Shown here: positions 1 to 64,000 of the stretch, one piece after another
Position numbering within the stretch: the first letter of the stretch is position 1
How the letters are laid out: each line of letters starts with the position of its first letter
Source of the DNA: Lutimonas zeaxanthinifaciens
GTDB taxonomy: Bacteria; Bacteroidota; Bacteroidia; Flavobacteriales; Flavobacteriaceae
Assembly (NCBI RefSeq): GCF_030503675.1
Contig: NZ_CP129964.1
Span: 1,984,001 to 2,048,000, forward strand
Length of the DNA stretch: 64,000 nt
Direction: 5' to 3'
Position numbers and translations under genes: made by a program
The notes under the pieces: model-generated
What the model was told of the DNA's origin: nothing
Database searches by the model: none
Seen by the model: only the letters and a program-made list of their open reading frames with translations

Positions 1-9444: not shown

Positions 9445-10731
9445 TCATATAACAAGTGAAGAAGCGAACAATGGCTTATCCTGCATCATTTTGTTAACCT
9501 TTTGAGCCACAGATTCTAAAACACTATCATCCTCAAAATCAAGGATTACTTCATCAATGAGATCCACTACGGCCTGCATGTCCGACTCTATGAGCCCTCT
9601 GGTTGTAATGGCTGCAGAACCAATTCTGATTCCAGAAGTGATAAAAGGTGATTTATCGTCAAAAGGCACCATATTCTTGTTCACTGTAATATCAGCTTTC
9701 ACCAAAGCATTTTCTGCTTCCTTTCCTGTGATATTTTTATTTCTTAAATCGATGAGCATCATATGATTGTCGGTTCCTCCCGAGATAATATGATAACCTT
9801 TCTCAACAAAAGCCTTGGCAAGGGCTGCTGCATTTTTCTTTACCTGAATCTGATAATTTAAAAATTCATCGGTAAGTGCCTCTCCAAAAGCTATGGCCTT
9901 GGCAGCAATGATGTGCTCTAAAGGACCGCCCTGGATTCCAGGAAAAACCGCAGCGTTCAAAATTGTACTCATCATTTTCACCTTTCCCTTGAGGGTTGTC
10001 TCACCCATTGGATTCTCAAAATCTTTTCCAAGCATGATGATACCTCCTCTGGGTCCTCTCAGGGTCTTATGAGTTGTGGTAGTTACAATATGGCAATGAG
10101 GAATAGGATCGTTCAGAATTCCTTTGGCGATAAGTCCGGCTGGATGTGAAATGTCTGCCAGTAAGATGGCTCCTACACTATCTGCAATTACTCTAAAACG
10201 TTTAAAATCAATATCTCTTGAATAGGCTGAAGCACCAGCAATAATTAATTTGGGTTTTACTTCGTCAGCTTTTTCCTGTATTTTATCATAATCCAGAACA
10301 CCGGTTTCCTTATCTACTCCGTAAAAAGCTGTCTTATAAAGTTTTCCTGAAAAATTAACCGGAGATCCATGAGTCAAGTGCCCTCCGTGTGAAAGGTCAA
10401 ATCCTAATATCTGATCACCCGGCTTTAAGACGGCCTGAAAAACAGCTGTATTTGCCTGAGAACCCGAATGAGGCTGAACATTGACATATTCGGCATTGAA
10501 AAGTTCCTTTGCTCTGTCAATGGCAATTTGTTCAATCTGATCGACAATCTCACATCCCCCGTAGTATCTTTTCCCGGGGTAACCCTCTGCATATTTATTG
10601 GTTAAAATGGATCCTGCAGCTTCCATAACCTGTTCGCTCACATAGTTTTCTGAAGCTATTAACTCTAAACCATTTGTTTGTCTTTCTCTTTCCTCTGAAA
10701 TCAGGTCAAAAATTATTTGATCTCGGCTCAT
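9445..10731 (-). CDS. glyA: serine hydroxymethyltransferase
   Basis: Interconverts serine and glycine while loading tetrahydrofolate with a one-carbon unit. 428 residues from the ATG giving [11 protein letters not shown]; a start 12 codons upstream is possible but adds a non-conserved leader. Seen: [20 protein letters not shown] (substrate and THF site), [11 protein letters not shown], and [14 protein letters not shown] with the PLP-binding Lys. Single gene; nearest neighbours are the GCS2-CBS unit downstream and fumarylacetoacetase, divergent, upstream. Confidence 0.97.
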
Positions 10732-10872
10732 GAATGTCGTTTTATTTGTAAATTTATAATTCAGCACAAAAATAATAAATTCATCCCTGATAAATGGAGA
10801 AACTTCTATATTTGAAATGAAATAATTGTTTTCTTAATTAAAAGAAAATATTTTATCAAATTCTTAAAAAAC

Positions 10873-12162
10873 ATGAAAATAACTGCTAATAATCCGAAAC
10901 GAAAAAGCTGGCTACCTGTTGAAAAGGATTCAGATTTTCCTATTCAAAACATTCCTTTTGGCGTTTTTCTCACCAAGGATGATATCACCACCATTGGAAC
11001 CAGAATAGGCAATTCTGCAATAGATCTGGCCGCATTTCAACAATTGGGATACTTTGAAGGAATTCCGTTAACAGATGATATTTTTATGCAGGACTCCTTA
11101 AATGATTTTATTGCTGATGGCAGAACGACCTGGAGACTTGTTCGAAACAGAATTGCCGAAGTCTTTGATAAAGAAAACAATAAGTTAAAAAATAATAAGA
11201 AACACTGTGATGAAATCATTTTTGACATTGATGAAGTGGAAATGCTTTTACCGGTTGATATTGGTGATTACACAGATTTTTATTCAAGTAAGGATCACGC
11301 TACGAACGTGGGTACTATGTTCAGAGACCCCGAAAATGCATTGCTCCCAAATTGGCTGCACATTCCTGTGGGCTATCATGGAAGGGCCTCGTCCATTGTG
11401 GTATCCGGAACAAAGATCAGAAGGCCTTTAGGTCAGACCCTTCCACAAGGTGCCAAGGAACCTGTTTTTGGCCCATGTAAATTACTTGATTTCGAGGTTG
11501 AAATGGGATTTATTACCACAGCTGCAAACGACCTTGGAAAACCGGTGCCGGTCGCAGAAGCAAGAAATCATATTTTTGGTATGGTTCTGCTTAATGACTG
11601 GTCAGCAAGAGATATTCAAAAATGGGAATATGTCCCTCTGGGCCCCTTTCTCGCAAAGAATTTCGCTTCAACAATCTCTCCTTGGGTTGTTACTTTGGAT
11701 GCCCTGGAACCTTATAGGTCAAAGGGGCCTGAACAAGACCCAAAACCCTTGCCCTATCTTGAGGAAGAAGGGCTGAACAGTTATGATATTAAGTTGCTCA
11801 CTTCGATTAAACCCAAAAAACAAAAAGAGACTTTGGTCAGCGCGACAAATTTCAATAACCTCTATTGGAGTATTGCTCAGCAATTGGCGCATCAAACAGT
11901 TAACGGCTGTAATGTCAGAGCAGGTGATCTGTACGGAAGCGGCACTATATCCGGTAAAGAAAAAAGTAGTTACGGGTCTATGCTCGAATTAACCTGGAAA
12001 GGAACTGAACCTCTTAAAATGTCAGATGGAACCGAAAGAAAGTTTATTCTTGACGGAGACACGGTTATCATGCGAGGACATTGCGATAATGGAGAGGTAA
12101 GAATCGGTTTTGGTGAATGCATCGGAAAAATTAAAAAGGCTCGAAGCTTGGAAGACATCTAA
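10873..12162 (+). CDS. fahA: fumarylacetoacetase
   Basis: Last enzyme of tyrosine/homogentisate breakdown: splits fumarylacetoacetate into fumarate and acetoacetate. 429 residues as in the family. Seen: N-terminal FAH_N domain (PIQNIPFGVF), IPVGYHGRASSIVVSG with the catalytic His region, and the metal-binding EVEMGF and LLNDWSARDIQ segments. Rest of the tyrosine pathway is not nearby. Its last 4 bases overlap the end of ytxJ on the other strand, so transcription from the two sides converges. Confidence 0.96.
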   Translation: MKITANNPKRKSWLPVEKDSDFPIQNIPFGVFLTKDDITTIGTRIGNSAIDLAAFQQLGYFEGIPLTDDIFMQDSLNDFIADGRTTWRLVRNRIAEVFDKENNKLKNNKKHCDEIIFDIDEVEMLLPVDIGDYTDFYSSKDHATNVGTMFRDPENALLPNWLHIPVGYHGRASSIVVSGTKIRRPLGQTLPQGAKEPVFGPCKLLDFEVEMGFITTAANDLGKPVPVAEARNHIFGMVLLNDWSARDIQKWEYVPLGPFLAKNFASTISPWVVTLDALEPYRSKGPEQDPKPLPYLEEEGLNSYDIKLLTSIKPKKQKETLVSATNFNNLYWSIAQQLAHQTVNGCNVRAGDLYGSGTISGKEKSSYGSMLELTWKGTEPLKMSDGTERKFILDGDTVIMRGHCDNGEVRIGFGECIGKIKKARSLEDI

Positions 12163-12542
12163 GCTGTTTTTTCAAGGTTCGGAACGATTTCCAAGATATC
12201 GTAATGAGACCCGTGAGCAATTACTTTTTCAGAGTTTATCACGATAAGCTGTGGAGATTCATGCCTAATATTAAGTTCTTCAGCAAGCCAGTTTGACAAG
12301 CATCGGTGCGTTTGAATATGGAGATAATAAAAACCAAGCCCCTTTTCAATCAATTGATTTTCAAATCTTTTCTTTACCATGGAGCTTACTCCGCATCTGC
12401 TGCTATGCTTAAAAATATAAACGTTCCTTTTTTTTGACAAAATCATGATTTCCTCCCATTGTTCCAAATCCAATAATGGTTTCCGAAAGTCTTCTCCGTA
12501 ATTTTCTGAGTTCCCTCTAGAATTAAAAATATTAAATTTCAT
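12159..12542 (-). CDS. ytxJ: bacillithiol system redox-active protein YtxJ (bacilliredoxin-like)
   Basis: 127-residue thioredoxin-fold protein of the DUF2847/YtxJ family. Seen: VYIFKHSSRCGVSSMVKK, the position of the single redox Cys in the family (others have KHSxxCPxS), with a following strand HESPQLIVIN containing the cis-Pro. YtxJ is thought to remove bacillithiol from S-bacillithiolated proteins. It is third in a unit with the phosphoesterase (2 bases upstream) and proline dehydrogenase. bshA and bshB1 elsewhere in the window support a bacillithiol-using cell. Confidence 0.85.
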   Translation of the reverse strand: MKFNIFNSRGNSENYGEDFRKPLLDLEQWEEIMILSKKRNVYIFKHSSRCGVSSMVKKRFENQLIEKGLGFYYLHIQTHRCLSNWLAEELNIRHESPQLIVINSEKVIAHGSHYDILEIVPNLEKTA

Positions 12543-12544
12543 AG

Positions 12545-13807
12545 TTAAGAATTTCTGGATAATTCAATGACAGTAATTTCCGGCCAGATCCCAACCCTAC
12601 CGGGAAAACCCAGGAACCCAAATCCTCTATTCACATACAAATACTGCTTCTTTTTCTCGTAAAGTCCTGCCCATTGCGGATAAATGTATTTTATCGGGCT
12701 CCATTTGAATCCTGGAATCTCTACACCAAACTGCATACCATGGGTATGTCCGGAAAGTGTGAGATCAAAATGTTCCGGATGTTCAATAACTTTCTTATTC
12801 CAGTGTGTTGGATCATGACTTAACAAAATCTTGAATTCCATGTCCTGGTTTCCTTCAAGTGCTTTATCCAAATCTCCTCGCTGCGGAAATGGCTTGTTGC
12901 CCCAGTTTTCGACGCCGTAAATACCAAATTTGTCTTCCCCTTTTCTGATAATCACATTTTCGTTATTCAACAACTGAAAGCCCATCTCTTTCTGGTATTT
13001 ATACAGCAACTGCATATTTTCCTCCTTGGAGGCCGCTGAATCCCACTGTTTATAATCACCATAATCATGGTTTCCTAAAACCGAATACACTCCATTTGTT
13101 GCTTTGAGACGTTTGAAATCTTCAATAAATGGAAGTATTTCACGAGAATCATTATTGACAAGATCTCCAGTAAACAAAATGAGATCAGGATTTTGCTGAT
13201 TGATCATTTCAATTCCTTCAGAAATAGCTGAAGCATCATCAAAACTGCCGGAATGAATATCAGAAATTTGAACGATCCTGAATCCTTCAAAAGCCTTTGG
13301 CAAATTATCAAAGGATAATTTTAAGGTGTTTACACGAAAATTATATTTTCCTTTGGTGATGCCATAAAGCATGGAAGTAAAAGGAATGGCGGCTACGATC
13401 AAACCCGATTTTCTGATAAAGGCCCTTCTTCCCGGCCTTGATGTTTCTCCTTTCTTTGATTGAAATAAATTCCGGATCACCAAAACAAAATAAGTAAGGT
13501 ATCGGAATATATCTTCAAACAAAAACAGAAGAACCAGAAGAATCTTTACCACCATGAAAGCGAAAAAGAATCCAATTAACAGGTTGGGCGCCCACTCTAC
13601 TGATAATGGTTTTGAAGTAAAGTACGTATACAGATAATAGAATCCGGTATAACCAAGAGCTAAAAAAATGATAAACAAAAAATTAAAGTAATTCTTCCAT
13701 TTGCTTGTGTTAATACTCTTACGCAAAGCAGTATAAACATATACATCCATGATCAAAAAAACGATCAGGGTCCATATGAGATTAAATGAAATATTTCTTG
13801 TCGACAT
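12545..13807 (-). CDS. membrane-anchored metallophosphoesterase
   Basis: 420 residues. The first ~130 hold about four membrane segments, and a Lys/Arg-rich stretch (RPGRRAFIRKSG) precedes another hydrophobic segment. The calcineurin-like catalytic domain follows, with all metal motifs: DIHSGSF, GDLVNND, GNHDYGD, SHDPTHW and SGHTHGMQ. The layout resembles YkuE/LpxH-like phosphoesterases that act at the membrane, though the substrate cannot be told. It starts directly after the proline dehydrogenase stop codon, so it is in the same operon. Confidence 0.88.
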   Translation of the reverse strand: MSTRNISFNLIWTLIVFLIMDVYVYTALRKSINTSKWKNYFNFLFIIFLALGYTGFYYLYTYFTSKPLSVEWAPNLLIGFFFAFMVVKILLVLLFLFEDIFRYLTYFVLVIRNLFQSKKGETSRPGRRAFIRKSGLIVAAIPFTSMLYGITKGKYNFRVNTLKLSFDNLPKAFEGFRIVQISDIHSGSFDDASAISEGIEMINQQNPDLILFTGDLVNNDSREILPFIEDFKRLKATNGVYSVLGNHDYGDYKQWDSAASKEENMQLLYKYQKEMGFQLLNNENVIIRKGEDKFGIYGVENWGNKPFPQRGDLDKALEGNQDMEFKILLSHDPTHWNKKVIEHPEHFDLTLSGHTHGMQFGVEIPGFKWSPIKYIYPQWAGLYEKKKQYLYVNRGFGFLGFPGRVGIWPEITVIELSRNS

Positions 13808-14974
13808 TTATAGTTTCCTTCTTTTCTTCTCCTTAGAAATAAGGTCCAGTTCACGGTTGGTTTGACCTGCCACTGAAGTGTTTTCCTCCGCGCGTCGAAT
13901 CAGGTAGGGCATCACATCTTTTACAGGGCCAAAAGGCAGGTATTTGGCCACATTGAATCCCTGGTCCGCCAGGTTAAAGGAAATATTATCACTCATACCA
14001 TACAGTTGGCCAAACCACAATCGATTGTCTCTCTTATCCATTTTAGCCTTCTCGATCAGGTCCATCAGTAAATAAGAACTCTCTTCATTATGCGTTCCAC
14101 AAAAAATGGCCATGTCGTCTATATTGTCAAACATATATTTGAGAACATCATTGAAGTTCTTATCCGTTTCCTCCTTTGTGGCACAAATCGGGTCCAGGTA
14201 TTTCTTTTCTTCTGCCCGCTCCCTTTCTTTTTCCATATAAGCTCCTCTTACAAGCTTCATACCAATCTTATAACCTTTCTTTTTTGCTCGTTGATGAAGG
14301 CCTTTTAAATAGTCTAACCTGTCATGCCGATAAAGCTGTAAGGTACTGAATACAATCACCTTTTCCTTATTGTATTTCTCCATCAAATCTTCCATGAGAT
14401 CATCCGCAGCTTTCTGCATCCAACTCTCTTCGGCATCCACGAGCAAACATTCATTCTTTTCAAAACAGGCTTTTGCCACCTTTTCAAATCGGTCCACAAC
14501 CCTTTCCCATTCCTCCTTCTCCTTCTCATTCAATGCTTCTCCTTCCGTTATTTTCCTGTACAATTCAAACCTGCCGAATCCAGTTGGCTTAAAGACGGCA
14601 AATGGCATGGCTTCTTTCTCATTGACAAAATTGATCAGCGAAAGGGTTTTATTCAGTACAGAATCAAACTGAGCTTCTTCTTCCTTTCCTTCAACCGAAT
14701 AGTCGAGTACGGAATATACACTCTTGTCATGCATCTTTTCAATGATCGGCATACAATCGGTTTCACTAACGCCTCCGCAAAAATGATCGAATACCGTTGA
14801 CCGAATCAATCCCTCAACAGGCAGTGAAGATTTCAGAGCGAATTTGGTGACCGCGGTTCCAATTTTAACCAGGGGTTCACTCTTAATTAATTTGAATAAA
14901 AAATAGGCTCTTTCCAACTCTGAATCAGATTTTAGACTAAAAGCCACCTCAGTATTATTAAAAAGTTCATTCAT
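13808..14974 (-). CDS. proline dehydrogenase
   Basis: FAD enzyme oxidising proline to pyrroline-5-carboxylate, passing electrons to the quinone pool. About 388 residues from the ATG giving MNELFNNTEVAF; upstream in-frame codons look non-coding. Seen: FKPTGFGR, the barrel strand KLVRGAYMEKERERA, GTHNEESS, FGQLYGMSDNISFNLA, and the C-terminal YLIRRAEENTSV with the Arg pair that binds the proline carboxylate. A monofunctional PutA-like barrel; the P5C dehydrogenase is elsewhere. rocD at 53.9 kb also yields P5C from ornithine. Confidence 0.94.
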   Translation of the reverse strand: MNELFNNTEVAFSLKSDSELERAYFLFKLIKSEPLVKIGTAVTKFALKSSLPVEGLIRSTVFDHFCGGVSETDCMPIIEKMHDKSVYSVLDYSVEGKEEEAQFDSVLNKTLSLINFVNEKEAMPFAVFKPTGFGRFELYRKITEGEALNEKEKEEWERVVDRFEKVAKACFEKNECLLVDAEESWMQKAADDLMEDLMEKYNKEKVIVFSTLQLYRHDRLDYLKGLHQRAKKKGYKIGMKLVRGAYMEKERERAEEKKYLDPICATKEETDKNFNDVLKYMFDNIDDMAIFCGTHNEESSYLLMDLIEKAKMDKRDNRLWFGQLYGMSDNISFNLADQGFNVAKYLPFGPVKDVMPYLIRRAEENTSVAGQTNRELDLISKEKKRRKL

Positions 14975-14990
14975 GCTATTTTCTTTTTGG

Positions 14991-14998
14991 CAAAGATA
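14991..14998 (-). promoter_or_regulatory. candidate -7 box for the proline dehydrogenase operon
   Basis: Minus strand TATCTTTG matches TAnnTTTG exactly and lies 16 bases before the chosen ATG, which supports that start over the upstream one at 15046. No clear -33 element. Confidence 0.5.
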
Positions 14999-15060
14999 CC
15001 GAGAGTGATTTATTTTTTTAAAAAATTTCACCGTTATTTGCATCACAAAAACCGTTTTTT

Positions 15061-16137
15061 ATGCAATCAATACGATCTACAAATTACTTTGCGCATTTTC
15101 AGGATGAAGCCTATAGATCTTTAGGCAATTATTTGAATGAAAATTCTCATTCAAAAGTATTTATTCTTGTGGATACAAACACTGAAAAGTATTGCCTGCC
15201 GGGATTTTTGGAAAGCGCTCAGTTTAATTTGAATTATGAAGTAATTCAGATTAAGGCAGGTGAAGAATTTAAGCATATAGAAACCTGTAATTATCTCTGG
15301 AATACACTGTCTGAAAAAGGTGCCGACAGGAAATCCCTGATGATCAATCTAGGTGGCGGAGTAATTACAGATATGGGTGGATTTGTGGCATCTACCTTTA
15401 AAAGAGGGATCAAGTTCATCAATATTCCCACCACACTGCTTAGTATGGTCGATGCCTCAGTGGGTGGTAAAACCGGTGTTGATCTGGGGGTACTCAAAAA
15501 TCAAATCGGCCTATTTAGTAATCCTGAAATGGTTTTGGTGGATATGAATTTTTTAAAGACCGTAACTGACAGAGAAATGAGGTCCGGACTTGCTGAAATT
15601 ATTAAATACGGTTTTACCTTTGACAAACAGCTATGGGATACCATCCAGCAGTTTACAAAAATTGATTTAGAAAAGATCAACGATCTCGTTTACAGATCTG
15701 TTGAAATAAAAAATGACGTTGTTTTAAAGGATCTTCTTGAAAATGATCTGAGAAAATCTTTAAACTTTGGCCACACCATAGGTCATGCCATTGAATCCTA
15801 TTTTTTAGAATCTGAAGACAAACAGAACCTGACTCATGGAGAAGCCATTGCGGCAGGTATGGTCATTGAACTCTACTATTCCTCCAAGGTTTTTAATTTC
15901 CCCTTTTCACTTACAGAATCACTGCGGTCCTTTGTGCTGGATTTTTACGGACCGGTTAACCTGAAAAAAGAAGATTTTAGTGCGATAATGGATCTCATGA
16001 AATTTGACAAAAAGAATGTAAGTGGCAAGGTCAACTTTGTACTTCTTGACACAATTGAAAATTGCAAACTTGATATTCAGCTCAGTCCCGAATTAATTGA
16101 AGAGGGATTGCTTTACTATAAGCATGGAAATGCATAA
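15061..16137 (+). CDS. aroB: 3-dehydroquinate synthase
   Basis: Second step of the shikimate pathway: cyclises DAHP to 3-dehydroquinate, using NAD and a divalent metal. 358 residues. Seen: the NAD loop NLGGGVITDMGGF, the SMVDASVGGKTGVD stretch, EIIKYGF with a metal Glu, and the metal histidines in LNFGHTIGHAIE and LTHGEAIAAGM. Divergent from proline dehydrogenase with 86 bases between; followed at once by a strong terminator. Confidence 0.97.
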   Translation: MQSIRSTNYFAHFQDEAYRSLGNYLNENSHSKVFILVDTNTEKYCLPGFLESAQFNLNYEVIQIKAGEEFKHIETCNYLWNTLSEKGADRKSLMINLGGGVITDMGGFVASTFKRGIKFINIPTTLLSMVDASVGGKTGVDLGVLKNQIGLFSNPEMVLVDMNFLKTVTDREMRSGLAEIIKYGFTFDKQLWDTIQQFTKIDLEKINDLVYRSVEIKNDVVLKDLLENDLRKSLNFGHTIGHAIESYFLESEDKQNLTHGEAIAAGMVIELYYSSKVFNFPFSLTESLRSFVLDFYGPVNLKKEDFSAIMDLMKFDKKNVSGKVNFVLLDTIENCKLDIQLSPELIEEGLLYYKHGNA

Positions 16138-16143
16138 AAAAAT

Positions 16144-16172
16144 AAAAAACGGTCTTCTAATGACCGTTTTTT
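16144..16172. terminator. bidirectional terminator between aroB and bshA
   Basis: AAAAAACGGTC and GACCGTTTTTT form a perfect 11-bp stem around a 7-base loop, with A-run and T-run making it work on both strands. It overlaps the bshA stop codon. Confidence 0.85.
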
Positions 16173-17290
16173 ATAACTCTCATATACATTTTTTCGTATT
16201 TGGGAAGAATGGAATCGATTGAAAATCGGTGTGCTTCATTAAATGCCTGCTGTTTAAATTTTTCAAGCCTCTTTTCATTACTAAGAAGATAGATCGCATT
16301 TTTAGCCATTTCATCAACATTTCCGACATCGCTTAAAAACCCGGTAACTCCATCAATATTTACTTCAGGGAGCCCCCCCGTATTGCTTGAAATAACAGGA
16401 GTTTTTCCAGCCATGGCCTCCAAAGCAGCCAACCCGAAACTCTCAGTTTCTGAAGGAAGCAAAAACAGGTCCGACAAACATAGTATTTTTCTTATTTCGT
16501 CACTTTTTCCCAGGAACAGTATCTTTTCATTGATACCTAACTCTTTTGCAAGCAGATCTGCCTTTTCTCTGTCAGGGCCATCTCCGACAAGAATAAGTTT
16601 AGCCGAGATCTGTTCCTGAACTTTGTGGAAAATCCGAATTACATCCAATACCCTTTTGACTGGTCTCAAGTTACTTACGTGAGCAAGAATCTTTTCATCA
16701 GGTTTTGCCAGGGTTCCTCGGATACAATCCTCGGAATTCCAGTTTTCCTGCTGTTCAAAATCAATAAAATTATAAATGACCTCAATATTCTTTCTGATAT
16801 TAAATAATCTCAGCGTATCCTCTTTTAAACTCTGTGATACAGTGGTAACGGCATCCGAATGATTAATACTAAATTCCACAGCTGGCTTATAAACCGGATG
16901 GCTTCCAACCAAAGTTATATCTGTTCCATGCAAAGTTGTTACAATAGGAATGTCAATACCCACATCCTTGAGCATTTGCTTTGCCATATAGGCGGCATAA
17001 GCATGAGGAATGGCGTAGTGCACGTGTAATACATCCAGATTGTATTTTTCAACAGACTCCACCAACTTACTTGAAAGAGCCAGATTATAGGGTTGATAAT
17101 GAAACAAAGGGTAATTTTCAACAAAAACCTCATGAAAATGTAGGTTGTGATTGAGAAAATTCAATTTCACGGGTTGATGAGAGGTTACAAAATGTACCTG
17201 ATGCCCCTTTTGTGCCAGGGCCATTCCAAGTTCGGTTGCCACTACGCCACTACCTCCATAGGTGGGATAGCAAACAATTCCTATGTTCAT
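16157..17290 (-). CDS. bshA: N-acetyl-alpha-D-glucosaminyl L-malate synthase
   Basis: First step of bacillithiol synthesis: transfers GlcNAc from UDP-GlcNAc to L-malate. GT4 glycosyltransferase, about 377 residues from the ATG giving MNIGIVCYPTYGGSG (a start 6 codons upstream is also possible). Seen: GGSGVVATELGMALA, VTTLHGTDITLVGSHP, the HVSNLRPVKR strand and ESFGLAALEAMAGKTPVI with the nucleotide-sugar Glu. These match BshA rather than a generic GT4. The deacetylase bshB1 is 33 kb away at 49.4 kb; bshC is not in the window. Confidence 0.93.
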   Translation of the reverse strand: MNIGIVCYPTYGGSGVVATELGMALAQKGHQVHFVTSHQPVKLNFLNHNLHFHEVFVENYPLFHYQPYNLALSSKLVESVEKYNLDVLHVHYAIPHAYAAYMAKQMLKDVGIDIPIVTTLHGTDITLVGSHPVYKPAVEFSINHSDAVTTVSQSLKEDTLRLFNIRKNIEVIYNFIDFEQQENWNSEDCIRGTLAKPDEKILAHVSNLRPVKRVLDVIRIFHKVQEQISAKLILVGDGPDREKADLLAKELGINEKILFLGKSDEIRKILCLSDLFLLPSETESFGLAALEAMAGKTPVISSNTGGLPEVNIDGVTGFLSDVGNVDEMAKNAIYLLSNEKRLEKFKQQAFNEAHRFSIDSILPKYEKMYMRVIKNGH

Positions 17291-17442
17291 GCTTTGTGAT
17301 TTATTCATTTAAGGACGAGATAAAATCAAATTCTTACTCCATGTGGAAAATTTATCTTCTTGATCAATACGCTTCCTGCCCTGTTCCATCTTATTTCGAA
17401 AGAATAATTGTAAATTCGTCAGTTGTAAAAATATGCTTTTAA

Positions 17443-18081
17443 ATGGACTTTGACTATTTTTTATCATTGAATTCGAAGATCGAAGAATTGCGATTAGGGG
17501 GATTAGAATCTCAGTTCAAAATGATACCCAAGGAACGAAAAATGATAACTATTGAATCAATTAAAGAGGCAAACCCGAAAAAGGCCGCTGTTTTGGCATT
17601 ATTCTATCCGGATCAGTTCAACCTGACCCATTTTCTATTGATTTTAAGGGCCTCTTATGACGGAACCCATGCTGCTCAGATCGGATTCCCCGGAGGAAAG
17701 TTTGAAGAAAATGATGGAAATTTAAAAATTACTGCTCTTAGAGAAACTTCTGAGGAAGTTGGTATCCCGATGGAAAGAATAAAAATGATCAGAAAAATAA
17801 CCGACACCTATATCCCCCCATCCAATTTTATGGTTAGTACCTTTCTAGGATTATCGCACCATAAACCCTTATTCAAAACAAATCACGAGGTCGAAGAAAT
17901 CATAGAAGTTCCTTTACAGGACCTGCTTAATGACAAAAGCGTTTCGGTTCAAAACCTTACAACAAGTTATATGGAGAATATTGATGTCCCCTGCTTTCAT
18001 CTTAATAACAGAATCGTATGGGGTGCCACAGCCATGATGTTGAGTGAAATTAAAGACTTAATCAAAGAAAGTCTTCTATAA
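17443..18081 (+). CDS. NUDIX hydrolase, CoA pyrophosphatase-like
   Basis: 212 residues. The NUDIX box is GFPGGKFEEN...ALRETSEEVGIP at about residues 85-108, preceded by LLILRASYDGTHAAQI, the arrangement of the NudL/Nudt7 CoA-diphosphatase subfamily, which cuts CoA to 3',5'-ADP and phosphopantetheine. The CoA-specific signature is only partly visible, so the substrate is probable, not certain. The acyltransferase gene follows 32 bases later. Confidence 0.85.
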   Translation: MDFDYFLSLNSKIEELRLGGLESQFKMIPKERKMITIESIKEANPKKAAVLALFYPDQFNLTHFLLILRASYDGTHAAQIGFPGGKFEENDGNLKITALRETSEEVGIPMERIKMIRKITDTYIPPSNFMVSTFLGLSHHKPLFKTNHEVEEIIEVPLQDLLNDKSVSVQNLTTSYMENIDVPCFHLNNRIVWGATAMMLSEIKDLIKESLL

Positions 18082-18113
18082 TTTTTTTATGTTTGTGAAG
18101 CAAATAGTTAAGT

Positions 18114-18926
18114 ATGGGCTTATTTAAGAGAGATGTTTTTGGCAAAAACCTTTTTTTGAAAAAAACATTGATTAGAGTATTGGGGTTATTTTCCCATAGA
18201 AGATACAGAGGCTTCAACAAATTACAGATTGAAGGTTCTGAGATCATCAGGGACCTCCCTCACAACAACGTTTTATTTGTTGCGAACCATCAGACGTATT
18301 TTGCGGATGTTGCCGCAATGCTTCACGTCTTTAATGCATCATTAAGTGGTCGCGTTGACAGCATTAAAGATGTGGGCTATTTATGGCAACCCAAACTCAA
18401 TATCTATTTTGTAGCCGCAAAAGAAACCATGAGAGCAGGAATACTACCAAAGATCATGGAATATGCGGGCTCTATTTCGATAGAAAGAACCTGGAGAGAA
18501 AAAGGAAAGGATGTCAACAAAAAAGTAAAGATGTCTGACGTTTCAAACATTACCAAAGCGTTAAAAGACGGCTGGGTCATCACTTTTCCGCAGGGAACCA
18601 CCACCCCCTTTAAACCGATCCGACGAGGAACTGCTCATATAATCAGGCAGAATAAACCCATCGTTATTCCTATTGTTATCGATGGGTTCAGAAGATCTTT
18701 CGATAAAAAGGGCTTGCTCATCAAAAAAAGAGGAATTTTGCAGTCTATGGTGATCAAAAAACCAATGGAGATAGACTATGAAAATGATACCATCGAAGAA
18801 ATCGTGGAAAAATTACAATATGCCATAGAACAACATCCTTCATTTTTAAAAGTCACCAAAGTTGAAGACTACCATAAAAGTGAAAGAGAACTCAATAAAA
18901 AAAGAGAATTCTGGGATATGTATTAA
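18114..18926 (+). CDS. PlsC-like 1-acyl-glycerol-3-phosphate acyltransferase
   Basis: 270 residues of the lysophospholipid acyltransferase family, acylating lysophosphatidic acid or a related acceptor at the inner membrane. The catalytic motif is NHQTYFAD (His59, Asp65) and the acceptor-phosphate motif is FPQGTTTP. Both differ from the textbook NHxxxxD and FPEGTR: one extra residue lies between His and Asp, and Glu is Gln (see findings). The final VPIVIDG-like segment (VIPIVIDGFRR) is normal for the fold. Likely paired with the NUDIX gene before it. Confidence 0.82.
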   Translation: MGLFKRDVFGKNLFLKKTLIRVLGLFSHRRYRGFNKLQIEGSEIIRDLPHNNVLFVANHQTYFADVAAMLHVFNASLSGRVDSIKDVGYLWQPKLNIYFVAAKETMRAGILPKIMEYAGSISIERTWREKGKDVNKKVKMSDVSNITKALKDGWVITFPQGTTTPFKPIRRGTAHIIRQNKPIVIPIVIDGFRRSFDKKGLLIKKRGILQSMVIKKPMEIDYENDTIEEIVEKLQYAIEQHPSFLKVTKVEDYHKSERELNKKREFWDMY

Positions 18927-18934
18927 AAAACTTG

Positions 18935-18970
18935 AAAAAAAAACATCCGCTTTAGGCGGATGTTTTTTTT
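18935..18970. terminator. bidirectional terminator between plsC-like gene and dps
   Basis: ACATCCGC pairs with GCGGATGT around a TTTAG loop, flanked by a run of A and a run of T, so it can stop transcription from both sides. It overlaps the dps stop codon. Confidence 0.88.
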
Positions 18971-19439
18971 ATGCCAACCAGGATTTAAGCATCCAAACGG
19001 TTTTTTCCTGCTCCGATACAAAATCACTCATCATGGCATTTGTTCCTTCATCATCAGCTTCTGCTGATTGACTGAGTATTTTTCTTTCAATTTCGATTAA
19101 AATCACGAGTGAATTTACAATCAACTCAACCGACTCCCGGTCATTTGAAACATCTTTTCCAACAGGCACCTTAGCCAAATCCATATAATCTTTAAAGGTA
19201 TGTAACGGAGTTCCTTCCAAGGTAAGGATACGTTCTGCAATCATGTCGATCTTTTCCTGCGAATCCGTATATAATTCCTCGAATTTAACATGCAATTCAA
19301 AAAACGATTTACCCTTGATGTTCCAATGCAGACCCCTTAAATTCTGGTAATATACTTGGAAATTTGCCAATAACTCATTCAAACTTTCCTTTAATCCTGC
19401 AACTTTTTCTCTGTCTAATCCTAATACTGTGGTGTTCAT
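18969..19439 (-). CDS. dps: Dps-family DNA-protecting ferritin
   Basis: 156-residue ferritin-like dodecamer subunit that oxidises Fe(II) with hydrogen peroxide and shields DNA. The ferroxidase residues sit in LRGLHWNIKGKSFFELHVKFEELYTD split over two helices: His in GLHWN, His in ELHVKF, and the Asp and Glu of the following IDMIAERI segment. Divergent from oxyR with 103 bases between, which strongly suggests OxyR control; a LysR-type palindrome sits in that gap. Confidence 0.94.
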   Translation of the reverse strand: MNTTVLGLDREKVAGLKESLNELLANFQVYYQNLRGLHWNIKGKSFFELHVKFEELYTDSQEKIDMIAERILTLEGTPLHTFKDYMDLAKVPVGKDVSNDRESVELIVNSLVILIEIERKILSQSAEADDEGTNAMMSDFVSEQEKTVWMLKSWLA

Positions 19440-19494
19440 AACATATTGATTTTAAATTCAATTACAAATTTCGGTCAAAATTGAGTTATTTTGA

Positions 19495-19511
19495 TATCAA
19501 TTTCATTGATA
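19495..19511. promoter_or_regulatory. candidate OxyR (LysR-type) operator between dps and oxyR
   Basis: TATCAATTTCATTGATA is a perfect 7-bp inverted repeat with a 3-base centre and contains ATC-N9-GAT, the classical LysR box. A second overlapping palindrome, TTGATATCAA, covers 19491-19500. It is 31 bases before the oxyR ATG and 56 before the dps ATG. Confidence 0.55.
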
Positions 19512-19542
19512 GTTTTAATATATTTATCAAAAATATTTATAC

Positions 19543-20496
19543 ATGACCATTACTCAGTTGAAATATGTCCTTGCCGTTGCCGAATACAAAAATTTTACAC
19601 AGGCAGCCGAACATAGTTTTGTTACCCAGCCTACACTTTCCATGCAGATTCAAAAATTGGAGGAAGAACTGGAGGTAACTATTTTTAACAGAAAGAAGAA
19701 ACCGATTCAACTGACTCCAATAGGAGAAAAGATCATTCAGCAGGCACGATTGATTGTTGATGAAAGTGAAAGAATTAATGATATTGTCGATCAGCAAAAA
19801 GGATTCATAGGTGGCGAATTTAAGCTTGGAATTATTCCTACGATCATGCCGACTTTACTACCCATATTTTTAAAGAACTTTTTAAAAAAGTACCCAAAAG
19901 TCAAATTGATTATCGAAGAATTGACCACTGAAGAGATAATTAAGAAACTAAGTGAAGGGCACCTTGACGTCGGAATTGCCGCGACCCCTCTGGAAAATGA
20001 GGCTATTAAGGAACGGCCTATCTACTATGAACCCTTTATTGGATTCGTGTCTTCAGAGCATCGCCTTTTCAATAAACCAAATATCTCAGAAGAGGATCTC
20101 GACATCGACGATGTTTTACTTCTTGAAGAAGGACATTGCTTTAAAAACAGTGTGATTAACATTTGTCAAAATAAGAATACCATTGACAATAATCATTTCC
20201 AGCTGGAAAGCGGAAATATATATACGCTTGTAAAATTGAGTAAAGAGGGCTTGGGCATGACCCTGATTCCTTACCTGCATTCACTGGAACTGCCGGAACA
20301 GGATAAACAATATTTAAAGGAATTTTCAAATAGTGTACCGGCACGTGAGGTAAGTATCATATACCATAAATCACAGCTTAAAATGCAACTTATTGAAGCA
20401 TTGAAAACCACAATAGATGGTGTCATAAGAGGTGCGATATCTTTTCACGATGTAAAAATTATCAGCCCTCTTAACAAGAAATCAGTCGAAATTTAA
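19543..20496 (+). CDS. oxyR: OxyR-type hydrogen peroxide sensor, LysR family
   Basis: 317 residues. N-terminal winged helix-turn-helix (residues 1-60: FTQAAEHSFVTQPTLSMQI), then a periplasmic-binding-like sensor domain. Cys199 and Cys208, in GHCFKNSVINICQ, fall at exactly the E. coli OxyR positions, with the same 8-residue spacing, so the disulfide switch is expected to work. Neighbour dps is divergent and is a classical OxyR target. The operator placed just upstream of its own start would also fit autorepression. Confidence 0.95.
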   Translation: MTITQLKYVLAVAEYKNFTQAAEHSFVTQPTLSMQIQKLEEELEVTIFNRKKKPIQLTPIGEKIIQQARLIVDESERINDIVDQQKGFIGGEFKLGIIPTIMPTLLPIFLKNFLKKYPKVKLIIEELTTEEIIKKLSEGHLDVGIAATPLENEAIKERPIYYEPFIGFVSSEHRLFNKPNISEEDLDIDDVLLLEEGHCFKNSVINICQNKNTIDNNHFQLESGNIYTLVKLSKEGLGMTLIPYLHSLELPEQDKQYLKEFSNSVPAREVSIIYHKSQLKMQLIEALKTTIDGVIRGAISFHDVKIISPLNKKSVEI

Positions 20497-20499
20497 AAT

Positions 20500-20697
20500 C
20501 TAATTTTTGATTAAGGCAAGACTCGGATACAGTTCCGGTCTGTCTGCCGTAAATTGCAACAGCCAAAGTCGCAATTCTTCAATTTCAAATGGTAATAACC
20601 TTTTCACAGCTTTTTTTAATTCCTTGCTAAACAATTCGACATCAAAACTAACTTTTTTTAAAACGGTTTTGGTGTAGTCTAAGATTGCTCTTGCCAT
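20500..20697 (-). CDS. small conserved-looking protein, unknown function
   Basis: 65 residues, start MARAILDYTKTVLKKV. No signal peptide, no cysteines, mostly amphipathic helix with the pattern FSKELKKAVKRLLPFEIEELRLW. Stop is 3 bases from the oxyR stop on the other strand. I recall similar short proteins in Flavobacteriaceae but know no function. The open frame, normal codon use and position support it as real. Confidence 0.6.
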   Translation of the reverse strand: MARAILDYTKTVLKKVSFDVELFSKELKKAVKRLLPFEIEELRLWLLQFTADRPELYPSLALIKN

Positions 20698-20801
20698 ATA
20701 TATTGTCTTATTTAAGTAAACAACGTATTCAAAGGAACACTTATTACAAATTAAGTAAAAAAAAATGAAAAAACGAAATTTAAATTTTAAAATTCTGATT
20801 A

Positions 20802-21074
20802 CTAAGAAGTTAGCTTAGTAATTTTAGCCGAAAGTTCCTCAGATTTCTTGCCAAGCGAGGCCCTGACCTCTCTTAGGTGTGCTTTAACATTATCCACATC
20901 TTTCTGATGCAGTTTTGCAATTAAATCATCAAATGTTTGAATGGCTTCATCAATTATTTTTTCTGCCTTTGCGGATACCTTATCATCTCCATTCAACTGA
21001 CAAACATAACAGTCCTCTATAATATCAGACAATACCGTATTCATGTCTTTTTTTAACTTTCTTATACTGGCCAT
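20802..21074 (-). CDS. small helical cytosolic protein, unknown function
   Basis: 90 residues from the ATG giving MASIRKLKKDMNTVLSD; 15 codons upstream are open but rich in Ile/Asn like non-coding AT DNA. Predicted nearly all helical with a probable coiled coil (DEAIQTFDDLIAKLHQKDVD). A lone CYVC pair at about residues 22-25 might bind metal or form a disulfide. It lies 56 bases downstream of kdnB's side, on the same strand, but no functional link is visible. Confidence 0.6.
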   Translation of the reverse strand: MASIRKLKKDMNTVLSDIIEDCYVCQLNGDDKVSAKAEKIIDEAIQTFDDLIAKLHQKDVDNVKAHLREVRASLGKKSEELSAKITKLTS

Positions 21075-21130
21075 AATTTTGTTTTTTATAAATATATATC
21101 TATTTGAAGCAAATATCAAATCAATTCTTA

Positions 21131-22213
21131 CTACATCTTTTCATACATTGACCTTAGTTTTTCTCGGGTAATGGTCTTTTGCCAATCCGCTCCTAAAGCA
21201 TTTTCCCATAATGGAACAAGACTCAGTGCCACATCGATCATTGTATCAAATTGTTCGTCCGTCAGATCCTTACAGAGTCCCTTTGGAATATCTATACCGT
21301 GTTTGACAACCATTTCCTTAAATTCCTTAACGCCCTCCGGATAGAACTCTTCCAACTGATCAAAAACAATACAATTTCCCACTCCGTGTTTGGTTCCCAA
21401 TAAATAAGACAAACCATAACTCATGGCATGGGCCACACCTACCTGAGAATAAGCGATGCTCATACCTCCATGCCAGGATGCCATCATCAATTTATCCTGC
21501 GAATCTTCATCGATCTCATCCTTTTCAAGATAAACCTCACGACAAAGATCCAAAGACTTTTCCCCATAACTTTGACTGAAGGCATTCAAATAAGTACCGG
21601 TTAAGGACTCAATACAATGAATATAACAATCCATACCTGTATAAAACCACTGATTCTTTGGTACACCGTCCAATAGTTCAGGATCCAGTACTACCTGGTC
21701 AAAGGGCGTGTAATCAGAGTTCATTCCCAGTTTTCGCTCTGGCCCAGTCAATACAGTTGTTCTTGACACCTCGGCTCCGGTTCCTGAAATTGTCGGAATA
21801 CCAACATGATAAACCGCTGGATTCTTCACAAGGTCCCAACCCTGATAATCAGCTGAGGACCCCGGATTGGTAAGCATTAAAGCAACTGCTTTGGCATAGT
21901 CCAGAAGTGTTCCTCCTCCAATCCCAATAATTCCCGAGGGAACATCAGAAAATTGTTTGACGATATCATCCCTGATCGCATCTACGTATACTGTTTTAGG
22001 TTCTTCATCAGCACTTATATAGATCACCTGATCCTTTTGATTCAAAGGAATTCTTGAGATAAGGCTTTCTTTCCCCTTGAAAACGTCATCCACTAAAAAT
22101 ATAAAAGGAGACTTTTCATTCGTTCTCTTGGACTCTAAAATTTCTTCCAATTGGTTAAAACTACCTCTTCCAAATACTACTCTTGGAACCATGGGAAAGT
22201 TTCTAAAACTCAT
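21131..22213 (-). CDS. kdnB: 3-deoxy-D-manno-octulosonate 8-oxidase (iron-containing dehydrogenase)
   Basis: 360-residue class III metal-dependent alcohol dehydrogenase. Seen: GRGSFNQL, the NAD loop GIIGIGGGTLLDYAKA, and the metal histidines in AHAMSYGL and TKHGVGNC. On sequence alone it is an iron alcohol dehydrogenase; the start MSFRNF...VFGRGSF and its place in an operon with an aminotransferase and kdsB match KdnB of Shewanella, which oxidises Kdo at C8 so that KdnA can aminate it. Role inferred mainly from context. Confidence 0.85.
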   Translation of the reverse strand: MSFRNFPMVPRVVFGRGSFNQLEEILESKRTNEKSPFIFLVDDVFKGKESLISRIPLNQKDQVIYISADEEPKTVYVDAIRDDIVKQFSDVPSGIIGIGGGTLLDYAKAVALMLTNPGSSADYQGWDLVKNPAVYHVGIPTISGTGAEVSRTTVLTGPERKLGMNSDYTPFDQVVLDPELLDGVPKNQWFYTGMDCYIHCIESLTGTYLNAFSQSYGEKSLDLCREVYLEKDEIDEDSQDKLMMASWHGGMSIAYSQVGVAHAMSYGLSYLLGTKHGVGNCIVFDQLEEFYPEGVKEFKEMVVKHGIDIPKGLCKDLTDEQFDTMIDVALSLVPLWENALGADWQKTITREKLRSMYEKM

Positions 22214-22233
22214 ACTATTTTTATTTTAAAAGG

Positions 22234-22965
22234 TTAATCTTTAATAAATCTTGCCGCTTTCTCAAGATCTTCAGGGGTGTCAATCTCAATCCCCATGTAG
22301 CTTGTTTCGACCATCTTGATTTTCTTCCCGTACTCCAGATAGCGAATACACTCCACTTTTTCCGTAGCTTCCAAAGCTCTCATTGGCAAATGATAAAAGT
22401 CGAGTATTGCCTGTTTTCTAAAAGCATATACACCAATGTGCTCAAAATATCTCGCACCTGCATCTTTATCTCTTGGATAGGGAATCGGAGATCTCGAAAA
22501 ATAAAGAGCAAAATCGTCTTTGTCCACAATAACTTTAACGTAATTCGGATCTGTAATATCTTTCCAGTCGGTGATTTCCTGCATCAGTGACGCAAGATCG
22601 ATTTTATCTGCATCGGTACCATTAAAAACGTCAATTACGGCTTGAAGAGGTTCCTTTTTAACAAAAGGTTCATCTCCCTGAACATTCACAACGATATCCA
22701 CATCCAGATGCTCAACTGCTTCTGCAATTCGGTCAGAACCGCATTCATGCTCCTTCTGACTCATAATGGCCTTGCCGCCTTCCTTTTCAACTACGTTCTT
22801 AATAATGTCACTGTCAGTTACAACGTAGACCTCATCAAAAAGGTTTGTGGCCTTGGTTGCCATGTAAGTCCTTACAATTACGGGCTTTCCTCCAAGGTCA
22901 GCCATTAATTTACCCGGAAACCTCGTGGCTCCATAACGGGCAGGAATCATTGCAATAATTTTCAT
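22234..22965 (-). CDS. kdsB: CMP-Kdo (or CMP-8-amino-Kdo) synthetase
   Basis: 243 residues. Activates the octulosonate with CTP for transfer to lipid A. Seen: [22 protein letters not shown] at the N-terminus (CTP loop, split here into [12 protein letters not shown] and LADLGG-like), VNVQGDEPF with metal Asp, and GVYAFRK. In Shewanella the KdsB of the kdn cluster uses the 8-amino sugar far better than Kdo; being between kdnA and kdnB, this one may do the same. 9 bases from kdnA, 20 from kdnB. Confidence 0.93.
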
Positions 22966-22974
22966 TTTTTTCTT

Positions 22975-24168
22975 TTAAAGTACAGATTTGATCGCCTTAG
23001 CCATTTTTTCAGCTCTTTCCCTAACCTCCTCTTCGGTCCATGATAACTTGATCAGGCAAGAAATATTTCTCGATATCAAATCATCTGACTGAGGAAACTC
23101 TATATCTTTTAGGTTTGACAATCCTTTTTTAATATGATCAGACAAAGGGAACAAACTTTTAAGTTCCTTGAAGTGATCCCATTTTCGAATATAATGCCAG
23201 TTGTTATTAAAATAATTCCAATACGCATCAATCCCATGTGAAGCAAAGGCTTCTAAGACTCTGTTTGAAAATTCGGCTGTTGGCATAAAGAAGTTCAGGA
23301 ATCCGCAGCTATCTCCTTCCGGATCAGGAATTCTTCTGAAACTAACCTCGGGAATTTCACTAAGAGCTGCTTTGATAATGGCATGATTCCTTCTTTGAAT
23401 CCCTATAAACTCATCCATTCTTTTGATCTGGCCCAGTCCAACCGCGGCATGAAGTTCAGAAATTCTAAAATTATAACCCAAAATGGGATGGGTTTCGGCT
23501 CCTCTGTCATTTCCTATATGATCATGGCCATGGTCGCTGTATTGGTCCGCCCAGGTTGCATAATCACTGTTGTTGGTCAGAAGGGCGCCTCCTTCACCAC
23601 AAGTGATCGTTTTTACAAAGTCAAAAGAAAACGTTCCGGCATCACCAATGGCTCCCAGCATTTTCCCTTTGTAGGATCCTCCAAACGCCTGACAGGCGTC
23701 CTCAAGAAGTAACAAATCATGTTTATCACAGATGGCTTGTAAGGCATCCAGATCAGCCATTGAACCACACATGTGCACGGGCATGACAACCTTTGTTTTT
23801 GGGGTAATCGCAGCCTCTACTGCAGCAGGGTCCAAAGTCAGTGTATCGTCAATTTCAACCAGGACCGGTGTGGCTCCGGAAGCCAGTATGGATTCAAAGC
23901 TGGCCACGAAGGTAAAGCATGGCATGATGACCTCATCGCCTGCCCCAACTCCCATTACCGCAAGTGCAACGTTCAGGGCAGTTGTTCCGCTGCTTGTAAG
24001 CTGCGCATGGTTCACACCAAATCGGTTTTGTAATTCCTGTTCTAATTCCTTGGCCTTCCAATGACCATTTCTCATTCCGTCGAAACCATAACGCATGAGA
24101 ACTCCATTCTCAAGAACATCATTCAATTCCTTTCGTTCAGCATCTCCAAATAATTCAAATCCTGGCAT
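22975..24168 (-). CDS. kdnA: 8-amino-3,8-dideoxy-manno-octulosonate aminotransferase (DegT family)
   Basis: 397-residue PLP sugar aminotransferase. Seen: TSSGTTALNVALAV, ACQAFGGSYKG, and SFDFVKTITCGEGGAL with the PLP Lys. Alone this would be a generic DegT/DnrJ/EryC1 enzyme; as first gene of kdnA-kdsB-kdnB it is best read as KdnA, which puts an amino group on C8 of Kdo. The result would be an inner-core sugar with a positive charge on the lipid A side. Confidence 0.86.
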   Translation of the reverse strand: MPGFELFGDAERKELNDVLENGVLMRYGFDGMRNGHWKAKELEQELQNRFGVNHAQLTSSGTTALNVALAVMGVGAGDEVIMPCFTFVASFESILASGATPVLVEIDDTLTLDPAAVEAAITPKTKVVMPVHMCGSMADLDALQAICDKHDLLLLEDACQAFGGSYKGKMLGAIGDAGTFSFDFVKTITCGEGGALLTNNSDYATWADQYSDHGHDHIGNDRGAETHPILGYNFRISELHAAVGLGQIKRMDEFIGIQRRNHAIIKAALSEIPEVSFRRIPDPEGDSCGFLNFFMPTAEFSNRVLEAFASHGIDAYWNYFNNNWHYIRKWDHFKELKSLFPLSDHIKKGLSNLKDIEFPQSDDLISRNISCLIKLSWTEEEVRERAEKMAKAIKSVL

Positions 24169-24200
24169 ATTGTATATTTTTATTAAAGATTCAAAGCAAG

Positions 24201-24208
24201 CAAAGATA
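24201..24208 (-). promoter_or_regulatory. candidate -7 box for the kdnA-kdsB-kdnB operon
   Basis: Minus strand TATCTTTG, exact TAnnTTTG match, 32 bases before the kdnA ATG. A 17-base palindrome at 24233-24249 lies upstream of it (see findings). Confidence 0.5.
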
Positions 24209-24324
24209 ATTATTTAAAGGCAAATTACAGGCATTGAATATTATTCAATTGAGCTATTTTGTAAAAGTAAATTACCTTGTAACAAAATGCCATCGCCAAG
24301 CATATAAATTACTATTTTTGAATT

Positions 24325-25338
24325 ATGAAAACATTTATTGAAGGATTACCAAAGGCAGAATTACATTTGCATATAGAAGGCACGTTCGAACCTGAACTGA
24401 TGTTTGAAATTGCCCGGAGAAATAACATTTCAATTCCCTTTAATTCAGTAAAAGAAATCGAGGAGGCCTATCAATTTGATTGCCTTCAGGATTTTTTGGA
24501 CATCTATTATCAGGGAGCAGGAGTCTTGATCACTGAACGTGACTTTTATGATCTTACCTACAGTTATCTTGAAAAGTGTGCTGATCAAAACGTGAAACAT
24601 ACAGAGATCATGTTTGATCCCCAAACACATACCGAAAGGGGCATTGCGTTTAGCACGGTAATCAATGGAATACATAAGGCTTGTAAAGATGCAAAAAATA
24701 ATCTAGGGGTTTCATCCATTCTTATTATGAGCTTTTTAAGACATTTGTCTGAAGAAGAGGCTTTTAACACTCTTAAAGAGTCACTACCCTTTAAGGATTG
24801 GATAACAGCTGTCGGACTGGATTCCTCTGAAAAAGGAAATCCTCCTTCAAAATTCAAAAACGTTTTTGAGGCCTCGGTCAAAGAAGGCTATATACCGCTT
24901 GCACATGCGGGCGAAGAAGGAGATGCAGATTATGTCTGGGAGGCACTGGATATTCTAAGGATCATAAGGATCGATCATGGAAATAATTCTTTACAGGACC
25001 CGGTACTGGTTGATGAAATTGTCAAAAGAGAAATAGCCTTGACGGTATGTCCTTTGTCAAACAAGGCCCTACAGGTAGTTCCGGACCTTAAGGATCATCC
25101 CCTGAAAAAAATGATGGATTCGGGTATGAAAGTGACGGTAAATTCTGATGATCCGGCCTATTTTGGAGGACAGGTAAACCAGAATTTCATTGAAATTCAA
25201 AAGGCTTTGGAACTTACAAAAAAGGATCTTTACCAACTTGCAAAGAATTCATTTGAATACTCTTTACTCAACAGGGACTCTAAAGAAAAGTATCTTGCTG
25301 AACTTGACGCCTATTATCAACAAAATATCGGGAAATAA
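24325..25338 (+). CDS. adenine deaminase, type 2
   Basis: 337 residues of the adenosine/adenine deaminase family. The sequence follows the adenine aminohydrolase branch (Pseudomonas/yeast Aah1 type) closely: LPKAELHLHIEGTFEPEL, DPQTHTERGI, SFLRHLSEEEA, VGLDSSEKGNPPSKF, AHAGEEG and VNSDDPAYFGG, where the His-x-His, His, and Asp residues hold zinc. Converts adenine to hypoxanthine for salvage; adenine could come from MtnN. Many databases would call it simply adenosine deaminase. Confidence 0.88.
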   Translation: MKTFIEGLPKAELHLHIEGTFEPELMFEIARRNNISIPFNSVKEIEEAYQFDCLQDFLDIYYQGAGVLITERDFYDLTYSYLEKCADQNVKHTEIMFDPQTHTERGIAFSTVINGIHKACKDAKNNLGVSSILIMSFLRHLSEEEAFNTLKESLPFKDWITAVGLDSSEKGNPPSKFKNVFEASVKEGYIPLAHAGEEGDADYVWEALDILRIIRIDHGNNSLQDPVLVDEIVKREIALTVCPLSNKALQVVPDLKDHPLKKMMDSGMKVTVNSDDPAYFGGQVNQNFIEIQKALELTKKDLYQLAKNSFEYSLLNRDSKEKYLAELDAYYQQNIGK

Positions 25339-25343
25339 GTTGG

Positions 25344-25883
25344 TCAGAGCGAGGAATTGATGGCTTTCAATGCTTCCTCAATATGTTTTTTGGCGTTTAA
25401 CTGGCTTTGATACATAAAGATGATTTCACCTTTTTTATCGATGACATAAGTGACTCTTCCGGGTATCAATCCAAAGGCATTTGATTTTACGCCAAACAAG
25501 TCGCGTACCTCGTTTTCAGTATCAGCCAGCAAAGTGAAGGGCAAATTGTATTTTTCGGCAAAATTCTTATGACTTTCCACATCGTCAGAACTAATCCCGA
25601 TCACCTTTATGTTCTTGTCTGTAAACGCTTCATAGGAATCCCGGAAAGAACATGCTTCCTTGGTGCATCCGGGAGTATCATCCTTAGGATAAAAATAGAT
25701 CACCATAGCTGTATTTCCCTTAAAAGTATTCAGATCGAATAATTCCCCATGCTGATTCTGTAGCTTAAAAGATGGTACTTGATCTCCTACCTGGACCGGG
25801 GTTTGAGCCTTGGAACTAAAAATAGAAAACACCGCTATGCTCATAACTAGTACAACAACAATTGCTGAGGCCTTTTTGATCAT
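25344..25883 (-). CDS. exported BCP-type peroxiredoxin
   Basis: 179 residues: about 27-residue signal peptide or anchor (MIKKASAIVVVLVMSIAVFS... KAQ), then a peroxiredoxin Q/BCP domain with YFYPKDDTPGCTKEACSFRD, where the first Cys is peroxidatic and the second, five residues on, resolving. Reduces peroxides outside the cytoplasm; the electron donor is not evident. It overlaps the queD gene by 4 bases (ATGA), so it is third in the idi-queD unit. The window also has a cytosolic BCP at 43.4 kb. Confidence 0.88.
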   Translation of the reverse strand: MIKKASAIVVVLVMSIAVFSIFSSKAQTPVQVGDQVPSFKLQNQHGELFDLNTFKGNTAMVIYFYPKDDTPGCTKEACSFRDSYEAFTDKNIKVIGISSDDVESHKNFAEKYNLPFTLLADTENEVRDLFGVKSNAFGLIPGRVTYVIDKKGEIIFMYQSQLNAKKHIEEALKAINSSL

Positions 25884-26293
25884 AATCCTCCGTCATAAGT
25901 TACAAAATTTCTGGGGGTCTCGTATAAGGTAACAATCAATTGAAGCCGTTCTTCAATTTTTGACCGCAACTTGTTCCATATAACAACTGAAATATTCTCA
26001 GCAGTGGGATTAAGGGTTTTGAATTCTTCCACCTCTTCATTAAGATTCTTATGATCGAACTGATCCTCAACCTCTGATCGTATCAAATTCTTTAGCACTT
26101 TCATATCCATTACAAATCCGGTATCGGGATGTATTTCACCTTTAACCGAAACGATCAATTCGTAATTATGTCCATGATAATTTGGATTTGCACACTTTCC
26201 AAAGATCTCGGCATTTCTTGAATCCGTCCATTCATTATTGTACAATCTGTGTGCTGCATTAAAATGCGCCTTTCTGCTAACAGTTACTTTCAT
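25880..26293 (-). CDS. queD: 6-carboxytetrahydropterin synthase / PTPS family
   Basis: 137 residues. Zinc histidines in RKAHFNAAHRL and YHGHNYEL, catalytic Cys in GKCANPNYHGH, and the C-terminal Glu in VTLYETPRN. Either QueD of the queuosine/7-deazaguanine pathway or a 6-pyruvoyl-tetrahydropterin synthase; GKCANPN resembles the latter, but bacterial members of this kind usually act as QueD. Other queuosine genes are not in the window. Confidence 0.85.
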   Translation of the reverse strand: MKVTVSRKAHFNAAHRLYNNEWTDSRNAEIFGKCANPNYHGHNYELIVSVKGEIHPDTGFVMDMKVLKNLIRSEVEDQFDHKNLNEEVEEFKTLNPTAENISVVIWNKLRSKIEERLQLIVTLYETPRNFVTYDGGL

Positions 26294-26295
26294 AC

Positions 26296-26808
26296 CTAAA
26301 TTAATCGCTGATAATATTCATTGAAAATAATCTTAAACCACGCCGTATATGCTCCAGGATTCAGGAGCATATCGTTCTTCACCTCTTCCAGGGGCATCCA
26401 CTTAAAAGAACCCACTTCTTCAGTATTAATAACCGGATCCTTATCATAATTTCCTATCATGACATGGTCCAGTTCATGCTCTGTCAGACCATTGTCAAAT
26501 GGTGCCTTGTAAACAAATGAAAACAACTCTTTAAGCTCACAGTTAAAACCCATTTCTTCCTGCAATCTTCTATGGCCCGCCTGTAGGTTAGTCTCCCCCT
26601 CACGTTGATGACTGCAACAGGTATTGGTCCATAGACCCGGTGAATGGTATTTATCAAGTGCCCTTTGCTGCAATAGCAACTCTCCATTCTGATTAAATAC
26701 AAATACCGAGAACGCACGGTGAAGTAAGCCTTTTTCATGGGCCTCCATTTTACCCATCAGGCCTAAAGGCTCATCATTTTTACTCACTAAAATTACTTTT
26801 TCTTCCAA
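26296..26808 (-). CDS. idi: isopentenyl-diphosphate delta-isomerase, type 1
   Basis: 170 residues, NUDIX-fold enzyme that isomerises IPP to DMAPP for isoprenoids (quinones, carotenoids, undecaprenol). Seen: catalytic Cys in LWTNTCCSHQ, metal-binding HREGE, NUDIX-like RRLQEEMGF and the second-half Glu in ELDHVMIG. First gene of a unit with queD (2-base gap) and the exported peroxiredoxin. Confidence 0.95.
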   Translation of the reverse strand: MEEKVILVSKNDEPLGLMGKMEAHEKGLLHRAFSVFVFNQNGELLLQQRALDKYHSPGLWTNTCCSHQREGETNLQAGHRRLQEEMGFNCELKELFSFVYKAPFDNGLTEHELDHVMIGNYDKDPVINTEEVGSFKWMPLEEVKNDMLLNPGAYTAWFKIIFNEYYQRLI

Positions 26809-26860
26809 AATGCTTCTTTTTTACAAAGTTACTTATTTCCTACTTTAATTAAAACCTTCA

Positions 26861-26889
26861 TTTGAATTTGAGACAATAACATATATTTG
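26861..26889 (+). promoter_or_regulatory. Bacteroidetes-type promoter for the PPIase gene
   Basis: TTTG at 26861-26864, 17 bases, then TATATTTG at 26882-26889, an exact TAnnTTTG. The ATG is 25 bases past the -7 box. Confidence 0.7.
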
Positions 26890-26914
26890 CATGCAATAAT
26901 TGATCTATAAGGCC

Positions 26915-27670
26915 ATGAAAATTGCCACATTTCGTCTTTTACTCGTAATAATGATGGTTTTTATCTCTTGTAAAAAAGATGAAAATAAACCTTTAAAGAA
27001 CAATTCTGTCACAATTGATACCTCAGAAGCAGACACCCTAATCACTGACCAAAAGATCATTGAAAATCAAGAAAACGAAACGGCAATTAAGAAAGAAAAA
27101 TCCGAAGAATCAAAAGCCCTGGATTCGATTAACAAACAAAATGCCGTCGTATTTCTTCAAAAATATGGTGAGGAGAATAAGGAAAGTATTGTTCTCATCA
27201 AAACCAGGCTTGGAAACATGAAGATACGTTTGTATGAAGAAACTCCTTTGCACAGGGCCAGTTTTATTTTTCTTTCTAAAATGGGATATTTTGACACTAC
27301 CTGTTTCTATCGTGTTGTTCCCGATTTTATTATTCAGGGAGGGGAATCCGAACGCTTGGATACACAAAGGTATAAGGCAAGGTACCAGCGCTATAAAATC
27401 CCTCCTGAATTCAATAAAAATCTAAAGCATAAATACGGTGCAATAGCCCTTGCGAGGGATTGGAAAGAAAACCCTCGAAAATATTCAACCGCATTTGAAT
27501 TCTATATTGTTCAGAACAGAAAAGGAGCACATCATCTTGATGGGGAACACACTGTTTTTGGCGAGGTAATATCGGGTTTTGAAACCATCGATAAAATCGT
27601 CCAGCTCGAGGCGGGAAATGATGAATGGCCCCTCAATGATGTGTTTATGAAAATACAAGTAATCGATTAA
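26915..27670 (+). CDS. cyclophilin-type peptidylprolyl isomerase lipoprotein
   Basis: 251 residues from the ATG giving MKIATFRLLLVIMMVF; a start 5 codons upstream is possible. Lipobox FISC at about residue 19 followed by KKDENK, then a charged linker (about 25-80) and a cyclophilin domain from about residue 90: ETPLHRASFIFL, FYRVVPDFIIQGGE, AFEFYIVQN and HTVFGEVISGFETID. FYRV and the FxFYI stretch replace the usual FHRV and SQFFI; the Arg is kept. Probably a periplasmic folding helper anchored to a membrane. Confidence 0.88.
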   Translation: MKIATFRLLLVIMMVFISCKKDENKPLKNNSVTIDTSEADTLITDQKIIENQENETAIKKEKSEESKALDSINKQNAVVFLQKYGEENKESIVLIKTRLGNMKIRLYEETPLHRASFIFLSKMGYFDTTCFYRVVPDFIIQGGESERLDTQRYKARYQRYKIPPEFNKNLKHKYGAIALARDWKENPRKYSTAFEFYIVQNRKGAHHLDGEHTVFGEVISGFETIDKIVQLEAGNDEWPLNDVFMKIQVID

Positions 27671-27715
27671 TTTTAGGTATATTGGATTTCCTAATTCATT
27701 ATTATAACATAAACT

Positions 27716-28227
27716 ATGGAATTGTTTGAATTTCTCTTTAGCTGGCTCCAATACTGAGCTTTCTAACGATCATTATTGCAATTATCTTTGGAGTCATCCA
27801 ATTGAGACAATTTAAGACTCAGCGAAAAGATATTGCGGCCGTCGAGATTATGCGAACCATGCAGGACGCTCAGTTTACGGACTCTCTTCATCTGATCAAT
27901 CATTCTGATCATCTCAATTCTGTCAAAGAAGTTTATGAACAAAATCCAAATCTGGAAAAAGCCATTTTTGCCATCACCACAAAGTTTGAAACCCTTGGCT
28001 TTTTGGTGTACAAAAGAGTTATCCCCATTGAATTTGTCGAGCAACTGGTAGGCGGGGTTTGCCTCTCTTTATGGGAAAAATTAAATTTATTTGTTATCGA
28101 CTACAGAAATGTAAATGAACAAAGGCTATTTCTTGAATGGTTTGAATGGCTTTCATTTATTTTAAAGGAAAGAAATCGAGACAAAGCAAAACCCGCATTG
28201 GAAAAATTCAAAAATTGGAATTCCTGA
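27716..28227 (+). CDS. membrane-anchored protein with apparent frameshift near its N-terminus
   Basis: The long frame (from about 27742) encodes a hydrophobic segment, LSFLTIIIAIIFGVIQL, then RQFKTQRKD and about 130 residues ending KNWNS; this looks like small single-pass cytosol-facing proteins resembling DUF4760. It has no ATG: the first ATG, at 27716, opens MELFEFLFSWL in another frame and stops after 13 codons. Adding one base at the CC of 27748-27749 would join them into one 170-residue protein. A TTG start at 27802 would remove the membrane segment. Either a genuine mutation, an assembly error, or a rare start. Function unknown. Confidence 0.55.
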
Positions 28228-28257
28228 TTGTTAGTCGTCAAAGTTGGCTTATATTTG
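28228..28257 (+). promoter_or_regulatory. Bacteroidetes-type promoter for prfC
   Basis: TTG at 28228-28230, 19 bases, TATATTTG at 28250-28257; the prfC ATG is 17 bases past it. This is the textbook -33/-7 spacing. Confidence 0.75.
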
Positions 28258-28274
28258 CGCACTAATTTTTTTTA

Positions 28275-29864
28275 ATGGATCTACTTCAGGAAATACAGAG
28301 AAGACGAACTTTTGGAATCATTTCCCACCCTGATGCGGGTAAGACGACCCTAACTGAAAAACTATTGCTTTTTGGAGGGGCCATTCAGGAAGCCGGAGCC
28401 GTAAAAAGCAATAAAATAAAGAAAGGTGCCACATCTGACTTTATGGAAATTGAAAGGCAAAGGGGAATATCTGTAGCCACCTCGGTCCTTGCCTTTGTTT
28501 ATAAGGATAAGAAAATCAATATTCTGGACACCCCAGGTCACAAGGACTTTGCTGAAGATACTTTCAGAACCTTGACCGCAGTTGATAGTGTTATTGTGGT
28601 AATCGATGTAGCCAAAGGTGTTGAGGAACAGACTGAAAAACTGGTTGAGGTTTGCAGAATGCGTAACATTCCTATGATCGTGTTCATAAACAAACTCGAC
28701 CGGGAAGGAAAAGATGCTTTTGACCTGCTTGATGAAGTTGAACAAAAATTAGGACTTAAAGTTATTCCCTTGAGTTTCCCAATAGGTATGGGCTACGATT
28801 TTAAAGGGATTTACAATATCTGGGATAAAAAAATCAATCTATTCTCTGCCGGGAGTAAAACCGTTGTTTCGGACGGAATCGAATTTGACGATGTCAATGA
28901 TCCTGAACTGGATAAGATGATTGGCACCGAGGCCGCTGAACTCTTAAGAGAAGAACTTGAACTCGTTGAAGAGGTTTATCCCGGTTTTGACAAGGAAGCC
29001 TATTTAAAAGGGGAACTTCAGCCTGTCTTCTTTGGTTCGGCTTTAAATAACTTTGGTGTCAAAGAATTACTGGACTGTTTTATTGACATTGCTCCTGAGC
29101 CCTTACCAAAAATGTCAGACACTCGATTGGTAGATTCCAAAGAGAAAAAATTTACAGGTTTTGTGTTCAAGATTCATGCGAATATGGATCCCAAGCACAG
29201 GGACAGACTGGCCTTCGTAAAAATAGTTTCAGGAATCTTTAGACGAAACACGAACTACCTGCATGTAAAATTGGGGAAGAAAATGAAATTTTCAAGCCCA
29301 AATGCATTCTTCGCGGAAAAAAAGGAAATCGTTGATGAATCTTTTCCGGGAGATATAGTCGGACTGCATGACACCGGGAATTTTAAGATCGGAGACACTT
29401 TAACTGAGGGCGAAATACTTGAATTCAAAGGGATTCCAAGTTTTTCTCCGGAACACTTTAGATATGTGAATAATGCGGATCCGATGAAATCCAAGCAACT
29501 GGCCAAAGGGCTCGATCAGCTGATGGATGAGGGGGTTGCTCAATTATTTACGCTGGACCTGAATGGAAGAAAAGTAATTGGAACGGTCGGTGCACTTCAA
29601 TTCGAAGTAATTCAATACCGACTCGAGCACGAATACGGCGCCAAGTGTTCTTATGAAAATGTAAACGTTCATAAGGCATGCTGGGTGGAAGCCGAAGACG
29701 AAAATAGCGAAGAATTCAAGGAATTTAAACGGGTTAAACAGCGCTATCTTGCCAAAGACAAAAAAGACCAGCTTGTTTTCCTGGCAGATTCGGCATTTAC
29801 GGTACAAATGACCCAGCAGAAATACCCAACGGTAAAACTTCATTTTGTTAGCGAGTTCAATTAA
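28275..29864 (+). CDS. prfC: peptide chain release factor 3
   Basis: GTPase that removes RF1 or RF2 from the ribosome after termination. 529 residues, the same as E. coli RF3. Seen: G1 SHPDAGKTTLTEK, G2 region RQRGISVATSV, G3 DTPGHKDF, G4 NKLD, and the C-terminal QFEVIQYRLEHEYGA typical of RF3 rather than EF-G. Monocistronic with its own promoter. Confidence 0.97.
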   Translation: MDLLQEIQRRRTFGIISHPDAGKTTLTEKLLLFGGAIQEAGAVKSNKIKKGATSDFMEIERQRGISVATSVLAFVYKDKKINILDTPGHKDFAEDTFRTLTAVDSVIVVIDVAKGVEEQTEKLVEVCRMRNIPMIVFINKLDREGKDAFDLLDEVEQKLGLKVIPLSFPIGMGYDFKGIYNIWDKKINLFSAGSKTVVSDGIEFDDVNDPELDKMIGTEAAELLREELELVEEVYPGFDKEAYLKGELQPVFFGSALNNFGVKELLDCFIDIAPEPLPKMSDTRLVDSKEKKFTGFVFKIHANMDPKHRDRLAFVKIVSGIFRRNTNYLHVKLGKKMKFSSPNAFFAEKKEIVDESFPGDIVGLHDTGNFKIGDTLTEGEILEFKGIPSFSPEHFRYVNNADPMKSKQLAKGLDQLMDEGVAQLFTLDLNGRKVIGTVGALQFEVIQYRLEHEYGAKCSYENVNVHKACWVEAEDENSEEFKEFKRVKQRYLAKDKKDQLVFLADSAFTVQMTQQKYPTVKLHFVSEFN

Positions 29865-29897
29865 ATAATTATTGAACAGTCATGTTTGGCACAGGTA

Positions 29898-29926
29898 TTG
29901 AAACTCTTTAAAAGTTAATATCTTTG
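29898..29926 (+). promoter_or_regulatory. Bacteroidetes-type promoter for the NlpE/META lipoprotein
   Basis: TTG at 29898-29900, 18 bases, TATCTTTG at 29919-29926; ATG 28 bases later. Confidence 0.7.
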
Positions 29927-29954
29927 AAAGAAAAACTTGTGTAAATAATTAATT

Positions 29955-31163
29955 ATGAAAACTCAATTTTTACTTGCCTTGACTATTTTGGTATTAGTAT
30001 CTGCCTGTGGTTCTTCATCAAGTTCCGGCAGAAGCACCTACATGGACCCTCATGCAGAAGCTCATCAGCAACTTCATAACGAATTAGTACAGGAAGAGCT
30101 TCAAAAAGCATATCAAAACAGTATTGAATTATTTACGGGAACCTATACCGGTTCTTTTCCTTGTAAGGATTGCGATGGAATTGCTTATACGCTTACCTTA
30201 AAGAAAGACATGTCATATCGGAGTGAAATCCTGTATAAAGGAAAATCCCTGAAAACTGAGGTTCAGGAAAGTTATTTTAATTTTATGGAAAATGATATCA
30301 TAGCTTTAAACGATGCTCTTGAGAGCATGAGTTTTTTTAAGATTGAGGGGGATCAGCTTAGATTACTTGATAAGAATCGTAAACCCGTTACTGCAGGCCC
30401 TTCGGAAGCGTACATATTGAAACCCGTAGACAATGGCCCGAAAAATGAAGCTCTAGCAGATACCACTGAAGTTCGTAGTCTCAACAAAAAACGTAAAGAT
30501 GGAATCGTGTTTATGGCATCTAATGAAAATAAAAGCTGGACACTTAAATATTTTTCAAATGATTCCTTAAAATTAGTAATGAAACAGGGCCGGTCCTTTA
30601 CGGCAAAACTTTCAAAACCGCTTCCTACGCTCCAACCTGAAATCCTGGATTACAGAGTCAAGAACAAGGAAGGTGAAATATTTGTTCACCTGGTTGAAGA
30701 AAAATGCAGTTTAAACGATTCGGATCAAGTTCAAAACTTTCAGGTAAACGTTAAACTGGATTTAAAGGCGGACAAAAATACTTACGACCTAATTGGTTGC
30801 GGAAGCTTTGTTCCGGACCCTAATCTAGACGGTTCCTGGCACATAACCTGGGCCATGGATTCACCCATTAACAAAGAACAATTTGAAGGAAGGCAACCTT
30901 TCATCAAAATAGATACTGAACAAGGCAGAATCTCTGGAAATGAAGGATGCAATGGATTTCAGGGTCAGATAAAATTCAAGGCAGAGGAAATGGTAATAGG
31001 GCCTTTAGCAGGAACATTGATGGCTTGTCCCAATATGGATATCAGCAGCAAAATAACTGGTGCAATAGGTGGAAATACCTTGTCTTATGTGTTCGACCGA
31101 GATGAACTCATTTTTTACAAAGGAGTCAATAAAGTGATGGTGCTGACTCCGATGCCGGAATAA
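29955..31163 (+). CDS. lipoprotein with NlpE-like and META/HslJ domains
   Basis: 402 residues. Lipobox LVSAC at about residue 18 with a Ser-rich linker after it. Residues about 55-155 are NlpE-like: YTGSFPCKDCDGIAYTL contains the CxxC that in E. coli NlpE senses copper or surface stress. Residues about 285-400 are a META (HslJ-type) domain: GNEGCNGFQGQI and GPLAGTLMACPNMD. The middle part is unassigned. Likely an envelope stress or metal-related sensor, but its partner is unknown. Downstream gene starts 79 bases later. Confidence 0.8.
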   Translation: MKTQFLLALTILVLVSACGSSSSSGRSTYMDPHAEAHQQLHNELVQEELQKAYQNSIELFTGTYTGSFPCKDCDGIAYTLTLKKDMSYRSEILYKGKSLKTEVQESYFNFMENDIIALNDALESMSFFKIEGDQLRLLDKNRKPVTAGPSEAYILKPVDNGPKNEALADTTEVRSLNKKRKDGIVFMASNENKSWTLKYFSNDSLKLVMKQGRSFTAKLSKPLPTLQPEILDYRVKNKEGEIFVHLVEEKCSLNDSDQVQNFQVNVKLDLKADKNTYDLIGCGSFVPDPNLDGSWHITWAMDSPINKEQFEGRQPFIKIDTEQGRISGNEGCNGFQGQIKFKAEEMVIGPLAGTLMACPNMDISSKITGAIGGNTLSYVFDRDELIFYKGVNKVMVLTPMPE

Positions 31164-31242
31164 TTATTTCTTGGGATCAAACTTCTCGTATCTGAAGATT
31201 TATTATATATTTACATTACAAGTCAATGATCAGCCAATTAGC

Positions 31243-32328
31243 ATGAATTCAAAGATTATAGCCAATGGAATCTTAAGGGCAGTAGCCGTCTTGGTGGGCA
31301 TTCTCATCTTTCTCTATTTTCTTTACAAAATTCAAAGTGTACTGGTCTATCTGGTCATTGCAACGGTTTTATCACTCATAGCCACACCGGTTCAGCGCTT
31401 CTTAAAGAACAAGTTGAAATTTCCAAATGTACTTGCTGTGGTAATTACGATGTCAATGTTTCTGTTTGTGATCCTGGGAATCATATCGATGTTTATACCA
31501 CTGATCAAAGAGCAGGGTCATAATATCTCCTTATTAAACACAGAAGAATTACGAAGAAGAATTTTTAATCTTTTTCACGAAATTGACCTTTATTTTGCTG
31601 CCCGACGTATAAACCTTTTTGGTGAACTAAAAAATATTGACCTGACATCAAACATAGCCTCAATTCCCAGTCTGTTGAATTCCTTTATGGGTGTTGTAGG
31701 GACTTTTAGCGTTGGTCTTTTTTCGGTCTTGTTTATCACTTTCTTCTTTTTAAAGGACACCAAATTGCTGCACAATATTTTTGTACTGGTCACCCCTGAC
31801 AAAAATGAAGATAAGATTTTGAAGTCACTCAAGACGATCAATGACCTGCTATCGCGCTATTTTATCGGTCTGATAATTCAGATTTCAATACTGTTTACCA
31901 TTTATTCGGTCACTTTGCTCATTTTCAACATAAAAAGTGCTGTAGTGATCGCATTCTTGTGTGCTCTTTTGAATTTGATACCATATATAGGCCCATTGAT
32001 CGGAGGTGTATTGATGATTCTTCTTACGATGACAAGCAGCCTTGAATATGACTTTCAAACACATATACTTCCAGTCACCTTGTATGTATTATTCGGTTAT
32101 ATTGTCGCCCAGCTAATAGATAATTTTTTCAGTCAGCCCATCATTTTCTCAAAAAGTGTAAAATCACACCCGCTCGAAATATTCCTAATCATCGTCATAG
32201 GCGGTCTTTTATTCGGTATCACAGGAATGATTTTTGCGGTACCATCATATACCGTGATCAAAGTGGTACTCAAAGAATTTCTTTCAGATAACCCCATTGT
32301 AAAAAGCCTCACCAAAGGATTGGATTAA
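31243..32328 (+). CDS. AI-2E-family transporter (UPF0118)
   Basis: 361 residues from the ATG giving MNSKIIANGILRAV; a TTG start 24 codons earlier is less likely. About seven to eight membrane segments: a pair at the N-terminus, a long soluble stretch (residues about 100-150), then the conserved block ALLNLIPYIGPLIGG and PIIFSKSVKSHPLEIF, diagnostic of the family. Members include sodium/proton antiporters and TqsA; substrate here unknown. The methyltransferase gene follows 2 bases after its stop. Confidence 0.88.
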   Translation: MNSKIIANGILRAVAVLVGILIFLYFLYKIQSVLVYLVIATVLSLIATPVQRFLKNKLKFPNVLAVVITMSMFLFVILGIISMFIPLIKEQGHNISLLNTEELRRRIFNLFHEIDLYFAARRINLFGELKNIDLTSNIASIPSLLNSFMGVVGTFSVGLFSVLFITFFFLKDTKLLHNIFVLVTPDKNEDKILKSLKTINDLLSRYFIGLIIQISILFTIYSVTLLIFNIKSAVVIAFLCALLNLIPYIGPLIGGVLMILLTMTSSLEYDFQTHILPVTLYVLFGYIVAQLIDNFFSQPIIFSKSVKSHPLEIFLIIVIGGLLFGITGMIFAVPSYTVIKVVLKEFLSDNPIVKSLTKGLD

Positions 32329-32330
32329 CT

Positions 32331-33506
32331 TTGAATATTGAAATTTTACATACTGATGTTCAATTATTTATAAATCAAAATCTTAATTCAGACCTTACAA
32401 AAATTGTCTTAAGAGGATCTCCATTTCCCCACATTCCGATTCAACAGCTGGTTGAGCAGATCAAATCCAAATCGAAGGCAAAAAGAAAACTTCCAACCTG
32501 GTTTCATTCAAATCAAATCTTATATCCAAATTCGATCAATCTCGAACAGAGTTCGTCCGAAATTACCGCAAAATATAAAGCCGGGTTAACAAAAGGAAAC
32601 CATCTTATCGATTTAACCGGCGGTTTTGGTATTGACAGCTTTTTTTTTGCGGCTCATTTCAAGAAAGTCATCCATTGTGAAATTAACACGGATCTATCTG
32701 AAATTGCGGCTCATAATTTCAAAATTTTAGGAGCTGATCATATAACCTGTATTCCTCTTGATGGAATTAAATACCTGAGGCAATCTAAAAATATTTTTGA
32801 CTGGATATACCTTGATCCATCGAGAAGGAATGACACAAAAGGCAAGGTTTTCAGGCTTCAAGATTGTTTACCCAATGTCATCGATCATTTAGACGACCTG
32901 CTTGAATTCTCAGATAACATTATGATCAAGCTCTCTCCCCTTCTTGATATATCGGCTACAATCAACAGTCTGAAATTTGTTAAAGAAGTACATACGATCT
33001 CTGTAAACAACGAGATGAAAGAGCTTGTGGTCATCATTCAAAAAAATTATGCGGAGCAGATAAATCTTGTGGCTGTTGATATGAGCAATGAAAATGAATC
33101 AATCTTTAAAGCGACATTTCCCTCCTCCTCTACAGCAACTTATTCTTTGCCCGAAAGGTATTTATACGAACCGAATTCAGCCATTTTAAAAGCTGGCCTG
33201 TTTAATGAAGTTTCAAATCAATTAAATATAAATAAACTACACGTTAACAGCCACTTATACACATCTTATGAATTAATAAAATTTCCGGGAAGACGCTTTT
33301 TGATCAAGGAGGTATTCAAGTACAATAAAAAGAAAATAAAAAAACGTTTCGGTTCGGAAAAAGCTAATATCACTACACGAAACTTTAACGAGTCTGTTGC
33401 GGAGATCAGAAAAAAGACCGGAATAAAAGAAGGTGGAGAAGACTACTTATTTTTCACAAAAGACCTTCATGATTCGGCTCTTGTCATTCATTGTACAAAA
33501 GTTTAA
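32331..33506 (+). CDS. class I SAM-dependent methyltransferase with C-terminal THUMP-like domain
   Basis: 391 residues, probably TTG start, coupled to the transporter gene before it. SAM-binding motif HLIDLTGGFGIDSFFFA at about residue 90, acidic loop CEINTDL, and DWIYLDPSRR, the position of the catalytic (N/D)PP(Y/F)-like motif. C-terminal part (FKYNKKKIKKRFG) looks like a nucleic-acid-binding domain. This family is widespread in Bacteroidetes without, to my knowledge, an assigned substrate; rRNA or tRNA is plausible. Confidence 0.8.
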   Translation: MNIEILHTDVQLFINQNLNSDLTKIVLRGSPFPHIPIQQLVEQIKSKSKAKRKLPTWFHSNQILYPNSINLEQSSSEITAKYKAGLTKGNHLIDLTGGFGIDSFFFAAHFKKVIHCEINTDLSEIAAHNFKILGADHITCIPLDGIKYLRQSKNIFDWIYLDPSRRNDTKGKVFRLQDCLPNVIDHLDDLLEFSDNIMIKLSPLLDISATINSLKFVKEVHTISVNNEMKELVVIIQKNYAEQINLVAVDMSNENESIFKATFPSSSTATYSLPERYLYEPNSAILKAGLFNEVSNQLNINKLHVNSHLYTSYELIKFPGRRFLIKEVFKYNKKKIKKRFGSEKANITTRNFNESVAEIRKKTGIKEGGEDYLFFTKDLHDSALVIHCTKV

Positions 33507-33572
33507 CAAGCGGTTTTTCTACTTCCTGAATATATTTCTTACTTTTAAATCATAATATTTCAAAGTAAAACA

Positions 33573-35204
33573 ATGGCCAATAAAAATATCCGCTCTCTTT
33601 CATCCAGAAAGGGCCTGGACCATAATCTTTTTGAAAAAATTGCCGAACTCTCGAAAAATGATGGTTCTGAAGACGAATTTCAAAGGCTTTCAAAACAATT
33701 TTTTATCGATGATTCTGTGGTATTTGGAACCGCTTCATTTTATGATTTTATAAAACCCGGTCAGGCTTCAAAAAAGGTTCGAATTTGTAATGGAACTGCC
33801 TGTATGGTTGCAGGCACCCAGGATCGTATAAAAAATATATTGAAATCTGAGTTTGAAGAAGATGAAATAGGCCATATTGCCTGTGTAGGGCATTGTCACA
33901 GTAATGGAGCAATAATGCTGAACGATCATACATACAGCATCCGGAACACTGAACATTTGAATTCCATTTTGTCAGAAGATAAAGGTCCTGGAAGTTCTCA
34001 AAACAATTATTATGTTGGTGCCAATTCAACAACCATTCTCACGGGACCTGTCAATGAGGTGAATTCGTTTTTTAAACTGGCGGAAAAATTCACTCAAGAT
34101 AAAAAGGGGATAATAAATGAGTTAAAAGCATCAAATTTAAGAGGGAGAGGTGGTGCAGGCTTTCCCTTTTGGTTTAAACTTGACGCTGTAAGTAAAGAGG
34201 ACCAAAATCAGAAATATATAGTTTGTAACGCAGATGAAGGTGATCCTGGCGCATTCAGTGATATGTACCTGATGGAGCACCAGCCATTTAAAGTATTATT
34301 TGGAATGTATATTTCAGGCATCTGTGTTGGTGCTGATACCGGAGTACTCTACATAAGAGGAGAATATCCTGAGTCAATAAGATCCATGGAAAAAGCAATT
34401 ATCTATTTAAATAAAAATGAGCTGATCAGCAATTTCCGATTCAAAATTATCCGCGGACAGGGAAGTTATGTATGCGGTGAAGAAACCGCGCTTTTAAATT
34501 CTATAGAAGGTCTCCGGCCTGAGGTAAGAGTCAGACCCCCCTATCCTGCTCAATATGGATTATTCGGAAAGCCTACGGTACTGAGCAATGTTGAAACCTT
34601 TGCAAATATCCACTGGATACTTAACCATGGAGGGAAAGCCTTTGCTGCTTTGGGTACAGGTTCGTCAACAGGAACCAAACTGGTTTCTTTAGACAGCTTC
34701 TTCAACAGGCCAGGAATGTATGAAATTGAAATGGGAACTCCACTTCAAGTGGTTTTTGATGAATTTGGACAAGGGGTGAGAACCAAAGTCAAAGCCTTCC
34801 AGATTGGGGGCCCTTTGGGGGGGATCGTACCTGCTGACAAGGTTAGCTCCTTAAGCCTTGATTTTGAATCGTTGGATCAGGGAGGGTTCTTATTAGGGCA
34901 TGCAAGTGTTGTTTCAATTCCTGAAGATTATCCCATGATTAAATTCATGAGCCATTTGCTTGAATTTACTGCTGATGAAAGTTGCGGAAAATGCTATCCA
35001 TGCAGAATTGGTTCCTATAGAGGATTTGAAATGCTGGAAAAGGCACAAAAGGAAGCCTATAAAATTGATAAGAATTTATTTGATGACCTGATAGAAACAC
35101 TTGAAATAGGATCATTATGTGCTCTTGGAGGAGGAGTACCGCTACCTTTAAAAAATGCTATGCAATATTTTCAACCTGAATTAAAATCATTTTTTCAATC
35201 GTAA
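33573..35204 (+). CDS. NAD-linked formate dehydrogenase beta subunit, NuoE-NuoF-like fusion
   Basis: 543 residues. N-terminal thioredoxin-like 2Fe-2S domain with CNGTAC and CVGHC (C-x4-C ... C-x3-C), then a NuoF-type core: LRGRGGAGFPFWFK (FMN/NADH site), CNADEGDPGAFSD, and a 4Fe-4S site in ESCGKCYPCRIGS plus a later Cys in GSLCALGG. In FDS-type enzymes FdsG and FdsB are separate; here they are one chain. It delivers formate electrons to NAD. The molybdopterin subunit starts 9 bases later. Confidence 0.9.
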   Translation: MANKNIRSLSSRKGLDHNLFEKIAELSKNDGSEDEFQRLSKQFFIDDSVVFGTASFYDFIKPGQASKKVRICNGTACMVAGTQDRIKNILKSEFEEDEIGHIACVGHCHSNGAIMLNDHTYSIRNTEHLNSILSEDKGPGSSQNNYYVGANSTTILTGPVNEVNSFFKLAEKFTQDKKGIINELKASNLRGRGGAGFPFWFKLDAVSKEDQNQKYIVCNADEGDPGAFSDMYLMEHQPFKVLFGMYISGICVGADTGVLYIRGEYPESIRSMEKAIIYLNKNELISNFRFKIIRGQGSYVCGEETALLNSIEGLRPEVRVRPPYPAQYGLFGKPTVLSNVETFANIHWILNHGGKAFAALGTGSSTGTKLVSLDSFFNRPGMYEIEMGTPLQVVFDEFGQGVRTKVKAFQIGGPLGGIVPADKVSSLSLDFESLDQGGFLLGHASVVSIPEDYPMIKFMSHLLEFTADESCGKCYPCRIGSYRGFEMLEKAQKEAYKIDKNLFDDLIETLEIGSLCALGGGVPLPLKNAMQYFQPELKSFFQS

Positions 35205-35213
35205 AACAGAGAT

Positions 35214-37925
35214 ATGAAGGTATACTTGAATGACGTTGCCCATCAGGCAAAAAAGAATGAGACAATTCTGGAATTTGTCAGAAGAATTGAGAGTCTGGAA
35301 GCCATCCCCACAATGTGCCAGGATGATCGACTAGAGAATTTTGGCTCTTGCAGAGTGTGTTCTGTTGAGGTGGCACGTGAAAGAAACGGTATAACTAAAA
35401 CTGTAGCTTCATGCCATACACCTGTTTTTGATGGGGCTTATATCTATCACAACACGGAAAAGATAAAAAGGCTTAGAAAAAATATTCTGGAGTTGGTACT
35501 GACAGATTATCCTTCTGACAAGGTTTTTCCCGAAAAAGGAAAGAAACCAACAGAATTTCAACGGACCATAGCCCAGATCGGAATTCCCAATGTTCGCTAT
35601 CCTAAGGGTAAAAACAGCCTTGATATTGAAAAAGATAATTCACATCCTTATATCAAATCCGATCTTGCTCAATGTATCAATTGTTATCGATGCGTAAGAG
35701 CCTGTGAGGAAATACAGGGTGAAATGGTTTTGGGAATGAGTGGAAGAGGTTTTGCGACGCAAATCATTAAAGGATTTGATACAAATTTTGATCTGTCGGC
35801 CTGTGTTTCGTGTGGTGCCTGTGTTCAAACCTGCCCTACTGAAGCGCTTTCGGATAAATTCACAACCAAAACCCTTGTGGCTGATGAAACGGTCAGGACT
35901 ACATGTACCTATTGCGGTGTTGGTTGCCAACTGGATGTTTCCGTCATGAACGGCGAGATAAAAGGTATTCAGGCTCCCGTTACAGCCGAAGTAAATGAAG
36001 GGCATACTTGCCTGAAAGGAAGGTTTGCCTTCCAGTTCTATAATCATCCCGATCGACTCAAGAACCCTTTGATCAAAAAAAACGGAAAATTTGAAGTGGT
36101 TTCCTGGGAAGAGGCATATGATTTCATGACAGAAGCTCTATTAAAGGTAAAAAAAGAATATGGAGCCGATTCCATCGGATGCATTTCGTCTTCAAGAGCT
36201 TGTAATGAAGAGAATTACCTGATGCAGAAAATGACCCGGGTTGCACTGAACACCAACAACATTGACGGATGCGCTCGAGTATGTCATGCTCCAACGGCTT
36301 TTGGTATGCAACAAGCCTTTGGAACAGGTGCTGCTACAAATTCCATAAAAGACCTTCAGGAAACTGATTGCATCATGCTTTTCGGAGCAAATCCAACGGA
36401 GGCCCATCCTGTTACGGGTGCAAGGATCAAACAGCTTTTTATGAAAGGGATTCCCAGTATCGTTGTCGATCCGGTGAGTACGAGTCTGGCACAACTCGCT
36501 ACTTACCATCTTCAATTAAGGCCGGGTACCAATGTGGCTCTTTTAAATATGATGGGGCATTACATAGTCCGGGAAGGATTGGTTCAAAAAGATTTTATCC
36601 AGAAATATACAGAACAATATGACAGTTTTAAAGATCACGTTTTAACACTTGATATGGATGAGCTGGAGATACTTACAGGAGTGTCCAAAGAATTGGTAAA
36701 AAAAGCGGCCATCGCCTATGCCACGGCTGAGAATGCCATGGAGTTTCACGGACTGGGGGTAACCGAACATTTCCAGGGAAGTAAAACTGTCATGCTGTTA
36801 TCGAACCTGGCCATGATGACCGGAAATATAGGGCGCTCAGGAGTAGGATTAAATCCGTTGAGGGGTCAAAACAACGTTCAGGGTGCGGCTGACATGGGAG
36901 TTCAGCCACATCAGGGAGCCGGATACATGGATGTCAATGATCCGGAAGTTAAAGCCTATTATGCATCAAAATATGGGATATCGGGAATGCCCGAAAAGGA
37001 AGGCCTGAAAATACCGGAAATGCTTGAAGCTGCTATCGCGGGTAAGTTCAAAGCCTTGTGGATCATGGGTGAAGATACCCTTATGACCGATCCAAATACC
37101 TTGCATATACGAAAGGCGATGGAACAACTTGATATCCTTATTGTTCAGGAGTTATTTATGTCTGCTACTGCAGAGATGGCCGATGTAGTGCTTCCTGCTA
37201 GTTCTTATTTTGAAAAAAACGGAACATTTACCAACGGTGAAAGAAGGGTTCAAAGAGTGAATAAAGTTGTTGACCCTATCGGGAATACTAAACCTGATGG
37301 TCAGATGATTATCGATATGATGTACCGTCTCGGTTATGAACAACCAACAGGGCCTGTTTACGATGCGGCAAAGATTTTAGAAGAAATTGCCGAAGTGATT
37401 CCATTTATGAAAGGTATCAGTTGGGACAGATTGGGTAAAAACGGTTTACAATGGCCTGTTTTGGAAGATGGTACTGATACACAGATCATCCATCAGGATG
37501 GAAATTTCAAAAGAGGAAAGGGAAAGTTTCATCATTTTGATTTTGAAGAAACCCCGGAACTCGTAGAGCACAGACAGAAATATCCTTTCATTTTAACAAC
37601 GGCAAGACAACTGGAACATTACAACGCGGGTACAATGACCCGAAGAACGGATAATCAGGAATTATCACCTATGGATTACTTAGAGGTTAATCCACTGGAT
37701 GCTGCTGATAAAAATATTTCAGCAGGAGATTCGGTCAAAATTTTCTCAGATCGGGGAAGTGTCAATATTCCCGTCAAACTTACTTACCTCGTAAAACCGG
37801 GCGTCGTTCGGACTACATTCCATCAACCAGAGGTCTTTATCAATATGATTACAGGCAACGTTGGCGATGAATTCACCCTGACACCCGAATATAAAGTTGT
37901 CGCCGTGGATTTTGAAAAAGTTTGA
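35214..37925 (+). CDS. fdhF: formate dehydrogenase alpha subunit, molybdopterin-dependent
   Basis: 903 residues, cytosolic (no Tat signal). N-terminal 2Fe-2S domain with Cys35, Cys46, Cys49 and a fourth Cys near 67, NuoG-like Cys/His segment, then two 4Fe-4S sites (CINCYRCVRAC, CVSCGACVQTC), a 4Fe-4S of the catalytic domain (CTYCGVGCQL) and the molybdopterin domains. The active-site residue is Cys357 in ARVCHAPTAFG, encoded TGT, so this is a Cys, not selenocysteine, enzyme. Oxidises formate to CO2; with the beta subunit makes NADH. No fdhD or cofactor genes adjoin it. Confidence 0.93.
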   Translation: MKVYLNDVAHQAKKNETILEFVRRIESLEAIPTMCQDDRLENFGSCRVCSVEVARERNGITKTVASCHTPVFDGAYIYHNTEKIKRLRKNILELVLTDYPSDKVFPEKGKKPTEFQRTIAQIGIPNVRYPKGKNSLDIEKDNSHPYIKSDLAQCINCYRCVRACEEIQGEMVLGMSGRGFATQIIKGFDTNFDLSACVSCGACVQTCPTEALSDKFTTKTLVADETVRTTCTYCGVGCQLDVSVMNGEIKGIQAPVTAEVNEGHTCLKGRFAFQFYNHPDRLKNPLIKKNGKFEVVSWEEAYDFMTEALLKVKKEYGADSIGCISSSRACNEENYLMQKMTRVALNTNNIDGCARVCHAPTAFGMQQAFGTGAATNSIKDLQETDCIMLFGANPTEAHPVTGARIKQLFMKGIPSIVVDPVSTSLAQLATYHLQLRPGTNVALLNMMGHYIVREGLVQKDFIQKYTEQYDSFKDHVLTLDMDELEILTGVSKELVKKAAIAYATAENAMEFHGLGVTEHFQGSKTVMLLSNLAMMTGNIGRSGVGLNPLRGQNNVQGAADMGVQPHQGAGYMDVNDPEVKAYYASKYGISGMPEKEGLKIPEMLEAAIAGKFKALWIMGEDTLMTDPNTLHIRKAMEQLDILIVQELFMSATAEMADVVLPASSYFEKNGTFTNGERRVQRVNKVVDPIGNTKPDGQMIIDMMYRLGYEQPTGPVYDAAKILEEIAEVIPFMKGISWDRLGKNGLQWPVLEDGTDTQIIHQDGNFKRGKGKFHHFDFEETPELVEHRQKYPFILTTARQLEHYNAGTMTRRTDNQELSPMDYLEVNPLDAADKNISAGDSVKIFSDRGSVNIPVKLTYLVKPGVVRTTFHQPEVFINMITGNVGDEFTLTPEYKVVAVDFEKV

Positions 37926-37946
37926 TATTCGTGATTTAAAGAGAAA

Positions 37947-38714
37947 TCAGGCATTAATTTCAACTTGCAATCCATCATAAGCCAGAAAGACATTAGGCGG
38001 CAACTGTTTTGACACACGTTCATGAAAGCCAAGACGATGACTGATATGGGTTAAATATGCTTTTTGGGGTTTTAACTCGGCTATAAATTCCAGGGCCTCT
38101 TCCAGATTGAAATGAGTCGGATGAGGATCTATTCTCAGTGCGTTTACAATAAGCACATCCAATCCTTTTAACTTTTCTTTTTCCCTTTCGCTAACTGTTT
38201 TGGCATCGGTGACATAAGCCATCTTATCAATCCTAAAACCAAATATTCTCAACCATCCATGCATGACCTCAACAGGATAAATCTCTTTTCCTCCCAAATT
38301 AAATGATTTGTTCTCGAAAATCTCGATGGACACATTCGGCGCCCCTGCATATCTGTTTTCCGTGGCAAAAATATAAGCAAATCTTTCTTTGAGATTATCG
38401 GCTACTGTCTGATCCATATACATTTTAACAAAGCCATTGCGCAGAGAGAATGGCCTAATATCATCTAAACCGGCCGTATGATCGGCATGATAATGTGTAA
38501 AAAGAATTCCGTCAAGCCTGCTTGCTCCAGCAGTTAGTAATTGCTGCCGAAAATCAGGCCCGCAATCAATCACATAAACCTGATTATCCCATTCCATCAT
38601 TAAGGAAGACCTGAGTCTTTTATCCTTTTGATTGGTTGAAAGACAGACCTCATCTTTTGACCCAATCACAGGAATTCCCTGAGAGGTTCCGGTGCCTAAA
38701 AAAGTGATTTTCAT
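37947..38714 (-). CDS. MBL-fold metal-dependent hydrolase, PhnP-like
   Basis: 255 residues. Metallo-beta-lactamase fold with LGTGTSQGIPVIG at the N-terminus, metal motif THYHADHTAGLDD (HxHxDH), VTDAKTV and the late histidine in LTHISHRLG. The opening resembles PhnP (cyclic ribose phosphodiesterase) and related phosphodiesterases. No phosphonate genes here, so the substrate is unknown. Converges on formate dehydrogenase with 21 bases between stops. Confidence 0.85.
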   Translation of the reverse strand: MKITFLGTGTSQGIPVIGSKDEVCLSTNQKDKRLRSSLMMEWDNQVYVIDCGPDFRQQLLTAGASRLDGILFTHYHADHTAGLDDIRPFSLRNGFVKMYMDQTVADNLKERFAYIFATENRYAGAPNVSIEIFENKSFNLGGKEIYPVEVMHGWLRIFGFRIDKMAYVTDAKTVSEREKEKLKGLDVLIVNALRIDPHPTHFNLEEALEFIAELKPQKAYLTHISHRLGFHERVSKQLPPNVFLAYDGLQVEINA

Positions 38715-38929
38715 CGATAGCAGTTTGTGACAAAAATAACATTAAATGACCTAAACTTTTGTGCCTCGTCAAAAAAGAATATATTTACTTGATTCACTGA
38801 TACTTAAGTCTAATAAAAAATAATATAAAAATTTATTTAAAGATTGAATTTTGTTGCTACAAAATGACTTAAATCATTAATTAAACTTAAATTTAATTCT
38901 AAATTTATGATCAATTCAAATCATTCCAA

Positions 38930-40030
38930 ATGACAATAGGTATTTTAAAAGAAACGATTAAAAGTGAAAAAAGAGTTTCTATTTCCCCAAAAATCGCCAG
39001 GTTTCTGATTGATGAGGGATTCGATATTTTAGTGCAGGATGGCGCAGGTAATTCATCTAAATTCAGCAATGAGGATTATAAAGATGCCGGTGCTAAAGTT
39101 GAAAAAAGAGGCGTTGTTTATAAAAACAGTGATGTTCTTGTTAAAATAAACCCATTTGATGAAGACGAATTAAAACTTGTTGACAATCATCACATTCTGA
39201 TCTGCCAATTGTTTCACAAATCACATCCTGAAATCGTAAAGTTAATTGCGGAAAAAGGAGCCTCCATATTTTCAATGGATGCTTTGCCCAGAATCTCAAG
39301 AGCACAGGACATGGATGTTTTAAGCTCTCAAAGTAATCTGGCAGGATACAAAGCAGTCATCAAAGGAGCTTATGAAATGACAAAAATATTCCCTTTGATG
39401 ATGACTGCAGCAGGTACCATCACTCCCTCCAGAGTTCTGATCTACGGAGTTGGAGTCGCCGGACTGCAGGCCATCGCCACAGCAAAAAGGCTCGGTGCCA
39501 TTGTGGAAGCCACTGATATAAGGCTTGAAACAAAAGAACAGGCTGAATCGTTAGGAGCCAGTTTTATAACCGTTGAAGGGAATGGAGAGGAATCTGATAA
39601 GGGTTATGCCAAAGCAGCTTCTGAAGAATACGCAAGAAAACAGAAGGAAGCTGTAAACAAATCACTTTTCAAAGCAGATCTTGTGATCACTACGGCTATG
39701 GTTCCCGGTAGGAAATCTCCTGTCCTTATTACAGAAGATCAGGTAAAACAAATGAAGAATGGGGCGGTAATCATTGATTTGGCTGCTGCACAGGGCGGGA
39801 ATTGTGAACTGAGCAAAATGAATAAAACCGTACTGAAAAACGGTGTAAAAATCATTGGAACTACCATTGCCCCTGAAAGTGTCTCAACAAATGCAAGCGA
39901 CCTTTATGCAAAAAACATGTCTAACTTTATAACATATCTTACTGAAAACAATGAGTTTAAGTGGGATCTTGAAGATGAAATCACCGATGAGACACTGATC
40001 GTCAAAGACGGTGTTATCAGAAAAAATTAA
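38930..40030 (+). CDS. pntA: NAD(P) transhydrogenase alpha-1 subunit (NAD-binding)
   Basis: 366 residues, domain I of the proton-translocating transhydrogenase. Seen: MTIGILKETIKSEKRVSISP, YKAVIKGAYEMTKIFPLMMTAAG, the dinucleotide motif VLIYGVGVAGLQAIATAKRLGA, and the hinge VDKDL-like TAMVPGRKSPVLI. Uses the proton gradient, with the next two genes, to make NADPH from NADH. Split alpha, as in Rhodospirillum and other three-gene types. The 215-base gap upstream is AT-rich; no complete promoter seen. Confidence 0.94.
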   Translation: MTIGILKETIKSEKRVSISPKIARFLIDEGFDILVQDGAGNSSKFSNEDYKDAGAKVEKRGVVYKNSDVLVKINPFDEDELKLVDNHHILICQLFHKSHPEIVKLIAEKGASIFSMDALPRISRAQDMDVLSSQSNLAGYKAVIKGAYEMTKIFPLMMTAAGTITPSRVLIYGVGVAGLQAIATAKRLGAIVEATDIRLETKEQAESLGASFITVEGNGEESDKGYAKAASEEYARKQKEAVNKSLFKADLVITTAMVPGRKSPVLITEDQVKQMKNGAVIIDLAAAQGGNCELSKMNKTVLKNGVKIIGTTIAPESVSTNASDLYAKNMSNFITYLTENNEFKWDLEDEITDETLIVKDGVIRKN

Positions 40031-40041
40031 TCTAAATAATT

Positions 40042-40350
40042 ATGCAAGAATTCATAGAATTAATCAGTAATAACCTTCAAATGATTTACATCGTCATATT
40101 AATGATTTTTGTTGGTGTTGAAGTTATAGGGCACGTCCCTGCAGTTCTGCACACCCCGCTAATGTCTGGTGCAAATGCCATACACGGGGTTGTGATCATT
40201 GGAGCCATCTTGGTGATGCTTGGTGCAGATCCGGATAATCTTTTGGCTTTATCTCTTGGATTTGTAGCAGTGTTTCTGGGAACACTGAATGTTGTTGGTG
40301 GGTTTGTTGTCACTGACCGTATGTTAGAAATGTTTAAAAAGAAAAAATGA
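40042..40350 (+). CDS. NAD(P) transhydrogenase alpha-2 subunit (membrane part)
   Basis: 102 residues with three to four membrane helices: VGVEVIGHVPAVLHTPLMSGANAIHG is the conserved core (quoted here in two parts, VIGHVPAVLHTPLM and SGANAIHGVV). It forms half of the proton channel with PntB. Starts 11 bases after the alpha-1 stop and overlaps pntB by 4 bases. Confidence 0.94.
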   Translation: MQEFIELISNNLQMIYIVILMIFVGVEVIGHVPAVLHTPLMSGANAIHGVVIIGAILVMLGADPDNLLALSLGFVAVFLGTLNVVGGFVVTDRMLEMFKKKK

Positions 40351-41741
40351 TGACATATTTATTCAGTCTTGAGATCATTTATCTCATCGCCTCGGTGACC
40401 TATATAGTAGGCTTAAAAATGCTTGGTCACCCCGAAACTGCACGTAAAGGAAACCTGATCGCTGCCTTTGGAATGACACTGGCTATTTTAGGAACCATTT
40501 TTTTATTTGAAGGAGAAGTTCAGCCAAAGGTCTATTACCTTATTGGTGGTGCCATACTGATTGGAACCTTATTTGGATGGGGTATTGCCAAAAAAGTAGA
40601 CATGACAAAAATGCCGGAGCTCGTATCCCTGTTTAACGGTATGGGAGGCGCCAGTGCAGCAATCATTGGGCTTATTGAGTTTGGCCATTATACAGGAGAT
40701 ACGATCTCCATTTTGACTATTATTGCCGGTATGATCATTGGTAGCATCTCTTTTTCAGGAAGTATGATTGCCTGGGCAAAGCTGAATGGAACACTTAATA
40801 AACCCGTCAGACTTCCCGCTTATAATATTGTAAACAATGTTGTACTGGCAGCCATTTTAGGATTTGGAGTGTACATTACCCTAAGCGGCTCTGATAGCCA
40901 GCTATACCTTTATTTGTTGTTCTTTGCAGCATTATTGTATGGAGTATTATTCGTTATTCCTATTGGTGGTGCCGATATGCCGGTAGTCATCTCATTGTTA
41001 AACTCTTTTACTGGTCTGGCTGCTGCATTTGCAGGTTTCCTTTATGGAAATATGGTCATGCTAACAGGGGGTATTTTGGTTGGATCTGCAGGAACAATAC
41101 TGACTTTTGCCATGTGTGATGCCATGAACCGGCCTCTTTCCAGTGTTATTTTTGGTGCGTTCGGTGAAGGATCAGCGGGTGCAAGTGCCGCCAAAAAAAG
41201 TGCTCAGGGTAATTTGAAAAAAACTACTCCAAGTGATGCTGCGATCCTGATGAATTATGCCAATCAGGTCATTATAGTTCCAGGGTACGGTCTTGCGGTA
41301 GCGCAAGCTCAGCACGTAATTCACGAATTGGAATTGCTACTGGAGGAAAAAGGTGTGCAAGTAAAATATGCTATCCATCCCGTGGCTGGTAGAATGCCTG
41401 GTCATATGAACGTTCTCCTGGCTGAAACAAATGTGGACTACGATAAACTGATTGAAATGGAAGACATCAACTCTGATTTTCAGAACACCGATGCCGTTTT
41501 GGTTGTTGGTGCAAACGATGTTGTTAACCCTGCAGCACACAACGATCCTGCAAGTCCGATCTATGGAATGCCCATTCTCGATGTAGAAAATGCCAAAACC
41601 ATAATCATCAATAAAAGAAGTATGAATCCGGGTTATGCCGGAATTGAAAACGAATTGTTCTTTAATCAGAAAACGTCAATGCTGTTTGGTGACGCAAAAG
41701 ATGTGTTGACAAAACTGGTTCAGGAACTTAAAGCCATGTAA
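40347..41741 (+). CDS. pntB: NAD(P) transhydrogenase beta subunit
   Basis: 464 residues: about eight membrane helices in the first 270 residues, then the NADP-binding domain III with VPGYGLAVAQAQHV, HPVAGRMPGHMNVLLAE and VVGANDVVNPAAH. The alpha-2 stop overlaps its ATG. In this window it sits 2.4 kb past a formate dehydrogenase that makes NADH, its likely substrate. Confidence 0.95.
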   Translation: MMTYLFSLEIIYLIASVTYIVGLKMLGHPETARKGNLIAAFGMTLAILGTIFLFEGEVQPKVYYLIGGAILIGTLFGWGIAKKVDMTKMPELVSLFNGMGGASAAIIGLIEFGHYTGDTISILTIIAGMIIGSISFSGSMIAWAKLNGTLNKPVRLPAYNIVNNVVLAAILGFGVYITLSGSDSQLYLYLLFFAALLYGVLFVIPIGGADMPVVISLLNSFTGLAAAFAGFLYGNMVMLTGGILVGSAGTILTFAMCDAMNRPLSSVIFGAFGEGSAGASAAKKSAQGNLKKTTPSDAAILMNYANQVIIVPGYGLAVAQAQHVIHELELLLEEKGVQVKYAIHPVAGRMPGHMNVLLAETNVDYDKLIEMEDINSDFQNTDAVLVVGANDVVNPAAHNDPASPIYGMPILDVENAKTIIINKRSMNPGYAGIENELFFNQKTSMLFGDAKDVLTKLVQELKAM

Positions 41742-41811
41742 ACTTTTATGAACAGTCCCCACAGGGGCTAACAATTTTTAATCAAAATCTTTTTACTCGT
41801 TAAATCTTGAG

Positions 41812-41819
41812 TATATTTG
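41812..41819 (+). promoter_or_regulatory. candidate -7 box for the 488-residue protein gene
   Basis: TATATTTG, exact TAnnTTTG, 17 bases before the ATG at 41836. A weak -33 (T-run at about 41789) precedes it. Confidence 0.5.
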
Positions 41820-41835
41820 CTAAAAAGATTTATTG

Positions 41836-43299
41836 ATGAGTTTTATTAAAGGTGATGCAGAACTGGAACATGTTCTGTCGATTAAACAAAAATCTCTAAG
41901 GGTTAATTTAAACGACCACATCTATGGCACCTTCGCTGAAATTGGTGCGGGCCAGGAAACTGTGCGTCATTTTTTCAGAGCCGGAGGTGCATCTGGAACC
42001 ATAGCAAAGGCCATGTCAGCATATGATAAAGACTTTTCTGATGCTATTTATGGTATGGAACAGGATCGACGCTATGTAACAGAGTCTCGTTTAAGAAAAA
42101 TGCTAAGGCATGAGGTGGAGCTCATTGAAGAAAGGTTGAGCAGGGATAAGCATCCGAACAAGATTTTCTTCTCCTATGCAAATACGGTTACCACGATTGA
42201 TTTTGCGAAAAACTTCAAAGGTCATGGATGGGTTGGTATTCGTTTCCAGATGGATGCACTTGAGGATTACAACGAAATTGTGATCCATGTAAGGTTCAAA
42301 CAATCAGATTCAAAACTACAGCAGGAAACTCTGGGAATGCTGGGAGCTAATCTCATATACGGAGCTTTCTATCTGAATGACAGCCCTAAAGATCTGCTTA
42401 AATCATTTTATGACAATATCGATAAAGACACCATTGAAATTGATATGGTCGATTTTTCAGGACCAAGGTTTATGTATGTGGACAACAGGTTAATGAGTCT
42501 GCACTTGTTGAAGAACGGGATGACAAATGCGGTCATGTTTGGCCCTGATGGAAATAACCTCCTCCCTGCGCAACAACTTTACAAGAAGAATATTCTTGCC
42601 TTAAGAGGAAGTTACCGACCGGTTACCCGGGTAAACATGGAGATGTATGAAGAGGCGAAAAAGATGTTCTTCTCTGACAAACGGGTTACTGAGAAAAACA
42701 CACATGTAATATTCGAAATTACTCTGGCAAATTTAAGGTCTGAGGGAAAGATCAATGAACGTGATTTCCTTGACCGGGCCGAGCTGTTGTGTTCACTGGG
42801 TCAAACGGTGATGATTACGAATTTTCAGGAGTATTACAAACTGGTCGATTATTTCTCTGAATTTACCAAAGCCAGGATGGGCCTTGCCATGGGGGTTTAC
42901 AACCTTATTCAGATTTTTGACGAAAAATACTACCGAGATCTTAGTGGAGGTGTCCTTGAAGCCTTCGGTAAATTGTTCTATAAGGATCTCAAAGTATATC
43001 TCTATCCTCTTAAAGATATGGAAACCGGCGAAATCATTACAAGTGCAAATCTGAAGGTGCATCCAAGGATGAAGGAACTTTATAAGTACTTCAAATTCAA
43101 TGGAAGAATAGCCGATATTACTAAATTTGATCCTGATATTTTAGAGATTTTCTCAAGAAAAGCCTTTAAAATGATCGTAAATGGTGAAGACGGATGGGAA
43201 GAAATGCTGCCTGAAGGAGTTGCAAAGATCATTAAAGAAAAGCGCCTTTTTGGATACAACAGGAGAAGGCATGAAGGTAAAAGGAAAAAAGTAAAATAA
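41836..43299 (+). CDS. conserved protein of unknown function, 487 residues
   Basis: Starts MSFIKGDAELEHVLS (ATG at 41836; a TTG just before it could also serve). Soluble, no signal peptide. Recurring features: IYGTFAEIGAGQETVRHFFRAGG near residue 35 (quoted in parts: TFAEIGAGQETVRHFF), IFFSYANTVTTIDF, WVGIRFQMD, MFGPDGNNLLPA, and LGQTVMITNFQEYYKLV. Databases I remember give it conflicting names including a nicotinate mononucleotide adenylyltransferase, but I see none of the HxGH or ISSTxxR motifs of that family. Own promoter and terminator. Function unknown. Confidence 0.7.
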   Translation: MSFIKGDAELEHVLSIKQKSLRVNLNDHIYGTFAEIGAGQETVRHFFRAGGASGTIAKAMSAYDKDFSDAIYGMEQDRRYVTESRLRKMLRHEVELIEERLSRDKHPNKIFFSYANTVTTIDFAKNFKGHGWVGIRFQMDALEDYNEIVIHVRFKQSDSKLQQETLGMLGANLIYGAFYLNDSPKDLLKSFYDNIDKDTIEIDMVDFSGPRFMYVDNRLMSLHLLKNGMTNAVMFGPDGNNLLPAQQLYKKNILALRGSYRPVTRVNMEMYEEAKKMFFSDKRVTEKNTHVIFEITLANLRSEGKINERDFLDRAELLCSLGQTVMITNFQEYYKLVDYFSEFTKARMGLAMGVYNLIQIFDEKYYRDLSGGVLEAFGKLFYKDLKVYLYPLKDMETGEIITSANLKVHPRMKELYKYFKFNGRIADITKFDPDILEIFSRKAFKMIVNGEDGWEEMLPEGVAKIIKEKRLFGYNRRRHEGKRKKVK

Positions 43300-43326
43300 A
43301 CAAAGGGACCGATGGTCCCTTTGTTT
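43298..43326. terminator. bidirectional terminator after the 488-residue protein gene
   Basis: AAACAAAGGGACC and GGTCCCTTTGTTT form a perfect 13-bp stem around GAT. It is strong and symmetric, between convergent genes. Confidence 0.85.
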
Positions 43327-43352
43327 ATATCTGATTTTACTCTAAAATTAGG

Positions 43353-43802
43353 TCATAGTATCTGTGCTGCATGATCCTTTGTTTTTACTTTGGATATGAC
43401 ATCTGAGATCATTCCATTTTCATCGATCACAAATGTAGTTCGGTGGATACCATCGTATTCTCTTCCCATGAATTTTTTAGGACCCCACACGCCATAGGCC
43501 ATAATTACATCTTTATTTTCATCAGCGAGCAAACTATAGGGCAATTCCTGCTTGTTACTAAAATTCAACTGCCGTTTTTCAGAATCAGCACTCACACCAA
43601 TGATTTCATATCCTTTGTCTTGAAAGGAGCTATAATTATCCCTTAAATTGCAGGCTTCTGCCGTACATCCTGGTGTACTAGCCTTTGGATAAAAGAAAAG
43701 AACTACTTTCTTACCTTTGAAATCCTTTAAGTTCACCGTTTCACCATGTTGATTGTTAACCGAAAATTCAGGGGCCTTATCCCCTACCTTTAGTGTCGTC
43801 AT
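43353..43802 (-). CDS. bcp: thiol peroxidase of the BCP (peroxiredoxin Q) type
   Basis: 149 residues, cytosolic. FFYPKASTPGCTAEACNLRD carries the peroxidatic and resolving cysteines five residues apart, as in BCP. Reduces hydrogen peroxide and organic peroxides using thioredoxin. Divergent from nth with 31 bases between. Confidence 0.94.
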   Translation of the reverse strand: MTTLKVGDKAPEFSVNNQHGETVNLKDFKGKKVVLFFYPKASTPGCTAEACNLRDNYSSFQDKGYEIIGVSADSEKRQLNFSNKQELPYSLLADENKDVIMAYGVWGPKKFMGREYDGIHRTTFVIDENGMISDVISKVKTKDHAAQIL

Positions 43803-43833
43803 TATTTGTATTTTTACTCAAAAATACTGAAAA

Positions 43834-44466
43834 ATGACTAAAAAGGAAAAGGTTCAATTCGTAATAGACACCCTGCAATCACTTTACCCCGATCCACCAA
43901 TTCCATTAAATCATAAGGATCCCTATACCTTGTTAATCGCTGTTTTACTTTCAGCGCAAAGTACTGATGCACGGGTTAACCTAATCACACCTATTCTTTT
44001 TGAAAAAGCTGACAACCCTTTTGATATGGTCAAACTAAGTGTTGATGAGATTCGCGAAATCATCAAACCTGTTGGACTTTCTCCTATGAAATCGAAAGGA
44101 ATTTATGGCTTATCAAAAATTCTAATTGAAAAATATAATGGTGAAGTTCCTGCCGATATTCAATTATTGGAAGAACTTCCCTCCGTTGGCCACAAAACTG
44201 CTTCTGTAGTTATGAGCCAGGCCTTTGGGGTTCCAAGCTTTCCTGTAGACACTCATATTCACAGGCTAATGTATCGATGGAACCTAAGTACCGGAAAAAA
44301 TGTGGTTCAAACTGAAAAAGATGCAAAAAGACTATTTCCAAAAGAGCTTTGGAACAAACTGCATTTACAAATCATTTTTTATGGGAGAGAGTATTCCCCC
44401 GCAAGAGGATGGAATAAGGAAAAAGATATTATTACCAAAACCGTTGGAAGAAAACATCTAAAATAA
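43834..44466 (+). CDS. nth: endonuclease III-like DNA glycosylase lacking the Fe-S cluster
   Basis: 210 residues of the HhH-GPD base-excision family, removing oxidised pyrimidines. The helix-hairpin-helix LEELPSVGHKTASVVM contains the catalytic Lys and VDTHIHRLMYRW the catalytic Asp. The C-terminal C-x6-C-x2-C-x5-C cluster of E. coli Nth is absent: the chain has no cysteine at all and ends soon after REYSPARGW. Activity is likely because the catalytic residues remain, but it may have a different substrate or stability. Confidence 0.88.
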   Translation: MTKKEKVQFVIDTLQSLYPDPPIPLNHKDPYTLLIAVLLSAQSTDARVNLITPILFEKADNPFDMVKLSVDEIREIIKPVGLSPMKSKGIYGLSKILIEKYNGEVPADIQLLEELPSVGHKTASVVMSQAFGVPSFPVDTHIHRLMYRWNLSTGKNVVQTEKDAKRLFPKELWNKLHLQIIFYGREYSPARGWNKEKDIITKTVGRKHLK

Positions 44467-44500
44467 AAAAAGCTCCTAATAATTCTATTAAGAGCTTTTT
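44465..44500. terminator. terminator after nth
   Basis: AGCTCCTAATA and TATTAAGAGCT pair with a single mismatch around ATTC, between an A-run and a T-run. Works on the plus strand for nth, and could stop the small ORF on the other strand. Confidence 0.75.
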
Positions 44501-44504
44501 CCGA

Positions 44505-44645
44505 TTAATTCAAATGAAACATTAAGCTTTCTTTTTCTGTCTTGACCGCTTTGATCGATTTCGAATAATTTAGTAAAAATGAAATCGTTTCCGATTTTGG
44601 ATCAAGTTTTTCTTTGAAAAATCTTTCAGTGTAAAGTTTTGCCAT
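44505..44645 (-). CDS. 46-residue conserved-looking small protein
   Basis: Starts ATG at 44645 (MAKLYTERFFKEKL) and ends MFHLN. Too short for routine gene calling. I recall similar short proteins in Flavobacteriaceae, with the core ISFLLNYSKSIKAV and a net positive charge; this recollection supports it but is not a search. It lies between the ECF sigma factor gene upstream and the nth terminator, on the same strand as the sigma factor gene, so it may be the last cistron of that transcript. Function unknown. Confidence 0.55.
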   Translation of the reverse strand: MAKLYTERFFKEKLDPKSETISFLLNYSKSIKAVKTEKESLMFHLN

Positions 44646-44730
44646 AAATCTTATAATTTTTTAGGGATTAATAAGATAACGGACAAAAATAATTATTATT
44701 GTACGAACATTAAAAAAATTTAATTTTCTG

Positions 44731-45315
44731 TTAATTTGTTAAAATAATATTATTGTTGTCTATCATTTTCCTTAAGTTGATCAAGGCATACCTCATTCTA
44801 CCTAAAGCAGTATTAATACTCACATTGGTCTGCTCAGAAATTTCTTTAAAGCTCATGTCTTTAAAAATTCTCATCATCAAAACTTCTCTTTGGTCTTCTG
44901 GTAACTCCTCTACCAATTTCTTTACATCTTCATGAATCTGATTCTTGATGATCTTACCTTCAGCACTTAATGAGTCATCACTCAAAACTGAAAAGATATC
45001 GAATTCATCCGTATTCTGAAAAGTTGGCATTCTGTTCCCTTTCCTGAAGAAATCAATAATTAAATTGTGTGCAATTCGCATGGTCCAGGGTAAAAATTTA
45101 CCCTCTTCATTGTATTTACCCATTTTCAAAGTATTGATCACTTTGATAAAAGTATCCTGAAAAATGTCATCAGCAACATCTCTGTCTTGTACTTTTGAAT
45201 AAATAAAACTGAAAATTCTTTGTTTGTGACGCAGGATTAAGATTTCTAAACAACGTTCGTTACCTGCAATGTAGTTACTAACTAAGACACTATCGTCTAA
45301 TTTCTGTGTATGCAT
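44731..45315 (-). CDS. ECF-type RNA polymerase sigma factor
   Basis: 194 residues. Region 2 (about 20-95): DVADDIFQDTFIKVIN and WTMRIAHNLIIDFFR; region 4 (about 125-185): LPEDQREVLMMRIFKDMSFKEISEQTNVS split over the helix-turn-helix, with NVSINTALGRMRYALINLRK completing it. No anti-sigma gene next to it. A long leader of roughly 140 bases follows its promoter. Confidence 0.9.
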   Translation of the reverse strand: MHTQKLDDSVLVSNYIAGNERCLEILILRHKQRIFSFIYSKVQDRDVADDIFQDTFIKVINTLKMGKYNEEGKFLPWTMRIAHNLIIDFFRKGNRMPTFQNTDEFDIFSVLSDDSLSAEGKIIKNQIHEDVKKLVEELPEDQREVLMMRIFKDMSFKEISEQTNVSINTALGRMRYALINLRKMIDNNNIILTN

Positions 45316-45461
45316 AATTCCCCTTTTTTTGTTTGAAGCCTTAATACTATTCAGCTTCTAATTATTATTGTTATGAAAAGTAGAACTATACTATATACAA
45401 AAATTTTTAAATTAATAAATCGTTAGGGGAGACTAGTCTAATTTCTCATAAAGTCTCTGGA

Positions 45462-45494
45462 CAAATATAAATAACTTTTTTTCTTATAAACAAA
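45462..45494 (-). promoter_or_regulatory. Bacteroidetes-type promoter for the ECF sigma factor gene
   Basis: Minus strand: TTTG at 45494-45491, 21 bases, TATATTTG at 45469-45462. The transcript would start near 45455, leaving a leader of about 140 bases that holds the palindrome AGACTAGTCT (45430-45439). Confidence 0.6.
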
Positions 45495-45559
45495 TTTTTT
45501 TGTGATTTATTTTACTTTTATTAACATTTATCAGTCTTTTTTTAACAAAAAAACCTATG

Positions 45560-45567
45560 TATCTTTG
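45560..45567 (+). promoter_or_regulatory. candidate -7 box for uvrA
   Basis: TATCTTTG, exact TAnnTTTG, 32 bases before the TTG start. Only a T-run lies at the -33 position. Confidence 0.5.
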
Positions 45568-45599
45568 TAAAATATTTACCCTAAAATAAATGTAACTCC

Positions 45600-48371
45600 T
45601 TGAATAACAGTAATTTTAAAGATTTTATATCAATATCCGGTGCCTCACTTCATAATTTGAAGAATTTAGACGTAAAAATTCCAAGAAATAAGCTTGTTGT
45701 GCTCACCGGACTCTCCGGATCGGGCAAATCAAGCCTTGCTTTTGACACACTTTATGCTGAAGGTCAGCGCAGATATGTGGAAAGTTTGTCCTCTTATGCG
45801 AGGCAGTTCATGGGAAAATTAAATAAACCAAAAGTAACCTCCATCAAAGGGATATCTCCTGCGATAGCCATCGAGCAGAAAGTAAACAGCACTAATCCAA
45901 GATCAACAGTTGGAACAACTACTGAAATCTATGATTATTTAAAACTATTGTATGCCAGAATAGGGCGAACTTATTCTCCTATATCGGGAAAAGAAGTAAA
46001 AAAAGACTCGGTTTCTGATGTAATTGATCACATAAAAGGCATGGAGATAGGTGAAAAAGTTCTACTGATTGCTCCGGTTCATACCGACGAGACGAGAGAA
46101 TTGCCCATGGTCATCTCAATTTTAAAGCAACAAGGGTTTTCAAGATTACTCGTTGACGGTAAAACAATTCGTATTGACAAATTTGATCCAAATACAAATA
46201 GTGATGTCTGGCTGGTTGTTGATCGGATAGTGATTCAGGAAGGTGAGGATTTTTACAACAGGCTCGCGGATTCAATACAAACGGCCTTTTACGAAGGTAA
46301 AGGTGATTGTTCGCTTCAACTGATTGATTCTGAAAAAAGAATAACCTTTAGTAACCGATTTGAACAGGATGGGATAACTTTTCTGGAACCCAATGTACAT
46401 TTTTTCAGCTTTAACAATCCGTATGGAGCATGTAAAAACTGCGAGGGTTATGGAAACATTATCGGAATAGATGATGATCTGGTTATCCCAAACACTTCCT
46501 TATCTATTTATGACGATGCCATCTTACCCTGGAAAAGTGACTCGTTCCGTATTTATAAGGAAGAATTAGTATTAAATGCTTATAAATTTGATTTTCCGAT
46601 ACATAAACCCATATTTGAATTAAGTGAAGAACAGTACGCGTTACTATGGAACGGAAACGAATATTTCAGTGGGTTGCATCAATTCTTTAAGCACTTGGAA
46701 GAAAAGAGCTATAAGATTCAGTATCGTGTCATGCTTTCTAGATACAGGGGGAAAACCAAATGTACAACCTGTAACGGTAAGCGCCTGAGAAAAGAGGCGA
46801 CTTATGTAAAGGTGCATGGCAAGGATATTACGGAACTGGTAGACCTACCCATCGATGAGGTTCTGGATTTTTTTAATCAATTAGAACTTTCAAAATATGA
46901 GGCACAAATAGCTAAAAGGCTATTAACCGAAATTAGGAACAGATTGAGTTTTCTTAATGATGTTGGATTGAATTATTTGAGTTTGAACAGAAACTCCAAT
47001 ACGCTGTCCGGAGGAGAAAGTCAACGAATTAACTTAGCTACCTCTTTAGGAAGCAGCCTGGTAGGATCTATGTATATTCTTGACGAACCGAGTATAGGAT
47101 TACATTCACGGGATACCGAAAGACTGATCAATGTGCTTTTTAAGCTGAGAGATCTTGGAAATACTGTAATTGTGGTTGAACATGACGAAGATATTATCCG
47201 GGTAGCGGATCATGTGATTGATATTGGTCCGGAAGCAGGTAGCTTTGGAGGAGAGCTGGTTGCTGAAGGCGCCGTTGAAAAGATATTAAAATCAGATTCT
47301 CTGACGGCTAAATACCTGAATGGTCAACTTAAAATTGAAATTCCGCAAAAAAGACGAAGTTCAAAAAAATATATTGAAATACTGGGCGCAAGGGCCAATA
47401 ACCTTAAGAACATTGATGTAAAACTCCCTTTGAATTCACTTACGATGATCACAGGAGTTTCAGGAAGTGGTAAAAGTACGCTGATCAGAAACATCCTTTA
47501 CCCTGCCCTTCAAAAGGAAATTCATAAATATGGTGAAAAACCGGGTCAATTTTCCGAGATAAAAGGAGCAATCAGTTCCCTGCAAAATATTGAATTTATC
47601 AACCAAAATCCCATAGGAAGGTCGAGCCGATCAAATCCAGTAACCTATATCAAGGCCTATGATGATATTCGCGGGCTTTATACAGATCAAAAACTATCCA
47701 AAATCAGAGGATATAAGGCCAAATTCTTTTCGTTTAATGTTGACGGGGGTCGTTGTGACACTTGCAAAGGAGAAGGAGAGGTCACCATAGAAATGCAGTT
47801 CATGGCCGATGTTCACCTTGAGTGTGAAACGTGTAAAGGAAAAAGATTTAAAAAGGAAGTGTTAGAAATCGAATACGAGGGTAAGAACATTAACGACATT
47901 CTGGAGACTACCGTGGATGAGGCGATTGAGTTCTTTTCGGAAAACGGTGAAAATAAAATTGTAAACAAATTAAAACCCTTACAGGATGTGGGGCTTGGAT
48001 ATGTACAACTTGGGCAGGCATCTTCAACGCTCTCCGGCGGTGAGGCACAACGAATCAAACTGGCGTCCTTCCTTGTAAAAGGAAACAGCAAGGAGAAGAC
48101 TTTGTTCATTTTTGACGAACCATCCACCGGGCTTCATTTTCACGATATCAATAAATTACTTAAATCTTTCAATGCATTGATTGATAAGGGTCATTCAATT
48201 ATTGTGATCGAGCATAACCTGGACCTGATCAAATGTGCCGACCATATTGTCGACCTGGGACCTGAAGGGGGGAAAAAAGGCGGTGCTGTAATCGCACAAG
48301 GAACCCCCGAAGAAATTGAACAGATTCAAGGTTCCTATACCGCAAAATATCTAAAGGAAAAACTCGCTTAA
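45600..48371 (+). CDS. uvrA: excinuclease ABC subunit A
   Basis: 923 residues; damage-recognition ATPase of nucleotide excision repair. TTG start. Two ABC modules: Walker A GLSGSGKSSLAF and GVSGSGKSTLIR; signatures LSGGESQRINLA and LSGGEAQRIKLA; Walker B stretches with LDEPS and FDEPST. Zinc sites: CKNCEGYGNI with CTTCNGKRLRKE, and CDTCKGEGEV with CETCKGKRFKKEV. Near-full length relative to E. coli (940), so a class I UvrA rather than the shorter UvrA2. Confidence 0.96.
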   Translation: MNNSNFKDFISISGASLHNLKNLDVKIPRNKLVVLTGLSGSGKSSLAFDTLYAEGQRRYVESLSSYARQFMGKLNKPKVTSIKGISPAIAIEQKVNSTNPRSTVGTTTEIYDYLKLLYARIGRTYSPISGKEVKKDSVSDVIDHIKGMEIGEKVLLIAPVHTDETRELPMVISILKQQGFSRLLVDGKTIRIDKFDPNTNSDVWLVVDRIVIQEGEDFYNRLADSIQTAFYEGKGDCSLQLIDSEKRITFSNRFEQDGITFLEPNVHFFSFNNPYGACKNCEGYGNIIGIDDDLVIPNTSLSIYDDAILPWKSDSFRIYKEELVLNAYKFDFPIHKPIFELSEEQYALLWNGNEYFSGLHQFFKHLEEKSYKIQYRVMLSRYRGKTKCTTCNGKRLRKEATYVKVHGKDITELVDLPIDEVLDFFNQLELSKYEAQIAKRLLTEIRNRLSFLNDVGLNYLSLNRNSNTLSGGESQRINLATSLGSSLVGSMYILDEPSIGLHSRDTERLINVLFKLRDLGNTVIVVEHDEDIIRVADHVIDIGPEAGSFGGELVAEGAVEKILKSDSLTAKYLNGQLKIEIPQKRRSSKKYIEILGARANNLKNIDVKLPLNSLTMITGVSGSGKSTLIRNILYPALQKEIHKYGEKPGQFSEIKGAISSLQNIEFINQNPIGRSSRSNPVTYIKAYDDIRGLYTDQKLSKIRGYKAKFFSFNVDGGRCDTCKGEGEVTIEMQFMADVHLECETCKGKRFKKEVLEIEYEGKNINDILETTVDEAIEFFSENGENKIVNKLKPLQDVGLGYVQLGQASSTLSGGEAQRIKLASFLVKGNSKEKTLFIFDEPSTGLHFHDINKLLKSFNALIDKGHSIIVIEHNLDLIKCADHIVDLGPEGGKKGGAVIAQGTPEEIEQIQGSYTAKYLKEKLA

Positions 48372-48406
48372 AAAAAGAAAAATTCCTTATCACACAAAAT
48401 GGGAAT

Positions 48407-49084
48407 TTAATTCAGTTTATCACGTTTTTCTTTCGCAAGAACAAACTCAGGTTGAATTTTGAGTGCTTTCTCATAACTGGACTTAGCTTCAGGAATTTTA
48501 TTAAGCTCCTCCTCAATGACACCTTTTAGATAAGGTATAGCAGCCAGTAACTCTATTTGTTGCGTATGATTCTGGTTTATAGAGAAATTTACCTGAACCT
48601 TTCCGGTATCATTCAAGGTCTCTACTTTCTTAATTGTGGCATAAGCCTCCTCAAATTTATTCATAGACAGTTGAAGCTTGGCAACGTTATACCCGTGATA
48701 ATTATTATTACTCAGGGCAAATAATTCTGAATAAGCCTCCATGCTCTTATCAAGGGCTCCTATAGATTCAAGGGATATGGCTTTTAACTCCAGAATGGCC
48801 TGATTCTTTGGATCTCTCTCCAAAACTTCATTGGCCATTAAAAAACAAGAAGCATATTTTCTTGTTGAAAAATAGATATATGCAAGACTGTCTTTATATG
48901 TACTGTTTTCTCCTTCTAAAGAAATCAGTTTGTACATACTGTAGGTAGCCACATTCTGATCGCCGAATCTTTTTGCATTTTTAATGATCTCCTTTTCAAT
49001 AGCTATAGATTCTTCTTTAGATGCCTGAGCAAAAATGGATACTCCAATAAGGCTCATGATAAAAGCCGTGTACAAATTTTTCAT
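48407..49084 (-). CDS. exported TPR-repeat protein
   Basis: 225 residues; signal peptide MKNLYTAFIMSLIGVSIFAQA. Alpha-helical TPR-like repeats from about residue 60 (YIYFSTRKYASCFLMANEVLERDP; LELKAISLESIGALDKSMEAYSELF, quoted in pieces: SIGALDKSMEAYSELF) through SYEKALKIQPEFVLAKEK. Likely a periplasmic or secreted scaffold. Stops 35 bases from the uvrA stop; a weak 7-bp stem lies there. Function unknown. Confidence 0.8.
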   Translation of the reverse strand: MKNLYTAFIMSLIGVSIFAQASKEESIAIEKEIIKNAKRFGDQNVATYSMYKLISLEGENSTYKDSLAYIYFSTRKYASCFLMANEVLERDPKNQAILELKAISLESIGALDKSMEAYSELFALSNNNYHGYNVAKLQLSMNKFEEAYATIKKVETLNDTGKVQVNFSINQNHTQQIELLAAIPYLKGVIEEELNKIPEAKSSYEKALKIQPEFVLAKEKRDKLN

Positions 49085-49175
49085 AATAATTATTTTTTCG
49101 GGCTCAAAAATATTGATTTTATTGGAATAATAAATTCTTTTTCAAAAGATTAACAAAGGTTTAAACAAAGCATAA

Positions 49176-49206
49176 AAAAAACGTCCAGAAAGTCTGGACG
49201 TTTTTT
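49176..49206. terminator. bidirectional terminator after tRNA-His
   Basis: CGTCCAGA and TCTGGACG form a perfect stem around AAG, extended by six A-T pairs on each side. On the minus strand it ends the tRNA-His transcript 9 bases past the tRNA. Confidence 0.88.
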
Positions 49207-49214
49207 GTTTTTTG

Positions 49215-49289
49215 GGTGGAAGACCGGATTCGAACCGGCGACCCTCGGTACCACAAACCGATGCTCTAACCAACTGAGCTACAACCACC
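49215..49289 (-). tRNA. tRNA-His (anticodon GTG)
   Basis: 75 bases including G-1. D-arm GCTCAGTTGGTTAGAGC, anticodon stem TCGGT/ACCGA with loop TTGTGGT (anticodon GTG), T-loop TTCGAAT, discriminator C73 opposite G-1 as required for histidine. CCA is not encoded. Two adjacent acceptor-stem positions, 5-68 and 6-67, are U opposite U (see findings). Promoter and terminator both fit. Confidence 0.93.
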
Positions 49290-49325
49290 GTGATACTTTG
49301 AATTTACTTCTTATAAATTCGGGTG

Positions 49326-49356
49326 CAAATATAATCTATTTCCCAACTTCTTCAAA
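49326..49356 (-). promoter_or_regulatory. promoter of tRNA-His
   Basis: Minus strand: TTTG (49356-49353), 19 bases, TATATTTG (49333-49326), with the tRNA 5' end 37 bases further on. Best promoter match in the window. Confidence 0.75.
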
Positions 49357-49405
49357 TAAAAAGTAAATTTTTATTGAAAATAATTACGTCAGATTTAATT
49401 CTTTT

Positions 49406-50125
49406 TCAGAGTAACATATCCAGGTTGTCAACGGCCAAATGGCGCTCAACTGTAAAGCCCTCAGCGTGATCTTTTCCGATAAGGCGTCCAAGGTCCCGGG
49501 CCCTGTAGGTTATACTGTCCAAAAAGTTCTTACTGGATATAGGTGATACCGGTTCTTTAGAGGACGGATCGTAAAACTGGGATCCATAGGCCATAACAGC
49601 CTCTATTTTTTTCTCGATAAAACCAGTCACATCCACAACAAAATCAGGCTTTAAATTCTCCCACTGAATATAGTGGTAAACCCGATCAGGCCGCCATGAA
49701 TCCTGCAAGTTACCATCCTCGAAAGTCTCTATTTTCCTCAGCCCTGACAGAAAACAGGCATCAGAAACCAGTTTACTGCCTTTGGCATGGTCTATATGTC
49801 GATCCTGAACCGCATTACACAAAACAATTTCAGGTTTATAATTTCTTATCACCCTGATCACTTCCATCTGATGTTTTTCGTCATTCACAAAGAATCCATC
49901 TTTAAACCCCAGGTTTTCCCGAACATGCACACCGAGGATCTCAGCTGCTTTAGCCGCTTCTTTATCTCTTATCTCTGCTGATCCTCTTGTTCCAAGTTCT
50001 CCCCGGGTAAGGTCCAGAATCCCTACTTTTTTACCATTTGAGATCTCCTTTGCCAGGGTCGCGGCGCACCCCAATTCCACGTCATCAGGATGGGCCCCTA
50101 TTGCTAAAATGTCTAATTTTTCCAT
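49406..50125 (-). CDS. bshB1: bacillithiol biosynthesis deacetylase BshB1
   Basis: About 239 residues from the ATG giving MEKLDILAIGAHPDDVELG; LmbE/PIG-L-like zinc deacetylase that removes acetyl from GlcNAc-malate in bacillithiol synthesis. Seen: AIGAHPDDVELG with the His-x-x-Asp-Asp zinc motif, DLTRGELGTRGS, ENLGFKDGFF, and the third zinc His in QDRHIDHAKGSKL. The sequence agrees with BshB1 rather than a general deacetylase. One base after the trans-sulfuration gene, in one transcript. Confidence 0.94.
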   Translation of the reverse strand: MEKLDILAIGAHPDDVELGCAATLAKEISNGKKVGILDLTRGELGTRGSAEIRDKEAAKAAEILGVHVRENLGFKDGFFVNDEKHQMEVIRVIRNYKPEIVLCNAVQDRHIDHAKGSKLVSDACFLSGLRKIETFEDGNLQDSWRPDRVYHYIQWENLKPDFVVDVTGFIEKKIEAVMAYGSQFYDPSSKEPVSPISSKNFLDSITYRARDLGRLIGKDHAEGFTVERHLAVDNLDMLL

Positions 50126-50126
50126 A

Positions 50127-51266
50127 TTATTTTTCAAAAGCCTGAATTAAATCATCAAGTATATCTTCTTTATTTTCAAGCCCCACAGACAATCGCAGTA
50201 AATTATCCGAGATTCCCAGCTTCATTCTTTCTTCATAAGACAGTAGCGCATGCGAAGTCAAACTCGGTTGTATTATGGTAGATTCGATTCCGGCAAGGCT
50301 CATTGAAGATTTGATCATTTTCAGTTTATGTTGAAAAGATTTTGCATCAATATCATCTGCAAGATCAAATGACAGCATTCCGCCAAACCCATACATTTGT
50401 TCCCTTGCTAACTCATGCTTATTGTGACTTTTCAAACCCGGATAATAAACTTTTTTAACCAATGCGATTTCAGTCAACTTCTCTGCTATAAACTGGGCAT
50501 TTTCATTGTGTTTTTCGATTCTCAATGCCAGTGTTTTCATACTTCGCTCTAGTAAAAAACACATAAAATCACTCAGATTTCCACCAAAGTTTCTTCCCTT
50601 ATACATTACCCTGTCCACCAATTCCTTGTTACCGGCTACGGCTCCGGCACTAATATCACTGTGTCCTCCCAGATATTTGGTCGCGCTGTGTATTACCAGA
50701 TTTACACCTAAATCCAGTGGAGTCTGGTTGATAGGTGAGGCAAAAGTGTTGTCAATCATACTAATTAGCCCCTTCTCTTTGGCCAGTTTGGCTACTCCTC
50801 GAACATCGGTTATATTTAATAGCGGATTCGAGGGTGTTTCCATATAGATCACCTTTGTGTTTTCTCGGATCTCGCTTTCAAAATCAGAGATTTCCATCCC
50901 TTTGGTAAACGAATAAGCAATCCCGTATTTAGAAAATTCTTCCTGCACAAGATGATGGCTGCCACCATAAATCTCATTTTGAAATACAACATGGTCACCA
51001 CTTTCAAGAAATGCAAACAGACTCGTGCTTATCGCAGCCATACCACTGGAAAAGGGCAGTGCCGCCTCAGCATTTTCCAATGCCGCAAGTTTTTTGGCTA
51101 TCACTTGTTGATTTGGGGTATTAAAATACCTTGGGTATCTTTTTTCCTCAACATCCATAAACGGATAAGATGTTGCCAGATATATTGGAGAAATAGCTCC
51201 TCCAAATTGCTGATCCTGGATCTGGCCCTCGTGAATGCATGCTGTATGGTTGGTTTTCCTTGTCAT
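50127..51266 (-). CDS. trans-sulfuration PLP enzyme (cystathionine gamma-synthase/lyase family)
   Basis: 379 residues of the Cys/Met-metabolism PLP family. Seen: FSSGMAAISTSLFAF, the tyrosine-containing YMETPSNPLLNITD, and the PLP Lys in VIHSATKYLGGHSDIS. Family members interconvert cysteine, homocysteine and cystathionine or split methionine; the sequence does not separate synthase, beta- or gamma-lyase. It is the first gene of a unit whose second gene is bshB1, so cysteine supply for bacillithiol is a sensible reason for the pairing. Confidence 0.85.
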   Translation of the reverse strand: MTRKTNHTACIHEGQIQDQQFGGAISPIYLATSYPFMDVEEKRYPRYFNTPNQQVIAKKLAALENAEAALPFSSGMAAISTSLFAFLESGDHVVFQNEIYGGSHHLVQEEFSKYGIAYSFTKGMEISDFESEIRENTKVIYMETPSNPLLNITDVRGVAKLAKEKGLISMIDNTFASPINQTPLDLGVNLVIHSATKYLGGHSDISAGAVAGNKELVDRVMYKGRNFGGNLSDFMCFLLERSMKTLALRIEKHNENAQFIAEKLTEIALVKKVYYPGLKSHNKHELAREQMYGFGGMLSFDLADDIDAKSFQHKLKMIKSSMSLAGIESTIIQPSLTSHALLSYEERMKLGISDNLLRLSVGLENKEDILDDLIQAFEK

Positions 51267-51296
51267 TTATCAATTATTTCTTTCTGATTTGATCGT

Positions 51297-51304
51297 CAAA
51301 TATA
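51297..51304 (-). promoter_or_regulatory. candidate -7 box for the trans-sulfuration/bshB1 unit
   Basis: Minus strand TATATTTG, exact match, 31 bases before the ATG. A short palindrome TTTGATCGTCAAA (51288-51300) overlaps it. Confidence 0.5.
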
Positions 51305-51357
51305 ACCATACTCAGTGTATTATTTAATTTTCTACTTCTGTAAAAGAAAGAATTCTC

Positions 51358-53085
51358 CTAGTATCCTGCAGCTGTGTCGTCTCCTCTTGGATCCGCGCCG
51401 GCTTCGAGCTTTCCATTCTCCAACACCAGAATGGCGTCTACACGCCCTAAGGATCCTGATCCTGGTCTTATCTTTGGATGGTATCCTTTCTGTCTTAAAA
51501 ATTCAAACTGAATCGTATCAAATGTTTTTTCGAATAGAATTCTATCGGGTAACCATTGATGGTGAAATCTATCAGAAGAAACTGATTCCTGCATTCCCAT
51601 ATCGTATTCCAGTACATTGAGAATATTCTGAAAAACAGATGTCATGATCGTGGATCCCCCTGGAGACCCCACTACCATTTTTAATTGGCCTTTTTCTTCT
51701 ACAATGGTTGGAGTCATGGAACTTAGCATCCTTTTCTCAGGAGCTATTGCGTTGGCTTCTGCTCCAACAAGACCATAACTATTAGGATGGCCCACTTTTG
51801 AGCTGAAATCATCCATTTCATTATTTAGAAAAAAACCGGCGGCTTTAACAAAGACCTTTGAACCATATGCACTATTTAAGGTGGTTGTAACGGCAACTGC
51901 ATTTCCCTTCGCATCCACGATAGAATAATGTGTGGTTTGATCACTTTCGAATACCTCAATATTCCCGTGTGAAACTTCAGATGAAGGAGTGGCTGAATCG
52001 AAGGAAAAATTTTCCATTCTTTGCTTGTTGTATTCTGAAGAAAGTAAAGTTTCTACAGGGATATCAATAAAATCCGGATCACCTAGAAAATAGGCTCGAT
52101 CGGCATAAACACGTCTTTCTGATTCCGTAAGCAACTGTATATAAGAGGCTCCATTGTGTTTAATCTTTTTAAAATCAAATGGCTCGACACTCTTTAAAAG
52201 TTGTGAAAGACATATACCGCCACTCGAAGGTGGCCCCATTGAAATTATTTTATAGGACCGATAATCAGATTCTACGGGATCACGCCAGATCGGTTTGTAC
52301 TTCGCAAGATCCTCCAAGGTGATTATTCCGTCAAGGCTCTGCAAATGTTCAACAAGCAATTCACCGGTTTTTCCCTGGTAAAATTCATCAGGGCCATGAT
52401 CCCTGATCCTTTCAAGGGTATTGGCCAATTCAGGTAACTTCATGGTGTCTCCTGGCTTCCAGACTCTGTGTATAAAAGATTCTTCCCCATTGACCATTTT
52501 AACCTTTTCTTTTACTCCGTTAAAATTACCAGCTTGCATCTCGGTAACAACTACACCTTTATTTGCTAATTTGATAGCAGGATTAATGAGAACCTCAAAG
52601 GGTAAACTTCCTAATTTACTATGTATTTCGAATAGCCCTGCAATGGTTCCAGGCACCCCAACCGCCATGCCTCCTGTCCTACTTTTATCCGGAATTGGAT
52701 TACCATCGTCATCGAGATACATATCTCTTGATGCGTTTAAAGGCGCTTTCTCCCTAAAGTCAATGCTTCCGGTTTCACCATCCGATTTTCGGAAAACCAT
52801 AAATCCTCCGCCTCCAATATTTCCGGCCTGGGGATAAGATACGGCGAGAGCAAGATCTGTAGCGATCATCGCGTCAAACGCGTTACCCCCTTTTTTTAAA
52901 ATCTCAAGGCCTATTTTTGAAGCTTCACCACGGGCACTTACTACCATTCCATGCTCAGCTATAACACCTGTTTTGTGCCGATCTTCGGTAACCTTACTCC
53001 TATCTTTGTCCTCACATCCTAAAATTCCTAAACCAAGCCAAAGAAAGACAACCAGAAATTTATAACCTTTATTTCTATCTCTCAT
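51358..53085 (-). CDS. ggt: gamma-glutamyltransferase
   Basis: 575 residues. Lipobox GILGC near residue 24, so a lipoprotein. Autocatalytic cleavage is predicted just before Thr384 in QTTHYSIVDAKGN, the Thr nucleophile of the small subunit, followed by NNEMDDFSS and LSSMTPTIV with glycine pair. Cleaves or transfers gamma-glutamyl groups from glutathione and other gamma-glutamyl compounds outside the cytoplasm. As bacillithiol is this cell's thiol, the substrate may be imported peptide or glutathione from outside. Its start overlaps the acpH stop by 11 bases, so it lies downstream of acpH in one unit. Confidence 0.93.
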   Translation of the reverse strand: MRDRNKGYKFLVVFLWLGLGILGCEDKDRSKVTEDRHKTGVIAEHGMVVSARGEASKIGLEILKKGGNAFDAMIATDLALAVSYPQAGNIGGGGFMVFRKSDGETGSIDFREKAPLNASRDMYLDDDGNPIPDKSRTGGMAVGVPGTIAGLFEIHSKLGSLPFEVLINPAIKLANKGVVVTEMQAGNFNGVKEKVKMVNGEESFIHRVWKPGDTMKLPELANTLERIRDHGPDEFYQGKTGELLVEHLQSLDGIITLEDLAKYKPIWRDPVESDYRSYKIISMGPPSSGGICLSQLLKSVEPFDFKKIKHNGASYIQLLTESERRVYADRAYFLGDPDFIDIPVETLLSSEYNKQRMENFSFDSATPSSEVSHGNIEVFESDQTTHYSIVDAKGNAVAVTTTLNSAYGSKVFVKAAGFFLNNEMDDFSSKVGHPNSYGLVGAEANAIAPEKRMLSSMTPTIVEEKGQLKMVVGSPGGSTIMTSVFQNILNVLEYDMGMQESVSSDRFHHQWLPDRILFEKTFDTIQFEFLRQKGYHPKIRPGSGSLGRVDAILVLENGKLEAGADPRGDDTAAGY

Positions 53086-53677
53086 ACAATCGTTTTATTT
53101 CATTCATTTTTTGATCCGAAAATTCACATAAATCCTTAAAAAACAGCCTAAAATCATTTTCAAACTCCTGATAATGCTCCTCCAGGTCCTCAACTGCCCT
53201 ATCCATTTCAGATATACTTCCCGTGCGTCGATTCATACCGTTCAGAACCTGTGCAATTCCATCAATATCTGCATAACTCAGCAACCAGTTATCCTTGATC
53301 ATGTAATTGGAAAGCATCACAACTTTTTGAGGAAGTACCTCTTCATGCTTCACGAGCAGCTCGTAAAAATTTTCAGAATATTGTTTTAAATCCATAGCAG
53401 AATATTCCTTCCAGTTTTTGGCAAGGAAATGATCATAGAATATATCAATTATGATCCCCCTAAAAAGGCCGTATCTGTCATGTAACCTTCGCTTACTTCT
53501 TCTTGAAACAGGATGTGCATCCGTGAATGAGTCAATCTGTCTGTGAAGCAAAATGCCAATTTGTAAGGGCTCACTGTAACTTTTATACTTGCTCCCCTTG
53601 ATATGATCTGCCATAAAATTTCCTAAGCTAACCATTTCCTGATCACGGGAAAGATAAATATGAGCCAAATAATTCAT
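53075..53677 (-). CDS. acpH: acyl carrier protein phosphodiesterase (DUF479)
   Basis: 200 residues. MNYLAHIYLSRDQEMVSLGNF, then DSFTDAHPVSRRSKRRL and DIFYDHFLAKNW, matching AcpH-type HD-like hydrolases that remove phosphopantetheine from ACP. The His and Asp residues of the metal site are present. In vivo role of the family is weakly established, so the name is a family assignment. Co-transcribed with ggt by overlap. Confidence 0.88.
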   Translation of the reverse strand: MNYLAHIYLSRDQEMVSLGNFMADHIKGSKYKSYSEPLQIGILLHRQIDSFTDAHPVSRRSKRRLHDRYGLFRGIIIDIFYDHFLAKNWKEYSAMDLKQYSENFYELLVKHEEVLPQKVVMLSNYMIKDNWLLSYADIDGIAQVLNGMNRRTGSISEMDRAVEDLEEHYQEFENDFRLFFKDLCEFSDQKMNEIKRLYER

Positions 53678-53846
53678 GGGGTATTTTCTGCTAAAAATAA
53701 ACTTTTCGACTCAAGGAATGAAATATTCTCCAGAATACTTCATACCACAAGTTAAAATCTATCATTCTTGTGTTTTTTTTTAATATTTTTGCCAGTAATC
53801 AGGATGATTTCTCTCCTAAAGAAGGAATTGTACATGTATAATTCAA

Positions 53847-53870
53847 CTTTACGTGTGTTCATGCGTAAAG
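53847..53870. promoter_or_regulatory. inverted repeat upstream of rocD
   Basis: CTTTACG and CGTAAAG are perfect 7-bp arms separated by 10 bases, ending 18 bases before the rocD ATG. Could be an operator or a leader hairpin. An additional TACATGTA palindrome is at 53831-53838 and a TATTTTTG -7-like element at 53784-53791. Confidence 0.4.
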
Positions 53871-53888
53871 TACTCAATTCTCAATTCA

Positions 53889-55181
53889 ATGTTAGTGAAG
53901 GATAATCAATCTTCTAAGGCTGCAATAGCTCTGGAAGATAAATACGGAGCCCATAATTACCACCCGCTTCCGGTTGTACTGAAAAAAGGTGAGGGTGTTT
54001 TTGTATGGGACGTGGAAGGAAACAAATATTATGACTTTTTATCAGCCTATTCTGCTGTTAACCAAGGTCATTGTCATCCAAGAATAATCAATAAGCTAAA
54101 GGAACAGGCGGAAACCCTGACCCTGACCTCAAGAGCGTTTTACAACGATCAGCTCGGCGTCTATGAAAAGTTTATGAGCAATTATTTTGGATTTGACAAA
54201 ATTCTTCCGATGAATACAGGTGCGGAAGCTGTTGAAACCGCGATTAAGCTATGCAGAAAATATGCATATGAAAAGAAAGGCATATCCGAAAACGAAGCAA
54301 AGATCATTGTTTGTGAAAACAATTTTCATGGAAGAACCACGACCGTTATTTCATTCTCCAACGATGAAACTGCCAGAAAGAATTTTGGGCCCTATACACC
54401 GGGATTTGTAAAAATTCCCTATGACGATGTGGAGGCACTGAAAGAAGTTATCGAAACCACTGAAAATATTGCCGGATTCCTCGTGGAACCCATACAGGGA
54501 GAAGCCGGGGTTTATGTCCCTCAGGAAGGATATTTGAAAAAGGCTCGTGAGATATGTGCGCAAAATGATATTCTTTTTATTGCGGATGAAGTTCAAACGG
54601 GAATTGCACGGACAGGAAGATTACTGGCCACTTGTGGAAATTGCAGTTGTCCTGAAAAAAATTGCTCGGGAACACCGGAGGTAAAACCTGATATATTAAT
54701 CCTGGGAAAAGCTTTGAGTGGCGGTGCATATCCGGTTTCAGCGGTACTTGCCAATGATCCCATTATGGAAGTAATTACCCCGGGAGTACATGGTTCAACT
54801 TTTGGTGGGAATCCCATTGCCGCGGCCGTAGCGATGGAGGCACTAAAAGTGATAAGAGATGAAGACCTGGCATCAAACGCCTATAAGCTGGGCAAGATTT
54901 TTAGAAAGGAAATGGAATCCCTTATCGAGGAAAATGACCTGGTAACCCATGTAAGAGGAAAAGGCCTTTTAAATGCCATTGTGATCAATGAAAAAGAAGA
55001 CAGTGATCTGGCATGGAATATTTGTGTGAAGCTTAAAGAAAATGGACTTCTGGCCAAACCTACTCATGGAAATATTATCCGTTTTGCCCCTCCTTTAGTT
55101 ATGACCGAAGAACAACTTATGGATTGTGTTGATATCATAAAAAAAACTTTAGATTCAATGATACAACAAGTTGATTTATAG
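53889..55181 (+). CDS. rocD: ornithine aminotransferase with a Cys-rich insert
   Basis: 430 residues from the ATG giving MLVKDNQSSKAA; the 12 upstream codons look non-coding. Class III PLP aminotransferase converting ornithine and 2-oxoglutarate to glutamate semialdehyde. Seen: MNTGAEAVETAIKLCRKYAYE (in two parts), ADEVQTG, and the PLP Lys in LILGKALSGGAYP. Between RTGRLLA and VKPDIL lies a 16-residue insert with Cys249, Cys252, Cys254 and Cys259, C-x2-C-x-C-x4-C, unusual for the enzyme. Feeds P5C/glutamate along with proline dehydrogenase. Confidence 0.93.
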   Translation: MLVKDNQSSKAAIALEDKYGAHNYHPLPVVLKKGEGVFVWDVEGNKYYDFLSAYSAVNQGHCHPRIINKLKEQAETLTLTSRAFYNDQLGVYEKFMSNYFGFDKILPMNTGAEAVETAIKLCRKYAYEKKGISENEAKIIVCENNFHGRTTTVISFSNDETARKNFGPYTPGFVKIPYDDVEALKEVIETTENIAGFLVEPIQGEAGVYVPQEGYLKKAREICAQNDILFIADEVQTGIARTGRLLATCGNCSCPEKNCSGTPEVKPDILILGKALSGGAYPVSAVLANDPIMEVITPGVHGSTFGGNPIAAAVAMEALKVIRDEDLASNAYKLGKIFRKEMESLIEENDLVTHVRGKGLLNAIVINEKEDSDLAWNICVKLKENGLLAKPTHGNIIRFAPPLVMTEEQLMDCVDIIKKTLDSMIQQVDL

Positions 55182-55195
55182 GAATATAGATGAAT

Positions 55196-55229
55196 AAAAA
55201 AGCCTTGATTTTAAGATCAAGGCTTTTTT
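55196..55229. terminator. bidirectional terminator between rocD and the Crp/Fnr gene
   Basis: GCCTTGAT and ATCAAGGC stem with TTTAAG loop and A and T runs either side. Confidence 0.85.
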
Positions 55230-55250
55230 ATAATCCGTTCAAAGGAGTGT

Positions 55251-55940
55251 TTAATAGCCCTCTGTGAGGTGTTGAAGTTTTACTTTGTCTTCGATTCTTA
55301 TTTTCTTTCCTTGCAAAGAAATATAACCTTCTTTCTTAAATTCAGATAACAGACGAATTGTCGATTCAGTAGCAGTTCCAATGGCATTAGCAATTTCCTC
55401 TCTCGTGAGGGTCACCGAGATATATCCATCTTTATCTACTCCAAAAATTTTATCAAAAAATAAGAGAGATTCTGCCAACCTCTCTCTCACATTTTTTTGC
55501 GCCATATTGGCAATTGAGGAGTTCGCCTCATCAAGATCCTCAGCCAATGATTTAGTGATCTCCATGGAGAATTCAGAATTATTCTTAAAAAGTTCCAATA
55601 TCTCGTGTTTGGGTATAAAACAGACATCCATCTCTTCCAATGCAGTAACCGTTAAATGTGCCACAGAATTACTTATAACTGATCTGTGACCTACCAATTC
55701 GCCTCTTCTGATAAACCTGACAATTTGCTCCTTTCCGTTTGGTGCGAGCTTCGTTAATTTACATTTACCGTTTCGCAAACAATAAACGCCTCTCAAGGAT
55801 GTTCCTTCACTGAAAATCACCTCCCCTTTCTGAATATGAAGTGAGGATTTTTTCTTCGCTATTTGATGTAACTCTCTACCAGTTACAGAACTTAAGGAAT
55901 TCAAATCTCTGATTACGCATTTTTCACAATCTTCTTTCAT
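55251..55940 (-). CDS. Crp/Fnr-family transcription regulator, Fnr-like
   Basis: 229 residues: cyclic-nucleotide-type beta-roll (residues about 30-120), dimer helix, and C-terminal HTH (LTREEIANAIGTATESTIRLL). N-terminal Cys5 and Cys8 align with FNR Cys20 and Cys23, and Cys107 (DVCFIP) with Cys122, but the position of Cys29 is Asn14. So three of four FNR iron-sulfur ligands are present, plus Cys54 and Cys60. In the recognition helix Glu192 and Arg196 match FNR Glu209 and Arg213, while Ser212 is Ile195. Divergent from ccoI, hence the likely microaerobic controller of the cbb3 cluster. Confidence 0.9.
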   Translation of the reverse strand: MKEDCEKCVIRDLNSLSSVTGRELHQIAKKKSSLHIQKGEVIFSEGTSLRGVYCLRNGKCKLTKLAPNGKEQIVRFIRRGELVGHRSVISNSVAHLTVTALEEMDVCFIPKHEILELFKNNSEFSMEITKSLAEDLDEANSSIANMAQKNVRERLAESLLFFDKIFGVDKDGYISVTLTREEIANAIGTATESTIRLLSEFKKEGYISLQGKKIRIEDKVKLQHLTEGY

Positions 55941-55962
55941 AAATGTTAGGGTTGTTTTTTTG

Positions 55963-55970
55963 CAAATTTA
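55963..55970 (-). promoter_or_regulatory. candidate -7 box for the Crp/Fnr gene
   Basis: Minus strand TAAATTTG, exact TAnnTTTG, 23 bases before the ATG. No FNR-like palindrome seen in this 103-base divergent gap. Confidence 0.45.
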
Positions 55971-56043
55971 TATAAATTATAATATCATTCATTTTTTTAT
56001 CTAATTTTTTTATAAGAAATTTACCCAATTTTTCCAGGGATCT

Positions 56044-58419
56044 ATGTCGAAAGAAAACTGCTACCACTGCGGTCTTGATTGTAATGATGAAAGGATTGAA
56101 TTTGATCAAAAATCGTTTTGTTGCAATGGATGCAGGACCGTTTACGAAATTCTAAATCAGCACCAGCTCACAGGTTATTACGACCTGGAATCCAATCCCG
56201 GAACCGCTCCAAAAGACATCAAGGGAAAATTTGACTACCTCGATAATGAGGATATCGCGGCGCAATTGATCGAGTTCGATGATCAAGAAACAGCTGTAGC
56301 CAATTTTTACATTCCAACTATACATTGCAGTTCGTGTATCTGGGTTCTGGAAAATCTTCACAAGCTAAATGGCGGTATCAAAATAGCCTTGGTTAATTTT
56401 CCAAAGAAGGAGGTTCGAATTACTTTTCGAAAAGGCGAAATTTCATTGAAGCAGGTAGTCGAGCTCATTGCCTCCATTGGGTACGAACCCTACATAAGTC
56501 TTGATTCGACTGATGTTAAATCGGAGAAGACTGATCGTAAACTGATCTATCAGGTAGCCATCGCAGGTTTTGCATTTGGCAATGTCATGATGCTTTCTTT
56601 TCCTGAGTATTTTCAAATGGATGAGTATTGGCTGAATCGATTCAAACCCTTTTTCAGAGGACTCATGTTTTTGCTGTCGCTGCCGGCACTTCTCTATTCA
56701 GGCCGGGATTACTTTATCTCCGCTTTCAAAGGGCTACGGCATGGTATCCTTAATATTGACGTACCCATTTCTCTTGGAATTTTGGTTCTTTTTTTTAGAA
56801 GTTCCTATGAAATTATCTCTCAAACGGGACAAGGATATTTCGACAGTCTCACTGGGCTTATTTTCTTCTTGCTGCTCGGAAAGATTTTCCAGCAAAAAAC
56901 CTATGGTTTTTTATCTTTTGAACGAGATTATAAATCTTACTTCCCCATTGCCGTTACCCGGATTGCAGGAGATAAAGAAGAACAGAACATCAGTGTCCAT
57001 GAAATACAACAGGGAGATCGGCTGTTGATAAGAAACGATGAGATAATTCCAGTTGATGGCATACTAATCAGTAAGCAAGGCATGATCGATTATAGTTTTG
57101 TCACAGGAGAATCAATACCAGTTTCAAAAAGATCAGGTGATAAATTATTTGCAGGTGGAAAGCAAACACAGGGCGCACTGGAAATGGAGGCTATTGAGAC
57201 GGTCAAGCAAAGTTATCTCACACAACTTTGGAGTCATGACGTTTTTAAAAAAGAGAACCCGAAGAACATAAAATCACTTACAGATTCCATCTCAAAACAG
57301 TTCACAATAATCATTTTATCCATTGCGTTCATATCTGGAATCTATTGGTATTTTCAGGATAAAAGCGCCGCCTTTCAGGTGGTTTCCGCCATATTGATCA
57401 TTGCGTGTCCCTGCGCACTTGCATTATCTGCTCCATTTTCTCTGGGAAATATGATCCGATTATTCGGAAAAAATAAATTTTATCTCAAAAATACAGCGGT
57501 TATTGAGTCAATGGCCAAAGTAGGTACCATAGTTTTTGACAAAACTGGAACAATAACTTCAAATCGAAAATCGGAAATAGTATATGAAGGAAAGGAGCTT
57601 GAAAATACCGAGCTAAGGATGATTAAGACCATACTGCGTTCATCAAATCATCCCCTGAGCCGGATTCTTTATGATCAAATCCATAGTAGTGAATTAGGAG
57701 AATTAACCCAGTTCAAAGAATTCACTTCAAAAGGAATAGAAGGAAAAATTGATGAAAAAAGAATTTTACTCGGTTCTTCCTCATTCGTCGGACTTGAAGA
57801 TAAAGAAGGACTTGATACTTCGGTTTACGTCAGTATTGATGACAAAGTGAAAGGTAAATTCGTTTTCAAGAATGCATACAGAAAAGGCCTCCGGGATATG
57901 ATTAAAGAACTTGACCTTAAATATCATATTTCATTGCTATCCGGAGACAATGAAGGGGAAAAAATAAGGCTTGAAGAACTCTTACCGGAGATTGACCAAC
58001 TCCTTTTCAATCAAAAGCCTGAGGACAAGCTTGAGTTTATCAAATCCATACAGGAAAATAAAGAACATGTAATGATGTTGGGTGACGGGCTGAACGATGC
58101 AGGTGCACTGGCTCAAAGCAATGTTGGTATTGCAATTTCTGAAAACATCAATGTTTTCTCTCCTGCCTGTGATGCTATTCTTGATGCCAGCAAATTTGAT
58201 CAGTTACCCATGTTTCTGAAATTGAGCAAGTCAACAATTGGAGTGATCAAGGCGAGTTTTGTCATTTCTTTTCTGTACAATATCATCGGCCTTGTTTTTG
58301 CCGTTAGCGGTAACCTTTCTCCGATTGTGGCAGCCATTTTAATGCCAATTAGCTCAATTTCAGTAGTTCTGTTTGCTACGGTCAGCACGAATATTTTAGC
58401 AAAAAAAATACTATCTTAG
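56044..58419 (+). CDS. ccoI: cbb3 oxidase assembly copper-transporting P-type ATPase
   Basis: 791 residues. N-terminal Cys-rich zinc-like domain (CYHCGLDC, FCCNGCRTVYE), HMA domain with HCSSCIWVLE, eight predicted membrane segments, CPC motif at Cys455-Pro-Cys457 (ACPCALALSAPF), phosphorylated Asp499 in FDKTGTITSN, and hinge GDGLNDAGAL. FixI/CcoI exports copper for the cbb3 oxidase. First gene of the cco cluster. Confidence 0.94.
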   Translation: MSKENCYHCGLDCNDERIEFDQKSFCCNGCRTVYEILNQHQLTGYYDLESNPGTAPKDIKGKFDYLDNEDIAAQLIEFDDQETAVANFYIPTIHCSSCIWVLENLHKLNGGIKIALVNFPKKEVRITFRKGEISLKQVVELIASIGYEPYISLDSTDVKSEKTDRKLIYQVAIAGFAFGNVMMLSFPEYFQMDEYWLNRFKPFFRGLMFLLSLPALLYSGRDYFISAFKGLRHGILNIDVPISLGILVLFFRSSYEIISQTGQGYFDSLTGLIFFLLLGKIFQQKTYGFLSFERDYKSYFPIAVTRIAGDKEEQNISVHEIQQGDRLLIRNDEIIPVDGILISKQGMIDYSFVTGESIPVSKRSGDKLFAGGKQTQGALEMEAIETVKQSYLTQLWSHDVFKKENPKNIKSLTDSISKQFTIIILSIAFISGIYWYFQDKSAAFQVVSAILIIACPCALALSAPFSLGNMIRLFGKNKFYLKNTAVIESMAKVGTIVFDKTGTITSNRKSEIVYEGKELENTELRMIKTILRSSNHPLSRILYDQIHSSELGELTQFKEFTSKGIEGKIDEKRILLGSSSFVGLEDKEGLDTSVYVSIDDKVKGKFVFKNAYRKGLRDMIKELDLKYHISLLSGDNEGEKIRLEELLPEIDQLLFNQKPEDKLEFIKSIQENKEHVMMLGDGLNDAGALAQSNVGIAISENINVFSPACDAILDASKFDQLPMFLKLSKSTIGVIKASFVISFLYNIIGLVFAVSGNLSPIVAAILMPISSISVVLFATVSTNILAKKILS

Positions 58420-58446
58420 CTTGGCAAAACCTGAAGTAATTTTTAA

Positions 58447-58468
58447 AAACATGATTTTTATCATGTTT
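58447..58468. promoter_or_regulatory. near-FNR palindrome between ccoI and ccoS
   Basis: AAACATGAT and ATCATGTTT, perfect 9-bp arms around TTTT. The core TGAT-N4-ATCA matches the FNR core with A/T swapped at the outermost positions (ATGAT-N4-ATCAT against TTGAT-N4-ATCAA). Centre 58457.5. It could also be an RNA hairpin. Confidence 0.5.
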
Positions 58469-58514
58469 CTGCTTTCTTACTTTTTGTTAATTTGTGCAAC
58501 TAAAAAAATCAGTA

Positions 58515-58706
58515 ATGAATATAATATTCATGCTCATCATTGCAAGTCTTGTCATTGCAGTTATTTTTTTTATTTTATTTGTCAAATCGGTCAGGACCGG
58601 TCAGTATGATGACGTATACACGCCATCTGTACGTATGCTGTTTGACGATGAACTGGTTGAAGACAAATCATCCGGCAAAAAAAGCAATCAAAATTCAATC
58701 AACTAA
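58515..58706 (+). CDS. ccoS: cbb3 oxidase assembly protein CcoS
   Basis: 63 residues from the ATG giving MNIIFMLIIASLVIAV; an ATG 7 codons earlier is possible. One N-terminal membrane helix, then GQYDDVYTPSVRMLFDDEL, the CcoS signature. Needed for cofactor insertion in the oxidase. 21 bases before ccoNO. Confidence 0.92.
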   Translation: MNIIFMLIIASLVIAVIFFILFVKSVRTGQYDDVYTPSVRMLFDDELVEDKSSGKKSNQNSIN

Positions 58707-58727
58707 ATAATTAACTAAATTTTTCAG

Positions 58728-60872
58728 ATGGAAAAAGAACAATTTTATTACGACAACAAAATAGTAAAAATGTTTCTTATTGCCACCATTCTTTGGGGTG
58801 TGGTGGGAATGCTGGTGGGGCTTATCGTGGCCTTGCTTTTTATTTTCCCGAATTTATTGGAAGGTATATCATGGCTTAGTTTTGGTCGAATCAGACCTCT
58901 TCATACGAATGCTGTGATTTTTGCTTTTGTTGGGAACAGCATTTTTATGGGTATTTATTATTCGATGCAGCGCTTGCTAAAGACAAGAATGTTCAGCGAT
59001 ACGTTGAGTAAAATTCATTTTTGGGGATGGCAATTAATTATCGTTGCGGCAGCAATTACACTTCCGCTCGGAATTACAAGTTCTAAAGAATATGCCGAAC
59101 TCGAATGGCCGATTGACATTGCCATAACGCTTATCTGGGTGGTGATGGGAATCAATATGATCGGGACGATCTTAAAAAGACGACAAAGACATATTTATGT
59201 TGCCATCTGGTTTTATCTGGCTACACTTATTACGGTTGCTGTTTTACATATATTCAACAATCTTGAATTACCGGTTACCGGATTTAAAAGTTATTCTATT
59301 TACGCGGGGGTTCAAGATGCCTTGGTACAATGGTGGTATGGCCACAATGCGGTCGCCTTCTTTTTAACAACTCCTGTTCTGGGGCTCATGTATTACTTTG
59401 TTCCCAAAGTAGCCAACAGACCTGTTTATTCTTACAGATTATCCATCATACATTTTTGGTCACTGATCTTTATTTACATCTGGGCAGGACCTCACCATCT
59501 TTTGTACACAGCGCTTCCTGAATGGGCACAAAACCTGGGAACCGTTTTTTCTGTTATGTTAATTTTCCCTTCCTGGGGTGGTATGATCAACGGTTTACTT
59601 ACCCTAAGAGGAGCTTGGGACAAGGTAAGAGAAGATCCGGTACTGAAGTTCTTTGTTGTTGCAATTACAGGTTACGGTATGTCTACATTTGAAGGGCCGA
59701 TGCTTTCATTTAAAACCCTAAACGCCATCGGGCATTATACGGACTGGATCGTTGGTCACGTTCATATTGGTGCACTTGCCTGGAACGGGTTTATGGCTGC
59801 AGGTATCATTTACTGGCTGGCGACAAAGCTTTGGAAAACAGATCTCTATTCTAAAAAGCTGGCCAATATTCATTTCTGGCTGGGAACGCTGGGTATTCTG
59901 TTTTATGCCTTACCACTTTATGTGGCCGGATTTACACAGGCTGCCATGTGGAAGCAATTTAATCCTGACGGAACCCTAGTTTATGGAAACTTTTTGGAAA
60001 CTGTAACACAGATTATGCCTATGTACATGATGCGTGCTTTCGGGGGAACTTTATACCTCGCAGGATTCATTTTGCTGGCTTATAATGTGATCAAAACGGC
60101 CAAGGCAGGATCTGTCGTTGAAGATGAACTGGCTGAGGCAGCTCCGTTGAAGAAAATCTCTCCGGCAAGAGTTGCAGGAGAAGGATTCCATTCATGGCTG
60201 GAAAGGAGAACGATCCTATTTACCTTCCTTGTTGTAATAGCGATTGCTATTGGAGGAGCCGTGGAAATTATCCCTCTATTGACGGTTGATTCGAATATTC
60301 CTAAAATCACTTCTGTTAAACCATATACTCCGCTTGAATTGGAAGGTAGAGACATTTATATAAGAGAAGGATGTAACAACTGTCATTCTCAGATGATTCG
60401 CCCTTTCCGTTCAGAAGTGGAACGTTATGGTGAATACTCCAAGGCAGGTGAATTTGTTTATGACTTCCCATTCTTGTGGGGATCTAAGAGAACAGGTCCT
60501 GATGTGCACAGGGTCGGAGGTAAATACAATGACAACTGGCACTTTAACCATATGCTGGATCCCAGGACAACGTCTCCCGGCTCTATAATGCCTCAATACC
60601 CTTGGTTAATTACTGATGATCTTGATGTATCTCAAACGGTTAACAAGGTGAATGCCATGGTTACCCTGGGCGTTCCATATACACAATTTGAATTAGACAA
60701 GGCAGTATATCTTTTGCAGAATCAGGCAAAAGAGATTGAAAACAGCTTAAGGCAGGATCCTGAGTTTGTAAAGAACTACGGTAACTCTGAGATAGAAAAG
60801 AAGGAAATTGTAGCGCTTATAGCTTATTTACAACGATTAGGAACCGATATCAAGGCAGAGGCCGAGGAATAA
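58728..60872 (+). CDS. ccoNO: cbb3-type cytochrome c oxidase, fused subunits I and II
   Basis: 714 residues. The N-terminal ~490 are CcoN, with WWYGHNAVAFFLTTPVLG (heme-copper ligands) and HHLLYTALP; the C-terminal part is CcoO, with the heme-c site at Cys549-x2-Cys552-His553 in GCNNCHSQMIRPF and a further Met-rich ligand region. In Proteobacteria these are separate genes; fusion is common in Bacteroidetes. Terminal oxidase with high oxygen affinity, proton pumping in the inner membrane. Confidence 0.95.
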   Translation: MEKEQFYYDNKIVKMFLIATILWGVVGMLVGLIVALLFIFPNLLEGISWLSFGRIRPLHTNAVIFAFVGNSIFMGIYYSMQRLLKTRMFSDTLSKIHFWGWQLIIVAAAITLPLGITSSKEYAELEWPIDIAITLIWVVMGINMIGTILKRRQRHIYVAIWFYLATLITVAVLHIFNNLELPVTGFKSYSIYAGVQDALVQWWYGHNAVAFFLTTPVLGLMYYFVPKVANRPVYSYRLSIIHFWSLIFIYIWAGPHHLLYTALPEWAQNLGTVFSVMLIFPSWGGMINGLLTLRGAWDKVREDPVLKFFVVAITGYGMSTFEGPMLSFKTLNAIGHYTDWIVGHVHIGALAWNGFMAAGIIYWLATKLWKTDLYSKKLANIHFWLGTLGILFYALPLYVAGFTQAAMWKQFNPDGTLVYGNFLETVTQIMPMYMMRAFGGTLYLAGFILLAYNVIKTAKAGSVVEDELAEAAPLKKISPARVAGEGFHSWLERRTILFTFLVVIAIAIGGAVEIIPLLTVDSNIPKITSVKPYTPLELEGRDIYIREGCNNCHSQMIRPFRSEVERYGEYSKAGEFVYDFPFLWGSKRTGPDVHRVGGKYNDNWHFNHMLDPRTTSPGSIMPQYPWLITDDLDVSQTVNKVNAMVTLGVPYTQFELDKAVYLLQNQAKEIENSLRQDPEFVKNYGNSEIEKKEIVALIAYLQRLGTDIKAEAEE

Positions 60873-60884
60873 AACAGAGGGATT

Positions 60885-61076
60885 ATGTTAAAATTTATAA
60901 AACACCATTTAGATTCGATGACAGGGGTTGAAATATATCCTATCATCTCGCTGCTTCTCTTTTTCCTTGTTTTTACGACAATGTTGATCATTGTTCTGAA
61001 AATGCCTAAAAAGAATATTGATAAACTAAGTAATTTACCATTAGATAACGATATAAAAAACAATAATCATGAGTGA
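60885..61076 (+). CDS. ccoQ: cbb3 oxidase subunit CcoQ
   Basis: 63 residues: one membrane helix (about residues 18-40, IYPIISLLLFFLVFTTMLI) with a charged C-tail (KMPKKNID). CcoQ stabilises the oxidase. Starts 12 bases after ccoNO and overlaps ccoP by 8 bases. Confidence 0.88.
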   Translation: MLKFIKHHLDSMTGVEIYPIISLLLFFLVFTTMLIIVLKMPKKNIDKLSNLPLDNDIKNNNHE

Positions 61077-61707
61077 TCAAAAACAAATAAGTGGTTGGAA
61101 AAAATTCCTTCAGTCTATGACCAAGGCTCATGAACTTGGTAAAGAAGAAGAGATCATGACCGATCATGACTATGACGGAATAAAAGAATTGGACAACGTT
61201 CTTCCACCCTGGTGGAAATATGGATTTTACATCACCATTGCCATTGGTATTTTCTATTATGTTCAGGTCTTCACAAATTCTGAAGAATACAGCCAGGAAA
61301 AAGAATATGCGGCAGAGGTCGAAAAAGGAAAACAAGAGGTGGAAGCCTATAAAGCAGCCAATCCCGAGCTTTTTAAACTGGATGCGACCCTATTAACTGA
61401 TGATGCCAGCCTTGCGGCCGGCCAGAAAAATTTCGAAGCCTACTGTGTTGCCTGTCATATGGCAGATGGAGGGGGTGGAATCGGACCCAATCTAACCGAT
61501 GATCATTGGATTCTTGGAGGAGGAATGGAAAATATTTTAAAGACACTCAATGAAGGTGGCCGTGCCGGAAAAGGTATGATCTCCTGGAAAAATACATTTA
61601 ATAATGATGAACTTCAGCAACTTGCCAGTTATGTGATTTCCTTGAACGGAACTACACCGGCCAATCCTAAAGCAGCTGAGGGAGACATCATTTGGAGCAA
61701 ACAGTAG
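61069..61707 (+). CDS. ccoP: cbb3 oxidase subunit III with a single heme-c domain
   Basis: 212 residues. N-terminal charged segment, one membrane helix around 45-65 (WWKYGFYITIAIGIFYYVQ), then one cytochrome-c domain with Cys126-x2-Cys129-His130 (CVACHMADGGGG) and Met ligand in GRAGKGMISWK. Proteobacterial CcoP usually has two hemes in about 290-310 residues; only one is present here. Receives electrons from small c-type carriers. Confidence 0.92.
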   Translation: MSDQKQISGWKKFLQSMTKAHELGKEEEIMTDHDYDGIKELDNVLPPWWKYGFYITIAIGIFYYVQVFTNSEEYSQEKEYAAEVEKGKQEVEAYKAANPELFKLDATLLTDDASLAAGQKNFEAYCVACHMADGGGGIGPNLTDDHWILGGGMENILKTLNEGGRAGKGMISWKNTFNNDELQQLASYVISLNGTTPANPKAAEGDIIWSKQ

Positions 61708-61768
61708 TTTCATCATTAGTTCTCGCTTGTGTGAACTGCTGTGTTTTTGATTTTTTTAGTTAGTAGTA

Positions 61769-61810
61769 GAAAAGGCTACGGTTGTCCTCAAAAGACATAG
61801 TAGCCTTTTC
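61769..61810. terminator. hairpin between ccoP and ccoG
   Basis: GAAAAGGCTAC and GTAGCCTTTTC form a perfect 11-bp stem; the 20-base loop has an inner TGTC/GACA stem. There is no run of T after it. It ends 15 bases before the ccoG ATG. Terminator, attenuator or mRNA-processing site. Confidence 0.45.
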
Positions 61811-61825
61811 AAATACCCCCGATTT

Positions 61826-63232
61826 ATGAGTATTAATGAACAGGAAAATTTTAGAGACAGCATTGCTACTATTGACAAGGAAGGAAAAAGAAATTTTATT
61901 CATCCTAAAAAGCCAAAGGGGCGCTACACCTCATACCGCACCTATGTCAGCTGGTTTCTACTGGCAATACTATTCGCTTCTCCCTTTATAAAGATCAATG
62001 GTAATCAGTTCTTACTATTCAATATTATAGACCGGAAGTTTAATATTTTTGGACAGCCTTTCTGGCCTCAGGATTTTTATCTGCTCGTGTTATCCTTATT
62101 GGTTTCGGTTGTTTTTATCATTCTGTTTACTGTCATTTTTGGACGGATCTTTTGCGGATGGATGTGTCCTCAGACCATTTTTATGGAAATGGTTTTTCGA
62201 AAAATTGAATATTGGATCGAAGGGGATCGCAACAAACAGATTAAACTTTCCAAACAATCATGGAACGCTGAAAAGATAAGAAAAAAAACAGTTAAATGGT
62301 TTTTGTTTGCTTTGGTATCCTTTATGATTGCCAATGCATTTTTAGCCTATTTCATTGGGGGTGACGTACTGATTCAGCATGTCAAAGACGGGCCTTTGGC
62401 GCATGTTGACACCTTTCTTAAACTCCTTGTATTCACCACTGTTTTTTATTTTGTTTTTGCCTGGTTCAGGGAACAGGTATGTATCATCGCTTGCCCTTAC
62501 GGAAGGCTCCAAGGGGTTCTTTTGGATAACAAGTCGATTGTTGTGGCATACGATCACAAACGAGGAGAAAACCGTCAAAAACTAAGAAAGAAAGAAAACA
62601 GAGAAGAAAAATCCTACGGGGATTGTATTGACTGCAAACAATGTGTTTTGGTTTGCCCTACAGGTATAGATATAAGAAACGGTACTCAATTGGAATGTGT
62701 TAATTGTACGGCTTGTATTGATGCCTGTGATGACATAATGGATACTGTGGGATTTGACAGAGGCCTTATCAGGTATGCCTCTGAAAACAATATTGAAAAA
62801 GGTGAAAAGTTTTCGTACAATGCCAGAATCAAAAGTTATATTGTAGTACTTACCCTGCTCCTGACGTTTTTAGTAACTTTGCTGTTTCTCAGAAATGATG
62901 TTCAGGCAAATTTCCTTCATCTCCCGGGACAGCTGTATACCACTGAAGGAGAAACTATAAGAAATGTTTATACATTTAAACTGATTAATAAAACGAACAA
63001 TCCTTATGAGGATATTGACATTCAACTCATGTCTCATGAAGGAAAGATTGAAGTCGTTGGTGGCCAGATCAACATACCAAAAGGAGGGCTTTATGAAGGA
63101 ACCCTTTTTGTTAAGATCGACAAAAGTGAATTATCCTCTTCAAAGGAAAAAATTGAATTGGGAATATATGCAGATGGAGAATTAATTGAAGAATCTCACA
63201 CAAATTTTTCTTCTCCACTGCAGGTTAAATAA
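61826..63232 (+). CDS. ccoG: cbb3 oxidase accessory protein CcoG (FixG)
   Basis: 468 residues. About five membrane segments; CGWMCPQTIFME near residue 110 and CIIACPYGRLQG around 225, then a two-cluster ferredoxin domain CIDCKQCVLVCPTGIDI and CVNCTACIDAC. C-terminal immunoglobulin-like periplasmic domain. CcoG helps reduce copper for the oxidase. Continues the operon after the hairpin. Confidence 0.93.
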   Translation: MSINEQENFRDSIATIDKEGKRNFIHPKKPKGRYTSYRTYVSWFLLAILFASPFIKINGNQFLLFNIIDRKFNIFGQPFWPQDFYLLVLSLLVSVVFIILFTVIFGRIFCGWMCPQTIFMEMVFRKIEYWIEGDRNKQIKLSKQSWNAEKIRKKTVKWFLFALVSFMIANAFLAYFIGGDVLIQHVKDGPLAHVDTFLKLLVFTTVFYFVFAWFREQVCIIACPYGRLQGVLLDNKSIVVAYDHKRGENRQKLRKKENREEKSYGDCIDCKQCVLVCPTGIDIRNGTQLECVNCTACIDACDDIMDTVGFDRGLIRYASENNIEKGEKFSYNARIKSYIVVLTLLLTFLVTLLFLRNDVQANFLHLPGQLYTTEGETIRNVYTFKLINKTNNPYEDIDIQLMSHEGKIEVVGGQINIPKGGLYEGTLFVKIDKSELSSSKEKIELGIYADGELIEESHTNFSSPLQVK

Positions 63233-63240
63233 TAGAAAAT

Positions 63241-63693
63241 ATGAAGATACGATTGAATTGGGGAACCGGAATATTCCTGGCCATGCTGGCTTTTATGATC
63301 TTTATTTTGACTTTTGTTTATAAGTCGATCGCCATGGATGAATACCAGCATGAACTGGTATCTGAGGACTATTACAAAGATGAGCTCCACTATCAGGAAG
63401 AGATCGACAAGATCAATAATGCCAAGGAACTGGATGAAAACATTGAACTCGCTAATAGCGGTGAAGGTATTTTGATAAAATTTCCAAAAGAAGTTTCAAT
63501 GGAAGACATTTCGGGAACAATATATTTTCAGAGGCTTTCGAACGAAAAACTTGATTTTATTGAAGAAATACAGTTGGATGATCATAAACAATTGATCAGT
63601 TCAGAAAAACTGGTTTCCGGAAAATGGATTGTAAAAATTGATTGGAAGAATAAGGATAAGGAGTACTTGTTTAAAGATTCCTGGTTTTATTAA
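63241..63693 (+). CDS. ccoH: FixH/CcoH family protein
   Basis: 150 residues: N-terminal membrane helix (GTGIFLAMLAFMIFILTFV), then an extended region with YQHELVSEDYYKDELHYQEEID (in pieces: VSEDYYKDELHYQ), the FixH signature, and a periplasmic beta domain. Stabilises the cbb3 complex. Starts 8 bases after ccoG. Confidence 0.9.
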   Translation: MKIRLNWGTGIFLAMLAFMIFILTFVYKSIAMDEYQHELVSEDYYKDELHYQEEIDKINNAKELDENIELANSGEGILIKFPKEVSMEDISGTIYFQRLSNEKLDFIEEIQLDDHKQLISSEKLVSGKWIVKIDWKNKDKEYLFKDSWFY

Positions 63694-63704
63694 AATTATA
63701 GATT

Positions 63705-64000
63705 ATTCTTTATACAGCGCTCATATTAGGCCTTTTGGGAAGTTTTCACTGCATAGGAATGTGCGGCCCGATCGCGTTTGTGCTCCCTGTTAACAAGAAA
63801 AACAAGGCGCAAACCTTTTTGGGAACCTCCTTATATCATTTAGGAAGAATCCTTAGTTATGGCCTAATTGGATTTCTATTTGGCCTGCTTGGAAAGGGCC
63901 TCTATCTCGCAGGTTTTCAGCAAAGACTTTCCATCCTGATAGGCTTTGTCATGATCTTGATCGTTTTGATTCCTTCACGTATTTTGAACCGGTACAGTTT
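63705..64000 (+). CDS. TauE/SafE-family membrane protein (cco cluster), cut by the window end
   Basis: Partial, about 98 residues. LGSFHCIGMCGPIAFVLPV is the hallmark of the small TauE/SafE-type proteins that end the cco cluster in this phylum and probably handle copper for the oxidase. In frame the preceding codon block is TAG ATT ATT CTT TAT, with no ATG, GTG or TTG before the conserved region; the family Met aligns with the ATT at 63705, so it probably starts at an AUU codon (see findings). Confidence 0.75.
   Translation, partial: MLYTALILGLLGSFHCIGMCGPIAFVLPVNKKNKAQTFLGTSLYHLGRILSYGLIGFLFGLLGKGLYLAGFQQRLSILIGFVMILIVLIPSRILNRYS

Follow-up and report, generated by a model that had tools for sequence, protein, structure and literature searches.

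A conserved palindrome before ccoS as the predicted site of an FNR-like regulator, and a candidate low-oxygen regulon in Flavobacteriaceae

The cbb3 oxidase genes of Lutimonas zeaxanthinifaciens, whose genome assembly consists of a single 3.53-Mb contig, form a cluster within the stretch of 64,000 nucleotides analyzed here (hereafter, the window). The order is ccoI, ccoS, a fused ccoNO, a small ORF at the position of ccoQ, ccoP, ccoG and ccoH, and a gene for a Crp/Fnr protein, here called regulator A, is divergent from ccoI. A gap of 95 bases separates the stop codon of ccoI (58419) from the ccoS ATG (58515), and a palindrome sits in it. The features of the locus, in window coordinates, are the following.

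55251 to 55940, minus strand: FNR-like regulator A, 229 amino acids, with a cNMP-type domain and a Crp helix-turn-helix; C5, C8, C54 and C107; helix ATESTIR
55941 to 56043, no strand: divergent intergenic region between A and ccoI; a box is present in most relatives and absent in the window
56044 to 58419, plus strand: ccoI, a FixI-type P-type ATPase (PF00122, PF12156), upstream of the palindrome and not under its control
58447 to 58468, no strand: predicted palindromic operator AAACATGAT-TTTT-ATCATGTTT, core ATGAT-N4-ATCAT at 58451 to 58464, centre at 58457.5, which corresponds to -41.5
58487 to 58494, plus strand: predicted sigma-A -7 box TTAATTTG, with five of the six defined bases of TAnnTTTG and separated from the core 14-mer by 22 bases
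58499, plus strand: predicted transcription start, 16 nt before the ccoS ATG, placed from the sequence and PMC9723704 by taking the final G of the -7 box as -5
58515 to 58706, plus strand: ccoS (FixS, cbb3 oxidase maturation; PF03597), first gene of the predicted transcript
58728 to 60872, plus strand: ccoNO, fused CcoN-CcoO catalytic subunits of the cbb3 oxidase (PF00115 and PF02433)
60885 to 61076, plus strand: small ORF assigned to the ccoQ place by position only, with no Pfam match
61069 to 61707, plus strand: ccoP, cytochrome c subunit (PF14715, PF13442)
61826 to 63232, plus strand: ccoG, FixG-like ferredoxin-type maturation protein (PF11614, PF13746)
63241 to 63693, plus strand: ccoH (FixH; PF05751)

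Direct reading of 58447-58468 confirmed the perfect 9-bp inverted repeat with TGAT-N4-ATCA described in the initial annotation, its arms lying at 58447-58455 and 58460-58468 around a 4-base loop. The palindrome by itself is not significant, since 0.70 perfect 9-bp repeats with such a loop are expected per 64-kb window (Markov-1, 20 simulations) and one was seen; the case therefore rests on conservation and phasing. ATGAT-N4-ATCAT was found twice in the window against 0.31 expected, and near-matches to TTGAT-N4-ATCAA in the window stay at the background level (10 vs. 8.1). The second ATGAT-N4-ATCAT, at 9435-9448, has no -7 box at the fixed spacing. Three features do exceed chance: the conservation before ccoS, the fixed spacing to the -7 box both here and genome-wide, and the fact that the ccoS palindrome is the sole perfect match to ACATGAY-N4-RTCATGT (ACATGAYNNNNRTCATGT) in the 3.53-Mb genome. 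When two mismatches or fewer are allowed, the whole genome has 82 places with this pattern, vs. 22 with the reversed one.

A ccoN match was found in 92 of 100 relatives, and the region upstream of ccoS was read in 44 of these 92, namely 30 loci from the ccoN search and 14 hand-chosen ones, including genomes without the neighboring regulator. In 35 of the 44 genomes, the script found TGAY-N4-RTCA followed, after a gap of precisely 22 bases measured from the 14-mer, by a -7 box that keeps five or more of its six defined bases. On reading, G013 and G028 also keep core and spacing, the script having chosen the wrong ATG there; the site of G028 lies 248 bases before ccoN. The site is lost in G024 and G060, and the gap is 21 or 23 in a few of the 44. 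Among 80 named loci, the script found ccoS in 65, of which 58 keep the core, seven lack the exact core, and 44 combine core, spacing and a box of at least five of six bases. The initial annotation had staked its proposal on conservation in relatives, and both sets bear it out. For the alignment, 41 22-mers were taken from the 44 genomes (G024, G028 and G060 left out), and one that was out of register was dropped. In the remaining 40 palindromes, TGA and TCAT are invariant and the outer base of the right half is always T, whereas the outer left base varies (A in 30, C in nine and T in one). The box is ATGAY-N4-RTCAT rather than strictly the ATGAT proposed earlier, and the left half at ccoS is mostly ATGAC (C in 29/40).

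The -7 box of the window is imperfect, and beyond the genus most relatives have a perfect TAnnTTTG at the matching position. Positions -12 to -5 are occupied by the sigma-A -7 box in F. psychrophilum (PMC9723704); applied here, this puts G58494 at -5, a predicted start near 58499 and the palindrome centre at -41.5. The centre and the final G of this box are a fixed 37 bp apart. With its operator centre at -41.5 and fixed relative to the core promoter, the site would have the geometry of a class II promoter of the CRP/FNR type, and the class II activator position of about -41.5 to -43 suggested in the initial annotation holds for the predicted start. A different motif, TAnnTTGY (SM5 in PMC9723704), fits TAATTTGT at 58488-58495 and would shift the start to 58500 and the centre to -42.5. 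This reading is disfavored, since TAnnTTTG is what stands at the fixed spacing in most relatives from other genera. A scan for sigma-70-type promoters was also run, its model being uninformative for Bacteroidota promoters.

The same phasing recurs across genomes. When ATGAY-N4-RTCAT was allowed to stand 5-35 bases (31 allowed gaps) before TAnnTTTG in the 100 relatives, 545 matches were obtained vs. 64 for the reversed pattern; among 150 of the 545, the gap was 22 in 89, 23 in eight, 21 in five and 34 in five, and any other gap occurred at most four times. A search with a constant gap and any outer base yielded 707 phased sites vs. 10 reversed in the 100 relatives, and among 147 of the 707 (one row each of G070, G086 and G095 left out) the right outer base was T in 97, A in 20, C in 15 and G in 15. 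The genome of L. zeaxanthinifaciens itself has 20 phased sites vs. none reversed, 17 with gap 22 and three with gap 21; the ccoS site is outside these 20 because of its -7 box TTAATTTG. Phased motifs of the type TGAYNTAGGTCAA, nearer to the classical FNR/DNR box, were seen in G034, G035, G043, G053 and G072, and their reader is perhaps another Crp/Fnr paralogue. Another variant, GTGAT-N4-GTCAC with equal spacing (G000:C1:1183738-1183781, L120), lies directly behind a Crp-type gene (L113) and before a gene for a YgaP-like membrane protein.

An ORF follows 18 of the 20 own-genome sites, four of these 18 without a Pfam match. Directly behind phased sites lie nuoA (NADH dehydrogenase chain 3), hemA (glutamyl-tRNA reductase), pyruvate phosphate dikinase and a paired-CXXCH cytochrome; further targets are two NHL proteins, a YgaP-like membrane protein, an OMPP1-family protein, MlaE, a CobW/HypB protein, an FAD oxidoreductase with a sulfide-dehydrogenase-like domain, a glyoxalase-family protein and a fasciclin protein divergent from an Rrf2 regulator. 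For the relatives, 60 phased sites were picked by hand from 14 other genomes, 55 with an ORF behind them and five without. Among the 55 are cytochrome c (nine), hemN (seven), thioredoxin_9 (four) and pyridine-nucleotide oxidoreductase (three), and, twice each, pyruvate formate-lyase, NadA, phosphate acetyltransferase (Pta), the Cu nitrite reductase NirK, Rrf2 and others. Judged by predicted sites, the downstream genes have the make-up of an FNR-type low-oxygen regulon, comprising cbb3 oxidase, hemN and anaerobic or microaerobic enzymes. The cbb3 oxidase and haem synthesis enzymes of F. psychrophilum are reported to be strongly up-regulated under oxygen limitation (PMC9723704). For the internal oxygen-regulated cco promoter proposed in the initial annotation, the regulon content fits control by oxygen, and a response of this promoter to oxygen is predicted.

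Regulator A, the divergent neighbor, has the CRP/FNR architecture (PF00027, PF13545 and PF00325), and its orthologues were found in 65 of 100 relatives (E <= 1e-40), with 98% identity in Lutimonas saemankumensis and 93% in L. halocynthiae. Cys5, Cys8, Cys54 and Cys107 are invariant in 81/81 sequences (80 named loci and the window), and Cys60 is kept in only 72/81. Of 20 further A-like proteins (one being a second copy in G083), 16 have all four cysteines and four, all of family f5, have none; such an all-or-nothing pattern is as expected of cluster ligands. The group defined by E <= 1e-40 includes these four (G064, G077, G088 and G096; L227, L222, L226 and L231), which keep the helix ATESAIR and may represent a FixK-like offshoot; phased sites are present in the four f5 genomes despite their Cys-less proteins. 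G079 has A and no phased site. The box core also occurs before A itself, in the A-ccoI region, in 68/80 named loci vs. one for a control pattern, so that A is probably autoregulated. In the window and its closest named relatives (L236-L240) this box is absent, and the autoregulation site was probably lost in Lutimonas.

Comparison with FNR brings out both the relationship and the departures. The AlphaFold2 model of A (pLDDT 85) has the CRP/FNR fold, matching FNR (PDB 5e44) with a TM score of 0.85 in Foldseek; its best match is the P. gingivalis Crp/Fnr protein (PDB 2gau), the nearest solved structure with 31% identity over the fold match, whose recognition helix differs from that of A in the alignment. 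In canonical FNR, cysteines 20, 23, 29 and 122 hold an oxygen-labile [4Fe-4S] cluster on which dimerization depends. In the alignment with A. fischeri FNR, the CxxC pair Cys5 and Cys8 and the "VC-IP" Cys107 of A fall on ligands 20, 23 and 122 in this numbering, while Cys29 is replaced by Asn and Cys54, invariant in A, is new and lies in the beta-roll; thus, three positions of the canonical four-Cys set are kept. An Fe-S cluster on Cys5, Cys8 and Cys107, with Cys54 in place of FNR Cys29, is probably the oxygen sensor of A. As in FNR of E. coli and A. fischeri, the helix keeps Glu and Arg, the box has N4 geometry and lies at -41.5, and the targets include hemN, PFL and cbb3-type genes. Unlike FNR, A scores 98.3 bits against an NCBIfam Fnr cut-off of 228, its helix is E-S-x-I-R in 81/81 rather than E-x-x-S-R, and its box is not TTGAT-N4-ATCAA, RTCAT outnumbering RTCAA by 97 to 20 in the 147 phased sites mentioned above. 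FNR uses Glu-209, Ser-212 and Arg-213 in its helix (PMC4505428), and helix residues and box bases co-vary in the CRP/FNR family (Rodionov et al., PMC1274295). In the T-E-S-x-I-R helix of A, E192, the following Ser, I195 and R196 are invariant in 81/81. The invariant Ile at the place of Ser-212 fits the altered outer base suggested in the initial annotation, with the reservation that the residue before Glu differs as well (Thr vs. Val in FNR), so that either residue may read this base.

A may not be the only protein that reads the box. Regulator B, a receiver-cNMP-Crp fusion (G000:C1:221046-222074), is encoded away from cco, and its gene has a PAS histidine kinase gene and usp genes as neighbors. 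The kinase before B (L196:776-2017, L199:3502-5010) may be FixL-like around the haem histidine. In rhizobia, the FixK/FixLJ circuit activates the cbb3 operon through a CRP/FNR-type protein; activation of this type is predicted here as well, and a PAS kinase accompanies a receiver-Crp protein, with the differences that receiver and Crp are fused in B and that A has cysteines of its own. Among the 100 genomes, phased sites number 354 in the 23 with both A and B, 267 in the 42 where A but not B was detected, 76 in the nine where B but not A was detected, and 10 in the 26 with neither, never more than one per genome in this last group; absence of B is weak evidence in these counts, since 21 candidates were scored in many genomes. 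With genomes treated as independent of relatedness, phased sites per Mb differ between genomes without A or B and the rest (Mann-Whitney p = 5e-12; within the family, where five genomes lack both, p = 1e-4). Phased sites occur in the absence of A in six genomes with a completeness of 88% or more (G028, G043, G047, G051, G056 and G060), and all of these genomes except G060 keep the phased box before ccoS; A is thus not the sole possible reader. In the Lutimonas-like genus, genes beside B (around G000:C1:222100-224465, L196 offsets 3101-5465; L316, L318-L329) carry tandem TGAY-N4-RTCA exactly 22 bp apart, the second often at the -41.5 spacing. Such pairs number 23 vs. 0 reversed in the own genome, and by eye 50 of 54 listed pairs in G004, G013 and G017 show this spacing.

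It might therefore be asked whether the ccoS box is read mainly by B. Outside the Lutimonas clade, the helix of B is mostly A-ET-LIR, sharing E--IR with A; a phased site directly follows B in several genomes; and B without detected A goes with the 76 sites and five phased ccoS boxes just described. Against this stand the 267 sites in genomes where A occurs and B, which may be missed, was not detected, the position of A as divergent neighbor of cco, and the clade nearest to the window, where the helix of B is AKETLTR and its boxes are tandem while that at ccoS is single. To see whether the helix reads the outer base, the LTR and LIR forms of B were compared: the outer base on the left is T in 41/59 with LTR and 24/44 with LIR, and that on the right is A in 26/59 and 5/44, a comparison that the tandem boxes confound. 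Since A adjoins cco, the box is single and the helix of B has changed, A is favored, and we consider a main role of B at ccoS unlikely; we infer that A rather than B acts there. Of the earlier proposal that the neighboring Crp/Fnr protein reads the box, A as the most probable reader is retained, while exclusive reading is not, as B with its E--IR helix could share the box and the box may serve two sensors. The signal to which A answers could also be NO or general redox state, as for DNR, NnrR and HcpR, so that nitrosative or redox stress would switch cco on. NO can react with sensors based on Fe-S or Cys, and two NirK-type nitrite reductases and Rrf2 regulators are among the targets. The main targets, however, form a low-oxygen set made up of cbb3 oxidase, hemN, PFL, Nuo and cytochromes, and hcp is absent from the target families listed. 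HcpR, DNR and NnrR do have FNR-like palindromes with an N4 spacer, but these are TTGAC-N4-GTCAA (HcpR), TTGAT-N4-ATCAA (DNR) or GTAAC-N4-GTTAC instead of ATGAY, and their regulons centre on hcp and denitrification (PMC1274295). We regard this signal as quite improbable for A.

A carbon-sensing role, as of MalR, would rest on a Flavobacteriales CRP/FNR homologue from a reactor metagenome, not necessarily an orthologue of A, which was placed near MalR with such a role proposed (PMC8510549). For A this is very unlikely, given its four invariant cysteines, a regulon of low-oxygen type and the cco cluster on its divergent side. The palindrome might instead act in RNA, as a terminator after ccoI or a hairpin in the ccoS leader, and the strand does fold into a 9-bp stem (energy z -1.88). 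But of the 40 palindromes, only 20 have a standard stem pair at 4-19, 30 at 5-18 and 21 at 9-14, with no compensating changes; the terminator scan detected no terminator-like site at the palindrome, and a hairpin would fall upstream of the predicted start. Because TGA and TCAT stay constant while stem pairs are broken without compensation, a protein-binding site is indicated, and the RNA hairpin was rejected as extremely improbable. That the palindrome is a mere accident of an AT-rich spacer agrees with the 0.70 repeats expected per 64 kb, and in view of the conservation in relatives and the phasing it is scarcely credible.

Taken from the site, its conservation, the fixed -7 spacing, the regulon content, the co-occurrence with A or B and the invariant cysteines and helix, the palindrome is, with good confidence, a predicted binding site of a dimeric FNR-like CRP/FNR regulator, most probably A, which would be a class II activator of the ccoS promoter and probably an Fe-S oxygen sensor. 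In this mechanism, A would sense oxygen through an Fe-S cluster on Cys5, Cys8, Cys107 and Cys54, bind the palindrome at -41.5 under low oxygen, and read ATGAY-N4-RTCAT with the helix E192-S-x-I195-R196. Bound A would then act on sigma-A RNA polymerase as a class II activator, a type that touches sigma and alpha, with a start near 58499, and the activated transcript would cover ccoS, ccoNO, the putative ccoQ and ccoP, and probably also ccoGH.

In the literature searched, which left subscription papers mostly outside, no description of such a box or regulator in Flavobacteriaceae was found. The data are best read as an FNR-like oxygen regulon that would span the Flavobacteriaceae, use the variant box ATGAY and probably rely on an altered set of Fe-S ligands. 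A bolder form, which we put forward tentatively and rate at somewhat below even chances, is a global low-oxygen regulon of the family in which one box (ATGAY-N4-RTCAT at -41.5) serves two independent E--IR sensors, an FNR variant whose ligand moved from the N-terminal loop to Cys54 of the beta-roll and a PAS-kinase/receiver-Crp fusion, that swap between genera, the fusion having split off in the Lutimonas clade with tandem boxes at a spacing of exactly 22 bp. Seas, soils and fresh water all hold Flavobacteriaceae in abundance, and the oxygen control of this family seems little studied. If the reading is true, an oxygen regulator, its box, the promoter geometry and the regulon would be obtained together; FNR-type sensing would be seen with a rearranged ligand set; and Ile in the helix with an outer A:T would add a further helix-to-base case to the known co-evolution of the CRP/FNR family.
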